Assembly: GCA_021373135.1 (NCBI GenBank)
Contig: JAJFTH010000002.1
Span: 62,001 to 126,000, forward strand
DNA: 64,000 nucleotides
Direction: 5' to 3'
DNA from: Bacteroidales bacterium
GTDB taxonomy: Bacteria > Bacteroidota > Bacteroidia > Bacteroidales > UBA1402
Below the pieces are notes generated by a model. It had not been told where the DNA came from. It saw only the letters and a list, made by a program, of their open reading frames with translations, and did not search any database. The translations under genes were made by a program, and so were the position numbers. Shown one piece after another: positions 1 through 64,000 of the stretch (the stretch's first letter is position 1; each line of letters opens with the position of its first letter).

Positions 1-51
1 GGTGGAGGATTCGGCGCGGGAGATTATTTGTTTTAATTGGGTGATGAGCAT
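1..51 (-). CDS. Start of an unidentified gene, possibly AlbA/Schlafen-type
   Basis: A reading frame begins with ATG at 51 and is still open at the window edge after 17 codons (MLITQLKQIISRAESST). The pattern I(S/I)RxES(x)T followed by an expected LEFK is how AlbA_2/Schlafen-like putative DNA-binding/ATPase proteins commonly start, but only the first 17 residues are available, so this is a guess. It lies on the same strand as cas3, 55 bp beyond the cas3 stop codon. It does not look like the start of Cas4, Cas1 or Cas2. Confidence 0.3.
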   Translation of the reverse strand, partial: MLITQLKQIISRAESST

Positions 52-106
52 AATTTTGCAAAATATTTAATACATGATATCCAATATTACATTCAAATAG
101 TATCTT

Positions 107-2782
107 TCATAGAAAAATACCCGCTTCAATTTTCTTTGAATCAAATCCATATTCCGGGGAATAACATTGTTTCCAGTTCAGTAAATAGTTAAACCCGTAT
201 TTGCTTTTATAGGGATCAAGCATCCCTGATATTGCATCAAGTTGTTTTTTATAAACAGAAATGCAAAACTGCGACATGATACTCCCCAATTTCTTCATTT
301 CAATCTGTTTTATGACATAATCTTCAGATTCACAACGAATAGATCGCTGATAAACATCGAACACTTTACTACCTAAAACAAACTCTTCATCATCGGATAG
401 CATCTCCATTCGTTTCAAATCGGAGTGGTTTTCAAAATATTTAAGCGGAATCGATACTGGAATAAATAATTGCTGACTGTCATTATTTTCAATTAACTCA
501 AACTCACTATGTAGTTTTGAAAAATTAAAATCTTTGAAGTATTGATAGTATTGCCAACTTGCGTAAAAGTTACTTTTCATTTTCTTCCGTTTCTCTTCAA
601 AGACCTTTTCGTACAAGGCATGGAATTGCTTTTTCACCAATATATCTTTATAATCATCGAAAATATCCTTGTCTGTTTGTTGAATTTTATAACGAGTGTC
701 TGAGCCATAAATCGTACTGGTTTTATCACAATCAAATAAATAAACCGTGCAATTTTCTTTTGAAGCATTTCTATTTATACGTCCAGCTAATTGCTCATCG
801 CTATCAATTAATGAGCGGTCTTTAAATCCCAAATCCATATCAATATCGGCACCGGCTTCTACAACTTGGGTTGATACAACAATGACCTTTGAAAATTTCG
901 AGGCTTTGATTGATCCGATTATTTCTTTTCGTCTAAATTCTAATATATCGCCTGAAAGGAGAAGCGCCTCATATTCACTATATTTTTCATCTTGTGTTAT
1001 AATACTGAAAAAGGATGATGCTGTCTTTTTGGTAATAAACTCTATCAGAACTTTTACATGACCATTTGAGTTTAAAGCATATTGTTCTGCTTTCTCAAAC
1101 AGAAAGGCAGATAATTCAAAAAGGTATGCTTCTTTCTCACTATTATCCGGCCTCTTTCGATTCATCAACGAGAAATCAAAAGAAACCCGTCCTGAAAAAT
1201 TTGGATTCGTAAAATAACTTTCTCTGTTAGAAATCAACGAAACAAAAGTTCCTTTTAGCTGATCATGCAAAGCATCAATTTTGGGCAGTGTGGCTGACAT
1301 AATAAGAAAACGAATATTAAAGAGTCGGGCATAGTTTGCTATGAAATAAACAATTTTATCCCAATGTTCAGGATTGTAAGTCTGAATTTCATCAATTATC
1401 ACAATTGAATTACACATGCGATGTAATAAGTAATTACTTTCTTTCTCGTTTCCTTTCAAGACGTCGAAAAAACGAATGTGAGACATAAGAGCAATTGGAT
1501 AATTGACAAAAAGATTATCAACAAACAGCCGCTTCTTATTTCCATAAGAGCCATCGCCACTTTCGTGAAATCCCGCTTTCGAATGAAGTTGAATGATAAA
1601 ATCGTTATTGACATCCAAGGCCTCTTTAATCGAATTGAATGTTTGAGTAATTAAAGTAGTAAATGGGAAAACGTAAAATATTTTGTTTAATGAAGGATCG
1701 ACACTCAATAGTTCTGTTGAGAAAGCTAATGACAGATTTGTTTTTCCTGCCCCTGTCGGTGCTTCAATATAGAAACAATGCTTATTAGTATTATTTCTAA
1801 GATTAAAGACCATTTCAGCAGTGAGCTTTTGCCTAAGGATATTCAAATTTTGGTTGTTCCTTTCAATTAGTTGCTCAAACGGATATAAATGGTAATGCTC
1901 CAGTTTTGAATACAAATCCTTATTGTAAGGCTTAACGGATCTAAACTTTTCTATTAGTCTTTCTTTTTCATCAGGAGTTAAAACACCAAACTCGTCAATT
2001 TTAATTTTCGACATAAACTCATTGGTCGCATAAAAATCGGAAGCAGTCAAAAGAGAATAAAGGAGTTTTGTTGTAGAGAATAAAGGAAAATATACTTCTG
2101 TCTTACCACACAAATCATTAAAACTATTCAAAATATCTTGGGCTCCGACAAAAAAGCTTTTACAAAAAAGCTCATCTAATTGAATACAATATATTTTTAA
2201 AAATGAAAAACAATCATCAACTTGCTTCTCATCAAAATTCAACGACAAATCAATTGTAGGATTGTGATGTTTTATAATTGCACTTGAAAAAAGCAATACT
2301 AAAAAATAAAGCGAAAGCTGCTCTTCCTCATTTAATTTTTTGTTTTCGTATATCTGCTTAAAAAAGAGATTTGAGTAAATATAAGCTCCCAAAAACGAAT
2401 GATTCGACTGAATAGAAAGATTCTTATTTTGCAAAAACGATTCATTTTCCATTTTCAGAATCTGAAAATTTGGATTAATTTTACCCAAATCATGATAAAG
2501 AATTGCACCAAGAAAAGCCTCTTTATAAAGATTCATCCATTCAACTTGATTTTCGATTTGCAATGTTTGAATCAAATTATCTATATGGCAATCCACTACA
2601 TTTTCAACGCCATGTGCATTGCTCAATTTTATGCAATAGTCCAAGACTAATTTCGAATGTTCAAAAAGAGATTCTTTTTGTTTTTTATCCTTTGACAAAT
2701 GGGCAAAATAGTCTTTTTGTAACTTTGTGAAAATCCCAAGTAAGTTATTCGAACTATCTTCAAAACATCTGGATAATTTCAT
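107..2782 (-). CDS. cas3: CRISPR-associated nuclease/helicase Cas3 (HD-fused)
   Basis: Cas3 is the nuclease-helicase recruited by Cascade to degrade invader DNA in type I CRISPR systems. Counting from an upstream ATG at 2824, the N-terminal HD nuclease motif is at residues 111-112 (LYHDLGK). It is followed by an SF2 helicase with Walker A (APTGAGKTN), a DEIQ box (IVIIDEIQ), motif III (MSATLP) and motifs V/VI (VVEAGADIDMD, QLAGRINR). The length of about 890-905 aa is normal for a one-chain HD-helicase Cas3. I chose ATG 2782 because it overlaps cas5 by only 23 bp; ATG 2824 would add 14 residues and a 65-bp overlap. It is the last cas gene of the operon. Confidence 0.93.
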   Translation of the reverse strand: MKLSRCFEDSSNNLLGIFTKLQKDYFAHLSKDKKQKESLFEHSKLVLDYCIKLSNAHGVENVVDCHIDNLIQTLQIENQVEWMNLYKEAFLGAILYHDLGKINPNFQILKMENESFLQNKNLSIQSNHSFLGAYIYSNLFFKQIYENKKLNEEEQLSLYFLVLLFSSAIIKHHNPTIDLSLNFDEKQVDDCFSFLKIYCIQLDELFCKSFFVGAQDILNSFNDLCGKTEVYFPLFSTTKLLYSLLTASDFYATNEFMSKIKIDEFGVLTPDEKERLIEKFRSVKPYNKDLYSKLEHYHLYPFEQLIERNNQNLNILRQKLTAEMVFNLRNNTNKHCFYIEAPTGAGKTNLSLAFSTELLSVDPSLNKIFYVFPFTTLITQTFNSIKEALDVNNDFIIQLHSKAGFHESGDGSYGNKKRLFVDNLFVNYPIALMSHIRFFDVLKGNEKESNYLLHRMCNSIVIIDEIQTYNPEHWDKIVYFIANYARLFNIRFLIMSATLPKIDALHDQLKGTFVSLISNRESYFTNPNFSGRVSFDFSLMNRKRPDNSEKEAYLFELSAFLFEKAEQYALNSNGHVKVLIEFITKKTASSFFSIITQDEKYSEYEALLLSGDILEFRRKEIIGSIKASKFSKVIVVSTQVVEAGADIDMDLGFKDRSLIDSDEQLAGRINRNASKENCTVYLFDCDKTSTIYGSDTRYKIQQTDKDIFDDYKDILVKKQFHALYEKVFEEKRKKMKSNFYASWQYYQYFKDFNFSKLHSEFELIENNDSQQLFIPVSIPLKYFENHSDLKRMEMLSDDEEFVLGSKVFDVYQRSIRCESEDYVIKQIEMKKLGSIMSQFCISVYKKQLDAISGMLDPYKSKYGFNYLLNWKQCYSPEYGFDSKKIEAGIFL

Positions 2783-3554
2783 TGCTTGAGAGCTTATATA
2801 ATGAAACAGATTCAGGTAAAGCATAATCTTGCTTTAACTCCCAATTTGTAAAAGCAAAATCCATGTATTTGTATTGAAATAAAGGAGCTTCCATATATTC
2901 CAAAGGCAAACGCTCAAAATACATAAAATTACTTTTTGTTAAAGAGAGTACACCTGGTTTAAAAAAAGTTTTTACCTTCTCATCTTTTATCGGTTCTTCC
3001 TTAATAAAAAGGCTATCTATATGAAAACTTCCTTTTGGAGAATAGATTTCATACCCATACTCTGTAAAATTATCCCACCAAAGCGAAAATTCATTTTTAC
3101 CAAGATAGGGTAGATATTCCGCTTTATAATTCTTGAGATAGTTATAAAGCTTAATCTCCAGCTCTTTTTCCAAATCAAGCTCAACCCAGCACTTGAAAGC
3201 AGGAGCAACCAAAACCTGTTCCGTCACCATCAGGTTGCCTCCTTCTTCTTCACTTGCTAACCCGGTCGTATTATTGTATTTGATGATGGTTTTTACAAAG
3301 TTTCCGTTCTCATGGTAAATTTTACCATCCTCATCCAATGGAGCAATCGAGACTGGTATTGATTTTAAGTTTTTATAGTATTCTGGCATTTCGCCATGCT
3401 TCTGAAAACCTTTTTCTCCAATAATAGCACCCAATATCCCTAAAAACGCAGGTTTATGCAGCATATTAAAGGTTATATAAATCGGATCATTGGTGTCTGG
3501 TTTTTTTAGGAAGCCAAAATCCGATTTTAAATTGATGGATATTACCGTCTTCAT
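2760..3554 (-). CDS. cas5: CRISPR-associated protein Cas5 (type I-B)
   Basis: Cas5 caps the 5' handle of the crRNA in Cascade. The N-terminus (MKTVISINLKSDFGFLKKPD) and the following F-N-M-L-H-K-P...LGILGAIIGEKG segment are characteristic of type I-B Cas5, a RAMP-fold protein with a glycine-rich turn. The frame is open 18 codons upstream, to ATG 3608. The internal ATG at 3554 fits the family start better and leaves a 55-bp gap after cas7. About 264 aa. The 3' end overlaps the start of cas3. Confidence 0.88.
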   Translation of the reverse strand: MKTVISINLKSDFGFLKKPDTNDPIYITFNMLHKPAFLGILGAIIGEKGFQKHGEMPEYYKNLKSIPVSIAPLDEDGKIYHENGNFVKTIIKYNNTTGLASEEEGGNLMVTEQVLVAPAFKCWVELDLEKELEIKLYNYLKNYKAEYLPYLGKNEFSLWWDNFTEYGYEIYSPKGSFHIDSLFIKEEPIKDEKVKTFFKPGVLSLTKSNFMYFERLPLEYMEAPLFQYKYMDFAFTNWELKQDYALPESVSLYKLSSNEIIQMF

Positions 3555-3609
3555 TTTTTTAGTTCTAAACAGGTCAGGCTTATACATCCTGACCCGCTGG
3601 TACAACAAA

Positions 3610-4542
3610 TTAAATATCTTTGATCACAGAAACTTTCGGCTCGTTAATAATTACAACTGAAGCTTGGTTGCTATAAATTTCTACAGATTCTATATCGACG
3701 CTGTTTTTTTCAACAATTGCTTTTAATTCGCTTAAATCAATTTGAATTTTACCATTCAATTTTTCTTTACTAACTTTTATCAATTGGGTAAAATTGGGTA
3801 GAACAACTTTTGATCCTTCTTTTAGTGTAAGCCAAATCAATAATTCATTTTCACACCCTGCTTTGGCTGCCGAATCATAGTAAGTTACTCCTTTTTGAAG
3901 AGCTTCTTTTAATTTTGATATATCATCTATAGAAAGAGATTGAGCACCTGCGCCAGCAAGCGAGACAATCTCTTCCAAATTTTTAGGGTTAACCGAAAAA
4001 TGATGCAAATAATGCCCTTCATGTAAGCGAGTTTGACGACCTAAGGTGGTGGCAGTATTGTCTTCGCTCGCTTCATTTGGGTTACGAAATGGAGACATTA
4101 TCTGTTCCGAATAGAAATTATTTTCGTGCCAAAGATTTACACCATGAGTAATTTGAACAGGGCCATGCACAGAAATGGCCACATTATTGTTTTTGGCTTT
4201 ACGGGCGAATGTTGCTCCAAAAAGGCGGATATCTAGACAACTTAACAAGTCTTTTGCTACAAGTATTCTTTCTTTTGCATCTTTATTTTCCGGAAACATT
4301 GCAGCATATGCATCATCTAAGCTGTATGGAATAAACTCCTTATTAAACCGCTTAAAATAGAATATCTTATCCGAAAGATAGTTTTCTTTAAGATAGTTCT
4401 TCACTGCATATTTCAACGCTTTATCGGTAGCATATACTACGCCATTTGGTAATGTACGAGGTTGACCGGAAAAATCGGCATTGTAATTGGCATTAGAGGC
4501 CTTAATCATCGCCGCACCAAAAATTCTTTTTGAGTAAGTCAT
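3610..4542 (-). CDS. cas7: CRISPR-associated protein Cas7 (Csh2-type, I-B backbone)
   Basis: This is the Cascade backbone subunit that polymerises along the crRNA spacer. The 310-aa protein has the Cas7/Csh2 signature: an early N-A-N-Y-N-xD-F-S-G-Q-P-R region, the segment DIRLFGATFA, and the well conserved SVHGPVQITHGVN, followed by T-T-L-G-R near a Cas7 loop. It starts two bases after the cas8 stop codon, implying co-translation. It should be the most abundant Cascade subunit. No frameshift or missing segment is apparent. Confidence 0.9.
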   Translation of the reverse strand: MTYSKRIFGAAMIKASNANYNADFSGQPRTLPNGVVYATDKALKYAVKNYLKENYLSDKIFYFKRFNKEFIPYSLDDAYAAMFPENKDAKERILVAKDLLSCLDIRLFGATFARKAKNNNVAISVHGPVQITHGVNLWHENNFYSEQIMSPFRNPNEASEDNTATTLGRQTRLHEGHYLHHFSVNPKNLEEIVSLAGAGAQSLSIDDISKLKEALQKGVTYYDSAAKAGCENELLIWLTLKEGSKVVLPNFTQLIKVSKEKLNGKIQIDLSELKAIVEKNSVDIESVEIYSNQASVVIINEPKVSVIKDI

Positions 4543-4544
4543 TT

Positions 4545-6419
4545 TTATTCAGGTTTTAAATTATTATTATCTTTTTCTTTTTTAAAAATCGAATCAGAAA
4601 AATATCCTGCCAATATTATTGGCAAATGTTCTTTCATGTTTGTATTTGTAGGAATAAATCCCATTACTTCGCTAAATAGTTTATCAAACTCATATTTATT
4701 GGGATACAAAACAAACTTGTGCTTGTACATATTAAATGTATTGGCAATAGCTTGTTTAAACAACGTTGGTTCTGCCTTTTGAAGAAATGGTTCCAATAAC
4801 GCATGCGAACGGTTTGCAGACTCACTTTGTACCAGAAGTTTCCAAATCACTTGCCCTGCTGCAAAAGCAAATTCGTCATCATTTTCGATGTGAAGCGATT
4901 CGGATTGGGCAATACTCCGAAGTTTTGTTTGTAATTCAACTGTTTTATTTGCCATATTGTTTATTTTAAATTGGTTATCAAAAAGAGGTTGCAAACCGAA
5001 CCAGATACTTAATTTTTTTCTTATCTGTGCTGTTTTTTTTAGCTCATCATCATGCCGTAGATCATCTATAATAGAATCAGTGAGCATTTCATCTATCATT
5101 GTCATTGTTATCTCTTGCTGCATTGACTTATAAATAAAGTCATACCAAACACGACGATATTTGTATAGAAGATTGTAAATAGCATCGGTTAATCCATAAT
5201 CTGGTTTTATCTCTAAATCGTCAAAATATTTTATCCAGAGAGAGCCGGCCTTGGTTTCTTGAACTAATTGACGGTTAAAAATGTAATTGACGATATTGAA
5301 CTGAAAGTCAAAAACATTATTCTTTGAGCTTTGAAAATAAACAGAGGGTTCTGCTCCGAATAGCTCCTTAATCTCAAAATCCTCAGAGTTCTTATTTTTT
5401 AAAGTATATATAAAAACTGGAACAAAATCCAAATCGATTATTTGTCCTTTTTGTACAAACAGGAGATAAAAGTTTTGAAGGTTAGTGTTTCTTTTAGTCA
5501 GCAGAGACCGAATAATCTCCGAATAACTGGCTTTGCCTTCATTGTTAAAGAGCTTTACGACATCGGAATTTACATTTGCCTCATCCTTACTAACAAATAT
5601 AGGTAATGGGTTCGGCAGCTGTTTATTTTGCAGGAGTTGATAAAATTTCCAAATCAACTGTGCTTCCTCCCCATGAACGCGAAAGTTGTATTTAAAGCAT
5701 GCCGATTGATGCTGCAAAAACCGTTTTTTATCATTAAAGGTACTTAAACAGTCGCTAATTCCGTATAAAATATGATCATAGGTGGTATTAAAATCGGCTT
5801 TATTAAAAACATTCAATCCTTGATATTTCTGATAAGGCATTTTGAAATCTTCTATGGTTGGCTCTTTTAAGAAAAATACAATAACAAAGGTGTCCTTCAA
5901 TTCATCGTATCCTACTTTTTCCAACAGTGACCAAAAGTGTGAAGATAAATAGATTTTCATTGCCTCAAACCAAACACGAAACGGTCCATCTTCCACAAAA
6001 TCCTCAGCTTTTTTGAAATATTGGTTTGTCAATTCTGCTAAAATTCCCGATTTCCCAATATCAGACAAATTCTTGTCAATGATTTTTTTAGTAAAACCAA
6101 GTGCAAAAGGAGAACAGGTGACATTAAATATTTTCTTGTTCGGATTGAATATTTTTGCTGGAGACACAGGCTTAGAAGCTCGCATTACTAAGCGGCATTT
6201 TTCAAAAAAGGGTGTTATCTCAGATTTCTTTGTAAAAAGCCCAATATCTTCCTTAAAGATACGACCTTCCTCATCCGAATTTCTAAGCTCATATTTTCCA
6301 TCGTTTAGTCCAATGTCAAGAGCAACATAAAGACCTTCTTTGAGTTTACCTCCTTCTTCAAACAAGTCAGGTGTTTCCTCTTCCAGCGTTTCTACAAATT
6401 GACAAATTTCTTTAATCAT
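4545..6419 (-). CDS. cas8b: CRISPR-associated protein Cas8b (Csh1/TM1802-like large subunit)
   Basis: This 624-aa protein sits where the type I-B large subunit is expected, between cas6 and cas7. Its N-terminus (MIKEICQFVETLEEE) and overall size resemble the TM1802/Csh1 family, which recognises the PAM and helps recruit Cas3. The family is poorly conserved and I see no cysteine zinc cluster or other catalytic motif, so the assignment rests mainly on position and length. It starts two bases after the cas6 stop codon. Confidence 0.8.
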   Translation of the reverse strand: MIKEICQFVETLEEETPDLFEEGGKLKEGLYVALDIGLNDGKYELRNSDEEGRIFKEDIGLFTKKSEITPFFEKCRLVMRASKPVSPAKIFNPNKKIFNVTCSPFALGFTKKIIDKNLSDIGKSGILAELTNQYFKKAEDFVEDGPFRVWFEAMKIYLSSHFWSLLEKVGYDELKDTFVIVFFLKEPTIEDFKMPYQKYQGLNVFNKADFNTTYDHILYGISDCLSTFNDKKRFLQHQSACFKYNFRVHGEEAQLIWKFYQLLQNKQLPNPLPIFVSKDEANVNSDVVKLFNNEGKASYSEIIRSLLTKRNTNLQNFYLLFVQKGQIIDLDFVPVFIYTLKNKNSEDFEIKELFGAEPSVYFQSSKNNVFDFQFNIVNYIFNRQLVQETKAGSLWIKYFDDLEIKPDYGLTDAIYNLLYKYRRVWYDFIYKSMQQEITMTMIDEMLTDSIIDDLRHDDELKKTAQIRKKLSIWFGLQPLFDNQFKINNMANKTVELQTKLRSIAQSESLHIENDDEFAFAAGQVIWKLLVQSESANRSHALLEPFLQKAEPTLFKQAIANTFNMYKHKFVLYPNKYEFDKLFSEVMGFIPTNTNMKEHLPIILAGYFSDSIFKKEKDNNNLKPE

Positions 6420-6421
6420 TT

Positions 6422-7201
6422 CTATTTTGTTTTAATAATGTTTTCCACCATCCCAAACCCCATACTCCCTTTTTCACCCACACCCGTTTCGTACAACATC
6501 TTCATCAACTCCTCTGGAAGTCGAATACTAAATCGTCCCATGTACCCAACGATATACGTTTCCTGCGGTGTTCCCGCTTTTATCGTAATCTTCTTCCGTT
6601 TTACCGGCCCCAACAAGTTAAAGTCTGGCTCCAAGGTGCCCTCAAACGGTTTGCCATAATAAGCAAGATATTTGGCGCGTAAAGTGTCGGCAAGTAATTT
6701 GGCCGTATCAAAAGCTTCCGGACTAAGATAAGTGGGCTTCCCATTTTCCAGATGTCCGGAAATAGCCATCGGGGAAAGCGTCTGAAAGGTCATGATTGGC
6801 TCAAATTCAGGAGGGGCAACAAGCTCAATGTTTTGCACGCTGCATTGCACTTGGCTGTGGCGGTCACCCAAAACGAAAGATTGAGAGGCAAAAACGCCTT
6901 TGATAAATTCTTCGGTGGCGCGTTCGGGTAGAAAGGATAGGTAGAGCGTGGCTTGGTCGGACAGTAAAACCAAGCGGTCGCCTTCCATGCGAAGTTTGGG
7001 TATTTGCAGATGAGAAAACGTAAACATCCGGAATTGCTTTTGATTGTTGACATAGCCGTTTTGGTGCAGCCATTCCGAATACGCCGCATCGCCATTGGCC
7101 AGCATGTGGTAAATCCAGCCGGAGAGTTCGTACTGGTAGTTTGCCGGCAACAACTTCCCCAAAGCCCTAAAATCAAAAGAAAGCGTCAATTTAAATCGCA
7201 T
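6422..7201 (-). CDS. cas6: CRISPR repeat endoribonuclease Cas6
   Basis: Cas6 cuts the pre-crRNA within each repeat. The 259-aa protein has the two-RRM layout of the family: an N-terminal beta strand (MRFKLTLSFDF), then H-x-x-L-x-N in the first ferredoxin fold, and the diagnostic C-terminal glycine-rich loop GVGEKGSMGFGMVE (residues about 241-254). Because Cas6 is intact, an active CRISPR array is expected elsewhere in the genome; none is visible here. It is the first of five tightly packed cas genes, 70 bp after the WYL regulator. Confidence 0.9.
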   Translation of the reverse strand: MRFKLTLSFDFRALGKLLPANYQYELSGWIYHMLANGDAAYSEWLHQNGYVNNQKQFRMFTFSHLQIPKLRMEGDRLVLLSDQATLYLSFLPERATEEFIKGVFASQSFVLGDRHSQVQCSVQNIELVAPPEFEPIMTFQTLSPMAISGHLENGKPTYLSPEAFDTAKLLADTLRAKYLAYYGKPFEGTLEPDFNLLGPVKRKKITIKAGTPQETYIVGYMGRFSIRLPEELMKMLYETGVGEKGSMGFGMVENIIKTK

Positions 7202-7270
7202 ATTTTTATATTAAATAAATTATTGACAATAATTTCCCACAAATAAACCCATATCCACTGACAAATTTCG

Positions 7271-8176
7271 TCATAGCCCCATCTTTTTTTGAGCTTCCCG
7301 TAAAAAATTCTTAAACTCTTCCGGGCCAACCACCTTTACTTCTCCCTGGAGTCCAAGCACAAAACGCCCGATACCGTGATAATCTGCTACCGGAATCTTC
7401 AGCAGGTAACGAAGAGTTCCGGAAACGTCCAGGTCACTTAGATATTTTTCTGCCAATGGATATTCTTCCCGCAACAAATTGGCTGCTTTCAGGGATAGTT
7501 CGGCCTCAACTGTAGCCAAAGATTCAAAAGCAGACATTCTGAAGGCATCTGTAAAAGGAACGCGATGAAGCATTTGGTTTTGCCGGTTGGAATTCAACAC
7601 ATAAACTTGTTCGATACGGCTTATTTTAAATTGCTTGCAGGTTTTGTCGAAAAGATCGAGACACCAAACAGCCGAGTATTCGGGAAGGAATTCGAAGGGT
7701 TCGACGATACGGTCGGTGATGGTTTCGCTGTGGGAAGAGCGGTAAGAATGAAGGTTCACTTGCTTATTGGTGCGGATGGCTTCGTCGAGGGTATGAATGA
7801 TTTCTATTTCTGGTTTTCGCGACAAATTGGATAGGGCGCGGAAGTCGTAGAGGGCGTTGAGTTTACGGACCAACTGTTCGCTGACGGAGGTTCCGCCTTT
7901 AACCATTTCGAGTGCCCGGTACAGGATGTAGGCTTCTTCTTCGCTAAAATGAAGCAGGCGATGAAGTTTTTTAGCTTCCTCTGGGCAAAGATTCAAGGAG
8001 TAATGTCCCTGAGTTCTGTCCAAAACAAAACCCGCATTCTCCATGGTGTATAGATCGCGATAGATGGTTCGTTCTGAACACGAAAAGTGTATAGCCAGTT
8101 CGGAAACGGTATAACGAGCACCGCCGGAAAGCAACACCAGCATACGCAGAATGGTTTCGGTTTTTGGTTGATCCAT
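7271..8176 (-). CDS. HTH-WYL domain transcriptional regulator of the cas operon
   Basis: The N-terminal winged HTH (residues about 5-60: ILRMLVLLSGG, YTVSELAIHFSCSERTIYRDL) is followed by a WYL domain that binds a nucleic-acid or nucleotide ligand. WYL regulators often head CRISPR-Cas operons and respond to phage-related signals; that this one controls the cas genes is inferred from position. The frame is open to ATG 8203, but ATG 8176 (MDQPKTETILRML) is the natural family start. Length about 301 aa. A good promoter lies about 100 bp upstream. Confidence 0.85.
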   Translation of the reverse strand: MDQPKTETILRMLVLLSGGARYTVSELAIHFSCSERTIYRDLYTMENAGFVLDRTQGHYSLNLCPEEAKKLHRLLHFSEEEAYILYRALEMVKGGTSVSEQLVRKLNALYDFRALSNLSRKPEIEIIHTLDEAIRTNKQVNLHSYRSSHSETITDRIVEPFEFLPEYSAVWCLDLFDKTCKQFKISRIEQVYVLNSNRQNQMLHRVPFTDAFRMSAFESLATVEAELSLKAANLLREEYPLAEKYLSDLDVSGTLRYLLKIPVADYHGIGRFVLGLQGEVKVVGPEEFKNFLREAQKKMGL

Positions 8177-8276
8177 GGTATTATATTCTTTTAATAAGCG
8201 CAAAAGAAAAAATGATTAGAGAACAAACATTGTTTGAATCATTTCTTTATAAACTTCTAAAATAATATTATGATAC

Positions 8277-8306
8277 CAAATATACCGTTAATTTTTTATG
8301 AAGCAA
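8277..8306 (-). promoter_or_regulatory. Bacteroidota promoter for the WYL-cas operon
   Basis: On the minus strand, TTG (8306-8304) is followed after 19 nt by TATATTTG (8284-8277). This matches the Bacteroidota primary sigma consensus TTG-N17-23-TAnnTTTG. The predicted start lies near 8270, about 95 nt before the regulator's ATG. No promoter of similar quality is seen in the 70 bp before cas6, suggesting one transcript for all six genes. Confidence 0.6.
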
Positions 8307-8416
8307 CTACACCGAAAACATTTTATGAATAAAAACGGACGAACTGTTTGACCACTTCGGATATATTGATTTTCTTTTTAGGTTTGTTTTTAATCTGTAA
8401 TCAGCAGATGATGTAA

Positions 8417-9421
8417 TCAAACCCCGTTCAACTCGAAAGCGTATTTGTAATCAATGAGCTTGTGGTCTTTTTCGTTGGCGGTCCAGGCAGTTTCCCGGTG
8501 ACTCAAATCGATTATTTCTTGCGTGGTCGTTTTTTCAAAGCGGTCTGCAATAAGGTGGAGGACATCAAGTTCTGCCGCTGTAAAAATGGAGGAATTGAAA
8601 GTCCTGTTCGGGTATGAGAGAAACTGCTCCCCAATTCCTCCGTCAGGAAAAGCCGTACTTTGTACGGTAATTTGTTCCTTGGCACAGATGTATTCAAACA
8701 GGCTGTGGTACTTCTCTGGAACCGGTCCCATCGGAATGGCTCTGTAGGAGGTTCCGCTTATGGAGAAGCCCGATTGCTTGAACATTGCAAAGTCGGAATA
8801 GAACAGCAATTTGTTCAATTTTGTCTTCCATGGTTGCATCTTCTCTGCAAAAAAGACAACCATTTCCGTCAGCTTTGACAAATCGGGACGCGTGTAGCCC
8901 GTCTGTTCGTTTGGCCACTCTGAACCCAGCAGATAGTTTTCGACATCGCGATTTGCACGCTCTTGCCGTTTTTCATCGAACAGGATTTCAATTCTGTCGT
9001 AGATTTTTGACCGGTGTTTTTCATCTATGGTGCCACAACGTGCAACCAATTTTTTGAATTCGCCGGGATCGGCGGCCAACTGAATCAACTTGCCATTGGA
9101 GAGATTGGGCACTTCTCCGTTCTCGTACAACCGCCAAACATTTGTTCCAAAGCCCAATATCTCCGACAACCGGGCAGCAGACAAACCGTATTGGATTCTG
9201 ATTTTCACGATTTCATTCGGAAAAGGCAATGCATATTTTGCCCGGTATTGATTGACCAGCTGGTTGTAATTCAGCTGTGTAAAAGCCTCATCTTCGAAAC
9301 TATTCCCAGTATCCGGGCAACGATAAGCATGAAACAGTACCCGAAAGCTTTCCTTACGAAAAGTCATGGACACCCACTCTCTCGTAATTTCAGCTTCTGT
9401 ACCGGTAAATGGACTTTTCAT
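8417..9421 (-). CDS. HTH antitoxin with C-terminal Panacea (DUF4065/SocA-like) domain
   Basis: This 334-aa protein is the likely antitoxin of a two-gene toxin-antitoxin module. Residues about 70-110 form an XRE/MqsA-type HTH (IRIQYGLSAARLSEILGFGTNVWRLYENG). Residues about 185-310 match the Panacea domain (EKMQPWKTKLNKLLFYSDF, then SGTSYRAIPMGPVPEKYHSLF), a domain known from promiscuous antitoxins. The first 65 residues lack the CxxC pairs of MqsA; only one Cys (YRCPDTG) remains, so zinc binding is probably lost. It starts three bases after the toxin stop codon, an unusual toxin-first order shared with MqsRA. Confidence 0.75.
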   Translation of the reverse strand: MKSPFTGTEAEITREWVSMTFRKESFRVLFHAYRCPDTGNSFEDEAFTQLNYNQLVNQYRAKYALPFPNEIVKIRIQYGLSAARLSEILGFGTNVWRLYENGEVPNLSNGKLIQLAADPGEFKKLVARCGTIDEKHRSKIYDRIEILFDEKRQERANRDVENYLLGSEWPNEQTGYTRPDLSKLTEMVVFFAEKMQPWKTKLNKLLFYSDFAMFKQSGFSISGTSYRAIPMGPVPEKYHSLFEYICAKEQITVQSTAFPDGGIGEQFLSYPNRTFNSSIFTAAELDVLHLIADRFEKTTTQEIIDLSHRETAWTANEKDHKLIDYKYAFELNGV

Positions 9422-9424
9422 AGT

Positions 9425-9775
9425 TTATTTCTTTAATGGATAATTCAATGGATGTTCTGCAATATGGAAAGAAATGCAAACTGCACTGATATTCGTAAGA
9501 CCCAAACATATTTTTACATAAACTTCAACCGACTTGACAGTAATTCCGAATACCCACATATCTGAAAAGCCTCTCATTTTCTCATTAACTGGGCCTGAAG
9601 AGTAATCTTCAGCTTTTAATTCCTGGATGAACTCTGTCCGTCGTATCGGAGAAATTTCCAACGAAAAGAGTGTTTGTGCATTCTTTTTTCGATCATCCAG
9701 ATAGACAATACCAAAAATATTTATCTTTGCTTTTAGTTCGTTTAAAAAGGATTCGACTTCATGTCTGTCTGCCAT
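9425..9775 (-). CDS. MqsR-like toxin (RelE-fold putative mRNA interferase)
   Basis: This is a 116-aa protein with the pattern of Bacteroidota MqsR-family proteins: an N-terminal helix (VESFLNELKAKINIFGIVYLDDR), a long D-Y-S-S-G-P segment, then strands MWVFGITVKSVEVYVKICLG and AVCISFHIAEHPLNYPLKK. MqsR toxins are ribosome-independent RNases. Here the family is recognised from the overall layout and the conserved tail, not from a proven catalytic triad. It is coupled to the downstream Panacea antitoxin and preceded by its own promoter. Confidence 0.6.
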   Translation of the reverse strand: MADRHEVESFLNELKAKINIFGIVYLDDRKKNAQTLFSLEISPIRRTEFIQELKAEDYSSGPVNEKMRGFSDMWVFGITVKSVEVYVKICLGLTNISAVCISFHIAEHPLNYPLKK

Positions 9776-9788
9776 GGTTGTTATTTTG

Positions 9789-9819
9789 CAAAATTAGTAT
9801 AATAATTCATGTTATACAA
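9789..9819 (-). promoter_or_regulatory. Promoter of the toxin-antitoxin operon
   Basis: On the minus strand, TTG (9819-9817), 20 nt, then TAATTTTG (9796-9789) fits TTG-N17-23-TAnnTTTG. The predicted start is only about 8-10 nt before the toxin ATG, giving a near-leaderless message. Further TAnnTTTG-like boxes occur at 9886-9893 and 9919-9926 in the AT-rich stretch upstream, but their TTG boxes sit 25-26 nt away. Confidence 0.45.
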
Positions 9820-9989
9820 CTTTATAGTTTATATTTTTTCAATAATTGTATATATTACTATATCTTTCTCTGGTTCTTGAATGATCAAATATACCTATTA
9901 GCATTATTACATAAATCACAAATATAACATATATATTTATAATATATTCACACAATGTAAATCTTTCACTCTTTGATTTTTATTGCTAA

Positions 9990-10205
9990 GCTCTAAAGCA
10001 TCCCGAAAAGCGGACGGCGGGAAGCGGTATGGTTGAGGGCGACTTTGAGAACGGACGCAGGGAGTCGCGCAGATGACTGCAAGGCTATTTTGTGAAGGCT
10101 CTGCAAGAGACAAACAAATAGCGCAGGAATCAAGCGATCACAAGGACGAACGAACGGAGCCCGAGGCTATGCCGCTGCACACCGGGAGCGATGCCCGATT
10201 ACCTG
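9990..10205. ncRNA. Candidate structured RNA of unknown family
   Basis: A sharply GC-rich block lies between the AT-rich toxin promoter region and the 3' end of guaA, without a convincing gene. Nested complementarity can be seen. 9998-10005 pairs with 10183-10194 (8 bp, 4-nt bulge). 10023-10032 pairs with 10167-10176 (10 bp including G-U). There are hairpins at 10039-10044/10063-10068 (GCGACT/AGTCGC), 10069-10072/10077-10080 (GCAG, loop ATGA) and 10100-10103/10107-10110. This is a multibranch fold closed by long-range stems. It lacks the usual RNase P or tmRNA signatures. The strand is undetermined; drawn pairings are for the plus strand. Confidence 0.35.
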
Positions 10206-10231
10206 AAAAAAAAAGAAAGACACTTATTTTT

Positions 10232-11752
10232 TTATTCCCACTCAATGGTTGCCGGCGGCTTGGACGAGATGTCATAAGTTACGCGGTTAACCCCTTTCAC
10301 TTTGTTGATGATTTCGTTGGACACCTTGGCCAGAAATTCGTAAGGCAAATGAGCCCAGTCGGCAGTCATGGCATCCGTAGAAGTTACGGCGCGCAGGGCG
10401 ACTGCGTTTTCATAAGTGCGTTCATCACCCATCACACCAACCGAACGAATCGGCAACAAAATGACACCGGCCTGCCAAACCTGATCGTAGAGATTCCATT
10501 CGCGCAAGCTGTCGATGAAGATGGCGTCGGCTTCCTGCGCAATGCGTACTTTTTCTTTCGTGATGTCTCCCAGAATTCGCACAGCCAAGCCCGGGCCGGG
10601 GAAGGGTTGACGCTTGATGAGGTTTTGCGGCATTCCCAATTTGTTTCCCACGCGGCGGACTTCATCTTTGAATAACAGACGCAGCGGTTCACAAAGTTTC
10701 AGGTTCATCTTTTTGGGCAAGCCTCCAACATTGTGGTGGGATTTGATGGTGGTACCGGTGATGGAAAGCGATTCGATGCAATCGGGATAAATGGTGCCCT
10801 GGGCAAGCCATTTGACATCCTTTATTTTTCGGGCTTCCTCATCAAATATATCGATAAAGCCTTTGCCTATGATTTTGCGTTTCTTTTCAGGATCGGCGAC
10901 GCCTGCCAGTTCTTTGTAAAAATGATCTTCTGCATTGACGCCGATGACGTTCAGGCCGAGCTGTTCGTAGTCGTGCATCACATTCTTGAATTCATCTTTA
11001 CGAAGCAAACCGTGATCAACGAAAATACAGGTCAGGTTTTTGCCGATGGCTTTATTCAGCAAAACGGCACAAACGGAAGAATCAACCCCGCCGGACAGGC
11101 CCAGTACCACTTTGTCATCGCCAAGCTGAGCTTTCAGGGATGCGACGGTGGAATCGATAAAGGATGCTGCCGACCAGTCTTTGGCACAACCGCAAATGGT
11201 CAGGAAGTTGTCCAAAAGTTTTGTTCCGTCTACTGTATGAAAAACTTCCGGGTGAAACTGAACGCCCCATGTATTTTCACCTTTGATATGATAAGCCGCA
11301 ATGGGAACATCTTTCGTCGAAGCAATGGTTTCAAAATCTTCAGGGATGTTGGTGATGGTATCACCGTGCGACATCCATATTTGTGAGTTTTCTGTAAAAT
11401 CTTTCAGAAGCGGATTTTCGGAGGAAAAATACCCGATATTTGCGCGGCCGTATTCGCGGGAACCGGCAGGCTGCACCGAACCGCCTGCGTTGTAAGCGAT
11501 CAGTTGGGCACCATAACAGATACCCAAAACCGGATATTTCTTGCGAAGTCTGGAAACGTCTGTCTTGAAAGCCGCTTCGTCGTACACTGAAAATGGGCTT
11601 CCGGAAAGGATCACCCCTTTTACATCGGATGCTCCGTATGGAAATTTGTTGTACGGAAGGATTTCGCAATACGTATCTAACTCACGCACACGACGGGCAA
11701 TCAATTGTGTGGTTTGTGAACCGAAGTCGAGGATAATGATTCTTTCTTGCAT
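10232..11752 (-). CDS. guaA: GMP synthase (glutamine-hydrolysing)
   Basis: Converts XMP to GMP using glutamine and ATP, the last step of guanine nucleotide synthesis. Residues 1-190 are a class I glutamine amidotransferase with nucleophile Cys79 (LGICYGAQL) and the later His-x-Glu (QFHPEVF). The ATP pyrophosphatase domain has the PP-loop [11 protein letters not shown], and the C-terminal dimerisation domain ends in [11 protein letters not shown]. Full length (506 aa). It is monocistronic here, divergent from the gapA side. Confidence 0.97.
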
Positions 11753-11928
11753 GGGAAAATTCTCTAAGAAATTAAGCTGCGAAATTACGGAATATTTTTG
11801 AAAATCATGGTGGAATATCTTACATTTGTGCGCCCTTCATGCGTCTGCTTTTAAGCTTTCCATGGGAATATTTGCAGCAATATGGGCTATCCTGAATGGC
11901 TTAAGTGTTTCTTTTAGGTTTGTAATAT

Positions 11929-12015
11929 ATGAATAGAAAGTACTTGTTTTTCTTCTTTTTCCTATTGGTTGTGGTATTGGTAATGACTTCCTGCAAGTCT
12001 CCGTGTGGATGTTGA
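11929..12015 (+). CDS. Very small putative lipoprotein
   Basis: A 28-codon frame reads as a complete lipoprotein precursor: N-terminal MNRKY, a run of hydrophobic residues (FFFFFLLVVVLVM), the lipobox TSC and the tail CKSPCGC before the stop. Mature product would be only about seven residues, three of them Cys. It sits alone between guaA and gapA. Bacteroidota genomes do carry such tiny lipoproteins, but no ribosome-binding or promoter evidence is strong, so coding remains likely rather than certain. Confidence 0.45.
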   Translation: MNRKYLFFFFFLLVVVLVMTSCKSPCGC

Positions 12016-12099
12016 AATGCAGTAGTAAAAAAAACGAAAGAAATCTTTTTTTTTGATGCAAAATGTGTAATTTTGTGGTCGATTTTGATTATACACTAA

Positions 12100-13119
<1,020 letters not shown>

Positions 13120-13139
13120 TTTACGATATAAACTTTTGG

Positions 13140-13172
13140 AAAGCCGTTCCTTTGGAGCGGCTTTTCTTTTTT
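13140..13172 (+). terminator. Intrinsic terminator after gapA
   Basis: AAAGCCGTTCC (13140-13150) pairs over 11 positions, with one G-U, with GGAGCGGCTTT (13154-13164) around a TTT loop. A T-rich run follows to 13172. Confidence 0.85.
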
Positions 13173-13214
13173 CGTATACTTGCATAAAAGAGCATATTAA
13201 GGAGTCCCTAACTT

Positions 13215-14147
13215 ATGAAGAATACCCTCATCACCATCATCGGGCCTACAGCCTCTGGAAAGACCAAACTGGCCGTTAACCTCGCCAATGTTCTGGATGC
13301 GGAAATTATCAGCGGCGATTCCAGGCAGGTCTATCGTGGAATGGATATCGGTACAGGCAAGGATCTTTCAGAATATACCATTGGTGGCAAGCAAATTCCT
13401 TATCATTTGATTGATATGGCAGATGCCGGATACAAGTACAATGTGTACGAGTATCAGCATGATTTCCTACAGGCATATACTTCCATCTGTGAAAGGGGAA
13501 AACGGCCGATCCTTTGCGGCGGCACCGGATTGTATGTCGAATCTGTCCTGAGGGGGTATAAGTTGGTGCCTGTTCCGGCGGATCCCGTATTGAGATGCAG
13601 GTTGGAACAAAACACGCTTCCTGAGTTGATCAAAATCCTGTCGACCTATAAGAAACTGCACAATACTACGGATGTGGATACGGTCAAAAGGGCAATCCGT
13701 GCCATCGAGATTGAGGAGTACTATATGAACCATCCGGAAATATCATCCGGATTTCCTGAAATACCTTATGTCGTTTTCGGGTTACAGCTCGATAGGGAAG
13801 AACGCCGGAAACGAATCAGCCAAAGGTTGAAAGCCAGACTGAATGAAGGTTTGGTGGAAGAAATCCGCGCGCTTCTGGATCGGGGTATTCCGGTAGAAGA
13901 CCTGATATACTACGGTCTTGAGTATAAGTATGTCAGTCTGTACGTGACCGGGGCTCTAAGTTATGAGGCCATGTTCAGTCAGTTGGAAATAGCCATCCAT
14001 CAATTTGCAAAAAGGCAAATGACCTGGTTCAGGGGAATGGAAAAGCGCGGAATTTCGATTGTTTGGCTGGATGCCCTGACAGATACCGATGAAAATGTTC
14101 AGATGATGCTCGATGCTCTGTCAGCCAAGTCTGCTGATCTTGCGTAA
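13215..14147 (+). CDS. miaA: tRNA dimethylallyltransferase
   Basis: Adds the dimethylallyl group to A37 of tRNAs reading UNN codons. The P-loop IIGPTASGKTKLAVNLA, the DSRQVYRGMDIGTGK segment and GGTGLYVESVLRGY are all family signatures, and the C-terminal KRQMTWFRG is present. 310 aa, normal length. Its last 27 bases overlap the 3' end of the convergent CRP-family gene. Bacteroidales often have two miaA copies; this is one of them. Confidence 0.93.
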   Translation: MKNTLITIIGPTASGKTKLAVNLANVLDAEIISGDSRQVYRGMDIGTGKDLSEYTIGGKQIPYHLIDMADAGYKYNVYEYQHDFLQAYTSICERGKRPILCGGTGLYVESVLRGYKLVPVPADPVLRCRLEQNTLPELIKILSTYKKLHNTTDVDTVKRAIRAIEIEEYYMNHPEISSGFPEIPYVVFGLQLDREERRKRISQRLKARLNEGLVEEIRALLDRGIPVEDLIYYGLEYKYVSLYVTGALSYEAMFSQLEIAIHQFAKRQMTWFRGMEKRGISIVWLDALTDTDENVQMMLDALSAKSADLA

Positions 14148-14825
14148 TTTTTCCTCATCAATGATTTTGATCCTTCGCCCGTCCATGGCGATGACTTTTT
14201 CGGAAACAAACATGGAAAGAGTCCTGATGGCATTGGATGTTGTCATGTTGGACAAGTTTGCCAGATCTTCTCTGGAAAGATAAACGTTGATGGTTGCTCC
14301 GTCTTCTTCCAAATCGTAGTTGTCGCGCATGAAAATCAGGGATTCGGCCAGACGTCCACGGATATGTTTTTGGGTCAGGTTGACCTGCCTGGCGTCAGAA
14401 ATGCCTAAATCAACGGACAGGGCGCGAATAAAGAAGTATGATAAAGTCAGATTCTGGTGGATCAGTTTCAGGATGACCTCTTTTGGAATCAGTACAACAG
14501 TGGCTGATTCAAAGGCACAGGCTGTCGTGTTATATTTTTCTTCGGCAAAAATCGCCCGATAAGCAAAATAACTGATTGGTTGCATGATACGCACGATTTG
14601 GTTGCGTCCTCCAACGCCTTCCTTATAGATTTTTATCTTGCCTTTGACAAGACACATCATATGGGTAGGCTTATCTCCTTCATAATGAATGATTTCATTC
14701 TTCTTGAAGTGCTGCACAAAAAAATTGGATTTCAGGTATTCTTGTTCTTCGGGAGTCAGTGCTTGCCAAATCTCGACCAAATTCTCCAATTCCTTGGTTT
14801 CAGTGATGGTCTGCTTTTTTACCAT
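14121..14825 (-). CDS. CRP/FNR-family transcriptional regulator
   Basis: A 234-aa regulator with an N-terminal cyclic-nucleotide-binding-type beta barrel (residues about 35-140; FKKNEIIHYEGDKPTHMMCLVKGKIKIYKEG) and a C-terminal winged helix (YLSREDLANLSNMTTSNAIRTL). It has no N-terminal cysteine cluster, so it is not a canonical FNR oxygen sensor; the ligand is unknown. It overlaps miaA tail-to-tail by 27 bp and has a good promoter upstream, back-to-back with the purU control region. Confidence 0.85.
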   Translation of the reverse strand: MVKKQTITETKELENLVEIWQALTPEEQEYLKSNFFVQHFKKNEIIHYEGDKPTHMMCLVKGKIKIYKEGVGGRNQIVRIMQPISYFAYRAIFAEEKYNTTACAFESATVVLIPKEVILKLIHQNLTLSYFFIRALSVDLGISDARQVNLTQKHIRGRLAESLIFMRDNYDLEEDGATINVYLSREDLANLSNMTTSNAIRTLSMFVSEKVIAMDGRRIKIIDEEKLRKISRLG

Positions 14826-14854
14826 TTGTTGTTTTAAAACATACTTTTATAACG

Positions 14855-14884
14855 CAAAAATAGGTGATATATTCGAAAAAACAA
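14855..14884 (-). promoter_or_regulatory. Promoter of the CRP-family regulator
   Basis: On the minus strand, TTG (14884-14882), 19 nt, then TATTTTTG (14862-14855) fits the Bacteroidota consensus. On the opposite strand a TATTTTTG at 14905-14912 probably serves as the -7 box of purU, so the two divergent promoters are interleaved. Confidence 0.55.
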
Positions 14885-14935
14885 TTTAATTGTGTGTTTT
14901 TTGCTATTTTTGCAGCTCTTTAATCTGAAAGATTT

Positions 14936-15811
14936 ATGACGATCCTGAACCATCCTGATAAAACAGCTATCTTATTGATACATTGCCCTGATCAAAAGGG
15001 AATCCTTGCAGCTGTGACAGACTTCATCAATGTGAATAAAGGAAACATATTATATCTTGACCAGCATGTTGACCGTAAGGCAGATGTTTTTTTTATGCGT
15101 GTGGAGTGGTCTCTGGAACAGTTTACAATTCCTATTGAAAAAATCGAAGACTATTTCAACACGCTCTATGCTCAAAAGTATCAAATGTCCTTTCGTCTAT
15201 ATTTCGGAGATCATAAACCCAAAATGGCCATTTTTGTATCAAGAATGTCACATTGCCTTTTTGACCTTTTGGCACACTATACTTCAGGTGACTGGAATGT
15301 GGAAATACCTTGCATTATCAGCAATCATGAAGATTTAGCTCTTCTTGTAGAACAATTTGGCATTCCCTTTCATCATATTCCCATCACCAAGGATAATAAA
15401 GATGCGCAGGAAGTGCGGGAAATAGAGCTTTTAGACTCTTACGGCATTGATTTTATCGTTTTGGCCAGATATATGCAGATCGTTTCTGACGAGTTTGTTG
15501 CTCATTATCCCAATAAGATCATCAACATTCATCATTCCACCTTGCCTGCTTTTGTCGGATCAAAACCCTATCATGCAGCTTATGAAAGGGGAGTGAAGAT
15601 TATCGGGGCTACCAGCCATTATGTGACGGCCGATCTGGATGCAGGACCCATCATTGAACAGGATGTCATCCGCATTTCTCACAAGGACTCGGTGGAAGCA
15701 TTGATACACCGGGGACAGGAAATTGAAAAAATTGTCCTCTCGAGGGCTGTCGAAAAACACCTTCAACGGAAAATTCTGGTTTACCAAAACCGTACAGTGG
15801 TTTTTAATTGA
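14936..15811 (+). CDS. purU: Formyltetrahydrofolate deformylase
   Basis: Hydrolyses 10-formyl-THF to formate and THF. The N-terminal ACT domain (residues about 8-85; ILLIHCPDQKGILAAVTDFIN) precedes a formyltransferase fold with the catalytic HHSTLPAFVGSKPYHAAYERGVKIIG and ...GPIIEQD motifs. 291 aa. It is the first gene of a run ending with hisIE and lies 18 bp before hisH. Linking one-carbon balance to histidine synthesis is plausible since the his pathway releases AICAR, but this is inference. Confidence 0.93.
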   Translation: MTILNHPDKTAILLIHCPDQKGILAAVTDFINVNKGNILYLDQHVDRKADVFFMRVEWSLEQFTIPIEKIEDYFNTLYAQKYQMSFRLYFGDHKPKMAIFVSRMSHCLFDLLAHYTSGDWNVEIPCIISNHEDLALLVEQFGIPFHHIPITKDNKDAQEVREIELLDSYGIDFIVLARYMQIVSDEFVAHYPNKIINIHHSTLPAFVGSKPYHAAYERGVKIIGATSHYVTADLDAGPIIEQDVIRISHKDSVEALIHRGQEIEKIVLSRAVEKHLQRKILVYQNRTVVFN

Positions 15812-15829
15812 TCTTACCAAGTTATCAGC

Positions 15830-16420
15830 ATGAAAGTTGCCATCATAAAATATAACGCAGGGAATATTTATTCAGTCATGCATGGTTTGAAACGCATCGG
15901 CATCGAACCGATCGTGACTGACGACAAGAGCTTTATCCTGTCTGCAGACAAAGTCATTTTTCCCGGAGTGGGCGAGGCTTCTTCAACGATGGCCTATTTG
16001 CATGAGCATAAACTGGACGAGTTGATTCGGGATCTGAAACAACCAGTGCTTGGTATCTGTATTGGCCTTCAACTGATGTGCAAACATTCAGAAGAAGGTA
16101 ACACGGAATGTTTGGGCATATTCGATGCAGAAGTCAAGCGTTTTCAGTCTCAAAAAATCAGCGACAAAGTGCCTCAGATGGGCTGGAACACCATCCATTC
16201 TTTGCAGACAAAGCTGTTTACCCCTGAAATGGAAAACCAGTATGTCTATTACGTTCACAGTTATTATGCAACCTGTTGTAGCCAGACCATTGCTGTGACC
16301 GATTATCTGCAGCCGTTTAGTGCCGCCTTGAACCGGGACAATTTTTATGCGACACAGTTCCATCCGGAAAAAAGCGGATTATTGGGTGAAAGTATTTTAC
16401 GAAATTTCATGAATTTGTAG
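15830..16420 (+). CDS. hisH: Imidazole glycerol phosphate synthase, glutaminase subunit
   Basis: Supplies ammonia from glutamine to HisF in histidine synthesis. It is a class I amidotransferase with nucleophile Cys77 ([10 protein letters not shown]) and His/Glu in FHPEKSG. 196 aa, full length. Four bases separate it from hisA, so the two are probably translationally coupled. Confidence 0.95.
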
Positions 16421-16424
16421 AGCG

Positions 16425-17141
16425 ATGGATATCATACCGGCAATAGACTTGATGGAAGGTAAATGTGTACGATTGGCACAAGGTGATTACGACCGAAAGA
16501 CCACTTACAACGAAAATCCGCTGGAAGTGGCCAAGGCGTTTGAAGACCATGGCATTCGTCGTTTGCATCTGGTTGACCTGGATGGAGCGAAAGCGCAACA
16601 TATAGTGAATCACCGGGTGCTTGAAAATATTGCGACACACACTTCTTTGGTGATTGATTTTGGAGGAGGTCTCAAGACCGATGATGATTTGCGCATTGCT
16701 TTTGAATGTGGCGCAAAAATGATTACAGGAGGAAGCATTGCCGTAAAATCACCCGGTATTTTTGAGTCGTGGATTCATCAATTCGGTGCAGAAAAAATCA
16801 TTCTCGGTGCCGATGTAAAAAATGAAAAAATAGCGGTGACCGGCTGGACGGAGGATACCGGACTTTCTCTCTTGCCCTTTCTGAAAGATTATACCGGCAA
16901 GGGCATCCGAAAAGTGATTTGCACCGACATCAGCAAAGATGGTATGTTGCAAGGTCCTTCCACTGAATTGTACAAGAAGATACTCACCGCTTTTCCGGAT
17001 ATGTATCTGGTGGCCAGTGGCGGTGTCGGCTCTGTGGCAGACCTCGAGGTACTTGATCAAGCCGGTTTGCCGGCGGTCATTTTTGGGAAGGCCCTCTATG
17101 AAGGTCAGATTGCCTTGAAGGATTTGCGTCCGTTTTTGTAA
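16425..17141 (+). CDS. hisA: ProFAR isomerase
   Basis: Isomerises the aminoaldose ProFAR to PRFAR. It is a (beta/alpha)8 barrel with N-terminal [19 protein letters not shown] (catalytic Asp8), a first phosphate motif around [11 protein letters not shown] and a second around [12 protein letters not shown]. 238 aa. It sits between hisH and hisF, the usual order in Bacteroidota. Confidence 0.96.
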
Positions 17142-17158
17142 AATAGGCTAAAAAAGAT

Positions 17159-17914
17159 ATGCTCGCAAAAAGAATTGTCCCTTGTTTGGACGTTAAAGAT
17201 GGAGAAACAGTAAAAGGTATTAACTTTGTAAACTTTCGTCAGGCGGGTGATCCTGTGGAGCTTGGCGCAGAGTATAGCCGTCAGGGTGCTGATGAGCTGG
17301 TTTACCTCGATATTACCGCTTCTCACGAAGGTCGCAAGACTTTTACCGATATGGTGAAAAGAGTAGCAGCTGAAGTGAGTATCCCTTTTACGGTGGGTGG
17401 AGGTATCAATGAGCTGAAAGATGTGGATCGTTTACTGAATGCGGGTGCTGACAAAGTTTCCGTCAATTCCGCTGTGATAAGAAATCCACAACTCATCAAC
17501 GATATTTCGCGTAACTTTGGTGCACAAGTTTGCGTGGTTGCCATTGATGCCAAATATGAAGGCGGAGAATGGATTTGTTATTTAAACGGTGGCCGGATCC
17601 CAACAGACAAAAAATTATTCACCTGGGCTTTGGAAGCGCAGGAGCGGGGAGCCGGGGAAATTCTGTTCACCAGTATGTCCCACGATGGTGTGAAAATGGG
17701 TTATGCCAACGATGCCTTGAGCCATTTGGCGGACAGTTTGTCCATACCTGTCATTGCTTCGGGAGGAGCTGGAACAAAAGAACATTTCAGGGATGCGTTT
17801 CTCATCGGAAAAGCTGATGCGGCATTGGCAGCCAGTGTTTTCCACTTTGGGGAGATTACCATTCCGGATTTGAAAGATTACCTGAGCACTCAGGGTGTTG
17901 TGGTTAGAAAATAA
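17159..17914 (+). CDS. hisF: Imidazole glycerol phosphate synthase, cyclase subunit
   Basis: Forms imidazole glycerol phosphate and AICAR from PRFAR using ammonia tunnelled from HisH. The barrel start [21 protein letters not shown] contains the catalytic Asp11, and [14 protein letters not shown] and [13 protein letters not shown] are the phosphate-binding loops. 251 aa. Confidence 0.97.
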
Positions 17915-17933
17915 AAGTTATAATTATAGTCTT

Positions 17934-18530
17934 ATGAACTTAGATTACAGTAAATTGAATGGCTTGGTGCCTGCTATCATTCAAGACGCCAAAACCGGAA
18001 AAGTTTTGATGCTGGGTTTTATGAATGAAGAAGCATTTGCTAAAACCCTGGAGACCGGACAAGTATGTTTTTTCAGTCGTACCAAACAACGTCTTTGGAC
18101 GAAAGGTGAGGAAAGTGGAAACTTTTTGAATGTGGTTTCCATGAAGGAAGATTGCGATCACGACACTTTACTGATTCAGGCCAATCCTGTTGGCCCTGTA
18201 TGTCATATGGGATGGGACACCTGTTTCAACGAGGAAAACCAAACCGGCGATTTTGAATTTTTACGTTATTTGCAGGATTTTATTGACCGTCGCTATCAGG
18301 AAAAGCCGGAAAATTCTTATACGACCTCTTTGTTTAACAGCGGTGTAAACCGTATGGCGCAGAAAGTGGGAGAAGAGGCTGTTGAGACTGTCATTGAAGC
18401 AACAAACGGTACTGACGAACGTTTCCTGTATGAAGCGTCTGATCTGGTCTATCACTTGATTGTGCTGCTTACCAGCAAAGGATACCGCCTGGAAGATCTG
18501 GGCAGGGAATTGAAGAAAAGACATCAATAA
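17934..18530 (+). CDS. hisIE: Bifunctional phosphoribosyl-AMP cyclohydrolase / phosphoribosyl-ATP pyrophosphatase
   Basis: Catalyses steps 2 and 3 of histidine synthesis. The N-terminal HisI domain carries the metal-binding DCDHDTLLIQ and CHMGWDTCF; the C-terminal HisE domain carries VGEEAVETVIEA. The frame is open to 17895, inside hisF, but ATG 17934 (MNLDYSKLNGLVPAIIQD) is the family start, giving 198 aa. hisG, hisD, hisC and hisB are not in the window. Confidence 0.94.
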   Translation: MNLDYSKLNGLVPAIIQDAKTGKVLMLGFMNEEAFAKTLETGQVCFFSRTKQRLWTKGEESGNFLNVVSMKEDCDHDTLLIQANPVGPVCHMGWDTCFNEENQTGDFEFLRYLQDFIDRRYQEKPENSYTTSLFNSGVNRMAQKVGEEAVETVIEATNGTDERFLYEASDLVYHLIVLLTSKGYRLEDLGRELKKRHQ

Positions 18531-18531
18531 T

Positions 18532-18559
18532 ATCTGGTTTGGTGGTGCTGATACCAGAT
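18532..18559 (+). terminator. Hairpin between hisIE and the ftsE-like gene
   Basis: ATCTGGT (18532-18538) and ACCAGAT (18553-18559) form a perfect 7-bp stem with a 14-nt loop, beginning two bases after the hisIE stop codon. There is no immediate T-run, so it may protect or attenuate rather than end the transcript. Confidence 0.4.
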
Positions 18560-18590
18560 GGAAAAAAGCTTTCTATAAAACAATATACAA

Positions 18591-19259
18591 ATGGACGAGG
18601 ATATTCTGATTCAATACAAAGGTGTTGAAGTTTGTCGGGAAGAACTTACGGTACTTCATAATGTCAATTTGGAGGTACACAAAGGTGAATTTGTCTATAT
18701 TATCGGAAAAGTAGGTTCGGGAAAAAGCAGCCTGCTTAAAACCATGTACAATGATGTACCTGTATTTGTCGGGACTGCGCGCATTTTTGAATACGATTTG
18801 ACTTGTTTGAAAAGTAAACAGGTACCTTTTTTACGCCGTCGTTTTGGTATTGTATTCCAGGATTTTCAACTGTTGATAGACCGTAATGTGGAAGAAAATC
18901 TTTCATTTGTCCTTCGATCAACCGGCTGGAAAAACAAGCCGCAAATGGATGATCGCATCAAAGAGGTGCTTGACCAGGTCGGAATGTCCAATAAAGGGTA
19001 CAAAATGCCGCATGAGCTATCCGGAGGTGAACAGCAAAGAATTGTCATGGCCAGGGCATTGCTCAATTATCCGGATATCATTTTGGCAGACGAACCTACC
19101 GGAAATCTTGATCCGGAAACAGGCAGCGAAATTGTGAAGTTGTTGCACAACATACGGGAATCAGGCACGACTGTGATTATGAGCACCCATAATCTGGGCT
19201 TTGTCCGGAGCTATCCGGGCCGCGTCCTAAAATGCGAAAATAACAGATTGATTGAATAA
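18591..19259 (+). CDS. ftsE: FtsE-like ABC transporter ATPase
   Basis: This 222-aa ABC ATPase has Walker A GKVGSGKSSLL, signature LSGGEQQRIVMARAL, Walker B IILADEPTGNLD and H-loop STHN, with the FtsE-like GIVFQDFQLL Q-loop. In the divisome FtsE works with the membrane protein FtsX. No ftsX is next to it here, so membership of the FtsE/LolD superfamily is sure but the cell-division role is inferred. Confidence 0.8.
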   Translation: MDEDILIQYKGVEVCREELTVLHNVNLEVHKGEFVYIIGKVGSGKSSLLKTMYNDVPVFVGTARIFEYDLTCLKSKQVPFLRRRFGIVFQDFQLLIDRNVEENLSFVLRSTGWKNKPQMDDRIKEVLDQVGMSNKGYKMPHELSGGEQQRIVMARALLNYPDIILADEPTGNLDPETGSEIVKLLHNIRESGTTVIMSTHNLGFVRSYPGRVLKCENNRLIE

Positions 19260-19275
19260 AAAAAATGTACCTTTG
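19248..19275 (+). promoter_or_regulatory. Promoter for lysC-lysA
   Basis: TTG (19248-19250), 17 nt, TACCTTTG (19268-19275) matches the Bacteroidota consensus and overlaps the end of the ftsE-like gene. The predicted leader before lysC is about 90 nt. No lysine riboswitch fold is recognisable in it. Confidence 0.6.
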
Positions 19276-19372
19276 TGATCGGTTGCACAACTGTGTGAAT
19301 GAGCCTGTCAACGGCATGTGTCAACCACTTGAAGCGATAAAATAAAAAACGAACCAATAAAGAAACAATAAA

Positions 19373-20695
19373 ATGAAAGTGCTCAAGTTTGGTGGTACTT
19401 CAGTAGGGTCCGCCCAAAGAATGAAAGAAGTATCCAATCTCATCCTCGATGGTCAAAAGAAAATTGTTGTACTGTCGGCTATGTCTGGAACGACCAATAC
19501 CTTGGTGGAAATTTCGGATTACTTATACAAACGTAATCCCGATGCAGCCAATGAAACCATCAATAAGTTGGCACTCAAATATGCCGGCATCGTTGAAGAA
19601 TTGTATTCGACCGAAGAATACAAACAAAAAGCATTGGATATCATTCAATCACATTTCGACTATATCCGTAGTTTTACCGGCAACTTGTTCACCCTTTTTG
19701 AAGAAAAAGTGATTTTGTCTCAGGGTGAATTGCTTTCTACAGCCATGTTTACGAACTATCTCGAAGAAAAAGGGGTGAAAGCCGTTTTGCTCCCTGCTTT
19801 GGAATTTATGCGCGTAGACAAGAACGGTGAGCCGGATTCTGAATATATTCATGAAAATCTGATCAAACAGTTGGCTTTATATCCGGATGTGGATATTTAC
19901 ATCACACAAGGTTTCATTTGCTTGAATGCTTATGGTGAAGTGGACAACCTGCAACGTGGCGGAAGTGACTATTCTGCTTCTCTGATAGGGGCTGCCATCA
20001 AAGCTGAAGAAATTCAGATTTGGACTGATATAGACGGTATGCATAACAACGATCCACGTTTTGTAGACAAGACCGCTCCTGTTGCAAATCTTCACTTTGA
20101 AGAAGCAGCTGAGTTGGCTTATTTCGGCGCAAAAATTCTGCACCCCACATGTATCCTTCCTGCAAAATTGGCCAATATTCCGGTTCGTTTGTTGAATACC
20201 ATGCAGCCTGAAGCCTTCGGAACGATGATTTCCAATAAGACGGAGAAAGATAAGATCAAGGCTGTCGCAGCCAAGGACGGCATCACAGCCATCAAGATCA
20301 AATCCGGACGTATGCTTCTGGCTTATGGTTTCCTGCGCAAGATCTTTGAAATATTTGAGAGCTATCAGACTCCTATTGATATGATTTGCACCTCTGAAGT
20401 CGGTGTTTCACTTTCTATCGATAAGAATAAACACTTGCAGGAAATCATCGATGAACTGAAAAAATATGGGACAGTCACTGTTGATACCGATATGGTCATC
20501 ATCTGTGTGGTTGGAGACTTGGAATGGGATAACGTCGGTTTTGAATCCCGTGTCTTGCAAGCCATCAAGAATGTGCCTGTTCGTATGATATCTTATGGAG
20601 GTAGCAATTACAACATTTCAATGCTTGTGAAGGCTTCAGATAAACAAAGAGCCATGCAGGCTTTGAGTGATCATCTTTTTAACAACAAAAATTAA
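19373..20695 (+). CDS. lysC: Aspartate kinase
   Basis: First step of the aspartate family (lysine, threonine, methionine, DAP). The amino-acid kinase start MKVLKFGGTSVGSAQRMKEV, the substrate site GGSDYSASLIGAAIKAEEIQIWTDIDG, and two C-terminal ACT domains for feedback control (residues about 300-440) are seen. 440 aa, monofunctional. It lies 30 bp before lysA, so the pair feeds DAP and lysine synthesis. Confidence 0.95.
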   Translation: MKVLKFGGTSVGSAQRMKEVSNLILDGQKKIVVLSAMSGTTNTLVEISDYLYKRNPDAANETINKLALKYAGIVEELYSTEEYKQKALDIIQSHFDYIRSFTGNLFTLFEEKVILSQGELLSTAMFTNYLEEKGVKAVLLPALEFMRVDKNGEPDSEYIHENLIKQLALYPDVDIYITQGFICLNAYGEVDNLQRGGSDYSASLIGAAIKAEEIQIWTDIDGMHNNDPRFVDKTAPVANLHFEEAAELAYFGAKILHPTCILPAKLANIPVRLLNTMQPEAFGTMISNKTEKDKIKAVAAKDGITAIKIKSGRMLLAYGFLRKIFEIFESYQTPIDMICTSEVGVSLSIDKNKHLQEIIDELKKYGTVTVDTDMVIICVVGDLEWDNVGFESRVLQAIKNVPVRMISYGGSNYNISMLVKASDKQRAMQALSDHLFNNKN

Positions 20696-20725
20696 TATAG
20701 CCATAGGCTTACGTATCACACATTT

Positions 20726-21886
20726 ATGGATACAAAAGGAAAGTTCCCCTTGGATAAATTTCCCAAACTGGAGACCCCATTTTATTATTACGATATAAAC
20801 GTATTGAACCGGACGCTGGACACGCTGACATCAGAAGCCAATAAATTTAATTTCAAGGTCCATTATGCATTGAAAGCCAATGCAAATCCACGTATCCTCT
20901 CCATTATCCGTGGCTATGGCCTGGGAGCGGATTGTGTGAGTGGCGGCGAGATTCGGGCAGCCATCCAGGCAGGTTTTCCTGCATCCAAAATTGTTTTTGC
21001 CGGTGTCGGTAAGGCTGATTGGGAAATCAATATGGCACTCGATTACAACATTTTCTGTTTCAATGTGGAATCAATACCAGAATTGGAAGTCATCAATGAA
21101 TTGGCTGCTGCAAAGGGAAAGACAGCTCATGTAGCATTGAGAATCAATCCAAACGTCAATGCCGATACCCATCACTATATCGCAACCGGTCGTGAAGAAA
21201 ACAAATTTGGAATAGCACTTGGTGATGTGGAAAAGGTCATCGATGTGGTGGAAGCTTCTTCCAATGTCAAGCTGGTCGGTTTGCATTTTCATATTGGTTC
21301 CCAAATACTTGAAATGAATAATTTCGCAGGACTTTGCAGCCGTGTCAACGAATTGCAGGATCAATTGGCAAAACGGAATATCATGGTTGAACATATCAAT
21401 GTCGGAGGTGGATTGGGCATAGATTATCATTATCCTGAAAGGCAATCCATTCCGGATTTTGTGGATTATTTCAAGACATTCAAAAGCATGCTGAAATTAC
21501 GTGATGGTCAGACCGTTCATTTTGAACCGGGTCGTTCCGTGGTGGGACAGTGTGGTAGTTTAATCACCAAAGTGCTGTATGTCAAGGAAGGAACAAACAA
21601 GAAATTTTCCATTGTTGATGCAGGTATGACGGATTTGATCCGTCCTGCGCTCTATCAGGCTTACCATAAGATTGAAAACTGTTCATCTGACGAACCCATC
21701 CAAAAGTATGATGTGGTTGGCCCGATTTGTGAATCTTCCGATTGTTTCGGAAAGGATGTCGAACTGAACGGGACAAAGCGCGGGGATTATTTCGCAATCC
21801 GTTCAGCCGGAGCCTACGGGGAAGTCATGGCATTTCAGTATAACTTGCGTCGTTTGCCACAAGCTTGTTTTTCAGATGAAATTTAA
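20726..21886 (+). CDS. lysA: Diaminopimelate decarboxylase
   Basis: Last step of lysine synthesis, meso-DAP to lysine. It is a PLP-dependent alanine-racemase-fold enzyme with the Schiff-base Lys50 in HYALKANANP, the HIGSQI motif, GGGLGIDY, and the substrate-binding C-E-S-S-D-x-F near residue 345. 386 aa, co-directional with lysC. Confidence 0.95.
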   Translation: MDTKGKFPLDKFPKLETPFYYYDINVLNRTLDTLTSEANKFNFKVHYALKANANPRILSIIRGYGLGADCVSGGEIRAAIQAGFPASKIVFAGVGKADWEINMALDYNIFCFNVESIPELEVINELAAAKGKTAHVALRINPNVNADTHHYIATGREENKFGIALGDVEKVIDVVEASSNVKLVGLHFHIGSQILEMNNFAGLCSRVNELQDQLAKRNIMVEHINVGGGLGIDYHYPERQSIPDFVDYFKTFKSMLKLRDGQTVHFEPGRSVVGQCGSLITKVLYVKEGTNKKFSIVDAGMTDLIRPALYQAYHKIENCSSDEPIQKYDVVGPICESSDCFGKDVELNGTKRGDYFAIRSAGAYGEVMAFQYNLRRLPQACFSDEI

Positions 21887-21929
21887 AATAAATGTTTCTT
21901 TGAAAATTTAACCGATACAGGATATAAAT

Positions 21930-23114
21930 ATGATTTTTGACTGGTTTCAACTTTCTCTTATAGAGTGGATATTTGTAGCATTGCTGTTTGTAGTATTTTT
22001 ATTGCAGCTTTTATTTTATCTCTATTATTATCGCGGTGTATGGAGGAAATCAAACCGTATTCGTAGCGGGAAAGTGACCTACGAGACTGCGCAGCCTCCG
22101 GTAAGTGTCATTATCTGTGCTCGAAATCAGGCTTTTAGTCTGGAACAAAATTTGCCTTTGATATTGGAACAGGATTATCCTGAATTTCAGGTTGTTGTCG
22201 TGAATGATGCTTCCACGGATGATACCGAAAATGTTTTGGTTCGTTTGGAACAAAGCCATTTCAATCTATACCATACCTTTCTTCCTACTGCTGTACAGAG
22301 TGTCAGTGCCAAAAAAATGGCCATGACAATAGGTATAAAAGCTGCCAAATATGACATTTTGTTATTGACCGAAGCCAATTGCATACCAACCAGCAACCAA
22401 TGGATATCATCCATGATGCGACACTTTGATGCGAAATGCGACGTCGTTCTCGGCTATAGTTCCTATAAAACAATCAAGGGTTTCCTTCAGCACTTGGTCA
22501 CTTATGATACCTTGTTTACAGCACTTCAGTTTATGGGGTTTGCAGAAACCGGAAGACCATTCATGGGCTTTGGCCAAAACTTGGCATATCGTAAAGATCT
22601 TTTCTTCAAAAACAGAGGTTTTGCTTCGCATCTGAATTTGAAATCAGGTGAAGATGATTTGTTTGTCGGAGAAATCGCAAACACGACCAATACAAGTATT
22701 GATGTTTCACCTGAGAGTAAAATTCTGGCCAGCACCTCAGATATCTGGGACCATTGGAAAGAACAGAAGAAGGATCGCCTATCCACTTCTTCTTTTTACA
22801 GGGCAGGGACAAAGTTCAGGACAGGTATGGAAATATTCAGCCGTTTCTTGTTTTATGTCTTGTCAACAGGTCTATTGATCATTGGTATCCTGAGACTGAA
22901 TATTCCCATGATTGTCTTTTCCTGCGTGCTTTTCATCCTCCGCTATATTTTGCAGCTTAATGTCTTGAACCAAAGTGCAAAATGTTTTGGTGAACATCGG
23001 TTCTATTTTTCCATTCCTTTATTTGATGTTTTGCTGCCAATGATGAATTTATGGTTTCGGATAGGCCGGATTTTCCACAAGGACAATTCCTATACGTGGC
23101 GGGTATTGAGATGA
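21930..23114 (+). CDS. Membrane glycosyltransferase, family 2
   Basis: The 394-aa protein has an N-terminal membrane helix (residues about 12-34), a GT-A catalytic domain with VSVIICARNQ, VVVNDASTDDT, an E-A-N in place of the usual DxD (LLLTEANCIPT) and a late GEDDLFVGEIA, then two C-terminal membrane helices. It probably transfers a sugar to a lipid-linked or surface glycan; the substrate cannot be told. Its 3' end overlaps the MATE gene by 25 bp tail-to-tail. Confidence 0.85.
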   Translation: MIFDWFQLSLIEWIFVALLFVVFLLQLLFYLYYYRGVWRKSNRIRSGKVTYETAQPPVSVIICARNQAFSLEQNLPLILEQDYPEFQVVVVNDASTDDTENVLVRLEQSHFNLYHTFLPTAVQSVSAKKMAMTIGIKAAKYDILLLTEANCIPTSNQWISSMMRHFDAKCDVVLGYSSYKTIKGFLQHLVTYDTLFTALQFMGFAETGRPFMGFGQNLAYRKDLFFKNRGFASHLNLKSGEDDLFVGEIANTTNTSIDVSPESKILASTSDIWDHWKEQKKDRLSTSSFYRAGTKFRTGMEIFSRFLFYVLSTGLLIIGILRLNIPMIVFSCVLFILRYILQLNVLNQSAKCFGEHRFYFSIPLFDVLLPMMNLWFRIGRIFHKDNSYTWRVLR

Positions 23115-24529
23115 CCCTCTTCTTGCCGCATTTTTTTGATTAACCTGATTACACAAAGTGTTGTGGTAAAAGTTGCCAGAACATCACTGGTCGGAAGAGC
23201 CATCCAGACTCCGTTCAATCCAAAATAGTGCGGTATGATCAATAGAGCGGGAATTAAGAAGATGAACTGCCGTGAAAGACTGAGAAAGATAGCGGTAGAG
23301 GCCTTGCCGATTGATTGGAAAAAGTTGGAAGAGACCATCTGAAAACCGATGATGGGAAACATCATCATCGCAAAACCTAAAGCTACTTTAGATTGGGCAA
23401 TGAGTTCTGCGTCATTGGTAAAGGCTGAAACAATAGTTGTTGGAAAAAGCATGGATATGGCAAATCCAAACGTTGTGACGATGGTTGCTGCTACCACGGT
23501 CAATTTATAAACCTTTCGGACCCTGTCGTTCTTGTGGGCTCCAAAATTGAAACCGGCAATAGGCTGCATGCCCATATTGAGTCCCATGACGATCATGATA
23601 AAAAGCATGGCGACACTATTGACGATACCATAAGCTCCGATAGCCATATCGCTATGCTTTCCGCCATATTTTGCGAGACTGATGTTCACAATCATTGCAA
23701 TCAAGCTGGAACCTACATTCATGAGGAACGGAGCCAGTCCGATGGATAAAATATCCCCGACGATGCGCTTTTTCAGTTTAAAGTAGCCTTTTTGAAAATG
23801 GAGGTAGCTGCTTTTGTTTATAAAATGGGCCATGACCCAGATAAACCCGCATAATTGTGCAATGGCGGTAGCTGTTGCCGCACCTCTGATGCCCCAATGA
23901 AAGACAAAAATGAAAATGGGAGCCAGACAAAGATTGACAAGAACGGTAAGGAGTGAAGACCACATGGCCTTTTTGGGATAACCGGAAGCACGCATGACAT
24001 TGTTCAATCCGACGAAATTATGGTTGAACAAGTTTGCAATCAATATGATTTGCATGAAGTCTTTGGCATAGGGTAAAGTTGCCGGACTTGCTCCGAAAGC
24101 GATTAAGATGGGATCCAAAAAAATCAATCCAATAGTCGTGACGGCTATGCCGATCATCAAATTTAATATAAGGGTGTTCCCCAAAATATTGGTTGCATCC
24201 TTGTAACGATTTTGCCCCAGACGAATGGAAACCATGGTGGATGCTCCGGCACCGATCATGGCTCCGAAAGCAATCGTCAGGATCATGAGGGGCATGGTTA
24301 GTGCCAAACCTGAAATAGCCAACGGGCCAACGCCGTTTCCGATAAAGATCCGGTCTATGACGTTGTAAAGAGAAGATGCCGTCATTCCGATGATGGCAGG
24401 TAGAGAATAGTGTAATAGAAGCTTGCCGATGGAATCTGTCCCTAAGCGGCTTGCATTATTTTTTTCAGAATTGTTTTTGGCAGTTTCCGTTAGATGTACA
24501 TCTACAGATTGAATGATATCTCCCGACAT
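23090..24529 (-). CDS. MATE-family multidrug/Na+ efflux transporter
   Basis: The 479-aa integral membrane protein has two repeats of six helices. After a cytosolic N-terminus of about 30 residues come LLHYSLPAIIGMTASSLYNVIDRIFIG and GAGASTMVSIRLGQ, both typical of MATE exporters, and the second half has NMGMQPIAGFNFGA. MATE proteins export cationic drugs or other solutes using Na+ or H+. The substrate is unknown. Confidence 0.9.
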   Translation of the reverse strand: MSGDIIQSVDVHLTETAKNNSEKNNASRLGTDSIGKLLLHYSLPAIIGMTASSLYNVIDRIFIGNGVGPLAISGLALTMPLMILTIAFGAMIGAGASTMVSIRLGQNRYKDATNILGNTLILNLMIGIAVTTIGLIFLDPILIAFGASPATLPYAKDFMQIILIANLFNHNFVGLNNVMRASGYPKKAMWSSLLTVLVNLCLAPIFIFVFHWGIRGAATATAIAQLCGFIWVMAHFINKSSYLHFQKGYFKLKKRIVGDILSIGLAPFLMNVGSSLIAMIVNISLAKYGGKHSDMAIGAYGIVNSVAMLFIMIVMGLNMGMQPIAGFNFGAHKNDRVRKVYKLTVVAATIVTTFGFAISMLFPTTIVSAFTNDAELIAQSKVALGFAMMMFPIIGFQMVSSNFFQSIGKASTAIFLSLSRQFIFLIPALLIIPHYFGLNGVWMALPTSDVLATFTTTLCVIRLIKKMRQEEGHLNTRHV

Positions 24530-24612
24530 GTTGAGCTTGTTCGCTTTAGTAAGATTATTGAAAACCGTTGCAAAAATAAGCTTTTTTTAGCAGAGAAGTA
24601 TTACATCGTGTG

Positions 24613-24643
24613 AAAAAGAAGCTGTTCTTTTGAGACAGCTTCT
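24613..24643 (-). terminator. Intrinsic terminator downstream of the CBM9-like gene
   Basis: AGAAGCTGT (24617-24625) and ACAGCTTCT (24635-24643) form a perfect 9-bp stem with a 9-nt loop; read on the minus strand it is followed by TTTTTC. It closes the three-gene minus-strand unit 24660-27311. Confidence 0.75.
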
Positions 24644-24659
24644 ATAATAAAGATCATTG

Positions 24660-25499
24660 TTATTTTATGGCCAACAGCGTTTTTATCCAAAAACCAATAT
24701 CTGAAACGGTCACATTTGCATTCATTTGCCCTTGGTCGCCCATGCCCATACCGCCGCCAGGACCGCCCATACCGCCAGGACCGCCCATACCGCTTGGACC
24801 GCCACCGGGGCCACCCATACCGCCACCGGGGCCACCCATACTATTCATACCGCCAATTTCCTTTTCTTTAGTAGTATCTTCTCCTTTTACAACAATGCCG
24901 ATAGAGAATTTTACTTTGACATCGCTCAGATCCAGCTTTTCCTTGTAGAAAGTATTAAAAGGTATGGCCAATTCGTAAATCAGGCAATTTGACTGATCCC
25001 TTGCTAAAGATACTTTTACCGGACAGTTCTTAGTCGGTTGTGTTCCATTGTCAATCAAGAAACCCTTCAAGGTAAGTTCATTGTTTGGCAACGGCATTCC
25101 CATCTCCATCACAGGCTGTTGTCCTCGATCAGGTAGTTTTTGACCGGAAAGCATGGCATTTGCTTTTTTCATTTCTTTCTTCATTGGAAGTGGAAAAGTG
25201 ATGCCTGTCACTTTTTTGTTTTTCCCTTGTTTGTTGATCCAAACTTCAAGCCCGTTTTGTATCACTAGTTTCTGAACGGCTTCATTTGTTATCCGCATGA
25301 TGATGAACAGATTCCTTTCATCGTTGGCAATGGAATAATTGATGCTGGTTCTTTTATCAAATTTTGGCAGATGTGCGTTCCATTCATTATTGACACCATC
25401 GATAACCACGTCAGATTTGTAGGGCAGGACTTCCACTCCGGCATAAACGGCACCTGAAAATATAAAGGGTAGCAAGAAAATATAGAATCTGCTGGACAT
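24660..25499 (-). CDS. Secreted CBM9-like protein with glycine-rich segment
   Basis: The signal peptide is MSSRFYIFLLPFIFSGAVYAG. A CBM9/sugar-binding-like beta domain follows (VVIDGVNNEWNAHLPKFDK, then NLFIIMRITNEAV). A glycine-methionine-proline low-complexity segment of repeated GGPGG/GMGGPGG units lies near residues 230-265. The frame opens earlier (25559), but ATG 25499 gives the signal peptide, eight bases past the regulator's stop codon. It shares a unit with a LytTR/LytS pair, so it may be regulated by, or sense for, that system (inference). Confidence 0.7.
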   Translation of the reverse strand: MSSRFYIFLLPFIFSGAVYAGVEVLPYKSDVVIDGVNNEWNAHLPKFDKRTSINYSIANDERNLFIIMRITNEAVQKLVIQNGLEVWINKQGKNKKVTGITFPLPMKKEMKKANAMLSGQKLPDRGQQPVMEMGMPLPNNELTLKGFLIDNGTQPTKNCPVKVSLARDQSNCLIYELAIPFNTFYKEKLDLSDVKVKFSIGIVVKGEDTTKEKEIGGMNSMGGPGGGMGGPGGGPSGMGGPGGMGGPGGGMGMGDQGQMNANVTVSDIGFWIKTLLAIK

Positions 25500-25506
25500 A
25501 TAGGGT

Positions 25507-26211
25507 CTATTTTTTGAGGTTGAGTGCTTTCTTGACTGAATCGATGTATGACTTACCAATCGGTATTTCCTTGTCTACCAGTTGAATATGCTGATTGTAA
25601 ATGCGCTGTATCTTCCTGATCGGAACGATGTATGAACGGTGAACCCTTAAAAAATCTCCTTCAGGCAGCTTTTCCAAAACGCATTTCAGGCTCATCAGGG
25701 TAAAAATGCTTTTTCCGGAATCCAAATGGATACGGATATAATCATCAAATCCTTCGATGAAGAGAATCTCCCTTGTACTGATACGCAGGTTCTGGTAATC
25801 TGATTTGACGAAAATCGCCGCGTCATCAGAAGGATTTACGGTTACATCACTTAATGTCTTGTAGTTTTTCGCTTTGTTGATTGCTTCGAGAAAACGGTTG
25901 AAATCAAAAGGTTTCAGTAAATAATCAACGGCATCCACACTGAATCCGTCAACCGCATATTTGCTGTATGCAGTCGTAAAGATGATCATCGGTTGGCGGT
26001 GGTTCATCGACTTGGCCAACTGAATGCCCGTGATATCCGGCATCTGAATATCGAGAAAAACCAAGTCGACGGGATTTTTTTGAAGGAAACCCCATGCTGA
26101 GATTGCATCCGAAAAAGTTTCCATCAATTCGAGACCGGGCACCTGTGATATGTAGGATTCCATCAATTCCAGAGCCAAAGGCTCATCATCAACTGCAATA
26201 CATTTTATCAT
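25507..26211 (-). CDS. LytTR-family response regulator
   Basis: The receiver domain (residues 1-120) has acidic pocket DDE at 8-10, phospho-acceptor Asp54 (LVFLDIQMPD) and Lys in LLKPFDF. The C-terminal LytTR DNA-binding domain spans about 135-234 (LRVHRSYIVPIRKI). 234 aa. It overlaps the upstream sensor kinase by four bases, so the two are made together. Confidence 0.95.
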   Translation of the reverse strand: MIKCIAVDDEPLALELMESYISQVPGLELMETFSDAISAWGFLQKNPVDLVFLDIQMPDITGIQLAKSMNHRQPMIIFTTAYSKYAVDGFSVDAVDYLLKPFDFNRFLEAINKAKNYKTLSDVTVNPSDDAAIFVKSDYQNLRISTREILFIEGFDDYIRIHLDSGKSIFTLMSLKCVLEKLPEGDFLRVHRSYIVPIRKIQRIYNQHIQLVDKEIPIGKSYIDSVKKALNLKK

Positions 26212-27311
26212 GTTAATTCAATTTTTAGGAGAACCATATAACTGTCGGTTTTTTTATCGATTTTAAGAGCATACTTATCCTGATAGAGCAAGTCTAACCG
26301 CCGTTTGGCGTTTTCAAGTCCTACTCCCGAAGATTCGATGCTTTCTCCGCCGTATGGGTGGATGGCATTCTTAATGACAAAATATAAAATATTTTCCTTG
26401 AAATTCAAACTGATCTTGATTTCAGATTCGTACCGGTTGCTTACACCGTATTTAAAAGCATTGTCAATGAATGGAATCAAGATTCTCGGGGCAATCGTCA
26501 GCGACTGATATTCACCTTCAATCTCATAGATGATATGCGTCTTCTCCGTCAGACGCATTTCCTGCAACTCGATATAATCGCGGATAAAGCTTTCCTCTTC
26601 TTTGAAAGGCACATAATCCACTTCCGTGTCATTGGTGATTTTTCGCATGATATTGGAGAGCTTCATGACAGCCAAAGGTGCGTCATCTGATTTTTTCAGT
26701 GTCAGTGCATAGATATTGTTCAGCGTATTAAACAGAAAATGCGGATTGATTTGGGCTTTCAAAAAGGATAGCTCCGATTGAAGTGCTGAGGCTTGTACCT
26801 TATCGGCGTGCTGTATGGATTCTTGTAGCTGGACGAACAGAAAATAGGCCATACTCAATGCCCAAACCATGGCAAACATAAAAATGAAAGAGAACTGCCT
26901 GAATTCAAATCCCCTTGGAGGTTTTGGCATAAGACCCATTCCATGGATGATGTGTTGTCCGAAAAGGTTATCAACTTCTTTTGAAAATGTATGGATAAAG
27001 AAACTGCCGGCCAGAAAAATACATGTGAAGAAGGCATAATAAACCCATTTCTTTTTATTGAAGAATTTGGGCATGAGTACCAGTAAGTTGATGTAAAAAG
27101 CGATGACAAGGAAAAGATCGTTCATGAGCATCGGAATGGGTATCATGAAAGGAAGAGGCGGCATGTCCGGTCTGTGGCCAGGATTTGGCCTGAACAATAA
27201 CGGCAAAGAGAAGATGACTAACCATATAAAAAGATGGATGAGAATAGTCGAAAACTTCTTTTTGAAGTGTTCACGGGCATTCTTGTCTGCTTGAGTATTT
27301 TTGTTATCCAT
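26208..27311 (-). CDS. LytS-type sensor histidine kinase
   Basis: The 367-aa kinase has four membrane helices (about 21-40, 62-80, 90-108, 141-161) and almost no periplasmic domain, then a His_kinase domain with His191 in AQINPHFLFNTLNNIY and a C-terminal ATPase with PFIDNAFKYG. It phosphorylates the LytTR regulator encoded immediately downstream. The signal is probably sensed within or at the membrane; it cannot be identified here. Confidence 0.95.
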   Translation of the reverse strand: MDNKNTQADKNAREHFKKKFSTILIHLFIWLVIFSLPLLFRPNPGHRPDMPPLPFMIPIPMLMNDLFLVIAFYINLLVLMPKFFNKKKWVYYAFFTCIFLAGSFFIHTFSKEVDNLFGQHIIHGMGLMPKPPRGFEFRQFSFIFMFAMVWALSMAYFLFVQLQESIQHADKVQASALQSELSFLKAQINPHFLFNTLNNIYALTLKKSDDAPLAVMKLSNIMRKITNDTEVDYVPFKEEESFIRDYIELQEMRLTEKTHIIYEIEGEYQSLTIAPRILIPFIDNAFKYGVSNRYESEIKISLNFKENILYFVIKNAIHPYGGESIESSGVGLENAKRRLDLLYQDKYALKIDKKTDSYMVLLKIELT

Positions 27312-27403
27312 TTACCGATTCTTTCAACTGTCAAAAGTACCGAATTCTTATTGGGAGAAACAAGCAGACTCGGTTATAAAATGCAATTTATCGGTTAAAA
27401 AAT

Positions 27404-27817
27404 CTATACATCCAAGTCAATCTCGATATCTTTTCTGTATACGGTACCTTCCAGTGTAGCAATCAACTCATCATTCTGGTTGGTGACATCAACTTGATAA
27501 TTGGCAATCCTTTTGTGCAAAAAGCGTTCTTTAGCTACGGCAAATAAAGTATCGCCGGGTTTGCTGCCTCTCAGAAAATTGACGGATGCGTTGATGGAAA
27601 AAGCCAACCGTCCATGCGAATTGGAAGCCGCCGCCAAGACAAAATCGGCCAGGGTGAAGATGACCCCACCTTGTGTCGTATTTCCGGCATTCAGATGCAT
27701 ATCCTTGATGAGCAGTTTTGCTTTGGCATAACCTTCTGATATTTCGAGCAATTCTATGCCGGTCATCATGGCATAACGGTCATTCTTGAAAAAATCCGCA
27801 GCATTCATAATCTCCAT
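27404..27817 (-). CDS. Hotdog-fold thioesterase, PaaI family
   Basis: This 137-aa single hotdog domain carries the motif LNAGNTTQGGVIFTLADFVLAAASNS, with the catalytic acidic residue (Asp) in the central helix, as in PaaI/YbgC acyl-CoA thioesterases. The substrate is unknown. It is transcribed alone, divergent from the B3/4 gene. Confidence 0.85.
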   Translation of the reverse strand: MEIMNAADFFKNDRYAMMTGIELLEISEGYAKAKLLIKDMHLNAGNTTQGGVIFTLADFVLAAASNSHGRLAFSINASVNFLRGSKPGDTLFAVAKERFLHKRIANYQVDVTNQNDELIATLEGTVYRKDIEIDLDV

Positions 27818-27883
27818 TTTATACTTTCAAAGATAACAATAAAAAATATGGATTTTATACCTTTGGGCAATTGAGAAAGTGAT

Positions 27884-28546
27884 ATGATGAAACAAATTGA
27901 AATTGATCCGCTTATTCGTGTGCAAGCCCCTCGCTATTCTGGTATTGTCCTGGTTTGTCCTGTTGTCAATACGGATTCGGATCAAGGGCTTTGGCTAGAA
28001 ATGAATGCCGAAATTGAATCCTTTCGTCAACGTTACGTTGTTGAAGATATTAATAAACTTCACGGTATTTACGAAATGCGGCAACTTTATAAAAAGTTGG
28101 GTAAAGATCCAAACCGCTATCGTCCCTCAGCAGAAGCGTTATGCCGCAGAATTCTGAAAGACAAGGATTTGTACCGCATCAATACGCTGGTTGATGTGAT
28201 CAACCTGATATCCATTCATTCCGGATTTTCCATCGGAGGCTTTGATTATGATCAGATTGAAGGAGACATCAAGTTGGGTGTAGGTATGTCAGGAGAGAAA
28301 TTTGAAGCCATTGGACGTGGATTGTTGAACATCGAAGGACTTCCGGTCTACAGAGACGAAGTGGGTGGTATCGGGACACCAACAAGCGATGAAGAACGGA
28401 CCAAGATAGATTTAAGCACCAAAAAGCTTTTGATGATCATCAATTCAGCGGTTGGTCCGGAAGGATTGGAAAAAACGCTTGTCTTATCGCGGAAGCTTCT
28501 GGTAGATTATGTTCAGGCAAAAAGTTTCGAGATTGGGCGATTTTAG
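27884..28546 (+). CDS. B3/4 (PheT-like tRNA-editing) domain protein
   Basis: The 220-aa protein matches free-standing B3/4 domains related to the editing module of phenylalanyl-tRNA synthetase beta (YKKLGKDPNRYRPSAEALCRRIL, and GGIGTPTSDEERTKI). Such proteins may deacylate mischarged tRNA; the role here is unproven. A TACCTTTG box at 27858-27865 probably starts its transcript, though no TTG box lies at proper distance. Confidence 0.8.
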   Translation: MMKQIEIDPLIRVQAPRYSGIVLVCPVVNTDSDQGLWLEMNAEIESFRQRYVVEDINKLHGIYEMRQLYKKLGKDPNRYRPSAEALCRRILKDKDLYRINTLVDVINLISIHSGFSIGGFDYDQIEGDIKLGVGMSGEKFEAIGRGLLNIEGLPVYRDEVGGIGTPTSDEERTKIDLSTKKLLMIINSAVGPEGLEKTLVLSRKLLVDYVQAKSFEIGRF

Positions 28547-28933
28547 ACTCTTTAAATGGCCGTAATTTGTAGATCGTTTTTTTATACAGGTCAAATAAAA
28601 TGTATTCATTGTGTAGAAACTAATTTGAGAAAAGTATTTACCTTTGTTGCACCCATGAAATGTTTTACAAATAGTCCCAAGCATGTTAGGTAAGATAAAA
28701 GAACTGCGAAATGTTAATCAATGGGCATTCGAGCATTTGTTTGAAAATTGATGCGAGCAAGATTTTGAGGAGTATGGCTCCATTTAAAAGACAAAAAATC
28801 TGGAATAATCTTAAACAATCAATCATTTAAATAAAAAAGTATGAAACGAGCTCATGATCTATTACTCACACAAATGAACAATTATTTGGCGAGTTACATC
28901 GAATACCTAAATGTTAAAATAAAAAATAATGAG
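28547..28933. other. Intergenic region without a convincing gene
   Basis: An isolated -7-type box (TACCTTTG, 28639-28646) lacks a TTG at 17-23 nt. A 22-codon frame at 28683-28751 (starting MLGKIKELRNVNQWAF) has no supporting signals. The downstream lipoprotein is read from ATG 28934. Confidence 0.4.
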
Positions 28934-29701
28934 ATGAAAAGGTTCTTTATTGGTGTTGCCTTGTTAGGCATTTTGAGTGCTTGTGATAATAACAGCGATG
29001 ACAAGGCCACGGTTTCATTTTCTTTAACCGATGCCCCTTCTCTGCAAGGCTATCAGGCATTGAATGTGGATGTACAAGGAATTGAATACGCAGTTGATAG
29101 TGGTGAATTTGTTTCTTTGCCCATTACACCTGCAATCGTGAACCTGATGGATCTGACCAATGGCAAGGATACATTATTAGGAAATGTAGAGCTGGAAGCC
29201 GGACAAAGGGTTTCTCAGGTGAGGTTGATTCTGGGTGATAACAACACCTTGGTTTTGGCAGATGGTACCGAGAAGAATATCAAAACTCCGAGCGCGCAAA
29301 CATCCGGATTGAAAATCAATATTCAGTCAGACGTAAATGCAACAAGCGGGTACAAGGTCATGATCGACTTTGATGCCGAGAAATCCGTGGTGGCTAAGGG
29401 GAACGGCACTTATTCGTTAAAACCCGTGCTGCGCGGCTATATTGTAGCGAATACATCAAAAGTATTCGGATACATTTCTCCATCCAAAGTCCCATACAGA
29501 TTGATGGCCATCAAAGGCACAGACACCATACAGACGGTATCCGACACATTGCTCAACAACTATTTTATGCTTCATGGCCTCATTTCGGGAACGTATGACA
29601 TTAAATTCCTTAATTCTAAGGATTCTGTATGTAAAACATTGACCCAAGAAGTTCACGGAGGAACCAATGTGGATTTAGGGACTGTCGAAATTGCACAGTA
29701 A
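28934..29701 (+). CDS. DUF4382 lipoprotein
   Basis: The lipoprotein signal is MKRFFIGVALLGILSAC. The mature part begins after a DNNSDD linker with a DUF4382 beta domain (VSFSLTDAPSLQGYQALNVDVQGIEY..., LTNGKDTLLGNVELEAG) and ends with a second beta domain. The frame extends upstream to 28841, but ATG 28934 places the signal peptide at the N-terminus. 255 aa. It is probably outer-membrane or surface anchored; function unknown. Confidence 0.85.
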   Translation: MKRFFIGVALLGILSACDNNSDDKATVSFSLTDAPSLQGYQALNVDVQGIEYAVDSGEFVSLPITPAIVNLMDLTNGKDTLLGNVELEAGQRVSQVRLILGDNNTLVLADGTEKNIKTPSAQTSGLKINIQSDVNATSGYKVMIDFDAEKSVVAKGNGTYSLKPVLRGYIVANTSKVFGYISPSKVPYRLMAIKGTDTIQTVSDTLLNNYFMLHGLISGTYDIKFLNSKDSVCKTLTQEVHGGTNVDLGTVEIAQ

Positions 29702-29725
29702 TTGAAAGACCATAAAAAAAACGAA

Positions 29726-29815
29726 ATGCGAATCAGGGATGAGCTCAAAGAGCTTGATGAGCTCAAATTAGAACTTGAAAAGAAATCGCAAGATAAAATT
29801 TGTGGTGGAGAATAA
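29726..29815 (+). CDS. Possible 29-aa coiled-coil microprotein
   Basis: The frame starts with MRIRDELKELDELKLELEKK and ends 24 bases after the DUF4382 stop plus 90 nt, directly before a terminator. The heptad-like leucine/lysine/glutamate pattern resembles a helix, but such patterns arise easily in A-rich DNA. It would share the lipoprotein's transcript. Confidence 0.25.
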   Translation: MRIRDELKELDELKLELEKKSQDKICGGE

Positions 29816-29823
29816 AATAAAAA

Positions 29824-29857
29824 CCCTTGAAAATCATCTGACTTTCAAGGGCTTTTT
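29824..29857 (+). terminator. Intrinsic terminator after the DUF4382 unit
   Basis: CCCTTGAAA (29824-29832) pairs with TTTCAAGGG (29843-29851), loop 10 nt, followed by CTTTTTG. It also separates the unit from the convergent tRNA. Confidence 0.85.
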
Positions 29858-29865
29858 GCTTTAAG

Positions 29866-29938
29866 TGATCCGCCTGGGGTTCGAACCCAGGACCCCAACA
29901 TTAAAAGTGTTGTGCTCTACCAACTGAGCTAGCGAATC
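29866..29938 (-). tRNA. tRNA-Lys (anticodon TTT)
   Basis: On the minus strand a 73-nt cloverleaf folds. The acceptor is GATTCGC with GCGGATC (one T-G pair), the D arm is AGCTCAGTTGGTAGAGC, the anticodon stem CAACA/TGTTG holds loop CTTTTAA, and the T arm has GGTTCGAACCC. The discriminator is A and CCA is not encoded. Confidence 0.96.
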
Positions 29939-30143
29939 TGACCTGTTTTTGCTTCTAAAAAGCGAGTGCAAAGATAGTGTGTCTGACGAAAACAGCAAAA
30001 TTCTCAACGGTTATTTTTGAAAATTCTTGCGAATAAGAGGCTATATTTCAGAGAATGAGGTGTATAAAAAGTCTTTTTTACAGTTTCCTGTTGTCATGAG
30101 GCAGTGATTGTAATGCTGAATTCCATAAAAAGCGGGCAGGGGA

Positions 30144-30177
30144 TTGCTTAAGCTGAAGGTATTTTTCCCTACCTTTG
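30144..30177 (+). promoter_or_regulatory. Promoter of ettA
   Basis: TTG (30144-30146), 23 nt, TACCTTTG (30170-30177) fits the Bacteroidota consensus. The predicted start is near 30184, about 20 nt before the ATG. Confidence 0.5.
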
Positions 30178-30202
30178 TCTTCAGGAAAATAAAAATCAAT
30201 TT

Positions 30203-31891
30203 ATGGCGGACGACAAAAAGATCATTTTTTCGATGGTGGGTGTCAATAAGATTTTCCCTCCACAGAAACAAGTATTAAAAAATATCTACCTCTCCTTTTT
30301 CTATGGAGCTAAAATCGGTATTATCGGTTTGAATGGCTCCGGTAAATCAACCCTGATGAAAATCATAGCTGGTATTGAAAAAGAATATCAGGGCGAAGTC
30401 GTCTTTTCACCGGGTTATTCTGTGGGATATCTCGAACAGGAACCTCATTTAGATGGAGACAAGACGGTGAAGGAAGTCGTGATGGAAGGTGTTCAGGGAA
30501 TCGTGGACATTTTAGCAGAGTACGAAGAAATCAACAACAAGTTCGGGCTTCCGGAATATTATGAAGATTCAGACAAAATGGACCAACTTTTTGCCCGTCA
30601 GGCAGAATTACAGGATCATATTGATGCTACCGATGCCTGGAATATAGACAGCAAACTGGAACGTGCCATGGATGCTTTGCGTTGTCCTCCGGATGATCAG
30701 CTGGTAAATTCGCTTTCAGGCGGAGAACGCAGACGTGTGGCTCTCTGTCGTTTGCTGTTACAACAACCGGATGTGTTGCTGCTTGATGAGCCGACCAACC
30801 ATCTGGACGCTGAATCCATCGACTGGCTGCAACAGCATCTGCAACAATATCCGGGTACTGTAATAGCTGTTACTCACGACCGTTACTTCCTGGATCAGGT
30901 GGCCGGATGGATTCTGGAACTCGACCGTGGAGAAGGTATTCCATGGAAAGGAAACTATACCTCCTGGCTTGAACAGAAGACCAAACGCATGGAGATGGAA
31001 GAGAAACAGGCCAGCAAACGTCGCAAGACGCTGGAACGGGAACTCGAATGGGTCCGTATGTCTCCCAAAGCCCGTCAGTCCAAAGGCAAAGCCCGTCTGA
31101 ATTCTTATGACAAATTATTGAATGAAGATCAGAAAGCCAAGGAAGAAAGTTTGGAATTGTTTATCCCGAATGGCCCGCGTCTTGGCAATAAGGTTCTGGA
31201 AGTGCAAGGCGTATCCAAGGCTTTCGGTTCCAAACTACTGTTTGACAACCTCACTTTCACTTTGCCGCCCAATGGCATAGTTGGTATCATCGGGCCCAAT
31301 GGTGCCGGTAAAACAACTTTGTTCAAGCTGATCATGGGGCTTGAAAAACCGGATGCCGGTACGTTCGAAGTGGGCGAAACCGTGAAATTAGGCTATGTTG
31401 ACCAGAGCCATGAAGCGATAGACCCTCAGAAAACTGTTTATCAAATAGTGTCGGGCGGCACCGAATTCATCAGAGTAGGGGGGCGCGAAATCAATGCCAG
31501 GGCATACCTTTCGAAATTCAATTTCACCGGTGCCGATCAGGAAAAACAGGCCGGCGTTCTTTCCGGCGGCGAACGTAATCGTTTGCATCTGGCCCTCAAT
31601 CTGAAATCAGAGGCCAATGTGCTGTTGCTCGATGAACCGACCAATGATATTGACGTAAACACCCTCAGGGCTTTGGAGGAAGGTTTGGAAAACTTTGCAG
31701 GTTGTGCCGTCGTTATCAGTCATGACCGTTGGTTTCTGGATAGGATTTGCACCCACATCCTGGCCTTTGAAGGAAATTCAGAAATATTCTTCTTTGAAGG
31801 CTCCTATTCGGCTTATGAAGAAAACAAACGGATGCGTCTTGGCGATGAGGCTCCAAAACGTGTACGTTACCGTAAGTTGATGGTGGATTAA
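30203..31891 (+). CDS. ettA: ABC-F protein EttA (energy-dependent translational throttle)
   Basis: A soluble ribosome-associated ATPase that gates entry into elongation according to ATP level. It has two ABC domains: Walker A GLNGSGKSTL (about residue 42), signature LSGGERRRVALCRLL, Walker B LLLDEPTNHLD; and GPNGAGKTTL (about 355), LSGGERNRLHLAL, LLLDEPTNDID. A linker with the P-site tRNA-interaction motif (LERELEWVRMSPKARQSK) and the EttA-type arm insertion are present. 562 aa. Its end overlaps nth by four bases, tail-to-tail. Confidence 0.95.
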   Translation: MADDKKIIFSMVGVNKIFPPQKQVLKNIYLSFFYGAKIGIIGLNGSGKSTLMKIIAGIEKEYQGEVVFSPGYSVGYLEQEPHLDGDKTVKEVVMEGVQGIVDILAEYEEINNKFGLPEYYEDSDKMDQLFARQAELQDHIDATDAWNIDSKLERAMDALRCPPDDQLVNSLSGGERRRVALCRLLLQQPDVLLLDEPTNHLDAESIDWLQQHLQQYPGTVIAVTHDRYFLDQVAGWILELDRGEGIPWKGNYTSWLEQKTKRMEMEEKQASKRRKTLERELEWVRMSPKARQSKGKARLNSYDKLLNEDQKAKEESLELFIPNGPRLGNKVLEVQGVSKAFGSKLLFDNLTFTLPPNGIVGIIGPNGAGKTTLFKLIMGLEKPDAGTFEVGETVKLGYVDQSHEAIDPQKTVYQIVSGGTEFIRVGGREINARAYLSKFNFTGADQEKQAGVLSGGERNRLHLALNLKSEANVLLLDEPTNDIDVNTLRALEEGLENFAGCAVVISHDRWFLDRICTHILAFEGNSEIFFFEGSYSAYEENKRMRLGDEAPKRVRYRKLMVD

Positions 31892-32520
31892 TGTCCCTGA
31901 TATTTGCACCAGGATATCAGCCCGCATTCTCCGCAAAGGGGTTTGCGGGCTTGGCATATATATCGGCCATGTAAAATGAACCAATGGTGGGCGATGGGCA
32001 GTAAATTTTCAGGAATGTTTGCTAAAAGAATCTTCTCTGTCTCGTTCGGACTTTTGGAATTGTCTGTAAGCCCGAGGCGGTTGGCAACCCGGAAAACATG
32101 CGTATCTACAGGCATGGCCGGCTTTTCGAAAGCGCAAATCAGTATGACGCTGGCTGTCTTTCGGCCTACACCCGGCAAAGTCAGCAATTCCTCCATATTG
32201 TCCGGTACTTTCCCTCCAAAATCAGACATCAGTTTTTGTGCCATTCCAACCAGCGATTTGGCTTTGTTGTTGGGATAAGAGATGCTCTTGACGTAGTGGT
32301 AGACAACGTCCGGAGAAGTGAGTGCCAAGACTTCAGGTGTCGGAAAAGCTTCAAAGAATGCAGGTGTGGTCATGTTAACCCTTTTGTCCGTGCATTGTGC
32401 CGAAAGTATGACCGCCACCAAAAGTTCATAGGGATTCCTGAACTCAAGCTCGGATTTGGCTTCGGGTACATTGACCAGAAACCAGTCTATGATATGTTGG
32501 TATCGTTTTTTCGTTGTCAT
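31888..32520 (-). CDS. nth: Endonuclease III
   Basis: A bifunctional DNA glycosylase/AP lyase for oxidised pyrimidines. The helix-hairpin-helix LPGVGRKTASVIL, catalytic Asp in PVDTHVFRVANRLGL and the C-terminal [4Fe-4S] cluster (C-x6-C-x2-C-x5-C, in CQARKPLCGECGLISWC) are complete. The frame opens to 32580, but ATG 32520 (MTTKKRYQHIIDWF) is the family start, giving 210 aa. Confidence 0.95.
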   Translation of the reverse strand: MTTKKRYQHIIDWFLVNVPEAKSELEFRNPYELLVAVILSAQCTDKRVNMTTPAFFEAFPTPEVLALTSPDVVYHYVKSISYPNNKAKSLVGMAQKLMSDFGGKVPDNMEELLTLPGVGRKTASVILICAFEKPAMPVDTHVFRVANRLGLTDNSKSPNETEKILLANIPENLLPIAHHWFILHGRYICQARKPLCGECGLISWCKYQGH

Positions 32521-32539
32521 GTCTGATAAAATTAAAAAA

Positions 32540-32566
32540 CCTCCCAATCCATGAAGGAAGCGGAGG
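32540..32566 (-). terminator. Terminator-like hairpin between pheS and nth
   Basis: CCTCC (32540-32544) and GGAGG (32562-32566) pair, with an inner TCC/GGA step. T-runs flank it on both strands (AAAAAA before and CTTTTT after), so it can act for pheS. Confidence 0.45.
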
Positions 32567-32600
32567 CTTTTTGATGGCAAATATCTTCCTAAAGTAGCCT

Positions 32601-33620
32601 TTAATAAGCAGCCTTGAATTGTTCCAGAAAGCGAACATCGTTTTCGGAGAACATACGCAAGTCTTTTACCTGGTATTTTAAGTTGGTGATACGCTCAATG
32701 CCCATTCCCAAGGCATATCCGCTGTAAACTTTGCTGTCTATGCCGCAATTTTCCAAAACAGCGGGATCGACCATGCCGCATCCAAGAATTTCGACCCAAC
32801 CGGTATGTTTGCAGAAATTGCAACCTTTACCGCCGCAGATGTTGCAGGAAATATCCATCTCTGCAGATGGTTCCGTAAACGGGAAATAGGAGGGGCGTAA
32901 ACGAATCTCCGTTTTTTCCCCGAACATTTCACGGGCGAAAAAGAGCAGGGCTTGCTTCAAGTCTGCAAAAGATACGTTCTTGTCGATATATAGAGCTTCA
33001 ACCTGGTGGAAGAAACAGTGTGCGCGGTAAGAAATGGCTTCGTTGCGGTATACGCGACCCGGGCAAATGATGCGGATAGGAGGCTGCGTGCCTGTCATGA
33101 CCCTTGACTGCACCGAAGAAGTGTGGGTGCGGAGCAGAATGTCCGGCGTTTTTTCAATGAAAAAAGTATCCTGCATATCACGCGCCGGGTGCTCCAACGG
33201 GAAGTTCAGCGATTCAAACACATGCCAGTCGTCTTCAATTTCAGGCCCTTCGGCGATGGTAAAACCAAGGCGTGCAAAAATATCCACGATTTCGTTCTTG
33301 ACGATTGAAAGCGGGTGACGCGTTCCCAATGACACAGGGTAGGCACTTCTGCTGTAATCAGCGTCTGCGTCCGTACAGTTAGTACCTTCAAATCCGGATT
33401 TCAAATCATTGAGGCGATCCTGTGCTTTTACTTTTAATTCATTCAAGAACTGACCCACCTGACGCTTTTGGTCGTTCGGCACTTCTCTGAAGTCGTTGAA
33501 AAGTTGGCTGATTTCTCCTTTTTTACTGAGATATTTAATGCGCAGAGCTTCCAATTCTTCGGCATTGGCTGCCGACCAGGAACTTACCTCTGCCATAAGT
33601 TTTTGAATCCGTTCAATCAT
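32601..33620 (-). CDS. pheS: Phenylalanyl-tRNA synthetase alpha subunit
   Basis: Charges tRNA-Phe as part of the alpha2beta2 enzyme. The N-terminal coiled coil (residues about 1-85) precedes the class II core with motif 2 RNEAISYRAHCFFHQVEALYID and motif 3 GMGIERI. I chose ATG 33620 (MIERIQKLMAEV); the frame opens six codons earlier. 339 aa. pheT is not in the window. It is divergent from tilS. Confidence 0.95.
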   Translation of the reverse strand: MIERIQKLMAEVSSWSAANAEELEALRIKYLSKKGEISQLFNDFREVPNDQKRQVGQFLNELKVKAQDRLNDLKSGFEGTNCTDADADYSRSAYPVSLGTRHPLSIVKNEIVDIFARLGFTIAEGPEIEDDWHVFESLNFPLEHPARDMQDTFFIEKTPDILLRTHTSSVQSRVMTGTQPPIRIICPGRVYRNEAISYRAHCFFHQVEALYIDKNVSFADLKQALLFFAREMFGEKTEIRLRPSYFPFTEPSAEMDISCNICGGKGCNFCKHTGWVEILGCGMVDPAVLENCGIDSKVYSGYALGMGIERITNLKYQVKDLRMFSENDVRFLEQFKAAY

Positions 33621-33707
33621 TGTTGTAAAATGTTTCAAAAATTAAGCCTACAAATGTACGGTTTTTTTTATCTTTACCGAAGAAATGGTATGCTAAATGA
33701 TGGAACA

Positions 33708-35054
33708 ATGATTGATCGTATCGTTAAGAAATACATAGAATCCCTGGATTTGTTGCCTGAAGGTGCCAGGGTTGTGGTTGCCCTCAGTGGGGGTGCAGAT
33801 TCTGTAGCCTTGATGGATATTTTGCATCGGTTGGATTATTATTGTATAGGTGCCCATGTCAATTTCCACCTCCGCGGTGAGGAATCTGATCGTGATGCTG
33901 CATTCTCGCATCAATTCTGCATGGATCTTGGAGTTCCTTTCTACAAAATCGACTTGTATGCTGCCGAATATGCCGAACAAGAAGGCATTTCGGTAGAAAT
34001 GGCTGCCAGGGATTTGCGATATAACTGGTTTGAACAATTGCGAAAGGAACAAGGTGCTGTTGCTGTAGCTGTAGCCCATCATCGGGATGATAGCGTTGAA
34101 ACAGTTCTGTTAAATCTGATTCGTGGTACAGGTATCCGTGGACTGACGGGTATCAAGCCGCGCAACGGAAATGTCGTGAGACCATTGCTTTGCTGTGGTC
34201 GGGAAGATGTACTCGAATATATTGAACAAAGAGGGCTTACGTTTGTGACCGACCGGAGTAATTTGTTGAATGAATATCGCAGAAACAAGATTCGTCTGGA
34301 GGTGCTTCCTCTGTTGGAAAGCATTCAACCTTCTGTCCGCGAATCCATAGCCAGGACCATGGATCATCTTGGGGAAACAGAAATTCTATATGAACAGGCC
34401 ATTGATGAGGCGAAGTCTCGTTTGTGCAAGGACTCTAAAAGCGGATCGTCGGAATTCCTTTTGAAGATTTCATTGTCGGCTCTGGAGTTGGAAAAAGCAC
34501 CTCAAAGTGTTTTATATGAACTTCTTTCTGAGTATGGCTTTGGCCGTGCTGATGTCCAATCCGTCTGGAAAAACCGGTGGGGAACTTCAGGAAGAGTCTA
34601 TTTCTCGCATACCCATCGGTTGATTTTTGACAGAGACTGTATTCTGGTTTCTGAACTGCCGGCCCAAGAGATCACTGAATATCCTTTGGAGGAGGCTCAA
34701 ACGTCTATATCCGAACCTGTTAATCTAAAATGTAAATTCGTGAAACCAGGCAAGGATTATAAAATCTCAATTTCCAAATCGATGGCATTTATCGATGCGG
34801 ATAAATTACTGTTTCCTTTAACAATCAGGCATCCTAAAAAAGGAGATAACTTTATTCCTTTTGGGATGCACGGCCGTAAACTAATCAGTGATTATTGCAT
34901 AGACCGAAAAATGAACGCAATAGAAAAAGAAGAACTTTGGTTGTTGTGTTCAGGAAAAGACGTTGTTTGGGTTATTGGTGAACGTATTGACAACCGTTTT
35001 CGTGTAGATGAAATGACCAAACGAGTCTATCATTTGACTGTGGATCCTTCCTGA
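33708..35054 (+). CDS. tilS: tRNA(Ile)-lysidine synthase
   Basis: Modifies C34 of tRNA-Ile(CAU) to lysidine so that it reads AUA. The PP-loop motif VVVALSGGADSVALMDIL and the AHHRDDSVETVLLNLIRGTGIRGL motif are characteristic. C-terminal domains end in KGDNFIPFGMHGRKLISDY, a TilS substrate-binding region. The frame is open upstream to 33468, overlapping pheS; ATG 33708 (MIDRIVKKYIESL) gives 448 aa, normal for the family. ATG 33690 is an alternative. Confidence 0.93.
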   Translation: MIDRIVKKYIESLDLLPEGARVVVALSGGADSVALMDILHRLDYYCIGAHVNFHLRGEESDRDAAFSHQFCMDLGVPFYKIDLYAAEYAEQEGISVEMAARDLRYNWFEQLRKEQGAVAVAVAHHRDDSVETVLLNLIRGTGIRGLTGIKPRNGNVVRPLLCCGREDVLEYIEQRGLTFVTDRSNLLNEYRRNKIRLEVLPLLESIQPSVRESIARTMDHLGETEILYEQAIDEAKSRLCKDSKSGSSEFLLKISLSALELEKAPQSVLYELLSEYGFGRADVQSVWKNRWGTSGRVYFSHTHRLIFDRDCILVSELPAQEITEYPLEEAQTSISEPVNLKCKFVKPGKDYKISISKSMAFIDADKLLFPLTIRHPKKGDNFIPFGMHGRKLISDYCIDRKMNAIEKEELWLLCSGKDVVWVIGERIDNRFRVDEMTKRVYHLTVDPS

Positions 35055-35174
35055 TCAAAAAAAAATTGCAAGAATTGCACACATATCGGAAAAAAACGTA
35101 TCTTTGTCCAGAAATCTTCCGATAGACACAATTCTGTTGTCTGTTGAAATCTACAAATATATAATTCTCTCTTC

Positions 35175-37349
35175 ATGCCCAACTTCAATATTGTGCAATT
35201 GAACTCAAAATCATTGCCTGAACTAATCGAAATAGCCAAAGAATTAGGCTTGTCCAAAATCGATTCCAGTGCAAAAGACGCACTTGTCTATCGTATACTT
35301 GATGAACAAGCCATTCAAAATGCTAGCCGAAAGGCTGCTCAACTTAAAGATATTAATCCTGAAGACAGGCGAAAACGAGCCCGCATCACTCCAACAAAAG
35401 AGAAAGAAGTGAAGGTTTATACAGCCAATGATAAGGAGGCAAAGCAAATTAAGCAAATTAAGCCAGAGAAGCCACAAGCTAAGAAAGATGATGCATCCGT
35501 TGTCAGCGAAAATGTAACACCGGAAGCCAGTCAGAAAGAACCTGCCGCAGAAACTCCTGCAGAAAATATGGCTCAGGTACGCAGGGATGGCTCTTTCCAA
35601 GGTCAGAAACAAAATCAGAAACCCCGTCCCAAACTGGAAAAACCGCGCAAGATAGAACAGCCGGTTCCTCAGCAGGATGCCTCTGTTCCACAAGATATAA
35701 GCATTAAAACAGAAATAAGTGCTGAAAAAGCACCGGTTCCTGTTGAAAAAGCTGTTGTTGCAGAAATTCCGGTAGCAACAGAGGCTCCCATCGAAACCAA
35801 AGTGACAATACCGCAAAAACCTGCTGTTTCTCCGGCTCCCAAAAAGAGAGGAAGACCAAAAGCAAAACCCATATTAAAGAATACAGCTGAAACTCAACTT
35901 GAGATTCCAACTTCGATATCTGAACCGGCTGCCCCGGCAGAATTAGAAACTACAATTGTCCAGGTCACACCCAAAGAAACATTGGAAGCTCCTTCTTTGC
36001 TTACTGCAGGAGAAGAAGCATTGGCAGAAGCCCGTCGTCTGGCCGGCATTGGTCCGAAAAATGAAGCAGGTTCTTCGGAAAATCGTCCCAACCGTCCCAT
36101 CAAGGTTGGACAACAAAACCCGAATCAAAATCCAAATCAAAATCCGAATCAGCAAAACAGAGGAAACTTTCAAAGGCAAAACAATCAGAATCGTCCTCAA
36201 CGTACCGAAGAAGAACGATTGTTTGAGTTTGAAGGCATCCTGATGGGTTCAGGCTGTCTTGAAATTATGCCTGACGGTTACGGATTCCTCCGCTCTTCCG
36301 ATTATAACTACCTTTCATCTCCGGATGATATCTATGTTTCACAATCCCAGATCAAACTTTTTGGCCTGAAGACAGGTGACGTTGTTCTCGGACCTATCCG
36401 TCCGCCGAAGGAAGGTGAAAAATATTTTCCGTTGGTCAAAGTGGAGCGAATCAATGGCCGCGAACCGTCTTTTGTACGAGACCGTTTGTCTTTTGACCAC
36501 CTGACACCACTTTTCCCTGAAGAAAAATTCAATCTGACCGGAGACAAGAGATATGCCAATACCTCTGTCCGCGTAGTCGATCTTTTCTCTCCGATTGGTA
36601 AAGGTCAGCGTGGCTTGATTGTTGCCCAGCCGAAAACCGGTAAGACTGTCTTGTTGAAAGATATCGCCAATGCCATCGCAGCCAACCATCCTGAAGTTTA
36701 TATGATTGTCCTTCTGATAGACGAACGTCCGGAAGAAGTGACGGATATGGCACGCAGTGTAAATGCCGAAGTGATTGCTTCGACCTTTGATGAACCGGCA
36801 GAGCGTCACGTCAAGATTGCCAGCATTGTTTTGGAAAAAGCAAAACGTATGGTGGAATGTGGTCATGACGTTGTCATACTTTTGGATTCCATCACCCGTT
36901 TGGCTCGTGCCTACAATACAGTAGCACCCGCGTCCGGCAAGGTCTTGTCCGGTGGTGTCGATGCCAATGCCCTTCACAAACCGAAACGCTTCTTCGGAGC
37001 AGCCCGTAATATTGAAAACGGAGGCTCCTTGACCATTATTGCCACAGCCCTGACAGAAACAGGTTCCAAAATGGATGACGTCATCTTTGAGGAATTCAAG
37101 GGAACCGGTAATATGGAATTGCAGCTTGACCGCAAGCTCTCCAACAAACGTATCTTCCCTGCTGTGGATATCACTGCATCTAGCACCCGTCGTGACGACC
37201 TGTTGCTGGACAAACAGACACAAGACCGTCTATGGATACTCCGCCGCTACCTTGCAGACATGAATTCTCTTGAAGCGATGGACTTCCTGAAAGGCAGACT
37301 GGAAAAGACCGCGTCCAATGAGGAATTTTTGGCCTCCATGAATGATTGA
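35175..37349 (+). CDS. rho: Transcription termination factor Rho with long disordered insertion
   Basis: A hexameric RNA helicase that ends transcription. The N-terminal Rho_N SAP-like region (residues 1-50) is followed by about 280 residues rich in P, E, K, Q, N and A (including [11 protein letters not shown] at about 315). Then comes the cold-shock RNA-binding domain ([21 protein letters not shown]) and the ATPase with Walker [10 protein letters not shown] (about 486) and Walker [18 protein letters not shown]. 724 aa against about 420 in E. coli. Large disordered insertions are known in Bacteroides Rho and can drive condensates. Confidence 0.97.
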
Positions 37350-37377
37350 TCGATAAAAAAAATCATACAATAAAGAA

Positions 37378-37405
37378 AGTCAGGTGAAAGCCTGGCTTTT
37401 TTTAT
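37378..37405 (+). terminator. Intrinsic terminator after rho
   Basis: AGTCAGGT (37378-37385) and GCCTGGCT (about 37390-37397) form a stem around GAAA, followed by a run of seven Ts. Confidence 0.75.
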
Positions 37406-37551
37406 TGTAAGTGAAAATAGAAAAGCTTGACGATTTTGCCGTCAAAATGCTTTCGCTTTGGAACGTTCCGAAAAATCAAACATTACGATCTCTTTTTTTG
37501 TTAAACAGAATATGACACACATGTCGCAGTCTATATCTAAAAAAAATCGCT

Positions 37552-38778
37552 ATGACAACCGTAAAAGTACAATTGAACAAAAGTCGCGCTTTGCGTGACG
37601 GTCGTTACCCGCTGGTGTTTCAGATTATACATCGCCGTAAAAAGCGGCTTTTGTATTCTCCTTACCATTTTCATGAGCAAAACTTTGACGTAAGCCATGG
37701 CAGGGTGGTAAACCGCCGCACCCGGCGGATTGCCGACCTTGCACAGATCAACGCCTACATCGAATCCAACCTTCAGGAACTTCAACAGACCATCGACAAT
37801 CTGGAGCACCGTCTGGAGGAGTATTCCGTCTCAGACATCATTCAGTTATACCGGTCGGGACAGGACCGCAGTTTTGTGGTAATCTACATGCGCCGGCTGA
37901 TTGAGACCATTGAGCAAGAGGGCCGTGCAGGCACAGCCTGTGCCTATCGCAGCACCCTCAACTGTCTGCTGCGCTATTTGGTCCAAAACGAGCACCTAAG
38001 TTTTGAGGACATTTCCGCCCGCTGGCTGAACGACTTCATGAGCTATCTTCATCGCTGCGGTCTGAAACCCAATACGGTGAATTTCTATTTGCGCATCTTG
38101 CGCGCGGTATACAACAGGGCGTGGAGGGAAGAAGTGCCTGGAGCACATTCCATCTCCCCCTTCCGGAAAATCCGCCTCGGCACAGCCCGTACGGCCAAAA
38201 GAGCCGTAAGCAAGGAATGCATCCATCAGATAGCCCGCGAGAGGGTGTCCAACGACAGGCGGCTGGATCTGGCCCGTGACCTGTTCCTGTTTAGTTTCTA
38301 TAGCCGGGGAATGCCTTTTGTAGATATGGCCTTTCTGAAATACAGCAACATTACCGGCAATACGATTCGCTATACGAGACACAAAACAGGACAACCGCTG
38401 AATGTTATGATGGAGGCACCCCTGAAACACTTGGTTGAAAAATACCGCAATGAGGGAGAATATGTACTTCCCATCCTAAAATCCGGCAGTAAGGCACTTT
38501 ACAAACAATATCAGAGCGCACTGAGGCGGTATAACCGCCAACTGTCCAGTCTTTCATCCAAGCTTGACCTTCCAACGCCGCTAACCTCGTATGTGGCTCG
38601 TCACTCCTGGGCGACCATCGCCCGCAGCAGCGGTATACCGGTCTCGGTCATCAGCGAAGGCTTGGGGCATAGCAGCGAAAAAATCACGTATACTTACCTT
38701 GCAGCACTTGACCCTTCGGTAATAAATGCCGCCAACCGACGGGTAACAAATCTGAACTCCAGAAAAAAAAGTTTATGA
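37552..38778 (+). CDS. Tyrosine recombinase (phage-integrase family)
   Basis: This 408-aa site-specific recombinase of the Bacteroidota type has an arm-binding N-domain (1-90), SAM-like core-binding domain (about 105-200), and a catalytic domain with Arg in SFYSRGMPFVDM, Lys in RHKTGQPL, the YVARHSWAT box (about 350), LGHSSEKIT and the Tyr nucleophile in ITYTYLAALD (about 378-381). It stands at the upstream edge of the fimbrillin/DGR operon. It may invert a control element or have integrated the island; no attachment sites were recognised. Confidence 0.9.
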   Translation: MTTVKVQLNKSRALRDGRYPLVFQIIHRRKKRLLYSPYHFHEQNFDVSHGRVVNRRTRRIADLAQINAYIESNLQELQQTIDNLEHRLEEYSVSDIIQLYRSGQDRSFVVIYMRRLIETIEQEGRAGTACAYRSTLNCLLRYLVQNEHLSFEDISARWLNDFMSYLHRCGLKPNTVNFYLRILRAVYNRAWREEVPGAHSISPFRKIRLGTARTAKRAVSKECIHQIARERVSNDRRLDLARDLFLFSFYSRGMPFVDMAFLKYSNITGNTIRYTRHKTGQPLNVMMEAPLKHLVEKYRNEGEYVLPILKSGSKALYKQYQSALRRYNRQLSSLSSKLDLPTPLTSYVARHSWATIARSSGIPVSVISEGLGHSSEKITYTYLAALDPSVINAANRRVTNLNSRKKSL

Positions 38779-39622
38779 TTTATTCATTATGACTCAAAAG
38801 CCTCAAAAAGAAGGTGATACAAATGTGAAAATGTCTTTAAACTGCGAAGTTAACTCCATATTTGATAAAAAAAGGAAACATTTATTTTCACAAAGCAAAG
38901 AAAGCACTTTTTTTATAATAAGAATTGATTTTAAGCAGATATTTACAATAATTAACATTATATCGGAAGGATAATTAAACCTCAAAACCTGACACCAGTA
39001 ACGAAAAACCAAAAAACACTGCCTAATTATATTCATTATCATTCTTTATCTTAACGCTTTAACAGCTCTCTGAAGTCTAACTACACCTCTTCCTTCCTCT
39101 GTGGATTTTATGTGAGCCTGTCATTCTTACCTCCTTTCTGTACCTACCAACTTTCTCCAAGCATACCTCTTTCTCCTCTTTCCTCTGTGCGCCCTTGCTA
39201 TACTTCTATCCTAATTGGCGCAGGTGATAAGTGGATGAAATGTTTCACAAATCCGCTCCATGGATGCTTTTTGTAGAAACAGGCATAATCATCTGTCAGT
39301 CAGGTATATTTGAAAATCGTCCCATATCTAATTTATTAACTATGTATTTATTAAACATATCTAAATAAGTGTATGTTTCATTTTAAGTTTCATAATATTT
39401 AATCATAAGTAACAGATAATCAATTCTTATATACAATAATAGACTTATTATATTATATAAAAATGACAATGCTGAAACATGAGATATGTGTATCTCGCTA
39501 TTATACAACATTATACATCAATATATAACCTTCTATCCATCAATTCGCAGTTTAAAGAAAGAATTTTATGGCCATTTATGTAAAAAATCGTTGATAGCAA
39601 AAATATTTTATTACAAACGACT
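38779..39622. other. 840-bp non-coding control region between recombinase and pilus operon
   Basis: AT-rich overall, with no convincing gene. It holds a C/T-rich block (about 39061-39212, dominated by CTCTT/CCTC steps). TATATTTG at 39305-39312 has no well-spaced TTG. There is an inverted repeat AAACATA/TATGTTT (39353-39359 / 39372-39378) and a hairpin GAGATA/TATCTC (39481-39486 / 39491-39496). The promoter for the 39623-49051 operon must lie here or further upstream. Confidence 0.45.
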
Positions 39623-40234
39623 ATGAAATTAAAGTATCTCTTCTTGTTGCTTTTTGGAGTCGGAGTTTGCACACTTCATGGGCAGAATGTCACAGTCAGT
39701 GAGATGCCTTCACGCTGGGCTTTGAAGACCAACCTACTTTATCTGTGCGTCCTGATGCCCAACTTGGAGTTGGAGTATCTGTTCTCCAAACGCTGGTCGT
39801 TGAATATGGAAGGGCAGTATGCCTGGTGGTCCATATCGGAGAAAAATAAATATTATCAGATTGCAGCTGTGAGTCCGGAAATACGTTACCGGCTTAGCTG
39901 CAAGGAACCGTTCAGCGGACATTATCTGGGTTTATATTATGGTAGTGGACTCTTTGACCTTGAGAATGGCGGCAAAGGTTTCCGGGGAGAATGTTACCTG
40001 TCGACCGGCTTGAGTTATGGCTATATGAAATCCCTTGGCCCCCACTTGTCTCTGGAACTGGGCTTGGGTGTAGGCTACTTGTCCACCCAATACAAGAAAT
40101 ACCTTCCCATTGACGGTCGCTGTGTCTACCAGTCGACGGAGCATCTCAACTATATAGGGCCAACCAAAGCAAAAATATCGTTGGTCTGGAAATGGCGTAA
40201 AAGTGTAAATAAGCAAACTAAAGGGGATAGATAA
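39623..40234 (+). CDS. DUF3575 protein of the fimbrillin operon
   Basis: Secreted protein with signal peptide MKLKYLFLLLFGVGVCTLHG and an outer-membrane beta-barrel-like body (WALKTNLLYLCVLMPNLELEYLFSKRWSLNMEGQYAWW, and CYLSTGLSYGYM). DUF3575 is the recurring first gene of Bacteroidales fimbrillin loci; it is thought to be an outer-membrane component. 203 aa. Its stop codon TAA shares its last A with the next gene's ATG. Confidence 0.85.
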   Translation: MKLKYLFLLLFGVGVCTLHGQNVTVSEMPSRWALKTNLLYLCVLMPNLELEYLFSKRWSLNMEGQYAWWSISEKNKYYQIAAVSPEIRYRLSCKEPFSGHYLGLYYGSGLFDLENGGKGFRGECYLSTGLSYGYMKSLGPHLSLELGLGVGYLSTQYKKYLPIDGRCVYQSTEHLNYIGPTKAKISLVWKWRKSVNKQTKGDR

Positions 40235-41145
40235 TGGTACAGAAAATGAGAAAAGTTGTTTTCGTCTCCATATTGGTCTTTTTATGCCTGTCGGCAAGCA
40301 GCTGCCGCAAGGATTTATATTATGACGGGACAACGCAAACGGTGGATATCAACGTTCTCTGGCCTGACACCATCACTGTGCCCGAAGGCGTCCGTGCCAT
40401 TTTTTTCCCAACCGACGGTTCTACTCCCCATGTGTACAACCTGTCCGCTACCGGTGGTTCTGTTTTGGTTCCTGTAGGTGAATACACGGTTTTGCTCTTC
40501 AACAATGACACCGAATATGCCAGGTTGCAGAACACCGAAAGCCTTTCCACGATAGAAGCCTATACAAGTTTGCTGTTGAAAGCTGGAGATACCAAAAGTT
40601 TTCCCGAACAAAACATCGTTAACATGCCGGATATGTTCTATACCTATTTACTGAAGGATTATCAGGTGTTGGGAAACGGGACTTCTGCAGACATTGAGGC
40701 CGCTCCGAAGGCCAGGGTTTTTGATTCCCGGATTCTGGTAAAAATAGTCGGGCTAAAGAACGTATCCTCAAGTAGGGGGTACATCAGTGGCGTGGCAGGG
40801 AGCTACTTTCCGGGAAAGGACAGCCTTCCGGTCACCTCTTCGGCTGTGGCCTTCGATTTCGGACAGAAAAGCAGCAACTACATTTCCGCAATCATGCGCA
40901 TATTCGGTATGAGCCGGACTCTTCCGCAGCAAAACATCTTCCGGCTTTCCCTGACATTGATCAATGGAGAGAACAAATATTACGATTTTAACATAACCGA
41001 TCAACTAAAGGTGGATCTGAGCACCGGTCTGGTTATAACTATAGCGGATTCCATCGTGGTGGAAGACGTCTCCGGAAATACAGGATCCGGTTTTAATGCC
41101 ACAGTCAATGACTGGACAAATACGGATGCAGATGTGCCTTTGTAA
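40234..41145 (+). CDS. DUF5119 lipoprotein of the fimbrillin operon
   Basis: A lipoprotein with lipobox ASSC (CLSASSCRKDLYYDG). The remaining 280 residues carry the Mfa/Fim-like beta domain known as DUF5119 (INVLWPDTITVPEGVRAIFFPTDG). In related loci such proteins are minor, often basal or accessory pilins. 303 aa. It overlaps the upstream gene by one base, so translation is coupled. Confidence 0.82.
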   Translation: MVQKMRKVVFVSILVFLCLSASSCRKDLYYDGTTQTVDINVLWPDTITVPEGVRAIFFPTDGSTPHVYNLSATGGSVLVPVGEYTVLLFNNDTEYARLQNTESLSTIEAYTSLLLKAGDTKSFPEQNIVNMPDMFYTYLLKDYQVLGNGTSADIEAAPKARVFDSRILVKIVGLKNVSSSRGYISGVAGSYFPGKDSLPVTSSAVAFDFGQKSSNYISAIMRIFGMSRTLPQQNIFRLSLTLINGENKYYDFNITDQLKVDLSTGLVITIADSIVVEDVSGNTGSGFNATVNDWTNTDADVPL

Positions 41146-41199
41146 TTATTTCATGTATTAAACTTAATTTTTCTATTTATCGACCTAAAAACAGTTTTT

Positions 41200-42219
41200 A
41201 TGAAAAGATCTATTTTTTTATTAGGCTTGGCGGCTTTTGCCATGACGAGTTGCACACAAGAAGAGAACACCGCTGGTGGAACAGGGAATGTCAATGCCAT
41301 CAGTTTCGGCACTTTTGTGGGAAAAGCAACTAAGGGAACACCGGTAACAGGTATAGATTTTCCCGTGGATGGGGATTTTCTGGTGATTGGATACAACACT
41401 TCATCTACGCTGACAGCTGCTACTGCTTATCCGAACTTTATGAGGCAAACAGTGACGAAAACGGACGCTTCGACGTATTCTTATTTTCCACTCCGTTATT
41501 GGCCATCAACAGGTTATGTCAGCTTTTTTGCCGTTTTTCCGGCCGGTGTGAGCACCATCACTCCTGCGGCAGTATCTTCAGCGATAGCAACTCTTCCTGC
41601 TGTGTCTTATGCCGTCAATACCGATCCGGTCAAACAGGCTGATTTGATGCTTGCTTCGGCTGTCAATAAGACATCAGCCGATGGTACTGCAAGCTTCTCT
41701 TTCACCCATGCGCTGACAAAGATTGGTTTTACCGCCAAGTTGGCCGCCGATTATGGAGCCAACGGCACCTACATCCGCATCACCAGCATCAGCCTGAAGA
41801 ACGTCGCCGGCACGGGTGACTTCACTGCAGCTGAAGGTGGATCTTGGTCGCAGACCACCCCTACCGTTTTCACATCCACCTTTACGTTGGATTATCTGAA
41901 GAATCTGGTTGACAATGGCTCTGTATCCACTACGACCGACAAGAACATGGTTCTGGCCAATTCCTACCTGATGATGGTTCCTGCAGATTATGCTGCATCT
42001 GCCGACGCAGCCTTGGAAGTCAAATATACCATTACTTATGCGGATGGTACAACTTACGACTTTACAAGCAACAAGTTGCTTAAGGATTTGACTGTTGTTG
42101 CCGGAAAGACGTGGACCTCAGCCAGTGCCATCACCTACAAAATGACCATCACCCTGAATGCTGTCAGTTTCAGTGCTACCACGACCGACTGGTCAGCCAA
42201 TTCTGATGTTGCTTTGTAA
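41200..42219 (+). CDS. Fimbrillin-family protein (putative major pilin)
   Basis: A lipoprotein of the Mfa-like/FimA (type V pilus) superfamily: lipobox FAMTSC, a short Gly/Asn linker, then two transthyretin-like beta domains (ISFGTFVGKATKGTP..., SFFAVFPAGV, SFTHALTKIGFTAKL, and C-terminal SATTTDWSANSDVAL). 339 aa. In this family, cleavage in the N-terminal domain exposes a groove filled by the next subunit's strand. The compact size and lack of extra domains suggest the stalk (major) subunit; that role is inferred from locus order. Confidence 0.8.
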   Translation: MKRSIFLLGLAAFAMTSCTQEENTAGGTGNVNAISFGTFVGKATKGTPVTGIDFPVDGDFLVIGYNTSSTLTAATAYPNFMRQTVTKTDASTYSYFPLRYWPSTGYVSFFAVFPAGVSTITPAAVSSAIATLPAVSYAVNTDPVKQADLMLASAVNKTSADGTASFSFTHALTKIGFTAKLAADYGANGTYIRITSISLKNVAGTGDFTAAEGGSWSQTTPTVFTSTFTLDYLKNLVDNGSVSTTTDKNMVLANSYLMMVPADYAASADAALEVKYTITYADGTTYDFTSNKLLKDLTVVAGKTWTSASAITYKMTITLNAVSFSATTTDWSANSDVAL

Positions 42220-42257
42220 GGATTGATTTCTTTCATTCCATATTTCATAGTTTCAGG

Positions 42258-42285
42258 CCGGGCGGGGTTGGATGTCCCCTCCCGG
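42258..42285 (+). promoter_or_regulatory. GC-rich hairpin between the two fimbrillin genes
   Basis: CCGGGCGGGG (42258-42267) and CCCCTCCCGG (42276-42285) pair over nine of ten positions around an 8-nt loop. There is no following T-run. It may stabilise the upstream pilin mRNA or reduce read-through into the larger gene. Confidence 0.45.
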
Positions 42286-42314
42286 TCACATGTACCAACA
42301 AAAATTCATACCTG

Positions 42315-44459
42315 ATGCAACGAGTTCTTCATAGATTTGTATCTGCCGTCTTACTGATCTGCCTTGTTCTGGCAGGCTGTAACAATGACGACCTCTCGTC
42401 CGGTAGCTCTTCCGGTGATGTCGCTTCCGGTGCCATCGGTTTCAATACCACAGAAAATGCCCTGACAAAGGGACTGATGGAGAGCGACTGGGAAACAGTG
42501 GAGGTGCCTCTTAGCGAGAACACCCCAGGCAAGTCTGTCAATACATCTTTGAAGTCATCCTTTTCAGAAACAGCTTCTACCGCAGTTGCGTCTTCCGCTT
42601 CCGCCTATCCTTCCGCCTCGGCCCTGCAAACCCGTGGTGCCCCTGTTTTTGGGACGGAGGCTCCTGCCGGCAGTTTTGGAGTGCTGGGCTATTTGCTTAC
42701 GGGTGGTACCTGGAATAGCACCACAGCCACTCCTTCCTTTATGTACAACACCCAAGTGACCCGCACGGGCAGTTCAGGCAGCTATTCGTACAGCTACTAT
42801 CCTGTAAAATACTGGCCCAATGATACGAGTGACAAGGTCCGATTCTTTGCCTACTATCCCTATCAAGGCAACGGCATCAGCCTGTCATCGGCCACAACGA
42901 CAGGCTATCCGGTCATTACCTACACTCCCGGCACGACGGTATCAAACCAGATCGATCTGATGTACGCTGCTTGCAGCGCGGTAAACAACAAATCTACCGA
43001 AACTGCCGTCAGTTTGAGCTTCAACCATGCGCTCACCTGTATCAATTTTTCTGCTAAGTTGGATTCTTTTTTTTCCACCGAAAAAGTAGTCATCCGGTCC
43101 ATTCAGATGACAGGTATCAAGAGCAGCGGCACACTGTCGCTCGACTCTTCCTTGAGTAATCCGTGGACCATTGGTTTTACTACCACTTCTTATACCGCAT
43201 CTATCAGTGATGGCTCAGTAGTACCTGCAGCAAATCAGTCTTTAAGCAGTGCCGGATACATCTCCGTTTCTACATATAATGGCTACCTGCTGCTTTTACC
43301 ACAGAGTGTAACAACCTCTAACACGGTGGTGGTGAGCTATACCGTTAATGGTTTGGAAAAAACTGTCACTTATCTGTTGCCATCCGCTACCTGGAGCAAA
43401 GGGCAGAGCATCAATTATCGGTTAACCATTCCTTTTGAAGAAATAGCCAATTGTTACATTTTGTCTCCGGGTTCGAAGCGAATTATTCCGGTAGGCATCA
43501 AGGGAAACGGTGATGCCACAACCGCATCGTTGGCCGGAATCAGCACCACTCATACGGCCGCCTCTGTCGGTGTGTTGTGGGAAACCACGTCTGGTCTCGT
43601 CACCTGCACGGGCTTCAATGCTACCTCTCAAACCGTCACCGTAAATGCGCCTTTAATGAATCAATCAGGAAACGCAGTTATTGCTGCTTACAGCGGCGAC
43701 AGCCAGTCTGGAACGATTCTTTGGTCCTGGCATATTTGGGTGACCTCATACAATCCGAATACCAAGATAAACGGGACCACATACAGTTATACCAATACAT
43801 CAGGAGTCACCAATGTGTTCATGGATAGAAATCTCGGAGCGACTTCGGTGGTTGCTGCTGATGTCAATACGTATGGTTTGCTTTATCAGTGGGGGCGTAA
43901 AGATCCGTTTACGGGTTCCGGCACATATAATGGAAACACGGCTCAAACAGTTTACGGAACCAAAACTGTTACCACATCCGCTGGTCCAATCAGTATCGCT
44001 GAAGCAATTAATGCTCCGAATGTCTTTTACTATAACAGTACTACTCCATACAACTGGTGTTCCACACAGTATGATGGTCTTTGGTCAGGGACTGTCAGTA
44101 CTTCTGCCAAGTCCATTTTCGATCCAAGTCCATTTGGATGGCGTGTACCAAGTTGGAAAAAGACCGGCACCAGTGCATCTCCGTGGATTGGTCTTGCTTC
44201 TTATCAGGGTTCTTCGTATTGGAGTACCAATGGATATAATTGGGTTACCACTCCCGGTATTGGTTTCTGGCCGGCTGCGGGTTATCGCGGCAACGGCAGT
44301 GGGGCACTCGACGGCGTTGGCAGCAGCGGCGACGACTGGTCTGCATCGCCTAACAGCAGCTACGGGTACAAGCTGAAAATCTACAGTAGCAGCGTGTATC
44401 CGGAGGGCAACGACAGTCGGGCGAACGGGTTCTCGGTCAGGTGTGTTCAAGCATGGTAG
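42315..44459 (+). CDS. DGR target: fimbrillin with C-terminal FISUMP/C-type-lectin domain (putative tip adhesin)
   Basis: A 714-aa lipoprotein (LVLAGC lipobox) with a Ser/Thr-rich linker and a fimbrillin beta domain (about 110-380; SYYPVKYWPNDTSDKVRFFAYYPYQG). A connecting beta domain (about 385-490) starts NCYILSPGSKRIIPV. The C-terminal FISUMP domain carries VFMDRNLGATS, YGLLYQWGRKDPF, SPFGWRVPSW and FWPAAGYRG, ending NGFSVRCVQAW. Residues 653-713 are encoded by the variable repeat. The last 40 residues show the G-F-S-V-R-C end seen in other DGR targets. Lectin-fold DGR targets display the variable residues on a ligand-binding surface; here this would be a pilus tip. Confidence 0.88.
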   Translation: MQRVLHRFVSAVLLICLVLAGCNNDDLSSGSSSGDVASGAIGFNTTENALTKGLMESDWETVEVPLSENTPGKSVNTSLKSSFSETASTAVASSASAYPSASALQTRGAPVFGTEAPAGSFGVLGYLLTGGTWNSTTATPSFMYNTQVTRTGSSGSYSYSYYPVKYWPNDTSDKVRFFAYYPYQGNGISLSSATTTGYPVITYTPGTTVSNQIDLMYAACSAVNNKSTETAVSLSFNHALTCINFSAKLDSFFSTEKVVIRSIQMTGIKSSGTLSLDSSLSNPWTIGFTTTSYTASISDGSVVPAANQSLSSAGYISVSTYNGYLLLLPQSVTTSNTVVVSYTVNGLEKTVTYLLPSATWSKGQSINYRLTIPFEEIANCYILSPGSKRIIPVGIKGNGDATTASLAGISTTHTAASVGVLWETTSGLVTCTGFNATSQTVTVNAPLMNQSGNAVIAAYSGDSQSGTILWSWHIWVTSYNPNTKINGTTYSYTNTSGVTNVFMDRNLGATSVVAADVNTYGLLYQWGRKDPFTGSGTYNGNTAQTVYGTKTVTTSAGPISIAEAINAPNVFYYNSTTPYNWCSTQYDGLWSGTVSTSAKSIFDPSPFGWRVPSWKKTGTSASPWIGLASYQGSSYWSTNGYNWVTTPGIGFWPAAGYRGNGSGALDGVGSSGDDWSASPNSSYGYKLKIYSSSVYPEGNDSRANGFSVRCVQAW
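44271..44454 (+). repeat. DGR variable repeat (VR)
   Basis: This 184-bp segment is co-linear, with no indel, with the template repeat at 45612-45795 (offset 1341). There are 20 mismatches, 16 of them where the template has A (13 A-to-G, 3 A-to-T). It starts exactly in frame at codon 653. The last 38 bp (44417-44454) are identical to the template and contain the likely IMH site that fixes homing at the 3' end. Confidence 0.92.
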
Positions 44460-44544
44460 GGGCCATGAGCCCCGCATTCGATTATTCGATTCATTCTCGT
44501 CGGACATTGAAAGGCCGGCGAGGTCTTACCGCCTTTGAGGCGGT
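44459..44544 (+). repeat. Three successive hairpins just after the VR
   Basis: Stem 1: GGGGC (44459-44463) / GCCCC (44469-44473), 5-nt loop, four bases after the VR end and covering the stop codon's edge. Stem 2: CTCGTCGG (44496-44503) / CCGGCGAG (44515-44522), eight pairs including one T-G. Stem 3: ACCGCC (44528-44533) / GGCGGT (44539-44544). In characterised DGRs a hairpin or cruciform just after the VR promotes retrohoming; stem 1 is well placed for that and stem 3 could end transcription. Confidence 0.6.
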
Positions 44545-44566
44545 CGGAAATTTTTAAAATATTGAA

Positions 44567-45037
44567 ATGAGTATTCAAGAGATTATAAACATTGAAGACC
44601 GCAACAAGGGCGAGATTCATCTGTACAAGGAAGGCATTTTTTGGAAAGCCTACCAACAGTCGGCATACCTTTTTACACGGGAGGTGAGGGCGTTCAAGAT
44701 TTCCAAAAAGATGGTGAAGTCGGTTGGTCGGGAGGTGGTCTCTCTTGGTTTCCCAAAAAATGCGCTGGAACAGTATTTTAGCAAAGAAAAGCTGACAGAA
44801 ATAAATGAGAAGCAGTTGTTGATTACGGGTTATACGTTTAAGATGGAGGATTACCAGCAGTGGCTGGAATCTTTACCGTTGGTCTCCAAACAAAAGCAAA
44901 CGAATGACCGGCAGCCAATAAATAAAGAAGATGCAGTCTTGGCTTTGCTTCTGGGATTCAGGGTGGAAAGATCTACGCCTATGGAGTGCATGCAATTAGT
45001 GGTTTCCCTTCAAAAAATGTTGGATGGCAGTCTATGA
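44567..45037 (+). CDS. Small MutS-like DGR accessory protein
   Basis: This 156-aa protein is not a full enzyme. Its first half (IHLYKEGIFWKAYQQSAYLFTREVRAF, KKMVKSVGREVVSLGFPKN) resembles the mismatch-recognition N-terminal domain of MutS, including a F/Y-x-E-like segment at FWKAY. No ATPase or Walker motif is present. Proteins of this kind are known beside Bacteroidota DGR reverse transcriptases. Its stop overlaps the avd start by 14 bp. A role in target DNA or mispair recognition is inference. Confidence 0.65.
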   Translation: MSIQEIINIEDRNKGEIHLYKEGIFWKAYQQSAYLFTREVRAFKISKKMVKSVGREVVSLGFPKNALEQYFSKEKLTEINEKQLLITGYTFKMEDYQQWLESLPLVSKQKQTNDRQPINKEDAVLALLLGFRVERSTPMECMQLVVSLQKMLDGSL

Positions 45038-45365
45038 AAATTTACCGGTATTCAAGGCTTCTTACGATTTGCTGCTTGCTTCGTTTAAAATGTGTAGCAG
45101 TCTGTCTCGCGATTATCGGCACACGTTGGGCGAGCGGCTTAAGGTGGAATTGACCGATTTGATGGTTTGCATTTACAGGGCCAATGGGACGGAAGATAAG
45201 TTGCCGTTTCTGGCCGAAGCCCGTGAACGAGTGGTGGTGATAAAACTACACCTACGCTTGCTGCACGATTTGAAACAGATTTCTCTTAAGCAGTACGCTC
45301 TACAGGCTGAAAATATCGAGTCGGTATCGAAGCAGCTGGCGGCCTGGCAAAAGAAATATAAATAG
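45024..45365 (+). CDS. avd: DGR accessory variability determinant (Avd)
   Basis: A 113-aa all-helical protein of the four-helix-bundle 23S-rRNA-IVP-like family: NLPVFKASYDLLLASFKMCSSLSRDYRHTLGERLKVEL, then RERVVVIKLHLRLLHDLKQISLKQYA. Avd forms a positively charged pentamer that binds the template RNA and the reverse transcriptase; it is required for mutagenic homing in phage BPP-1. It lies directly upstream of the template repeat, as in classical DGRs. Confidence 0.85.
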   Translation: MAVYENLPVFKASYDLLLASFKMCSSLSRDYRHTLGERLKVELTDLMVCIYRANGTEDKLPFLAEARERVVVIKLHLRLLHDLKQISLKQYALQAENIESVSKQLAAWQKKYK

Positions 45366-45843
45366 AAAAAAGAAACAAGAATAAACAGGTTGATTGTACG
45401 GAGTCTCAGCGGAGGCCTCTGGTTCTTCCTGAGAGTGTGACATGTAAATTCAGTAACCCGCTGACGGCGTAAAGGCGCAACTCTTTGATGGAAATGCGTA
45501 GCCGTTAGCTATATATCCTAGTCTGTCAAGGTGTTTGGGCTTTGTTGACATCTCCATGAGGTGCTGATGAAAGCGAGCCGCCCTGACATTCATCACCAGT
45601 GGTTACTTTTTCCGGCTGCGGGTTATCGCAACAACAGCAGTGGGGCACTCAACAACGTTGGCAACAACGGCGACTACTGGTCTGCATCGCCTAACAGCAG
45701 CAACGGGTACAACCTGAATTTCAACAGTAGCAACGTGAATCCGGAGAACAACAACAATCGGGCGAACGGGTTCTCGGTCAGGTGTGTTCAAGCATTTACA
45801 GACCTGTTTTTTCGTGTTTCTTTTTAATGAGCTATAAACAAAG
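45366..45843 (+). ncRNA. DGR template RNA (TR RNA) region
   Basis: A non-coding stretch between avd and the reverse transcriptase that contains the template repeat. Upstream of it, three local stems can be drawn: GCTGACGGC/GCCGTTAGC (45460-45468 / 45501-45509, 9 pairs); TGTCAA/TTGACA (45524-45529 / 45545-45550); TGATGAA/TTCATCA (45565-45571 / 45589-45595). A 48-nt spacer joins the repeat to the RT gene and could carry the cDNA priming site. A frame across the repeat (45561-45827) merely mirrors the target's coding and is not taken as a gene. Confidence 0.7.
45612..45795 (+). repeat. DGR template repeat (TR)
   Basis: The 184-bp donor copy of the variable repeat. In the target's frame it would read NNSSGALNNVGNNGDYW and so on, with many AAC (Asn) codons, the design that allows A-to-N change to reach the widest set of residues while avoiding stops. 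16 of the 20 differences from the VR fall on template adenines. Confidence 0.92.
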
Positions 45844-46995
45844 ATGATAGACAAAGACACGACATTACTTACAGCAGTGTTCCAGGCATATTACGATGCC
45901 AGGGCGCATAAGCGCAATTCCATCAACCAGCTTCGCTTTGAGATTAACCTTGAAGAGAATCTGGTGGAGCTTTATCACGAGATCCTCGAATGGCGGTATA
46001 AGGTGGGTCGAAGTGTTTGTTTTATCGTGAACAAACCGGTGCAAAGGGAAATATTTGCTGCCGATTTTCGTGACAGGGTAGTGCATAATTTGCTGTATAA
46101 TTACATTTCACCGTTGTTCGATCCCACGTTTATTGATGACAGCTACGCATGCCGCAAAGGTTATGGCACACTGAAGGGCATTGAACGTTTGGAGCATCAT
46201 ATTCGTTCGTGTACGAATAATTATACCCAACCGGCATATATACTCAAACTTGATATTCAAGGGTATTTCATGAGTATGAACCGGAATGTTTTATACGGTA
46301 AGGTAGAGCATTTTCTACTTAAATATGATGCCCGGCATGATGTGTCCACGAAAGGAATCTTCAACCTGAAGCGGATATTATACCTTATTCGGGAAATTGT
46401 TTTTAATGACCCTACAAAGGATTGCATCATCCGTGGAAGTCGGAAAGACTGGGAAGGGTTGCCGATGTCGAAAAGCCTGTTTCATTCTGCCCCGCAGTGT
46501 GGACTTCCCATTGGGAATCTGACTTCTCAGTTGTTCAGTAATATCTATCTGGATGAACTGGATCAGTTTGTAAAAAGGGAATTGGGGGTACGGCATTATG
46601 GACGGTATGTGGACGATTTTTTTCTTGTCCATTCTAATAAATATTTTTTGTTGAAAGCCGAAGAGCAAATAAAGGTTTTTTTACAGGATTCGCTCGGTCT
46701 GACGCTTCACCCTAAAAAGGTCTATTTGCAGGATGCAACCAAAGGTGTTGTTTATTTAGGAGCGGTGGTTAAGCCGTATCGGCGGTATGTGGTGAATAAG
46801 ACCAGAAGGCGAATCTTTCAGTCGTTGAGCGAACTTAATGTGAAGGCTGGGCGGAGTCGTCCGCTATCAAAAACGGAAGCTATGAAGTTGCAGGCTTCTG
46901 TGAATTCAAACCTTGGTTACTTGAATCATTTTCGATTGTACCGCATGAAATGTGTCCTTGAAAAACGAAATACTTCATTCATTAATTACTTATGA
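45844..46995 (+). CDS. DGR reverse transcriptase
   Basis: A 383-aa RT with the fingers-palm motifs of group-II-like prokaryotic RTs: RDRVVHNLLYNYI (RT1), SYACRKGYGT, LKLDIQGYFMSM (motif A Asp), QCGLPIGNLTSQ (residues 218-229, the DGR-typical motif 4 in place of QGxxxSP) and the catalytic YVDD at 255-258. No maturase or endonuclease domain follows, as expected for a DGR. Its stop codon lies 7 bp before the downstream protease gene. The enzyme copies the template RNA with errors at adenines. Confidence 0.93.
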   Translation: MIDKDTTLLTAVFQAYYDARAHKRNSINQLRFEINLEENLVELYHEILEWRYKVGRSVCFIVNKPVQREIFAADFRDRVVHNLLYNYISPLFDPTFIDDSYACRKGYGTLKGIERLEHHIRSCTNNYTQPAYILKLDIQGYFMSMNRNVLYGKVEHFLLKYDARHDVSTKGIFNLKRILYLIREIVFNDPTKDCIIRGSRKDWEGLPMSKSLFHSAPQCGLPIGNLTSQLFSNIYLDELDQFVKRELGVRHYGRYVDDFFLVHSNKYFLLKAEEQIKVFLQDSLGLTLHPKKVYLQDATKGVVYLGAVVKPYRRYVVNKTRRRIFQSLSELNVKAGRSRPLSKTEAMKLQASVNSNLGYLNHFRLYRMKCVLEKRNTSFINYL

Positions 46996-47002
46996 AAATC
47001 GC

Positions 47003-48166
47003 ATGATTAAGAAAGGCGTCGAGACCATTATTCTGTTCATTCTCCTGTTATCCATGAATGCTTGCTGTAACGATGACGATTCCGTTAAAACATTTTCAGG
47101 AAAAACCGTCTTAGTGTATATGGTGGCCGATAACAGTCTTAGCAGTGATGCACAGGTTAATATAGACAGCTTAGTGTCTGGCTTCGGCAGAAATGACATA
47201 AATGGAAACCTGCTTATCTATCTGGATCGCAGAAATGAAGTTCCCAAGTTGATACAGCTGTTAAAATCTGATGATGGAACAGTGAGCCGGCAGGCAGTCA
47301 GGACTTATGAGGAGCAGAATTCGGTGTCGCCCACCGTCATGGCATCGGTTCTTAAAGAGGTGACCGCACGTTTTCCATCCACCAGCTACGGGTTGGTGCT
47401 CTGGTCGCATGGTTACGGCTGGCTGCCGGGAACGACCAGTTCCAAGGCTGTCACCACCCGCTGGTTCGGACAGGACGGAACTGACGAGATGGACCTTGCA
47501 GATTTGGCGACAGCACTCAGTGAAGGGCCACATTTCGATTATATCCTTTTTGATGCCTGCTTCATGGGCGGGGTGGAGACGGCTTATGCCCTCAGGGGGT
47601 GCACGGACTACCTGATCGCATCTCCTACGGAGGTACTTTCGGACGGTTTTCCATATAGCGAGATGGTACCTTATATGATGGGCAGTACAAAGTCCGACTA
47701 TATCCGGATGGCTTCGCTTTATTATGAGCATTACAGTGCCATGACCGGTTACAGTTGCTCGGCAGCAGTAGGCTGCATCAAGTGTAGTGAGCTTGAAGCA
47801 CTGGCCTTAGAAACAAAAATGCTGATCAGTGCGCATGCTGCCGACCTGGATTCCTTCGACGTCTCCTCGGTACAATGTTTTGAGAGCTACTCCCCGCATC
47901 TGTTTTATGATTTCGGGGATTTCGTGGAGAACTTCACGACGGAGCTACAACGTCATTATTTTAAACTGCAGCTTGAAAAAGCAGTAGTCTATAAGGCATG
48001 TACCGAGAACATCCTCTCGGTAAACGGTAGCAGTCATTATTTTTCTGTGGAGCATTTCAGCGGCCTGAGCACCTACATACCCAGTAGCGTAACCGCCACA
48101 AGAAACGCTTCCTATCAGACTTTGGAATGGTATACGGCTGTAGGATGGAGCAAGACCAAGTGGTAA
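47003..48166 (+). CDS. Clostripain-family (C11) cysteine protease lipoprotein
   Basis: A lipoprotein signal (MIKKGVETIILFILLLSMNAC) precedes a caspase-like protease: catalytic His136 in LWSHGYGW and Cys186 in FDACFMGGVETAYAL. 387 aa. The frame opens 17 codons earlier inside the RT gene, but ATG 47003 places the signal peptide at the N-terminus. C11 proteases cleave after Arg/Lys. Because type V pilins are matured by an Arg-specific protease in related bacteria, a pilin-maturing role is a reasonable guess from position only. Confidence 0.85.
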   Translation: MIKKGVETIILFILLLSMNACCNDDDSVKTFSGKTVLVYMVADNSLSSDAQVNIDSLVSGFGRNDINGNLLIYLDRRNEVPKLIQLLKSDDGTVSRQAVRTYEEQNSVSPTVMASVLKEVTARFPSTSYGLVLWSHGYGWLPGTTSSKAVTTRWFGQDGTDEMDLADLATALSEGPHFDYILFDACFMGGVETAYALRGCTDYLIASPTEVLSDGFPYSEMVPYMMGSTKSDYIRMASLYYEHYSAMTGYSCSAAVGCIKCSELEALALETKMLISAHAADLDSFDVSSVQCFESYSPHLFYDFGDFVENFTTELQRHYFKLQLEKAVVYKACTENILSVNGSSHYFSVEHFSGLSTYIPSSVTATRNASYQTLEWYTAVGWSKTKW

Positions 48167-48238
48167 AGGTTTTAAACGACAATAGACGCATGAATGCCTA
48201 ATCTAAAAGAAAAGAAGTTAAACTATTTGTAGCAAATC

Positions 48239-49051
48239 ATGAATACAACAAAAGACATGGGGATATTTGGCAAACTCAAAATCCTGATTTTCAAACACGC
48301 TATCGGCACAAAACCTTGTACAAGCACCTCTCGCACTATCGGAAAGCCTTGTACAATCGTGGCTGAACGCCCCACCGGCAGTGGGACGGATCGTGACCCT
48401 TTTATCCTATCGACATTGGGACATTTGGTCTGGTTATCGAGAAACGGATGGTGCTGGAATGCGGCCTTTAGACAGATAAAAGATATTGATGCCGGCAAGA
48501 CCCGGTCCCTTGAGGGCGAGTTCTCACCCATAGGCTCTTCTTCCATTCCATTCGTCGGCACCTATGATGGGAGCGGACACATCATCTCAGGATTAAGCAT
48601 ATCGGAACCTGAGACGGACTATCAGGGCTTTTTTGGAATGACAATGAATGCCTGCATCTGCAATCTTGGGCTTCCGGATGTCAATATGAAGGGTCTTAAC
48701 AACGTAGGGGGCGTGGTGGGCTATATGAATGGTGGCTATATCAGGAATTGTTATGCCACGGGTAGTGTGCTTGGTTGCTATTATGTGGGAGGAATCTGTG
48801 GCAAGGCTGACTTTCCCGACATATCCGACTGCTACGCAACAGTTGCCGTCAATGGCGGATACTTCTGCGGCGGGCTCGTAGGTAAAAGCCATGCGGGAAT
48901 AATAACCCGATCCTATTCAACAGGATGCATATTCAGTGCTGCCGAATCAGAGTATTCGGGTGGCTTTATAGGCCACAACGTCGGCAACTCCACTGTCATA
49001 GACCGAGATATCTACAACAGTGACTTTTTTACCGATCACACCAAATCCTGA
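48239..49051 (+). CDS. GLUG-repeat protein, probably a remnant
   Basis: The 270-aa protein contains at least three GLUG-type repeats (NVGGVVGYMNGGYIRNCYATGSV, YVGGICGKADFPDISDCYATV, CGGLVGKSHAGIITRSYSTG) that fold as beta-solenoid steps in surface adhesins. It lacks a signal peptide, and the 30 N-terminal residues look unrelated. It ends abruptly after the third or fourth repeat. It may be the decayed fragment of a larger adhesin, or an adhesin whose N-terminus was lost when the upstream protease joined the operon. Confidence 0.55.
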   Translation: MNTTKDMGIFGKLKILIFKHAIGTKPCTSTSRTIGKPCTIVAERPTGSGTDRDPFILSTLGHLVWLSRNGWCWNAAFRQIKDIDAGKTRSLEGEFSPIGSSSIPFVGTYDGSGHIISGLSISEPETDYQGFFGMTMNACICNLGLPDVNMKGLNNVGGVVGYMNGGYIRNCYATGSVLGCYYVGGICGKADFPDISDCYATVAVNGGYFCGGLVGKSHAGIITRSYSTGCIFSAAESEYSGGFIGHNVGNSTVIDRDIYNSDFFTDHTKS

Positions 49052-49143
49052 TTTGAAAAAAACACGGTCGAGACGAAGTCCGTGAAGACTTCTTAATCTG
49101 CCAACTGGCATTTTTACAGCAACGGACCTATATCGTCTTTCTC

Positions 49144-50043
49144 TCAATAATCATCAGTATATTTCGGCTCTTCACAGAACCGGTCGGACAGGGAATCAAA
49201 CAAGCGGTTCGATATGATGTAAAAAAGAATGGCTGAAAGGAAACCACCCAAGACATCGACCATGTAATGAGCCTTGATGTAGACCGTGGAAAATGCCAGG
49301 ATGACATATATCGGTAAAATGAACCAAAAAGTTTTACGAAATTTTGAAAACGTCAGCAGCAGCAAGATGGTGGAGATTCCGACATGTGAGCTTGGAAAGG
49401 CTCCGGTCGGTTTTTCGCCAAATCTTTGAATATAATGGATTAATTGTGAGAAAAAATATCCTGAGGGTGCTTTTCCGGGATCTCCCTGATAATAGAACTG
49501 AGGACCGCCCACAGGCAAAATGATGTAGATGATATAATAAAGGTAAAAGGAGCATAAAATCACAAATATTGCCCGGCTGAACTCTTTTGGCCGCTTCTGC
49601 CAAAACAGGAAAGGCACACCTACCGCAATGATATAATAAGAGAAATAGCCGAAATACATCAATTCACTGAACCACCGTTCCGGAAGATATTTACAGAAGG
49701 CCAAAGAAGGCTCCATTCCGAAAAGTTTTTGATCTGCCCGACAAAAAAACGGATCTTGATTCGGTAAGAACATACCGGCAAAATCATAAGTTTCCGAATA
49801 CCAATAACCGAGAATAATAAACGGAAGGAATTGCCTGAAAGCTTTCAGATACCGCCAGTCCCTGTTGCGGGAAATGCTTGCAAGTGAAAGAATCATGACG
49901 ACAGTCATTAATCGGGCCTCGAAAAAAAAGGAAGTATCAGGGAATTTAGACAAATTAAAAACCAGAAATACCGTTGTAACCAAAACATAAGCCAACGTTA
50001 TCCATTCGCCGGAATAGAACTTAAGTGAATGCAATTTAAACAT
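49144..50043 (-). CDS. PAP2-family membrane phosphatase/phosphotransferase
   Basis: The 299-aa protein has about six membrane helices and the PAP2 catalytic motifs: the AFPSSHVGIS box and, after two helices, KAHYMVDVLGG (His). The first motif is weak. In Bacteroidota such proteins act on lipid phosphates (undecaprenyl-, phosphatidyl- or inositol-sphingolipid metabolism). Which substrate applies is not visible. It is transcribed alone, convergent with the GLUG gene. Confidence 0.82.
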   Translation of the reverse strand: MFKLHSLKFYSGEWITLAYVLVTTVFLVFNLSKFPDTSFFFEARLMTVVMILSLASISRNRDWRYLKAFRQFLPFIILGYWYSETYDFAGMFLPNQDPFFCRADQKLFGMEPSLAFCKYLPERWFSELMYFGYFSYYIIAVGVPFLFWQKRPKEFSRAIFVILCSFYLYYIIYIILPVGGPQFYYQGDPGKAPSGYFFSQLIHYIQRFGEKPTGAFPSSHVGISTILLLLTFSKFRKTFWFILPIYVILAFSTVYIKAHYMVDVLGGFLSAILFYIISNRLFDSLSDRFCEEPKYTDDY

Positions 50044-50361
50044 GACTCTTTCCTATTGTATAGATTGAAAGACATGAGGTATGTCCTGAATATCTAAGTT
50101 GGGGCAAAGAAACTGAATTTAGAGGTATAAAACAAATTCAATATTTTTTATTAACAATCGATCATCAGAATTCAAGATAGATTTTGAGTCTTACTGCCAA
50201 AAAGTCATATTCGTTTGTCAGATTTAAAGACAAATTCTCCTGTTTGCTGTCAAAAGATCGTATCGGACACTCCTTTTTATTTTGGCACGGGTTTTGACTT
50301 TTAGCAAGTGTCGGCAACGATATAAATCATGAAACGAATAAACTAAAAGATAAAATTTAAA
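50044..50361. other. Intergenic region before dnaK
   Basis: AT-rich, without a coding frame. Its only distinct element is the possible sigma-54-type promoter at 50283-50298. No CIRCE inverted repeat (TTAGCACTC-N9-GAGTGCTAA) is visible. Confidence 0.5.
50283..50298 (+). promoter_or_regulatory. Sigma-54-like promoter of dnaK
   Basis: TGGCACG, four bases, then TTGAC resembles the sigma-54 consensus TGGCAC-N5-TTGCW, with GG and the downstream G in correct spacing but GA replacing GC. The start would be near 50308, about 54 nt before the ATG. No good TAnnTTTG box is nearby. Confidence 0.4.
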
Positions 50362-52293
50362 ATGGGAAAGATTATTGGAATTGACTTAGGAACCACCAAC
50401 TCGTGTGTTTCTGTTTTGGAAGGAAACGACCCGATTGTTATTGCCAACAGTGAAGGCAAACGTACGACTCCTTCTGTTGTAGCTTTTATTGATGGCGGCG
50501 AACGTAAAGTAGGTGATCCGGCAAAACGTCAAGCCATCACCAACCCACAAAAGACTGTTTCATCCATCAAACGTTTTATGGGAACTTCCTATGATCAAGC
50601 AGGAGTCGATATTAAACGTATGCCTTATAAAGTGGTCCGTGGTGAAAACAATACACCACGTGTAGATATCGATGGACGTATGTACACCCCGCAAGAAATT
50701 TCAGCTATGATTCTTCAAAAAATGAAGAAGACCGCCGAAGATTATTTGGGAACGGAAGTAACGGAAGCGGTCATTACCGTACCGGCATACTTTAACGACT
50801 CGCAGCGTCAGGCAACCAAAGAAGCCGGTGAAATTGCAGGTTTGAAAGTTCGCCGTATCGTAAACGAACCTACTGCTGCAGCTTTGGCTTACGGCTTGGA
50901 CAAGAAGAGCAAAGATATGAAGATCGCCGTATTCGACCTTGGTGGCGGAACGTTCGATATCTCTATCCTTGAATTGGGTGACGGTGTGTTTGAAGTTAAA
51001 TCAACCAATGGTGATACACACCTTGGTGGCGATGACTTTGACCAGACCATCATTGACTGGTTGGCAGACGAATTCCTGAAAGAAGAGGGCATCGACCTTC
51101 GCAAAGATCCGATGGCTTTACAACGTTTGAAGGAAGCTGCCGAAAAAGCAAAAATCGAATTGTCAAGTTCTACTTCCACCGAAATCAACCTGCCGTACAT
51201 CATGCCGGTAAACGGTATTCCAAAACACTTGGTAAAAACCTTGAGCCGTGCACAATTTGAAAAATTGGCAGACCGTTATATCCAGGCATGTGTTGAGCCT
51301 TGTCGCAAAGCGATGGCTGATGCCGGGCTTACAGCAAGTGATATAGATGAGGTGATCCTTGTAGGTGGTTCGACCCGTATCCCTGTCATCCAAACATTGG
51401 TGGAGAAATTCTTCGGAAAGGTTCCTTCCAAAGGTGTGAATCCTGATGAAGTGGTAGCTGTAGGTGCTGCTATTCAAGGTGGTGTACTTTCAGGAGAGGT
51501 AACGGATGTTTTGCTGCTTGATGTTACCCCGCTTTCTTTGGGTATTGAAACCATGGGTGGTGTAATGACCAAACTGATTGAATCAAACACCACCATTCCT
51601 ACCAAGAAATCGGAAGTATTCACAACCGCAGCCGACAACCAGCCTTCTGTAGAAATCCATATTCTTCAGGGTGAACGTTCCATGGCCAAAGACAATAAGA
51701 CCATCGGTCGTTTCCATTTGGATGGTCTTCCTGCTGCCCGTCGTGGTACTCCTCAAATCGAGGTTACTTTTGATATTGATGCAAACGGTATCCTGAATGT
51801 ATCTGCCAAGGATAAGGCTACAGGCAAATCTCAAAGCATCCGTATCGAAGCTTCAAGCGGTTTGACCGATGCTGAAATCAAGCGTATGAAAGATGAAGCT
51901 CAGGCCAATGCTGAAGCTGATAGCAAGGAAAAGGAGCGCATAGATAAACTGAACCACGCCGACAGTTTGATTTTTCAAACGGAAAAGCAACTGGAAGAAT
52001 TGGGTGACAAGCTTCCGGCAGACAAGAAAGCTCCTATCGAAGCTGCCCTTGCCAAACTGAAAGACGCTCACAAGGCTCAGGATATTGCCGGAATCGATGC
52101 TGCAACCGCAGAACTCAATAGCGTTTTCCAGGCTGCTTCTGAGGAGATGTACAACCAGGCTAACACTCAGGGTGGCGCGCAAGCTCAACCGAATCCTCAG
52201 GATTTTGGCGGTCAGCAAGCCAATCCGAACCAAGGCGAAAGCAAGTCCGGTGATGATAATGTGACTGATGTGGACTTTGAAGAAGTGAAGTAA
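50362..52293 (+). CDS. dnaK: Chaperone DnaK (Hsp70)
   Basis: An ATP-driven chaperone for nascent and stress-damaged proteins. It has [13 protein letters not shown] at the N-terminus, [13 protein letters not shown] and [14 protein letters not shown] in the ATPase domain, the linker [15 protein letters not shown], and a substrate-binding domain. The tail is rich in Gln/Gly/Asn and ends with the acidic DVDFEEVK. 643 aa. grpE and dnaJ are not adjacent. Confidence 0.98.
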
Positions 52294-52325
52294 ATCCCAC
52301 AAACAAGGGTTTGTGAAAATATCAT

Positions 52326-52361
52326 AACCGCTGTAAAACATGTGTTTACAGCGGTTTTTTG
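52326..52361 (+). terminator. Intrinsic terminator after dnaK
   Basis: AACCGCTGTAAA (52326-52337) and TTTACAGCGGTT (52345-52356) form a 12-bp stem with a 7-nt loop and a T-run. Confidence 0.92.
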
Positions 52362-52474
52362 TTTCATTTTCTTTGATTGTTTATTGTTTTTATGTATGCT
52401 ACCATCCGAAGTCGTTACAACAGTTCCGAAAAATCAGCAATAGTTTTGTTTGATTGATTGATATATTTAACTTC

Positions 52475-52538
52475 GCACACAGAAAACACAGAGATTGAAT
52501 CTGTTTTATCTTTTCTCTCGGTGTTATCTGTGTGCTTT
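52475..52538. repeat. Inverted repeat between dnaK and namZ
   Basis: GCACACAGAAAACAC and GTGTTATCTGTGTGC pair over most of their length, with a smaller inner hairpin (CAGA/TCTG), and a T-run follows. It may be a dispersed palindromic repeat doubling as a terminator. Confidence 0.45.
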
Positions 52539-52555
52539 TTTATTCATTATTTTTC

Positions 52556-53725
52556 ATGAAAAGACGACTTCTCATATTCCTTTATTTTTCATGCTGTGTA
52601 TTGCTCGTTCAGGCGCAACAATCGCAGGTTGTTGTCGGGGCCGAGCAGACTGATGCTTATCTTCCTCTTTTAAGAGGAAAACGGGTGGCACTTTTTTCCA
52701 ACCATACGGGAATAGTAAACGGAAAACATACTTTGGATATTCTGGTTGAAAATAAAATAGCGGTTACGGCCATTTTTTCGCCCGAACATGGTTTTCGGGG
52801 AGATGCAGGTGCCGGTGACCACATAGCAAGTTCTGTTGACGGGAAAACAGGTGTGCCTATCCTTTCGCTCTACGATGGGGAAAGCGGCAAACCGGGCAAG
52901 GGCTCGATGCGTAAATTCGATATTTTGGTTGTTGACATTCAAGATGTCGGTTTGCGGTTTTATACCTATTATATTACGATGGTTAAATTGATGGACGCAT
53001 GTGCAGAAAATCACAAGTCGGTACTGATTCTTGACCGTCCTAACCCGAATGGACATTACGTGGACGGACCCATTTTGGATATGAAATACAAATCGGGCGT
53101 AGGTTGGTTGCCCATTCCGGTGGTTCACGGGCTCACGCTCGGTGAACTCGCGTTGATGGTCAATGGCGAGAAGTGGCTTCCAAAAGGGCGTATTTGCAGC
53201 TTGAAGGTCATTCCCTGTTTGAATTACACGCATCAAACCATGTACCGGCTACCCATTCCTCCGTCACCCAATCTGCCCAACATGACGGCCATTTACCTCT
53301 ACCCGTCGCTTTGCTATTTTGAAGCAACACCGGTCAGTTTGGGACGCGGGACGGATTTACCCTTCCAGATTTACGGACACCCCAACATGCGAAACTATGA
53401 TTTCACTTTTACACCACTTAGTATGCCGTCGGCAAAAGAGCCGCCGCAAAAAGACCGTTTGTGTTACGGTGTAAACCTCAGTATGCTTTCCGATGAGGAG
53501 ATCAGGGAAAAAGGCCTTGATTTGACGTATCTGATTGATGCTTACCGAAACCTAAATATGGATAACTATTTCTTTCGTTCATTTTTTGAAAATCTGATGG
53601 GTGTAAGTTATGTTCGAAAAATGATTATGCAGGGAAAAAGTGCCGGTGAAATCAAGGCAATGTGGGCTGGTGATGTAGAAAAATTCAAAGAACAGCGCAA
53701 ACCGTATCTGCTGTATCATCCATAG
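52556..53725 (+). CDS. namZ: Exo-beta-N-acetylmuramidase NamZ (DUF1343)
   Basis: A secreted enzyme that releases MurNAc from the non-reducing end of peptidoglycan fragments. The signal peptide is MKRRLLIFLYFSCCVLLVQA. The NamZ body has GKRVALFSNHTGI, the FSPEHGFRG motif with catalytic Glu, DIQDVGLRFYTYYITM and DRPNPNGHYVDGP, ending with the C-terminal DUF1343 tail. The frame opens eight codons earlier; ATG 52556 gives the signal peptide. It is followed 72 bp later by a sodium symporter. Confidence 0.88.
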   Translation: MKRRLLIFLYFSCCVLLVQAQQSQVVVGAEQTDAYLPLLRGKRVALFSNHTGIVNGKHTLDILVENKIAVTAIFSPEHGFRGDAGAGDHIASSVDGKTGVPILSLYDGESGKPGKGSMRKFDILVVDIQDVGLRFYTYYITMVKLMDACAENHKSVLILDRPNPNGHYVDGPILDMKYKSGVGWLPIPVVHGLTLGELALMVNGEKWLPKGRICSLKVIPCLNYTHQTMYRLPIPPSPNLPNMTAIYLYPSLCYFEATPVSLGRGTDLPFQIYGHPNMRNYDFTFTPLSMPSAKEPPQKDRLCYGVNLSMLSDEEIREKGLDLTYLIDAYRNLNMDNYFFRSFFENLMGVSYVRKMIMQGKSAGEIKAMWAGDVEKFKEQRKPYLLYHP

Positions 53726-53797
53726 ATCTATATTTGCAATAAAGTGATTGAAGAAGTGATTATGCTCTGCTATTTGTTTTAAATCTAAAATTGATCT

Positions 53798-55240
53798 ATG
53801 TCTCCAATATTCATAATACTTACCATAGTCATTTATTTTACCGTTCTGTTCGGCATTTCTTATTTTTCCGGCCGGAAAGCCGACAATGCCGGTTTTTTCT
53901 CCGGCAATCGAAAATCGCCGTGGTATGTTGTGGCGTTTGCCACGATCGGCGCAGCCATTTCGGGGGTCACCTTTGTCTCCGTACCTGGAATGGTAGCGGG
54001 AAGCGGATTCTCTTATTTACAAATGGTGCTGGGCTTTGCCGTTGGGCAGTTGCTTATAGCCTTTGTGCTGATTCCGCTGTTTTACCGGATGAACCTAGTT
54101 TCTATTTACGAGTATTTGGAGAATCGTTTTGGAATGTCAACCTACAAAACCGGTGCGTGGTTTTTCTTCGTTTCCAAAATGCTGGGTGCATCTATCAGGC
54201 TGTTTATTGTGTGCGTGGTACTGCAGCTGCTGGTTTTCGAGCCGTTTCACCTGCCTTTTGTCTTGAACCTGATTTTCACGGTGGGCATTGTTTGGCTCTA
54301 CACCTTTCGGGGTGGGGTTAAGTCGCTGATATGGACGGATTCGCTAAAAACTTTCAGTCTGATTGTTTCCGTCGGGTTGTGTATCTACTATATTGTCCAT
54401 AATTTGGGAGGAAATTTATTGGATATAATAGGAAAATCGGACATGTCGAAGACTTTCTTTTTTGACGATGTGAACGACAAACGTTTCTTTTTTAAGCAGT
54501 TTTTGGCCGGCGTTTTCACTGTGATAGCCACTTCGGGATTGGATCAGGATTTGATGCAAAAAACCCTGAGTTGCAAAAATTCCCGCGATTCGCAGAAAAA
54601 CATGATTACAGGAGGCATCTTGCAGATATTTATTAACTTGCTTTTTCTGATGCTTGGCGTTTTGCTCTATACTTTTGCTGCGAAAAACAACATCACATTG
54701 CCCGATAAAGGCGATGAAGTTTTCCCTTTCCTTGCCACAGGGAGATATTTTCCTATTATTGTGAGTATTCTGTTTATCGTCGGTTTGATCTCGGCAGCTT
54801 ATGCAGCGGCTGGTTCGGCACTTACTGCTCTGACTACTTCGTTTGTCATTGATATTTTAGAAACTCCGAAAAAAAAGACCGAAAAAGAAGTGTCTTCTAT
54901 CCGCATCAAAGTGCATGTTGCGATGGCGGTCGTTATGGCTGTGGTTATTTTCGTCATCAACATTTTGAACAACGCTTCGGTCATCGATACCGTTTATAAA
55001 ATAGCAAGTTACACCTACGGACCATTACTCGGAATGTTTGTCTTCGGGATATTTATAAAGAGAAAGGTAAAAGACCGTTACGTGCCCTGGGTTGCTATTG
55101 CATCGCCGATTTTATGCTTTGTTTTCGATATAAATTCCAAAGTTTGGTTCAATGGTTATGAGTTCAGTCACGAGCGATTGATATTGAACGCTTTGTTCAC
55201 TTTCATCGGATTGTGTTTGCTGATAAAAAAAGAAAAATAG
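53798..55240 (+). CDS. Sodium:solute symporter family transporter
   Basis: The 480-aa protein has about 13 membrane helices of the SSS (LeuT-like) fold: FFSGNRKSPWYVVAFATIGAAISGVTFVSVPGM near residues 35-65 and TSGLDQDLMQKTLSCKNSRDSQK near 245-270. The substrate is not visible. Its place right after namZ suggests MurNAc or a related amino sugar as cargo, as in oral Bacteroidales peptidoglycan-salvage loci; this is inference. Confidence 0.85.
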   Translation: MSPIFIILTIVIYFTVLFGISYFSGRKADNAGFFSGNRKSPWYVVAFATIGAAISGVTFVSVPGMVAGSGFSYLQMVLGFAVGQLLIAFVLIPLFYRMNLVSIYEYLENRFGMSTYKTGAWFFFVSKMLGASIRLFIVCVVLQLLVFEPFHLPFVLNLIFTVGIVWLYTFRGGVKSLIWTDSLKTFSLIVSVGLCIYYIVHNLGGNLLDIIGKSDMSKTFFFDDVNDKRFFFKQFLAGVFTVIATSGLDQDLMQKTLSCKNSRDSQKNMITGGILQIFINLLFLMLGVLLYTFAAKNNITLPDKGDEVFPFLATGRYFPIIVSILFIVGLISAAYAAAGSALTALTTSFVIDILETPKKKTEKEVSSIRIKVHVAMAVVMAVVIFVINILNNASVIDTVYKIASYTYGPLLGMFVFGIFIKRKVKDRYVPWVAIASPILCFVFDINSKVWFNGYEFSHERLILNALFTFIGLCLLIKKEK

Positions 55241-55280
55241 GATTTTCTTTTGAACATAATTATTACATTTGTCACCTATA

Positions 55281-55592
55281 ATGAGAATCATAGCTTTCAT
55301 ATTGTCAATTTATATTTTGTTTCTGACAGGTGTGCCATGCGCTGATGGACTCAAGGAACCGATTGCCGGTCAAGTGGAGCGAGTTGCGCAAGCACACGCT
55401 GACCATCAAAACGATATAGATTGCTGTTCTCCCTTCTGCACCTGTAATTGTTGTGTGACTCCCGTCTGTTGTCAGGATTTCGCCATCGATTTCAAATGTT
55501 ATTCCATTCCGCAATTACAGGTCTATGCCTATCTCTCTGGCTTTGACTCTTATAATTATGCTTCTATCTGGCAACCGCCGAAATTAAGCTAA
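55281..55592 (+). CDS. Cys-rich small secreted protein before the metal-efflux genes
   Basis: A signal peptide (MRIIAFILSIYILFLTGVPCADG) precedes a short region with a Cys-rich cluster, CCSPFCTCNCCVTPVCC (residues about 45-62). Such small proteins (DUF6660-like) recur upstream of CusA/CzcA operons in Bacteroidota and may bind copper or zinc. ATG 55281 is chosen over TTG 55269. About 103 aa. A TACATTTG box at 55264-55271 lies immediately before it, too close to be its own promoter unless leaderless. Confidence 0.7.
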   Translation: MRIIAFILSIYILFLTGVPCADGLKEPIAGQVERVAQAHADHQNDIDCCSPFCTCNCCVTPVCCQDFAIDFKCYSIPQLQVYAYLSGFDSYNYASIWQPPKLS

Positions 55593-55686
55593 TACAGTAT
55601 TTCCCTTTCAATTTTTTTTTCTATGTTCATGATTTTCAGTCATCTGGAAGCCTGTGAGCCTGTATTAACTTTCAATCTATTTAGAT

Positions 55687-58600
55687 ATGATAGAACGTAT
55701 CATCCATTTTTCAATAAAAAATAAATTTATTGTCGAACTATTTGTTGTTGCACTGATCGGCTGGGGTATATACTCTTTAACCCGGTTGCCCATTGATGCA
55801 ACACCGGATATAACCAACAACCAGGTGCAGGTTATTGCGCTTGCCCCATCTTTGGCAGTACAGGAAGTAGAAAGCTCTATTACTGCGCCTATTGAAGTAG
55901 CTGTTGCCAATATTCCAAATATTATTGAGCTTCGCTCCATTTCTCGCTTGGGTTTATCCGTGACCACTGTTGTGTTCAAAGACAACGTTGACATTTATTG
56001 GGCACGACAACAAATGAATGAACGACTCAAAGAAGCCGAAGAAATGATCCCTACCGGTGTAGCCAAAGTCGAGCTGGCTCCTATCTCAACCGGATTGGGT
56101 GAAATATACCAATACCGTCTTGCCGTAGATAAAGGATTTGAAAATAAATATGACCCGATGGAGTTGCGGACTCTTCAGGATTGGGTTGTACGCAGGGAGA
56201 TGCTTGGTACTCCCGGTGTGGCTGATATTAACAGTTATGGCGGTTTTGTGAAACAATATGAAATTGCGATTAACCCGGATAGGCTCAGGGGAATGAATTT
56301 GACCCTTACTGATATTTTTGATGCACTCGAGAGAAACAACGAAAATACAGGAAGTGCTTATATCGATAAAAAGCCGACTGCTTATTTTATCCGTGGTATC
56401 GGACTGGTGAAATCGTTGGAAGATATTGAAAAAATAGTGGTTAAAAGCAATTCCTCCGGTATTCCTATCTTAATCCGGGATGTGGCAACCGTGCAATATG
56501 GCAGCGCAACACGTTACGGTGCTTTTGTTGTGGATACGGCCGAAGCAGTCGGCGGTGTCGTTATGATGTTGAAAGGGGCAAACGCCAATGAGGTGATCAA
56601 AAACGTTGAAACACGTGTGGAATCTATTCAAAAGTCATTGCCCGAAGGAGTTAAAATAGAGCCTTTTCTAAATCGTTCAGACCTTGTCGGACGTGCTATC
56701 GGTACGGTTTCAAGAAATTTGATCGAGGGAGCCTTGATTGTCATCTTTATTTTGGTCCTATTCCTGGGCAATATGAGGGCCGGACTGATTGTGGCATCTG
56801 TTATCCCGCTTTCCATGCTTTTTGCCATCTCATTGATGAACTTTTTCGGAGTATCCGGAAACTTGATGAGTTTGGGGGCTATCGACTTCGGATTGATTGT
56901 GGACGGTGCGGTCATCATCGTCGAAAGTGTTGTCCATCGAATAACAATGAGCAAAACGCACCATCTCGGGATCAAAAGGCTTACACAACATCAAATGGAT
57001 GAAAACGTATTTGAGTCTGCCAAACAAATGATGAGTAGTGCCACTTTCGGACAAATAATCATTCTGATTGTTTATGTACCGATATTGGCCCTTGTAGGCA
57101 TTGAAGGTAAAATGTTCCGCCCCATGGCTCAGGTGGTATCGTTTGCATTGATTGGAGCTACGATTCTCTCTTTGACTTATGTACCTATGATTTCATCCTT
57201 GTTTTTGAGCAAGGACACCGAGCATAAACCGAATTTCTCAGACAAACTGATGAAGTGGTTTCAAAAAATATACAACCCGGCCATCCTTTTTTCCTTAAGG
57301 CACAAAAGGTCTGTAACTCTTTCCACCATTGCATTGTTCATCATCAGCCTATTTATATTCAATAGTCTGGGTGGAGAGTTTATTCCTCAACTGGAAGAAG
57401 GGGATCTTGCGGCAGGAGTAATCACTTTGCAAGGAGGTTCGCTGTCAAATACGGTAGAACAGGTAAAGAAAGCAAACAAAATACTGCTCGAAAACTTTCC
57501 TGAAATAAAGCATACCGTTTGTAAAATCGGAGCAGGAGAAATTCCGACAGATCCAACCCCGATGGAGACAGGAGATTATATCATCACTCTAAAAGATAAA
57601 AGTGAATGGACGAGTGCTGAAAACAGAGAAGAACTGGTTGAGAAAATGCAGGAAGCACTGGTTCCGTTGGCTGGTGTGAAATTTGAATTCCAGCAACCGA
57701 TCCAAATGCGTCAAAACGAATTACTTTCCGGCTCCAAACAGGATATTGCCGTAAAAATATTTGGAGACGACCTGAATACCTTGGCGGACAAAGCAACTGA
57801 AGTTGAAAAGATCATCCGGAATGTTCAAGGTGTTGAAGATATAAACGTGGAGAAAGTGACCGGACTGGCGCAAGTGCAGGTGGAATACAATCGGGACCGG
57901 CTTGCAGAATATGGGCTGTCCGTCGAAGATGCAAACCGCATTTTACGTGCTGCTTTTGCAGGAAGTCAGGCAGGTGTTGTCTATGACGGGGAAAAGCGTT
58001 TTGGGTTGGTGGTTCGGTTGGATAAAGATTACAGGCAAAATCTCGATGACGTAAAAAGCCTTTTTGTTGCATTGCCTACAGGTGGACAAATTCCACTTGA
58101 ACAGATTGCCGACGTTGAAATCAAATCGGGCCCGGCTCAAGTTTCCCGTGAAGATACCAAACGCAGAATTACTGTTGGGTTTAATGTCCGTAATCGGGAC
58201 ATTCAAAGTGTCATAGACGATGTTACAAAACAAATTGATGCAAAGGTGCAAATGCCGACGGGTTATTATGTGACCTACGGCGGTCAGTTTGAGAACCTTC
58301 AAGCTGCTAAAAATCGCTTGGGCATTGCCGTTCCTGTGGCCTTGTTACTCATTTTTGTGCTTTTGTTTTTTACCTTTCATTCGGTAAAACAAGCCCTGTT
58401 GATTTATACGGCCGTACCCATGTCGTTGATCGGTGGTATTCTTGCTTTATGGTTACGTGGTATGAACTTTTCCATTTCTGCCGGAGTTGGTTTTATTGCT
58501 TTGTTTGGTATAGCGGTATTGAACGGTATTGTGCTGATTGCAGAATTCAACCGGCTTGAAAAGGATGGTGTTGCAGATATTAAAGAACGGGTGTTGAAAG

Positions 58601-60075
58601 GCTTACGTACCCGATTACGCCCTGTCCTTATGACGGCATTCGTCGCTTCAATGGGCTTCTTGCCGATGGCCTTGTCCACTTCCGCAGGAGCGGAAGTTCA
58701 AAAACCTTTGGCAACAGTGGTTATCGGCGGATTGATGACCGCCACTCTACTGACATTGATCGTTTTGCCCATCTTTTATGTTTTCTTTTCAACCCGTTCA
58801 TTCAGGTTCGTTTTTAAAAGGAAACGGTCAAAATTACTGCCTGCCGTTTTGCTGCTTTTGTTTGGTTCAGCCTGTTTTGGCAACGCCAAAGCACAGCAAA
58901 TAACTGTTATCAATGCGAAACAAGCCATCCGGATGGCTTTGGACAGTAATTTATCCATACGCTCATCCGTTTATTCGGTATATGCGCAGAAAGCATTGAA
59001 AGGCGCATCATGGGACATTCCAAAAACAGCAATTGACGGTGAATACGGACAGATAAATTCTTACACCAGGGATAACAGTTTTACCGTATCGCAATCTTTT
59101 GCTTTTCCAACGGTTTATGTCAATCAGAACAAACTGGCAAAGGCCAACGTCAAAAGCAGCGAGTGGCAGTTAAAAACTTCCCGGCTCGAAATCGCCACAC
59201 AGGTAAAACAGGTTTATTGGCAGTTGGTCTATCTTCATGCAAAACAAAAACTATTTACCTATCAGGATAGTTTGTATTCCGGCTTTTTACGGGCAGCCGA
59301 ACTAAGAACAAGAACAGGTGAAACAAATCGCCTCGAAATGGTTGCTGCGCGCTCACAAAGCCTTGAAGTCAAAAACCAGTTGCAACAGATTTTGGCCGAT
59401 GTCGCCATTTATAGCCAAAAGTTACAAACGCTACTGAATGTCGAAACGACTGTGCTTCCGGCGGACACCCTTTTACATCGTATGGAGTTCATACCGGATG
59501 ATAGTTTGACCTTGGCCGGGAATCCATCGGTAGCATATATAAAACAACAAGTTGAGATATCACGTGCTGAAAAAGAGCTGGAACGCAGCCGTATGATGCC
59601 TGATCTTAGTATCGGCTATTTCAGTCAAACCATGCAAGGGGTTCAAGAGGTAAACGGAGCATCACGAACCTTCGGTACCGGAGATCGCTTCACGAGTATT
59701 CAAGCCGGCATAGCCGTTCCTTTATGGTTCTTGTCCAATACTTCCAAAATAAAGGCAGCCAGGCTAAAAGAGCAATCTGCTCAGGCAAATGCCGAGTATT
59801 ATTCTAAATCGCTCTCCGGAAGTTATCGTTCGTTGATGGGCGAATATGAAAAATACAGCAATAGCGTGAACTTTTATGAGAGTCAGGCTATACCTGAAGC
59901 CGATTTAATGATTGAACAGGCAACACTCAGTTACAAGGCCGGTGCAATAGATTATCTCGATTATACGATGAACCTGAACCGTGCTTTAAGCATTAAACAA
60001 AATTACATCGAAGCATTGAACAATTACAATCAAACCATTATAAACATTGATTTTATTACAGGTAAAATCTTTTAA
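55687..60075 (+). CDS. Fused CusA/CzcA heavy-metal RND pump and TolC-like outer-membrane channel
   Basis: One 1462-aa chain. Residues 1-1040 are a heavy-metal-efflux RND pump with twelve membrane helices, the HME motif GAIDFGLIVDGAVIIVE (about 397-413) and GGEFIPQLEEGDLA. After a junction around 1045-1068 (LLPAVLLLLFGSACFGNAKA, like an internal signal sequence) comes a TolC-family domain with long coiled coils (LAKANVKSSEWQLKTSRLEIATQVKQVYWQLVY). The fusion is a known but unusual Bacteroidota arrangement. The export substrate is probably Cu, Zn, Co or Cd. Confidence 0.93.
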   Translation: MIERIIHFSIKNKFIVELFVVALIGWGIYSLTRLPIDATPDITNNQVQVIALAPSLAVQEVESSITAPIEVAVANIPNIIELRSISRLGLSVTTVVFKDNVDIYWARQQMNERLKEAEEMIPTGVAKVELAPISTGLGEIYQYRLAVDKGFENKYDPMELRTLQDWVVRREMLGTPGVADINSYGGFVKQYEIAINPDRLRGMNLTLTDIFDALERNNENTGSAYIDKKPTAYFIRGIGLVKSLEDIEKIVVKSNSSGIPILIRDVATVQYGSATRYGAFVVDTAEAVGGVVMMLKGANANEVIKNVETRVESIQKSLPEGVKIEPFLNRSDLVGRAIGTVSRNLIEGALIVIFILVLFLGNMRAGLIVASVIPLSMLFAISLMNFFGVSGNLMSLGAIDFGLIVDGAVIIVESVVHRITMSKTHHLGIKRLTQHQMDENVFESAKQMMSSATFGQIIILIVYVPILALVGIEGKMFRPMAQVVSFALIGATILSLTYVPMISSLFLSKDTEHKPNFSDKLMKWFQKIYNPAILFSLRHKRSVTLSTIALFIISLFIFNSLGGEFIPQLEEGDLAAGVITLQGGSLSNTVEQVKKANKILLENFPEIKHTVCKIGAGEIPTDPTPMETGDYIITLKDKSEWTSAENREELVEKMQEALVPLAGVKFEFQQPIQMRQNELLSGSKQDIAVKIFGDDLNTLADKATEVEKIIRNVQGVEDINVEKVTGLAQVQVEYNRDRLAEYGLSVEDANRILRAAFAGSQAGVVYDGEKRFGLVVRLDKDYRQNLDDVKSLFVALPTGGQIPLEQIADVEIKSGPAQVSREDTKRRITVGFNVRNRDIQSVIDDVTKQIDAKVQMPTGYYVTYGGQFENLQAAKNRLGIAVPVALLLIFVLLFFTFHSVKQALLIYTAVPMSLIGGILALWLRGMNFSISAGVGFIALFGIAVLNGIVLIAEFNRLEKDGVADIKERVLKGLRTRLRPVLMTAFVASMGFLPMALSTSAGAEVQKPLATVVIGGLMTATLLTLIVLPIFYVFFSTRSFRFVFKRKRSKLLPAVLLLLFGSACFGNAKAQQITVINAKQAIRMALDSNLSIRSSVYSVYAQKALKGASWDIPKTAIDGEYGQINSYTRDNSFTVSQSFAFPTVYVNQNKLAKANVKSSEWQLKTSRLEIATQVKQVYWQLVYLHAKQKLFTYQDSLYSGFLRAAELRTRTGETNRLEMVAARSQSLEVKNQLQQILADVAIYSQKLQTLLNVETTVLPADTLLHRMEFIPDDSLTLAGNPSVAYIKQQVEISRAEKELERSRMMPDLSIGYFSQTMQGVQEVNGASRTFGTGDRFTSIQAGIAVPLWFLSNTSKIKAARLKEQSAQANAEYYSKSLSGSYRSLMGEYEKYSNSVNFYESQAIPEADLMIEQATLSYKAGAIDYLDYTMNLNRALSIKQNYIEALNNYNQTIINIDFITGKIF

Positions 60076-60086
60076 ACAGACGAAAT

Positions 60087-61271
60087 ATGACAAATAATAA
60101 ATTCCTATCATCACTTTTAATCCTGATTTCCATTTTTATATTCCTGTCATGCAACGGAGCATCCAAAAAGGAAGTGGAAACCAAAGAAGCCGAGGTTATA
60201 CCCGAAGATATCGTTGAGTTGCGTCAAGACCAGATCAAGCTTGCCAACATCGAAACCGGAGCAATAGAATTGCGGTCGCTCAGTGGTACGCTCAAAGTCA
60301 ACGGAACTGTGGGTGTCGCCCCTCAGAACCTGGCTACCGTTTGTATGCCGATGGGTGGTTTTATAAAAAGCACCTCTCTGATGCCCGGTCATGCTGTCAG
60401 AAAAGGGCAAACACTGGCTATTATCGAAAATCAAGCGTTTGTCGATTTGCAACAGAATTATCTGGAAGCAAAAAATAAGCTTGAATTTGCCAAGGCCGAA
60501 TATGAACGTCAAAACGACCTTTACAAAAACGAGGTAGCCTCTCAAAAAAACATGCAACAGGTTACTTCTGATTATAAGAGTCTTAAAGTTCAGATGAAAG
60601 CTTTGGAACAGAAACTGGCACTAATCGGCATAAACCCTTACCGGTTGAATGAGAATAATATCAGGAGGTCTGTATCTTTGGTTTCACCTATTTCCGGCTA
60701 TGTGAAAGCTGTCAATGTAAGTATCGGGAAGTCAGTGACAGAATCCGATGTATTGTTTGAGATTGTAAACAGGGACAAACTTTTTCTTGAACTTACTTTA
60801 TTTGAAAAAGACGCCGATAAAGTCTCCATCGGACAGCAAATCCGTTTCTTCATAAATAATGAAACAGAGCAGCACGAAGCGGTGATTTATCAAACCAGCA
60901 AATCGATAAACAGTGATAAGACATACAACGTTTACGCCAATGTGACCAATCATTGTAAAAACATCTTGCCCGGCATGTATGTGAATGCTATTATTGAAGC
61001 TTCAAGCGATCAGGTTAAGTCCGTACCTTCGGATGCCATTGTCAGTTTCGACGACAAAGATTACATTTTTGTTTTCGACAGAAACAAGGTGGAAAGCGGC
61101 AAGAATTTTACCGAATACCGTATGATACAAGTACAAAAAGGCGTTTCAGATAAAGGGTTTACGGAAATAATCCTACCTGAGAAATTCAATGCGAAAGATG
61201 CGAAAGTTGTAATAAAAGGGGCGTACAATCTACTTTCTGCAAAGAAAAACGCTGGAGAAATGGCTTGTTGA
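60087..61271 (+). CDS. Efflux RND periplasmic adaptor (CusB-like)
   Basis: The 394-aa lipoprotein (FIFLSC lipobox) has membrane-fusion-protein architecture: beta-barrel and lipoyl halves around GGFIKSTSLMPGHAVRKGQTLAIIE and VSPISGYVKAVNVSIGKSVTESDVLFEIV, with an alpha-helical hairpin (about 125-185). It begins 11 bases after the pump gene, forming the complete tripartite exporter together with the fused channel. Confidence 0.92.
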   Translation: MTNNKFLSSLLILISIFIFLSCNGASKKEVETKEAEVIPEDIVELRQDQIKLANIETGAIELRSLSGTLKVNGTVGVAPQNLATVCMPMGGFIKSTSLMPGHAVRKGQTLAIIENQAFVDLQQNYLEAKNKLEFAKAEYERQNDLYKNEVASQKNMQQVTSDYKSLKVQMKALEQKLALIGINPYRLNENNIRRSVSLVSPISGYVKAVNVSIGKSVTESDVLFEIVNRDKLFLELTLFEKDADKVSIGQQIRFFINNETEQHEAVIYQTSKSINSDKTYNVYANVTNHCKNILPGMYVNAIIEASSDQVKSVPSDAIVSFDDKDYIFVFDRNKVESGKNFTEYRMIQVQKGVSDKGFTEIILPEKFNAKDAKVVIKGAYNLLSAKKNAGEMAC

Positions 61272-61379
61272 GTCAACTATTTCTGACCGGACTTTTTCAT
61301 CTGATTGTTTGTTTTTTCATCCGGACTTGATTCAAGGCGGAATGTTGGAATTTGCTCTGGAGGGTGTCTCCTTTTCCAG

Positions 61380-62675
61380 CTAATCCGAAACCTTTTCTGC
61401 TTTTTCAAGTTTGGGATGAATCAATCCGACCAAAATGAAAGGCACCAAAGCACAAATCATGACCCAGATAAAGAAATGTTGATAGCCCATCGCTTCCTGG
61501 ATTTTACCTGCGAACATACCGGGCAACATCATGCTTAAAGCCATAAAACCGGTCGCGATGGCGTAATGTGCCGTCTGATGTTCACCCTTACAAAACTGAA
61601 TCATAAAAAGCGTATAAGCTGTAAATCCAAAACCATAGCCGAATTGTTCAAAAGCAACACCGGCGTTGATGATCCAGAGATTGTCCGGCAGTGCGTAAGC
61701 AAAATAAATGGAAGTCAGGTTGGGTAGGCTCATGAAAAGAACCATGGGCCAGATCCATCGGCGGAGTCCGTTTTTCGCAATGACGATGCCTCCCAGAATG
61801 CCTCCCAGGATCAGGGCAATGACACCGACGACTCCATAGACTGTGGCATAGGCGGAAGTGCTTAATCCCAGGCCTCCGTTTTCCAGACTGTCAATCAGGA
61901 AAAGCGGGGATATTTTTTGTAGTTGTGCCTCCGAAAATCGGTAAAAGAGGAGAAAAGCAATGGCTAGGATGCTGTTTCTTTTCGTGAAAAAACTGACAAA
62001 AGTCATCCCGAATTCTTTCAGGATTTCTTTGACTGTCCTGCTTGGATTAGAGACATCTGCCGTTGGTTTTGGAAGCATAAAGAAATGGTAGATGCCGAAT
62101 AGTATCATACAAATTCCCATTACCAGAAAGGTGACAGACCAGGCAAACGGAATGTTTCCCATGCCCTGTGCGAATTTTGGCAAAGGCATTTCCTCTAAAA
62201 AACCGGCCAGATAGATGAGCAGACCTTGGCCGCTAATCATGGCCAGACGGTAGAAAGTGTTTCGGATGCCAACAAAAAAGGCTTGGTCCGTATCTTTTAA
62301 CCCCAACATGTAAAAACCGTCTGCTGCGATATCATGGGTGGCCGAGCTGAAGGCAAGTAACCAGAAAAAAGCCATGCTGAATTGAAACCAATGTGGGGTG
62401 GGCAGGCAGAATGCAACTCCGCTCAATCCTGCACCAATCAACAATTGCATGGTAACGATCCACCAGCGTTTGGTCTTGATCAAATCCACGAAGGGACTCC
62501 AGATTCCTTTGATGACCCAGGGCAAATTCAGCCAGCTGGTGTAAAATGCTATATCGGTATTGGAAAGTCCGAACCTTTTGAACATAATCAGTGAAACGGT
62601 CATGACGGCTACATACGGCAGGCCTTCTGCGAAATAAAGTGACGGGATCCAAGTCCAGGGATTGCGTTTTTGCAT
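61380..62675 (-). CDS. AmpG-like muropeptide MFS permease
   Basis: The 431-aa MFS protein has 12 membrane helices. Its start, WIPSLYFAEGLPYVAVMTVSLIMFKRFGLS, is the signature of AmpG-type permeases, which import anhydromuropeptides for recycling. It follows the SpoIID-domain gene by two bases, so both proteins are likely to serve cell-wall turnover. Confidence 0.82.
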   Translation of the reverse strand: MQKRNPWTWIPSLYFAEGLPYVAVMTVSLIMFKRFGLSNTDIAFYTSWLNLPWVIKGIWSPFVDLIKTKRWWIVTMQLLIGAGLSGVAFCLPTPHWFQFSMAFFWLLAFSSATHDIAADGFYMLGLKDTDQAFFVGIRNTFYRLAMISGQGLLIYLAGFLEEMPLPKFAQGMGNIPFAWSVTFLVMGICMILFGIYHFFMLPKPTADVSNPSRTVKEILKEFGMTFVSFFTKRNSILAIAFLLFYRFSEAQLQKISPLFLIDSLENGGLGLSTSAYATVYGVVGVIALILGGILGGIVIAKNGLRRWIWPMVLFMSLPNLTSIYFAYALPDNLWIINAGVAFEQFGYGFGFTAYTLFMIQFCKGEHQTAHYAIATGFMALSMMLPGMFAGKIQEAMGYQHFFIWVMICALVPFILVGLIHPKLEKAEKVSD

Positions 62676-62677
62676 GA

Positions 62678-63988
62678 TTAATCGTATAAATGCTTTAATT
62701 CTGTATTTGGATAATAATGATGGAGAATATCCGTGTACTTGTAACCCTTTTCACCCATCATGGCTGCGCCAATCTGGCAAAGTCCCACACCGTGTCCCCA
62801 GCCTGCACCGTGCAGGATAAAGCCTTCATCTGTCTTTTCAACCACAAAGGCCGAACTGTACAGGTGTGAAGTGGACAGAGTCCTGCGGATTTCAAGCTCT
62901 TTGCCGATGATGAGGCTTTTCTTGTTTCCGATAATATTCAGTTTGACGATTCGTCCTGAGACGCCCCTTTCCATGGGAATGAGCTCCTGAATTTCCCCGA
63001 AATCGATACCGGATCGTTCATGAATGAGTTTGCTGATTTCCTCTTTTTTGTAGGGAACGGTCCAGCGGTAAAAATCTGCTGTTTCCTGATCGTAGTTGTT
63101 CAGGACTTGTTGCAGGACGCTTTTGTCGGAAGTGTTGCAGAAGGCCGGCGGGTTGCCGAGAATCCAGGATTTGGCATTTTCCTCCATCCTTAAATCAGGA
63201 ACGGTGGTTTGTTCCGTATGGTCTGCAAGCCCGACCAAATAAGGTTTCGGACTGTCTTCCCAGCAATACTGGAATTCTTCCAAAATACCTCCGCAGCATT
63301 TGGAAAAACGGGCATCACAGATTTCGTTTTCTGAGTACAGTACCTGTCCACGTGTTGCCTTGACGGCTTCACGTACCTGAGGAGTACTGGCTCTGGTGAT
63401 GCCTTGATATCGCTGGCAGTGGTCATCGGCACAAACATCGAAATTTGCGTGATCTTCCCTGTCGTACCAACGAATCCGTTCCGAATCATTTTCAATGAAA
63501 CCTGGATTTTTGGTCACATTCTTACCTTTCTGTTGCATTTGGGATAAAAGCCAGCTTCTTGAAATGACCGCATGTGCCTTGAGCAGTTCAGCAGAGGCTT
63601 TCGCACTCATCTCCGAAGAAATGACGCTATTCAGGTAGGATTCGAGCGGTATTCTGTTGACGGCTGTAATTTTATCGTCTTCGACGATGCATTTCAGGTG
63701 GCCTTCAAACACTTGCTTTTCAGTACGTTCCCAGTGAAAGTTGATGCCGATGCGTACATCAAAAAGTTCAAAGGCTGAATCCGCTTTGTTGACAGGTTCA
63801 AATTCGAGCACCGTAAAAGTTTGGTTTTCGAATAAGATTTTCCCCTCTTTAAAACTGACGGCGAATGTGCCGCTGTATGTCTTTTCCTTTCCTGTTTGTC
63901 CTGAAATGAAGTAGGGGCATGGGAAATGGAAGTTTATTTCGATACCCGAAACGATGCCCACTTCGAGCATGGGTTCTTGATGATTCAT
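62678..63988 (-). CDS. SpoIID/LytB-domain protein
   Basis: A 436-aa protein without a clear signal peptide. Residues about 100-260 carry the SpoIID core (RIPLESYLNSVISSEMSAKASAELLKAHAVISRSW), and the C-terminus has GAGWGHGVGLCQIGAAMMGEKGYKYTDILHHYYP, a SpoIID signature. The SpoIID domain is a peptidoglycan lytic transglycosylase or an amidase activator. N-terminal residues form a beta domain of unknown role. It pairs with the AmpG-like permease; upstream control lies outside the window or in 63989-64000. Confidence 0.87.
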   Translation of the reverse strand: MNHQEPMLEVGIVSGIEINFHFPCPYFISGQTGKEKTYSGTFAVSFKEGKILFENQTFTVLEFEPVNKADSAFELFDVRIGINFHWERTEKQVFEGHLKCIVEDDKITAVNRIPLESYLNSVISSEMSAKASAELLKAHAVISRSWLLSQMQQKGKNVTKNPGFIENDSERIRWYDREDHANFDVCADDHCQRYQGITRASTPQVREAVKATRGQVLYSENEICDARFSKCCGGILEEFQYCWEDSPKPYLVGLADHTEQTTVPDLRMEENAKSWILGNPPAFCNTSDKSVLQQVLNNYDQETADFYRWTVPYKKEEISKLIHERSGIDFGEIQELIPMERGVSGRIVKLNIIGNKKSLIIGKELEIRRTLSTSHLYSSAFVVEKTDEGFILHGAGWGHGVGLCQIGAAMMGEKGYKYTDILHHYYPNTELKHLYD

Positions 63989-64000
63989 GGTTTTCTTTCT

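Follow-up and report, generated by a model that had tools for sequence, protein, structure and literature searches.

A diversity-generating retroelement that very likely diversifies the tip of a predicted type V pilus in a Bacteroidales bacterium of the UBA1402 lineage

Two near-identical repeats beside a reverse transcriptase (RT) gene in a Bacteroidales bacterium of the UBA1402 lineage (GCA_021373135.1; 2.65 Mb in 10 contigs, 89% complete) raise the question of whether this organism rewrites one of its own surface proteins, and with what machinery. In the window, by which we mean the whole 64,000-nucleotide stretch that was analyzed, the plus strand carries, in order, a predicted pilus tip gene with a variable repeat (VR) at its end, an open reading frame for a MutS-like (MSL) protein, an Avd-like gene, a template repeat (TR), and the RT gene (Table 1). 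Our results make it very likely that the TR, VR, Avd-like gene, and RT form a diversity-generating retroelement (DGR) that, in a predicted type V pilus tip protein, alters the C-terminal codons templated by adenines. A preliminary description of this DNA had proposed a DGR-diversified tip adhesin, and the proposal gains support from the adenine-biased repeats, the gene cassette, a metagenomic allele of the tip (P0141), and the variable codons of related tips.

Table 1. Positions of the retroelement, the pilus genes, and the candidate switch within the window
Feature	Position	Strand	Evidence or detail
Tyrosine recombinase	37552..38778	+	PF00589 E 1.4e-9, PF13102 E 3.4e-19
Left arm of perfect 15-bp inverted repeat	38834..38848	+	
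Right arm of 15-bp inverted repeat	39544..39558	-	
DUF3575 protein, first gene of the pilus operon	39623..40234	+	PF12099 E 2e-39
DUF5119 lipoprotein-like protein	40234..41145	+	PF17145 E 1.6e-35
Fimbrillin-like pilin, likely stalk	41200..42219	+	PF13149 Mfa_like_1 E 2.5e-21
DGR target, predicted type V pilus tip protein, 714 aa	42315..44459	+	
Variable repeat (VR)	44271..44454	+	184 nt, 20 mismatches to TR
Short GC hairpin, possible homing site element	44459..44473	+	
Probable MSL, free-standing MutS domain I-like DGR accessory, 156 aa	44567..45037	+	PF01624 and structural match
Avd-like DGR accessory, 113 aa	45024..45365	+	PF22296, phrog_3206
17-nt leader element upstream of TR	45442..45458	+	Common to relative G299
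Template repeat (TR)	45612..45795	+	53 adenines; read in the frame of the target, 15 AAC and 3 AAT codons
DGR reverse transcriptase, 383 aa	45844..46995	+	PF00078, phrog_1423, 8ub7
Clostripain-family protease	47003..48166	+	PF03415 E 2.7e-52; ORF listed from GTG at 46952

The repeat pair bears the near-identity and the concentration of mismatches on adenine that mark a DGR template and its target. Specifically, the two copies align with no indels and 16 of their 20 mismatches on adenines of the second copy, exactly as first described, while adenines of the first copy face only two of the 20; because of this asymmetry, the second copy is taken as the template. The 16 changes at TR adenines comprise 13 A>G and 3 A>T, the remaining four are T>A (twice), T>G, and C>G, and, with 53 adenines in the TR, the concentration on adenine is highly significant (Fisher p = 6.7e-7). 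The VR had been equated with the last 61 codons of the target, which proved inexact: it covers codons 653-713 of 714, which leaves the final Trp codon and the stop codon beyond it. At repeat codons 22 and 37, which hold non-adenine mismatches, the TR residue is the commonest among 64 aligned tips (Y in 47/64 and F in 55/64) and that of the VR is rarer, and the base change at both codons is therefore likely to have arisen in the VR rather than in the TR. The pair stands nearly alone, with one other direct repeat of at least 30 nt between 38000 and 52000 (34 nt at 71%) and no third copy of the TR in a search of the whole genome.

Sequences flanking the repeats were also considered. A hairpin with a 5-bp GC stem and a 5-nt loop, 4 nt downstream of the VR, is a possible homing site element. 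BPP-1 likewise has a hairpin just past its VR, where it is required for efficient homing, and phage DGR hairpins are described with stems of 7-10 bp and 4-nt loops, 4 to 34 bp from the VR (PMC3240598); the hairpin here is suggestive at most, since it is shorter than those stems and, being unexceptional, is equalled by the folds of 16 of 200 shuffles. The predicted fold of the TR leader is similarly unexceptional (z -0.6), and Rfam returned no match at the gathering score across 44400-46000. The 17-nt leader element recurs in three copies in G299, a relative from another family, with two of these upstream of TRs, and the bases directly 3' of the TR are also common to the window and G299; the exact 17-nt element was absent from the nine other stretches scanned.

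The enzyme beside the template is of the DGR type. It carries the GLPIGNLTSQ (46501-46530) and YVDD (46606-46617) motifs first reported for it and matches PF00078 (E 1.4e-15) and phrog_1423 (E 8.3e-91). Among solved chains its best match is 8ub7_A (E 2.1e-26), which we take to be the BPP-1 DGR enzyme, far ahead of group II-type RTs (9e-9) and of chains named retron-type RT (2e-5), so that the original assignment to DGRs held up in a comparison of profiles and solved chains rather than of trees. A group II intron or retron RT is ruled out by this ranking and by the TIGR04416 score (94 bits against a cut-off of 300). A defence RT was also discarded, as its PADLOC matches are to RTs in general and the TR/VR pair accounts for the locus. 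The RT has a single match in the genome, and this RT was found in 0/3 other genomes of the genus and in 1/12 others of the family (G007); a scan of genome contigs retrieved three distant loci, in records titled Elusimicrobiota, Patescibacteria, and Clostridiales, and no near relative.

Accessory genes beside the TR, as are expected of a DGR, are present as well. The Avd-like protein matches PF22296 (E 4.5e-10, 40.4 bits against a Pfam cut-off of 40) and phrog_3206 (E 1e-18), falls under the NCBIfam cut-off of 80 for NF033474 (50.7 bits), and has no match below E 0.1 among solved chains (best E 0.16). An Avd-type gene between the two repeat copies was noted from the outset, and this identification stands, but it is not the only gene there, as the MSL reading frame also lies between them.

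The target belongs to a pilus operon. The tip protein is lipoprotein-like and carries Mfa_like_1, and its residues 35-375 match Bacteroidota fimbrial proteins (fold rows cover 35-477); it joins a fimbrillin fold to an extra C-terminal domain, the combination expected of a type V pilus tip protein. Of the earlier label, fimbrillin-FISUMP lipoprotein, the fimbrillin part is upheld by these fimbrial matches, and the FISUMP part is weakly supported: TIGR02145 scores E 0.013 (16.1 bits, below its cut-off of 41.65) on this protein and E 1.1e-5 to 2.1e-3, also below cut-off, on four tip homologues, PF09603 finds no match on the window's tip protein, and a sequence search of its last 236 residues against solved chains gave two matches, both with E above 1. 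The pilin genes and protease said to accompany the target are indeed alongside, namely an Mfa_like_1 pilin, the DUF5119 protein, which from its position is likely the pilus anchor, and the clostripain-family protease, which likely processes pilin.

The reading frame that follows the tip gene most likely encodes MSL, a lone MutS-domain-I fold listed alongside HRDC among the known DGR accessories in PMC10053308 (MutS-like, PF01624); here it adjoins Avd within one cassette, and its Pfam score lies just under the cut-off (E 7.6e-4, 20.1 bits against 20.6). Its predicted model matches domain I of MutS/MSH ahead of any other fold. The link to MutS rests on the Pfam match and this model, because an alignment profile found no solved chain below E 10 and hhalign against the host MutS was weak (probability 10, E 0.003 for one target). 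At the F-x-E motif, the MutS Glu aligns with a Lys in MSL and the Phe is retained, and FWK occupies this position in 18/19 of the family rows that cover it. The substitution, together with a length of 156 residues that leaves out the ATPase part, favours a role within the RT complex (e.g., holding the template RNA or the cDNA) unconnected with mismatches and their repair, and we give this alternative almost an even chance, although the model finds the mismatch-recognition domain first and MSL retains the motif's Phe. If MSL does recognize mismatches, it would bind the mismatched VR heteroduplex and keep host mismatch repair away.

Upstream, a tyrosine recombinase gene is followed by an inverted repeat ahead of the pilus operon, the arrangement expected of an inverton. 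The two arms of this perfect 15-bp repeat enclose 725 bp, and 64 bases separate the second arm from the DUF3575 gene. This layout suggests an invertible switch of the pilus operon, because G299, from another family, shares it: a recombinase 36-38% identical precedes a DUF3575 gene, and between the two lies a perfect 22-bp inverted repeat (2 bases from the recombinase stop and 8 bases from the gene) where 200 shuffles gave 14 bp at the longest. The G299 operon continues with a tip with a FISUMP-like end, an RT, and a clostripain; the MSL, Avd, and TRs of G299 instead precede the recombinase. The recombinase in the window could instead be the integrase of a mobile element, with the repeat a chance occurrence or some other binding site, and this keeps an appreciable, though minority, share of our belief. 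A 15-bp repeat was reached in 1/300 mononucleotide shuffles of the intergenic stretch, and the 725-bp segment yielded no convincing match to the Bacteroides-type promoter consensus. Further, while recombinases at E <= 1e-35 occur in 8/28 genomes searched, only 3/28 (the window's, G299, and G386) have one on the contig of the DGR, and in G386 a 20-bp repeat stands before a different gene. Against this alternative are the matching G299 layout and the lack of any other exact copy of the 15-mer in the genome; two single-mismatch copies do occur, and neither is paired with another copy, even with 2 mismatches allowed, inside its own 14-kb stretch. A mobile integrase is disfavoured in particular, as the next best recombinase in the genome is 27% identical and the gene adjoins the inverted repeat.

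Whether the tip is actually being diversified can be approached through sequence variation. P0141, a protein from metagenomic sources (jgi and ena), is identical to the tip protein of the window over residues 1-658 and diverges at residue 659, which lies inside the VR and corresponds to the first AAC codon of the TR. There it carries N, Y, and S in place of G, N, and G, all on adenine-bearing TR codons, and then shifts frame within the VR; because of this frame shift, P0141 could represent either a null allele or a chimera assembled from TR and VR reads. By comparison, the nearest other RT (P0001) differs at 4/383 residues and the nearest other MSL (P0121) at 1/156. Variation was also compared across 64 tips, comprising the window's and 63 homologues hand-chosen from at least 120 matches listed, with much longer proteins, P0141, and others left aside. 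Codons with a TR adenine at position 1 or 2 (n = 31) averaged 2.64 bits, vs 0.86 for the rest (n = 30; Mann-Whitney p 2.3e-9), a pattern that reflects a shared programme of variable positions rather than the activity of this copy, since the homologues have their own templates.

Related elements show the same bias. Across 11 TR/VR pairs of relatives, 233/243 mismatches fall at TR adenines and 10/243 elsewhere, which indicates kinship and is not an independent test, because the pairs were mostly picked for adenine bias: ten had been flagged for it, and the eleventh (L061, 9/14) was unflagged, with its direction assumed. Six of the 15 other stretches (L012, L050, L051, L052, L053, and L062) held no flagged or used pair. 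In G299, which has a TR some 15.6 kb upstream of the VR, all 8 mismatches counted inside the repeat, edges excluded, are at adenines. The share of non-adenine mismatches is larger in the window (4/20) than among the relatives (10/243).

A decayed or resting DGR, in which past diversification has ceased and ordinary mutation has since let VR and TR drift, would suit that larger share and also the frame shift of P0141, and yet we regard it as improbable, as the reading frames of the RT, Avd, and MSL are all open, the RT motifs are intact, and P0141 has a different VR on 658 unchanged residues. A simple duplication whose copies have diverged through point mutation and selection, with no reverse transcription, could account for the non-adenine mismatches and is scarcely credible otherwise, given that the mismatches face the adenines of one copy, that Avd and RT genes adjoin the pair, and that no large gene contains the second copy.

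The favoured reading, a DGR acting on the pilus tip, likely entails ongoing rewriting of the tip's end, because nearly all differences between template and target fall at adenines. In the mechanism we propose, an RT-Avd complex would copy the TR RNA and misread its adenines, and the cDNA would then replace the VR; changes at the two adenines of any of the 18 AAC/AAT codons of the TR cannot yield a stop codon. The anchor-like and pilin genes upstream would supply the pilus that displays the altered tip, and the clostripain encoded downstream would process that pilus. The recombinase may further invert 38834-39558, thereby turning the pilus operon and the DGR contained in it on or off. More speculatively, and with considerable doubt on our part, these elements could form a two-tier unit, in which a promoter flip selects piliated cells that run the DGR, the DGR rewrites the tip in those cells only, and MSL hides the heteroduplex from the host's MutS. 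Were this so, a mutated tip would be kept, since the heteroduplex would be concealed from the host's own MutS.

The locus is reminiscent of several known systems. In BPP-1, the order of VR at the 3' end of the target, Avd, TR, and RT is the same (PMC12875486); its target is a phage tail, whereas here a bacterial pilus is the target and an MSL gene is added. A DGR target of 807 aa with Mfa2 and Fib_succ_major domains was described from a stool metagenome in 2014 (PMC4159848); it resembles ours in being a lipoprotein that combines a fimbrillin-type part with an end of FISUMP type, in contrast to the 714 aa, Mfa_like_1, and weak FISUMP scores found here. Closer still in kind, DGR-diversified tip pilins of Bacteroides type V pili, likewise in Bacteroidota, are reported in PMC12632263 (citing Macadangdang et al. 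2024), and such tips represent a recently recognized route by which Bacteroidota vary their attachment. Among the matches listed from the open-licence literature, no DGR combined with an invertible promoter before a pilus was found. Bacteroides is already known to have recombinase-associated invertons close to fimbrillin genes (PMC11892184) and a fimbria-like locus subject to phase variation (PMC12632263); here, the operon downstream of the candidate switch, which is recognized from sequence alone, also contains a DGR. Hence, although a DGR on a type V pilus tip is already known, the switch joined to it may be new when set against published loci by their description. The locus therefore adds two links: a likely phase switch upstream of a diversified pilus, in a layout repeated in a second family, and a cassette protein resembling MutS domain I, whose role in keeping or discarding adenine mutations is measurable.

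The template repeat (TR) and variable repeat (VR) of the window differ off adenine at four positions, and at two of these four the residue most common in the family lies on the TR side. Among the TR/VR pairs of relatives, non-adenine mismatches account for 10/243. Beyond the window, two metagenomic tip proteins (P0142 and P0143) are identical over at least their last 59 residues, VR included, while their N-terminal pilin halves differ; either a domain swap or a single DGR serving two targets would explain this common end.

The same-family genome G007 has the window's order of tip, MutS domain I-like accessory (MSL), Avd-like accessory and reverse transcriptase (RT). Its VR is replaced by a run of N, which may be either an assembly gap in a hypervariable stretch or sequence that was withheld, and a further N run lies elsewhere in the same locus. 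The order in G339, RT, MSL, Avd and a TR-like copy, differs from that of the window. In G386, a 20-bp inverted repeat lies between a recombinase resembling that of the window and, downstream, a small lipoprotein-like gene; this recombinase and repeat share a contig with an MSL-bearing DGR.

Coordinates of features in the window and in the loci of relatives
Feature	Sequence	Position	Remark
TR/VR mismatches off adenine	window	44334, 44372, 44378, 44379	n = 4
GLUG-motif protein	window	48239-49051	PF07581; downstream of clostripain
N run at VR	L012 (G007)	about 3938-4090	
Further N run	L012 (G007)	near 134-214	
RT, MSL, Avd, TR-like copy	L061 (G339)	294-2840	
20-bp inverted repeat	L056 (G386)	5821-5840, 5982-6001	141 bp between arms
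TR cassettes	L050 (G299)	8976-9186, 10080-10290	
Leader copies	L050 (G299)	8836, 9941, 13457	

G299, from another family, carries a tandem pair of TR cassettes, 15-17 kb from its own VR and RT. A third copy of the leader in this locus lacks a TR tail, and a different contig of the genome carries an 87% copy. A DGR with more than one template is unusual.
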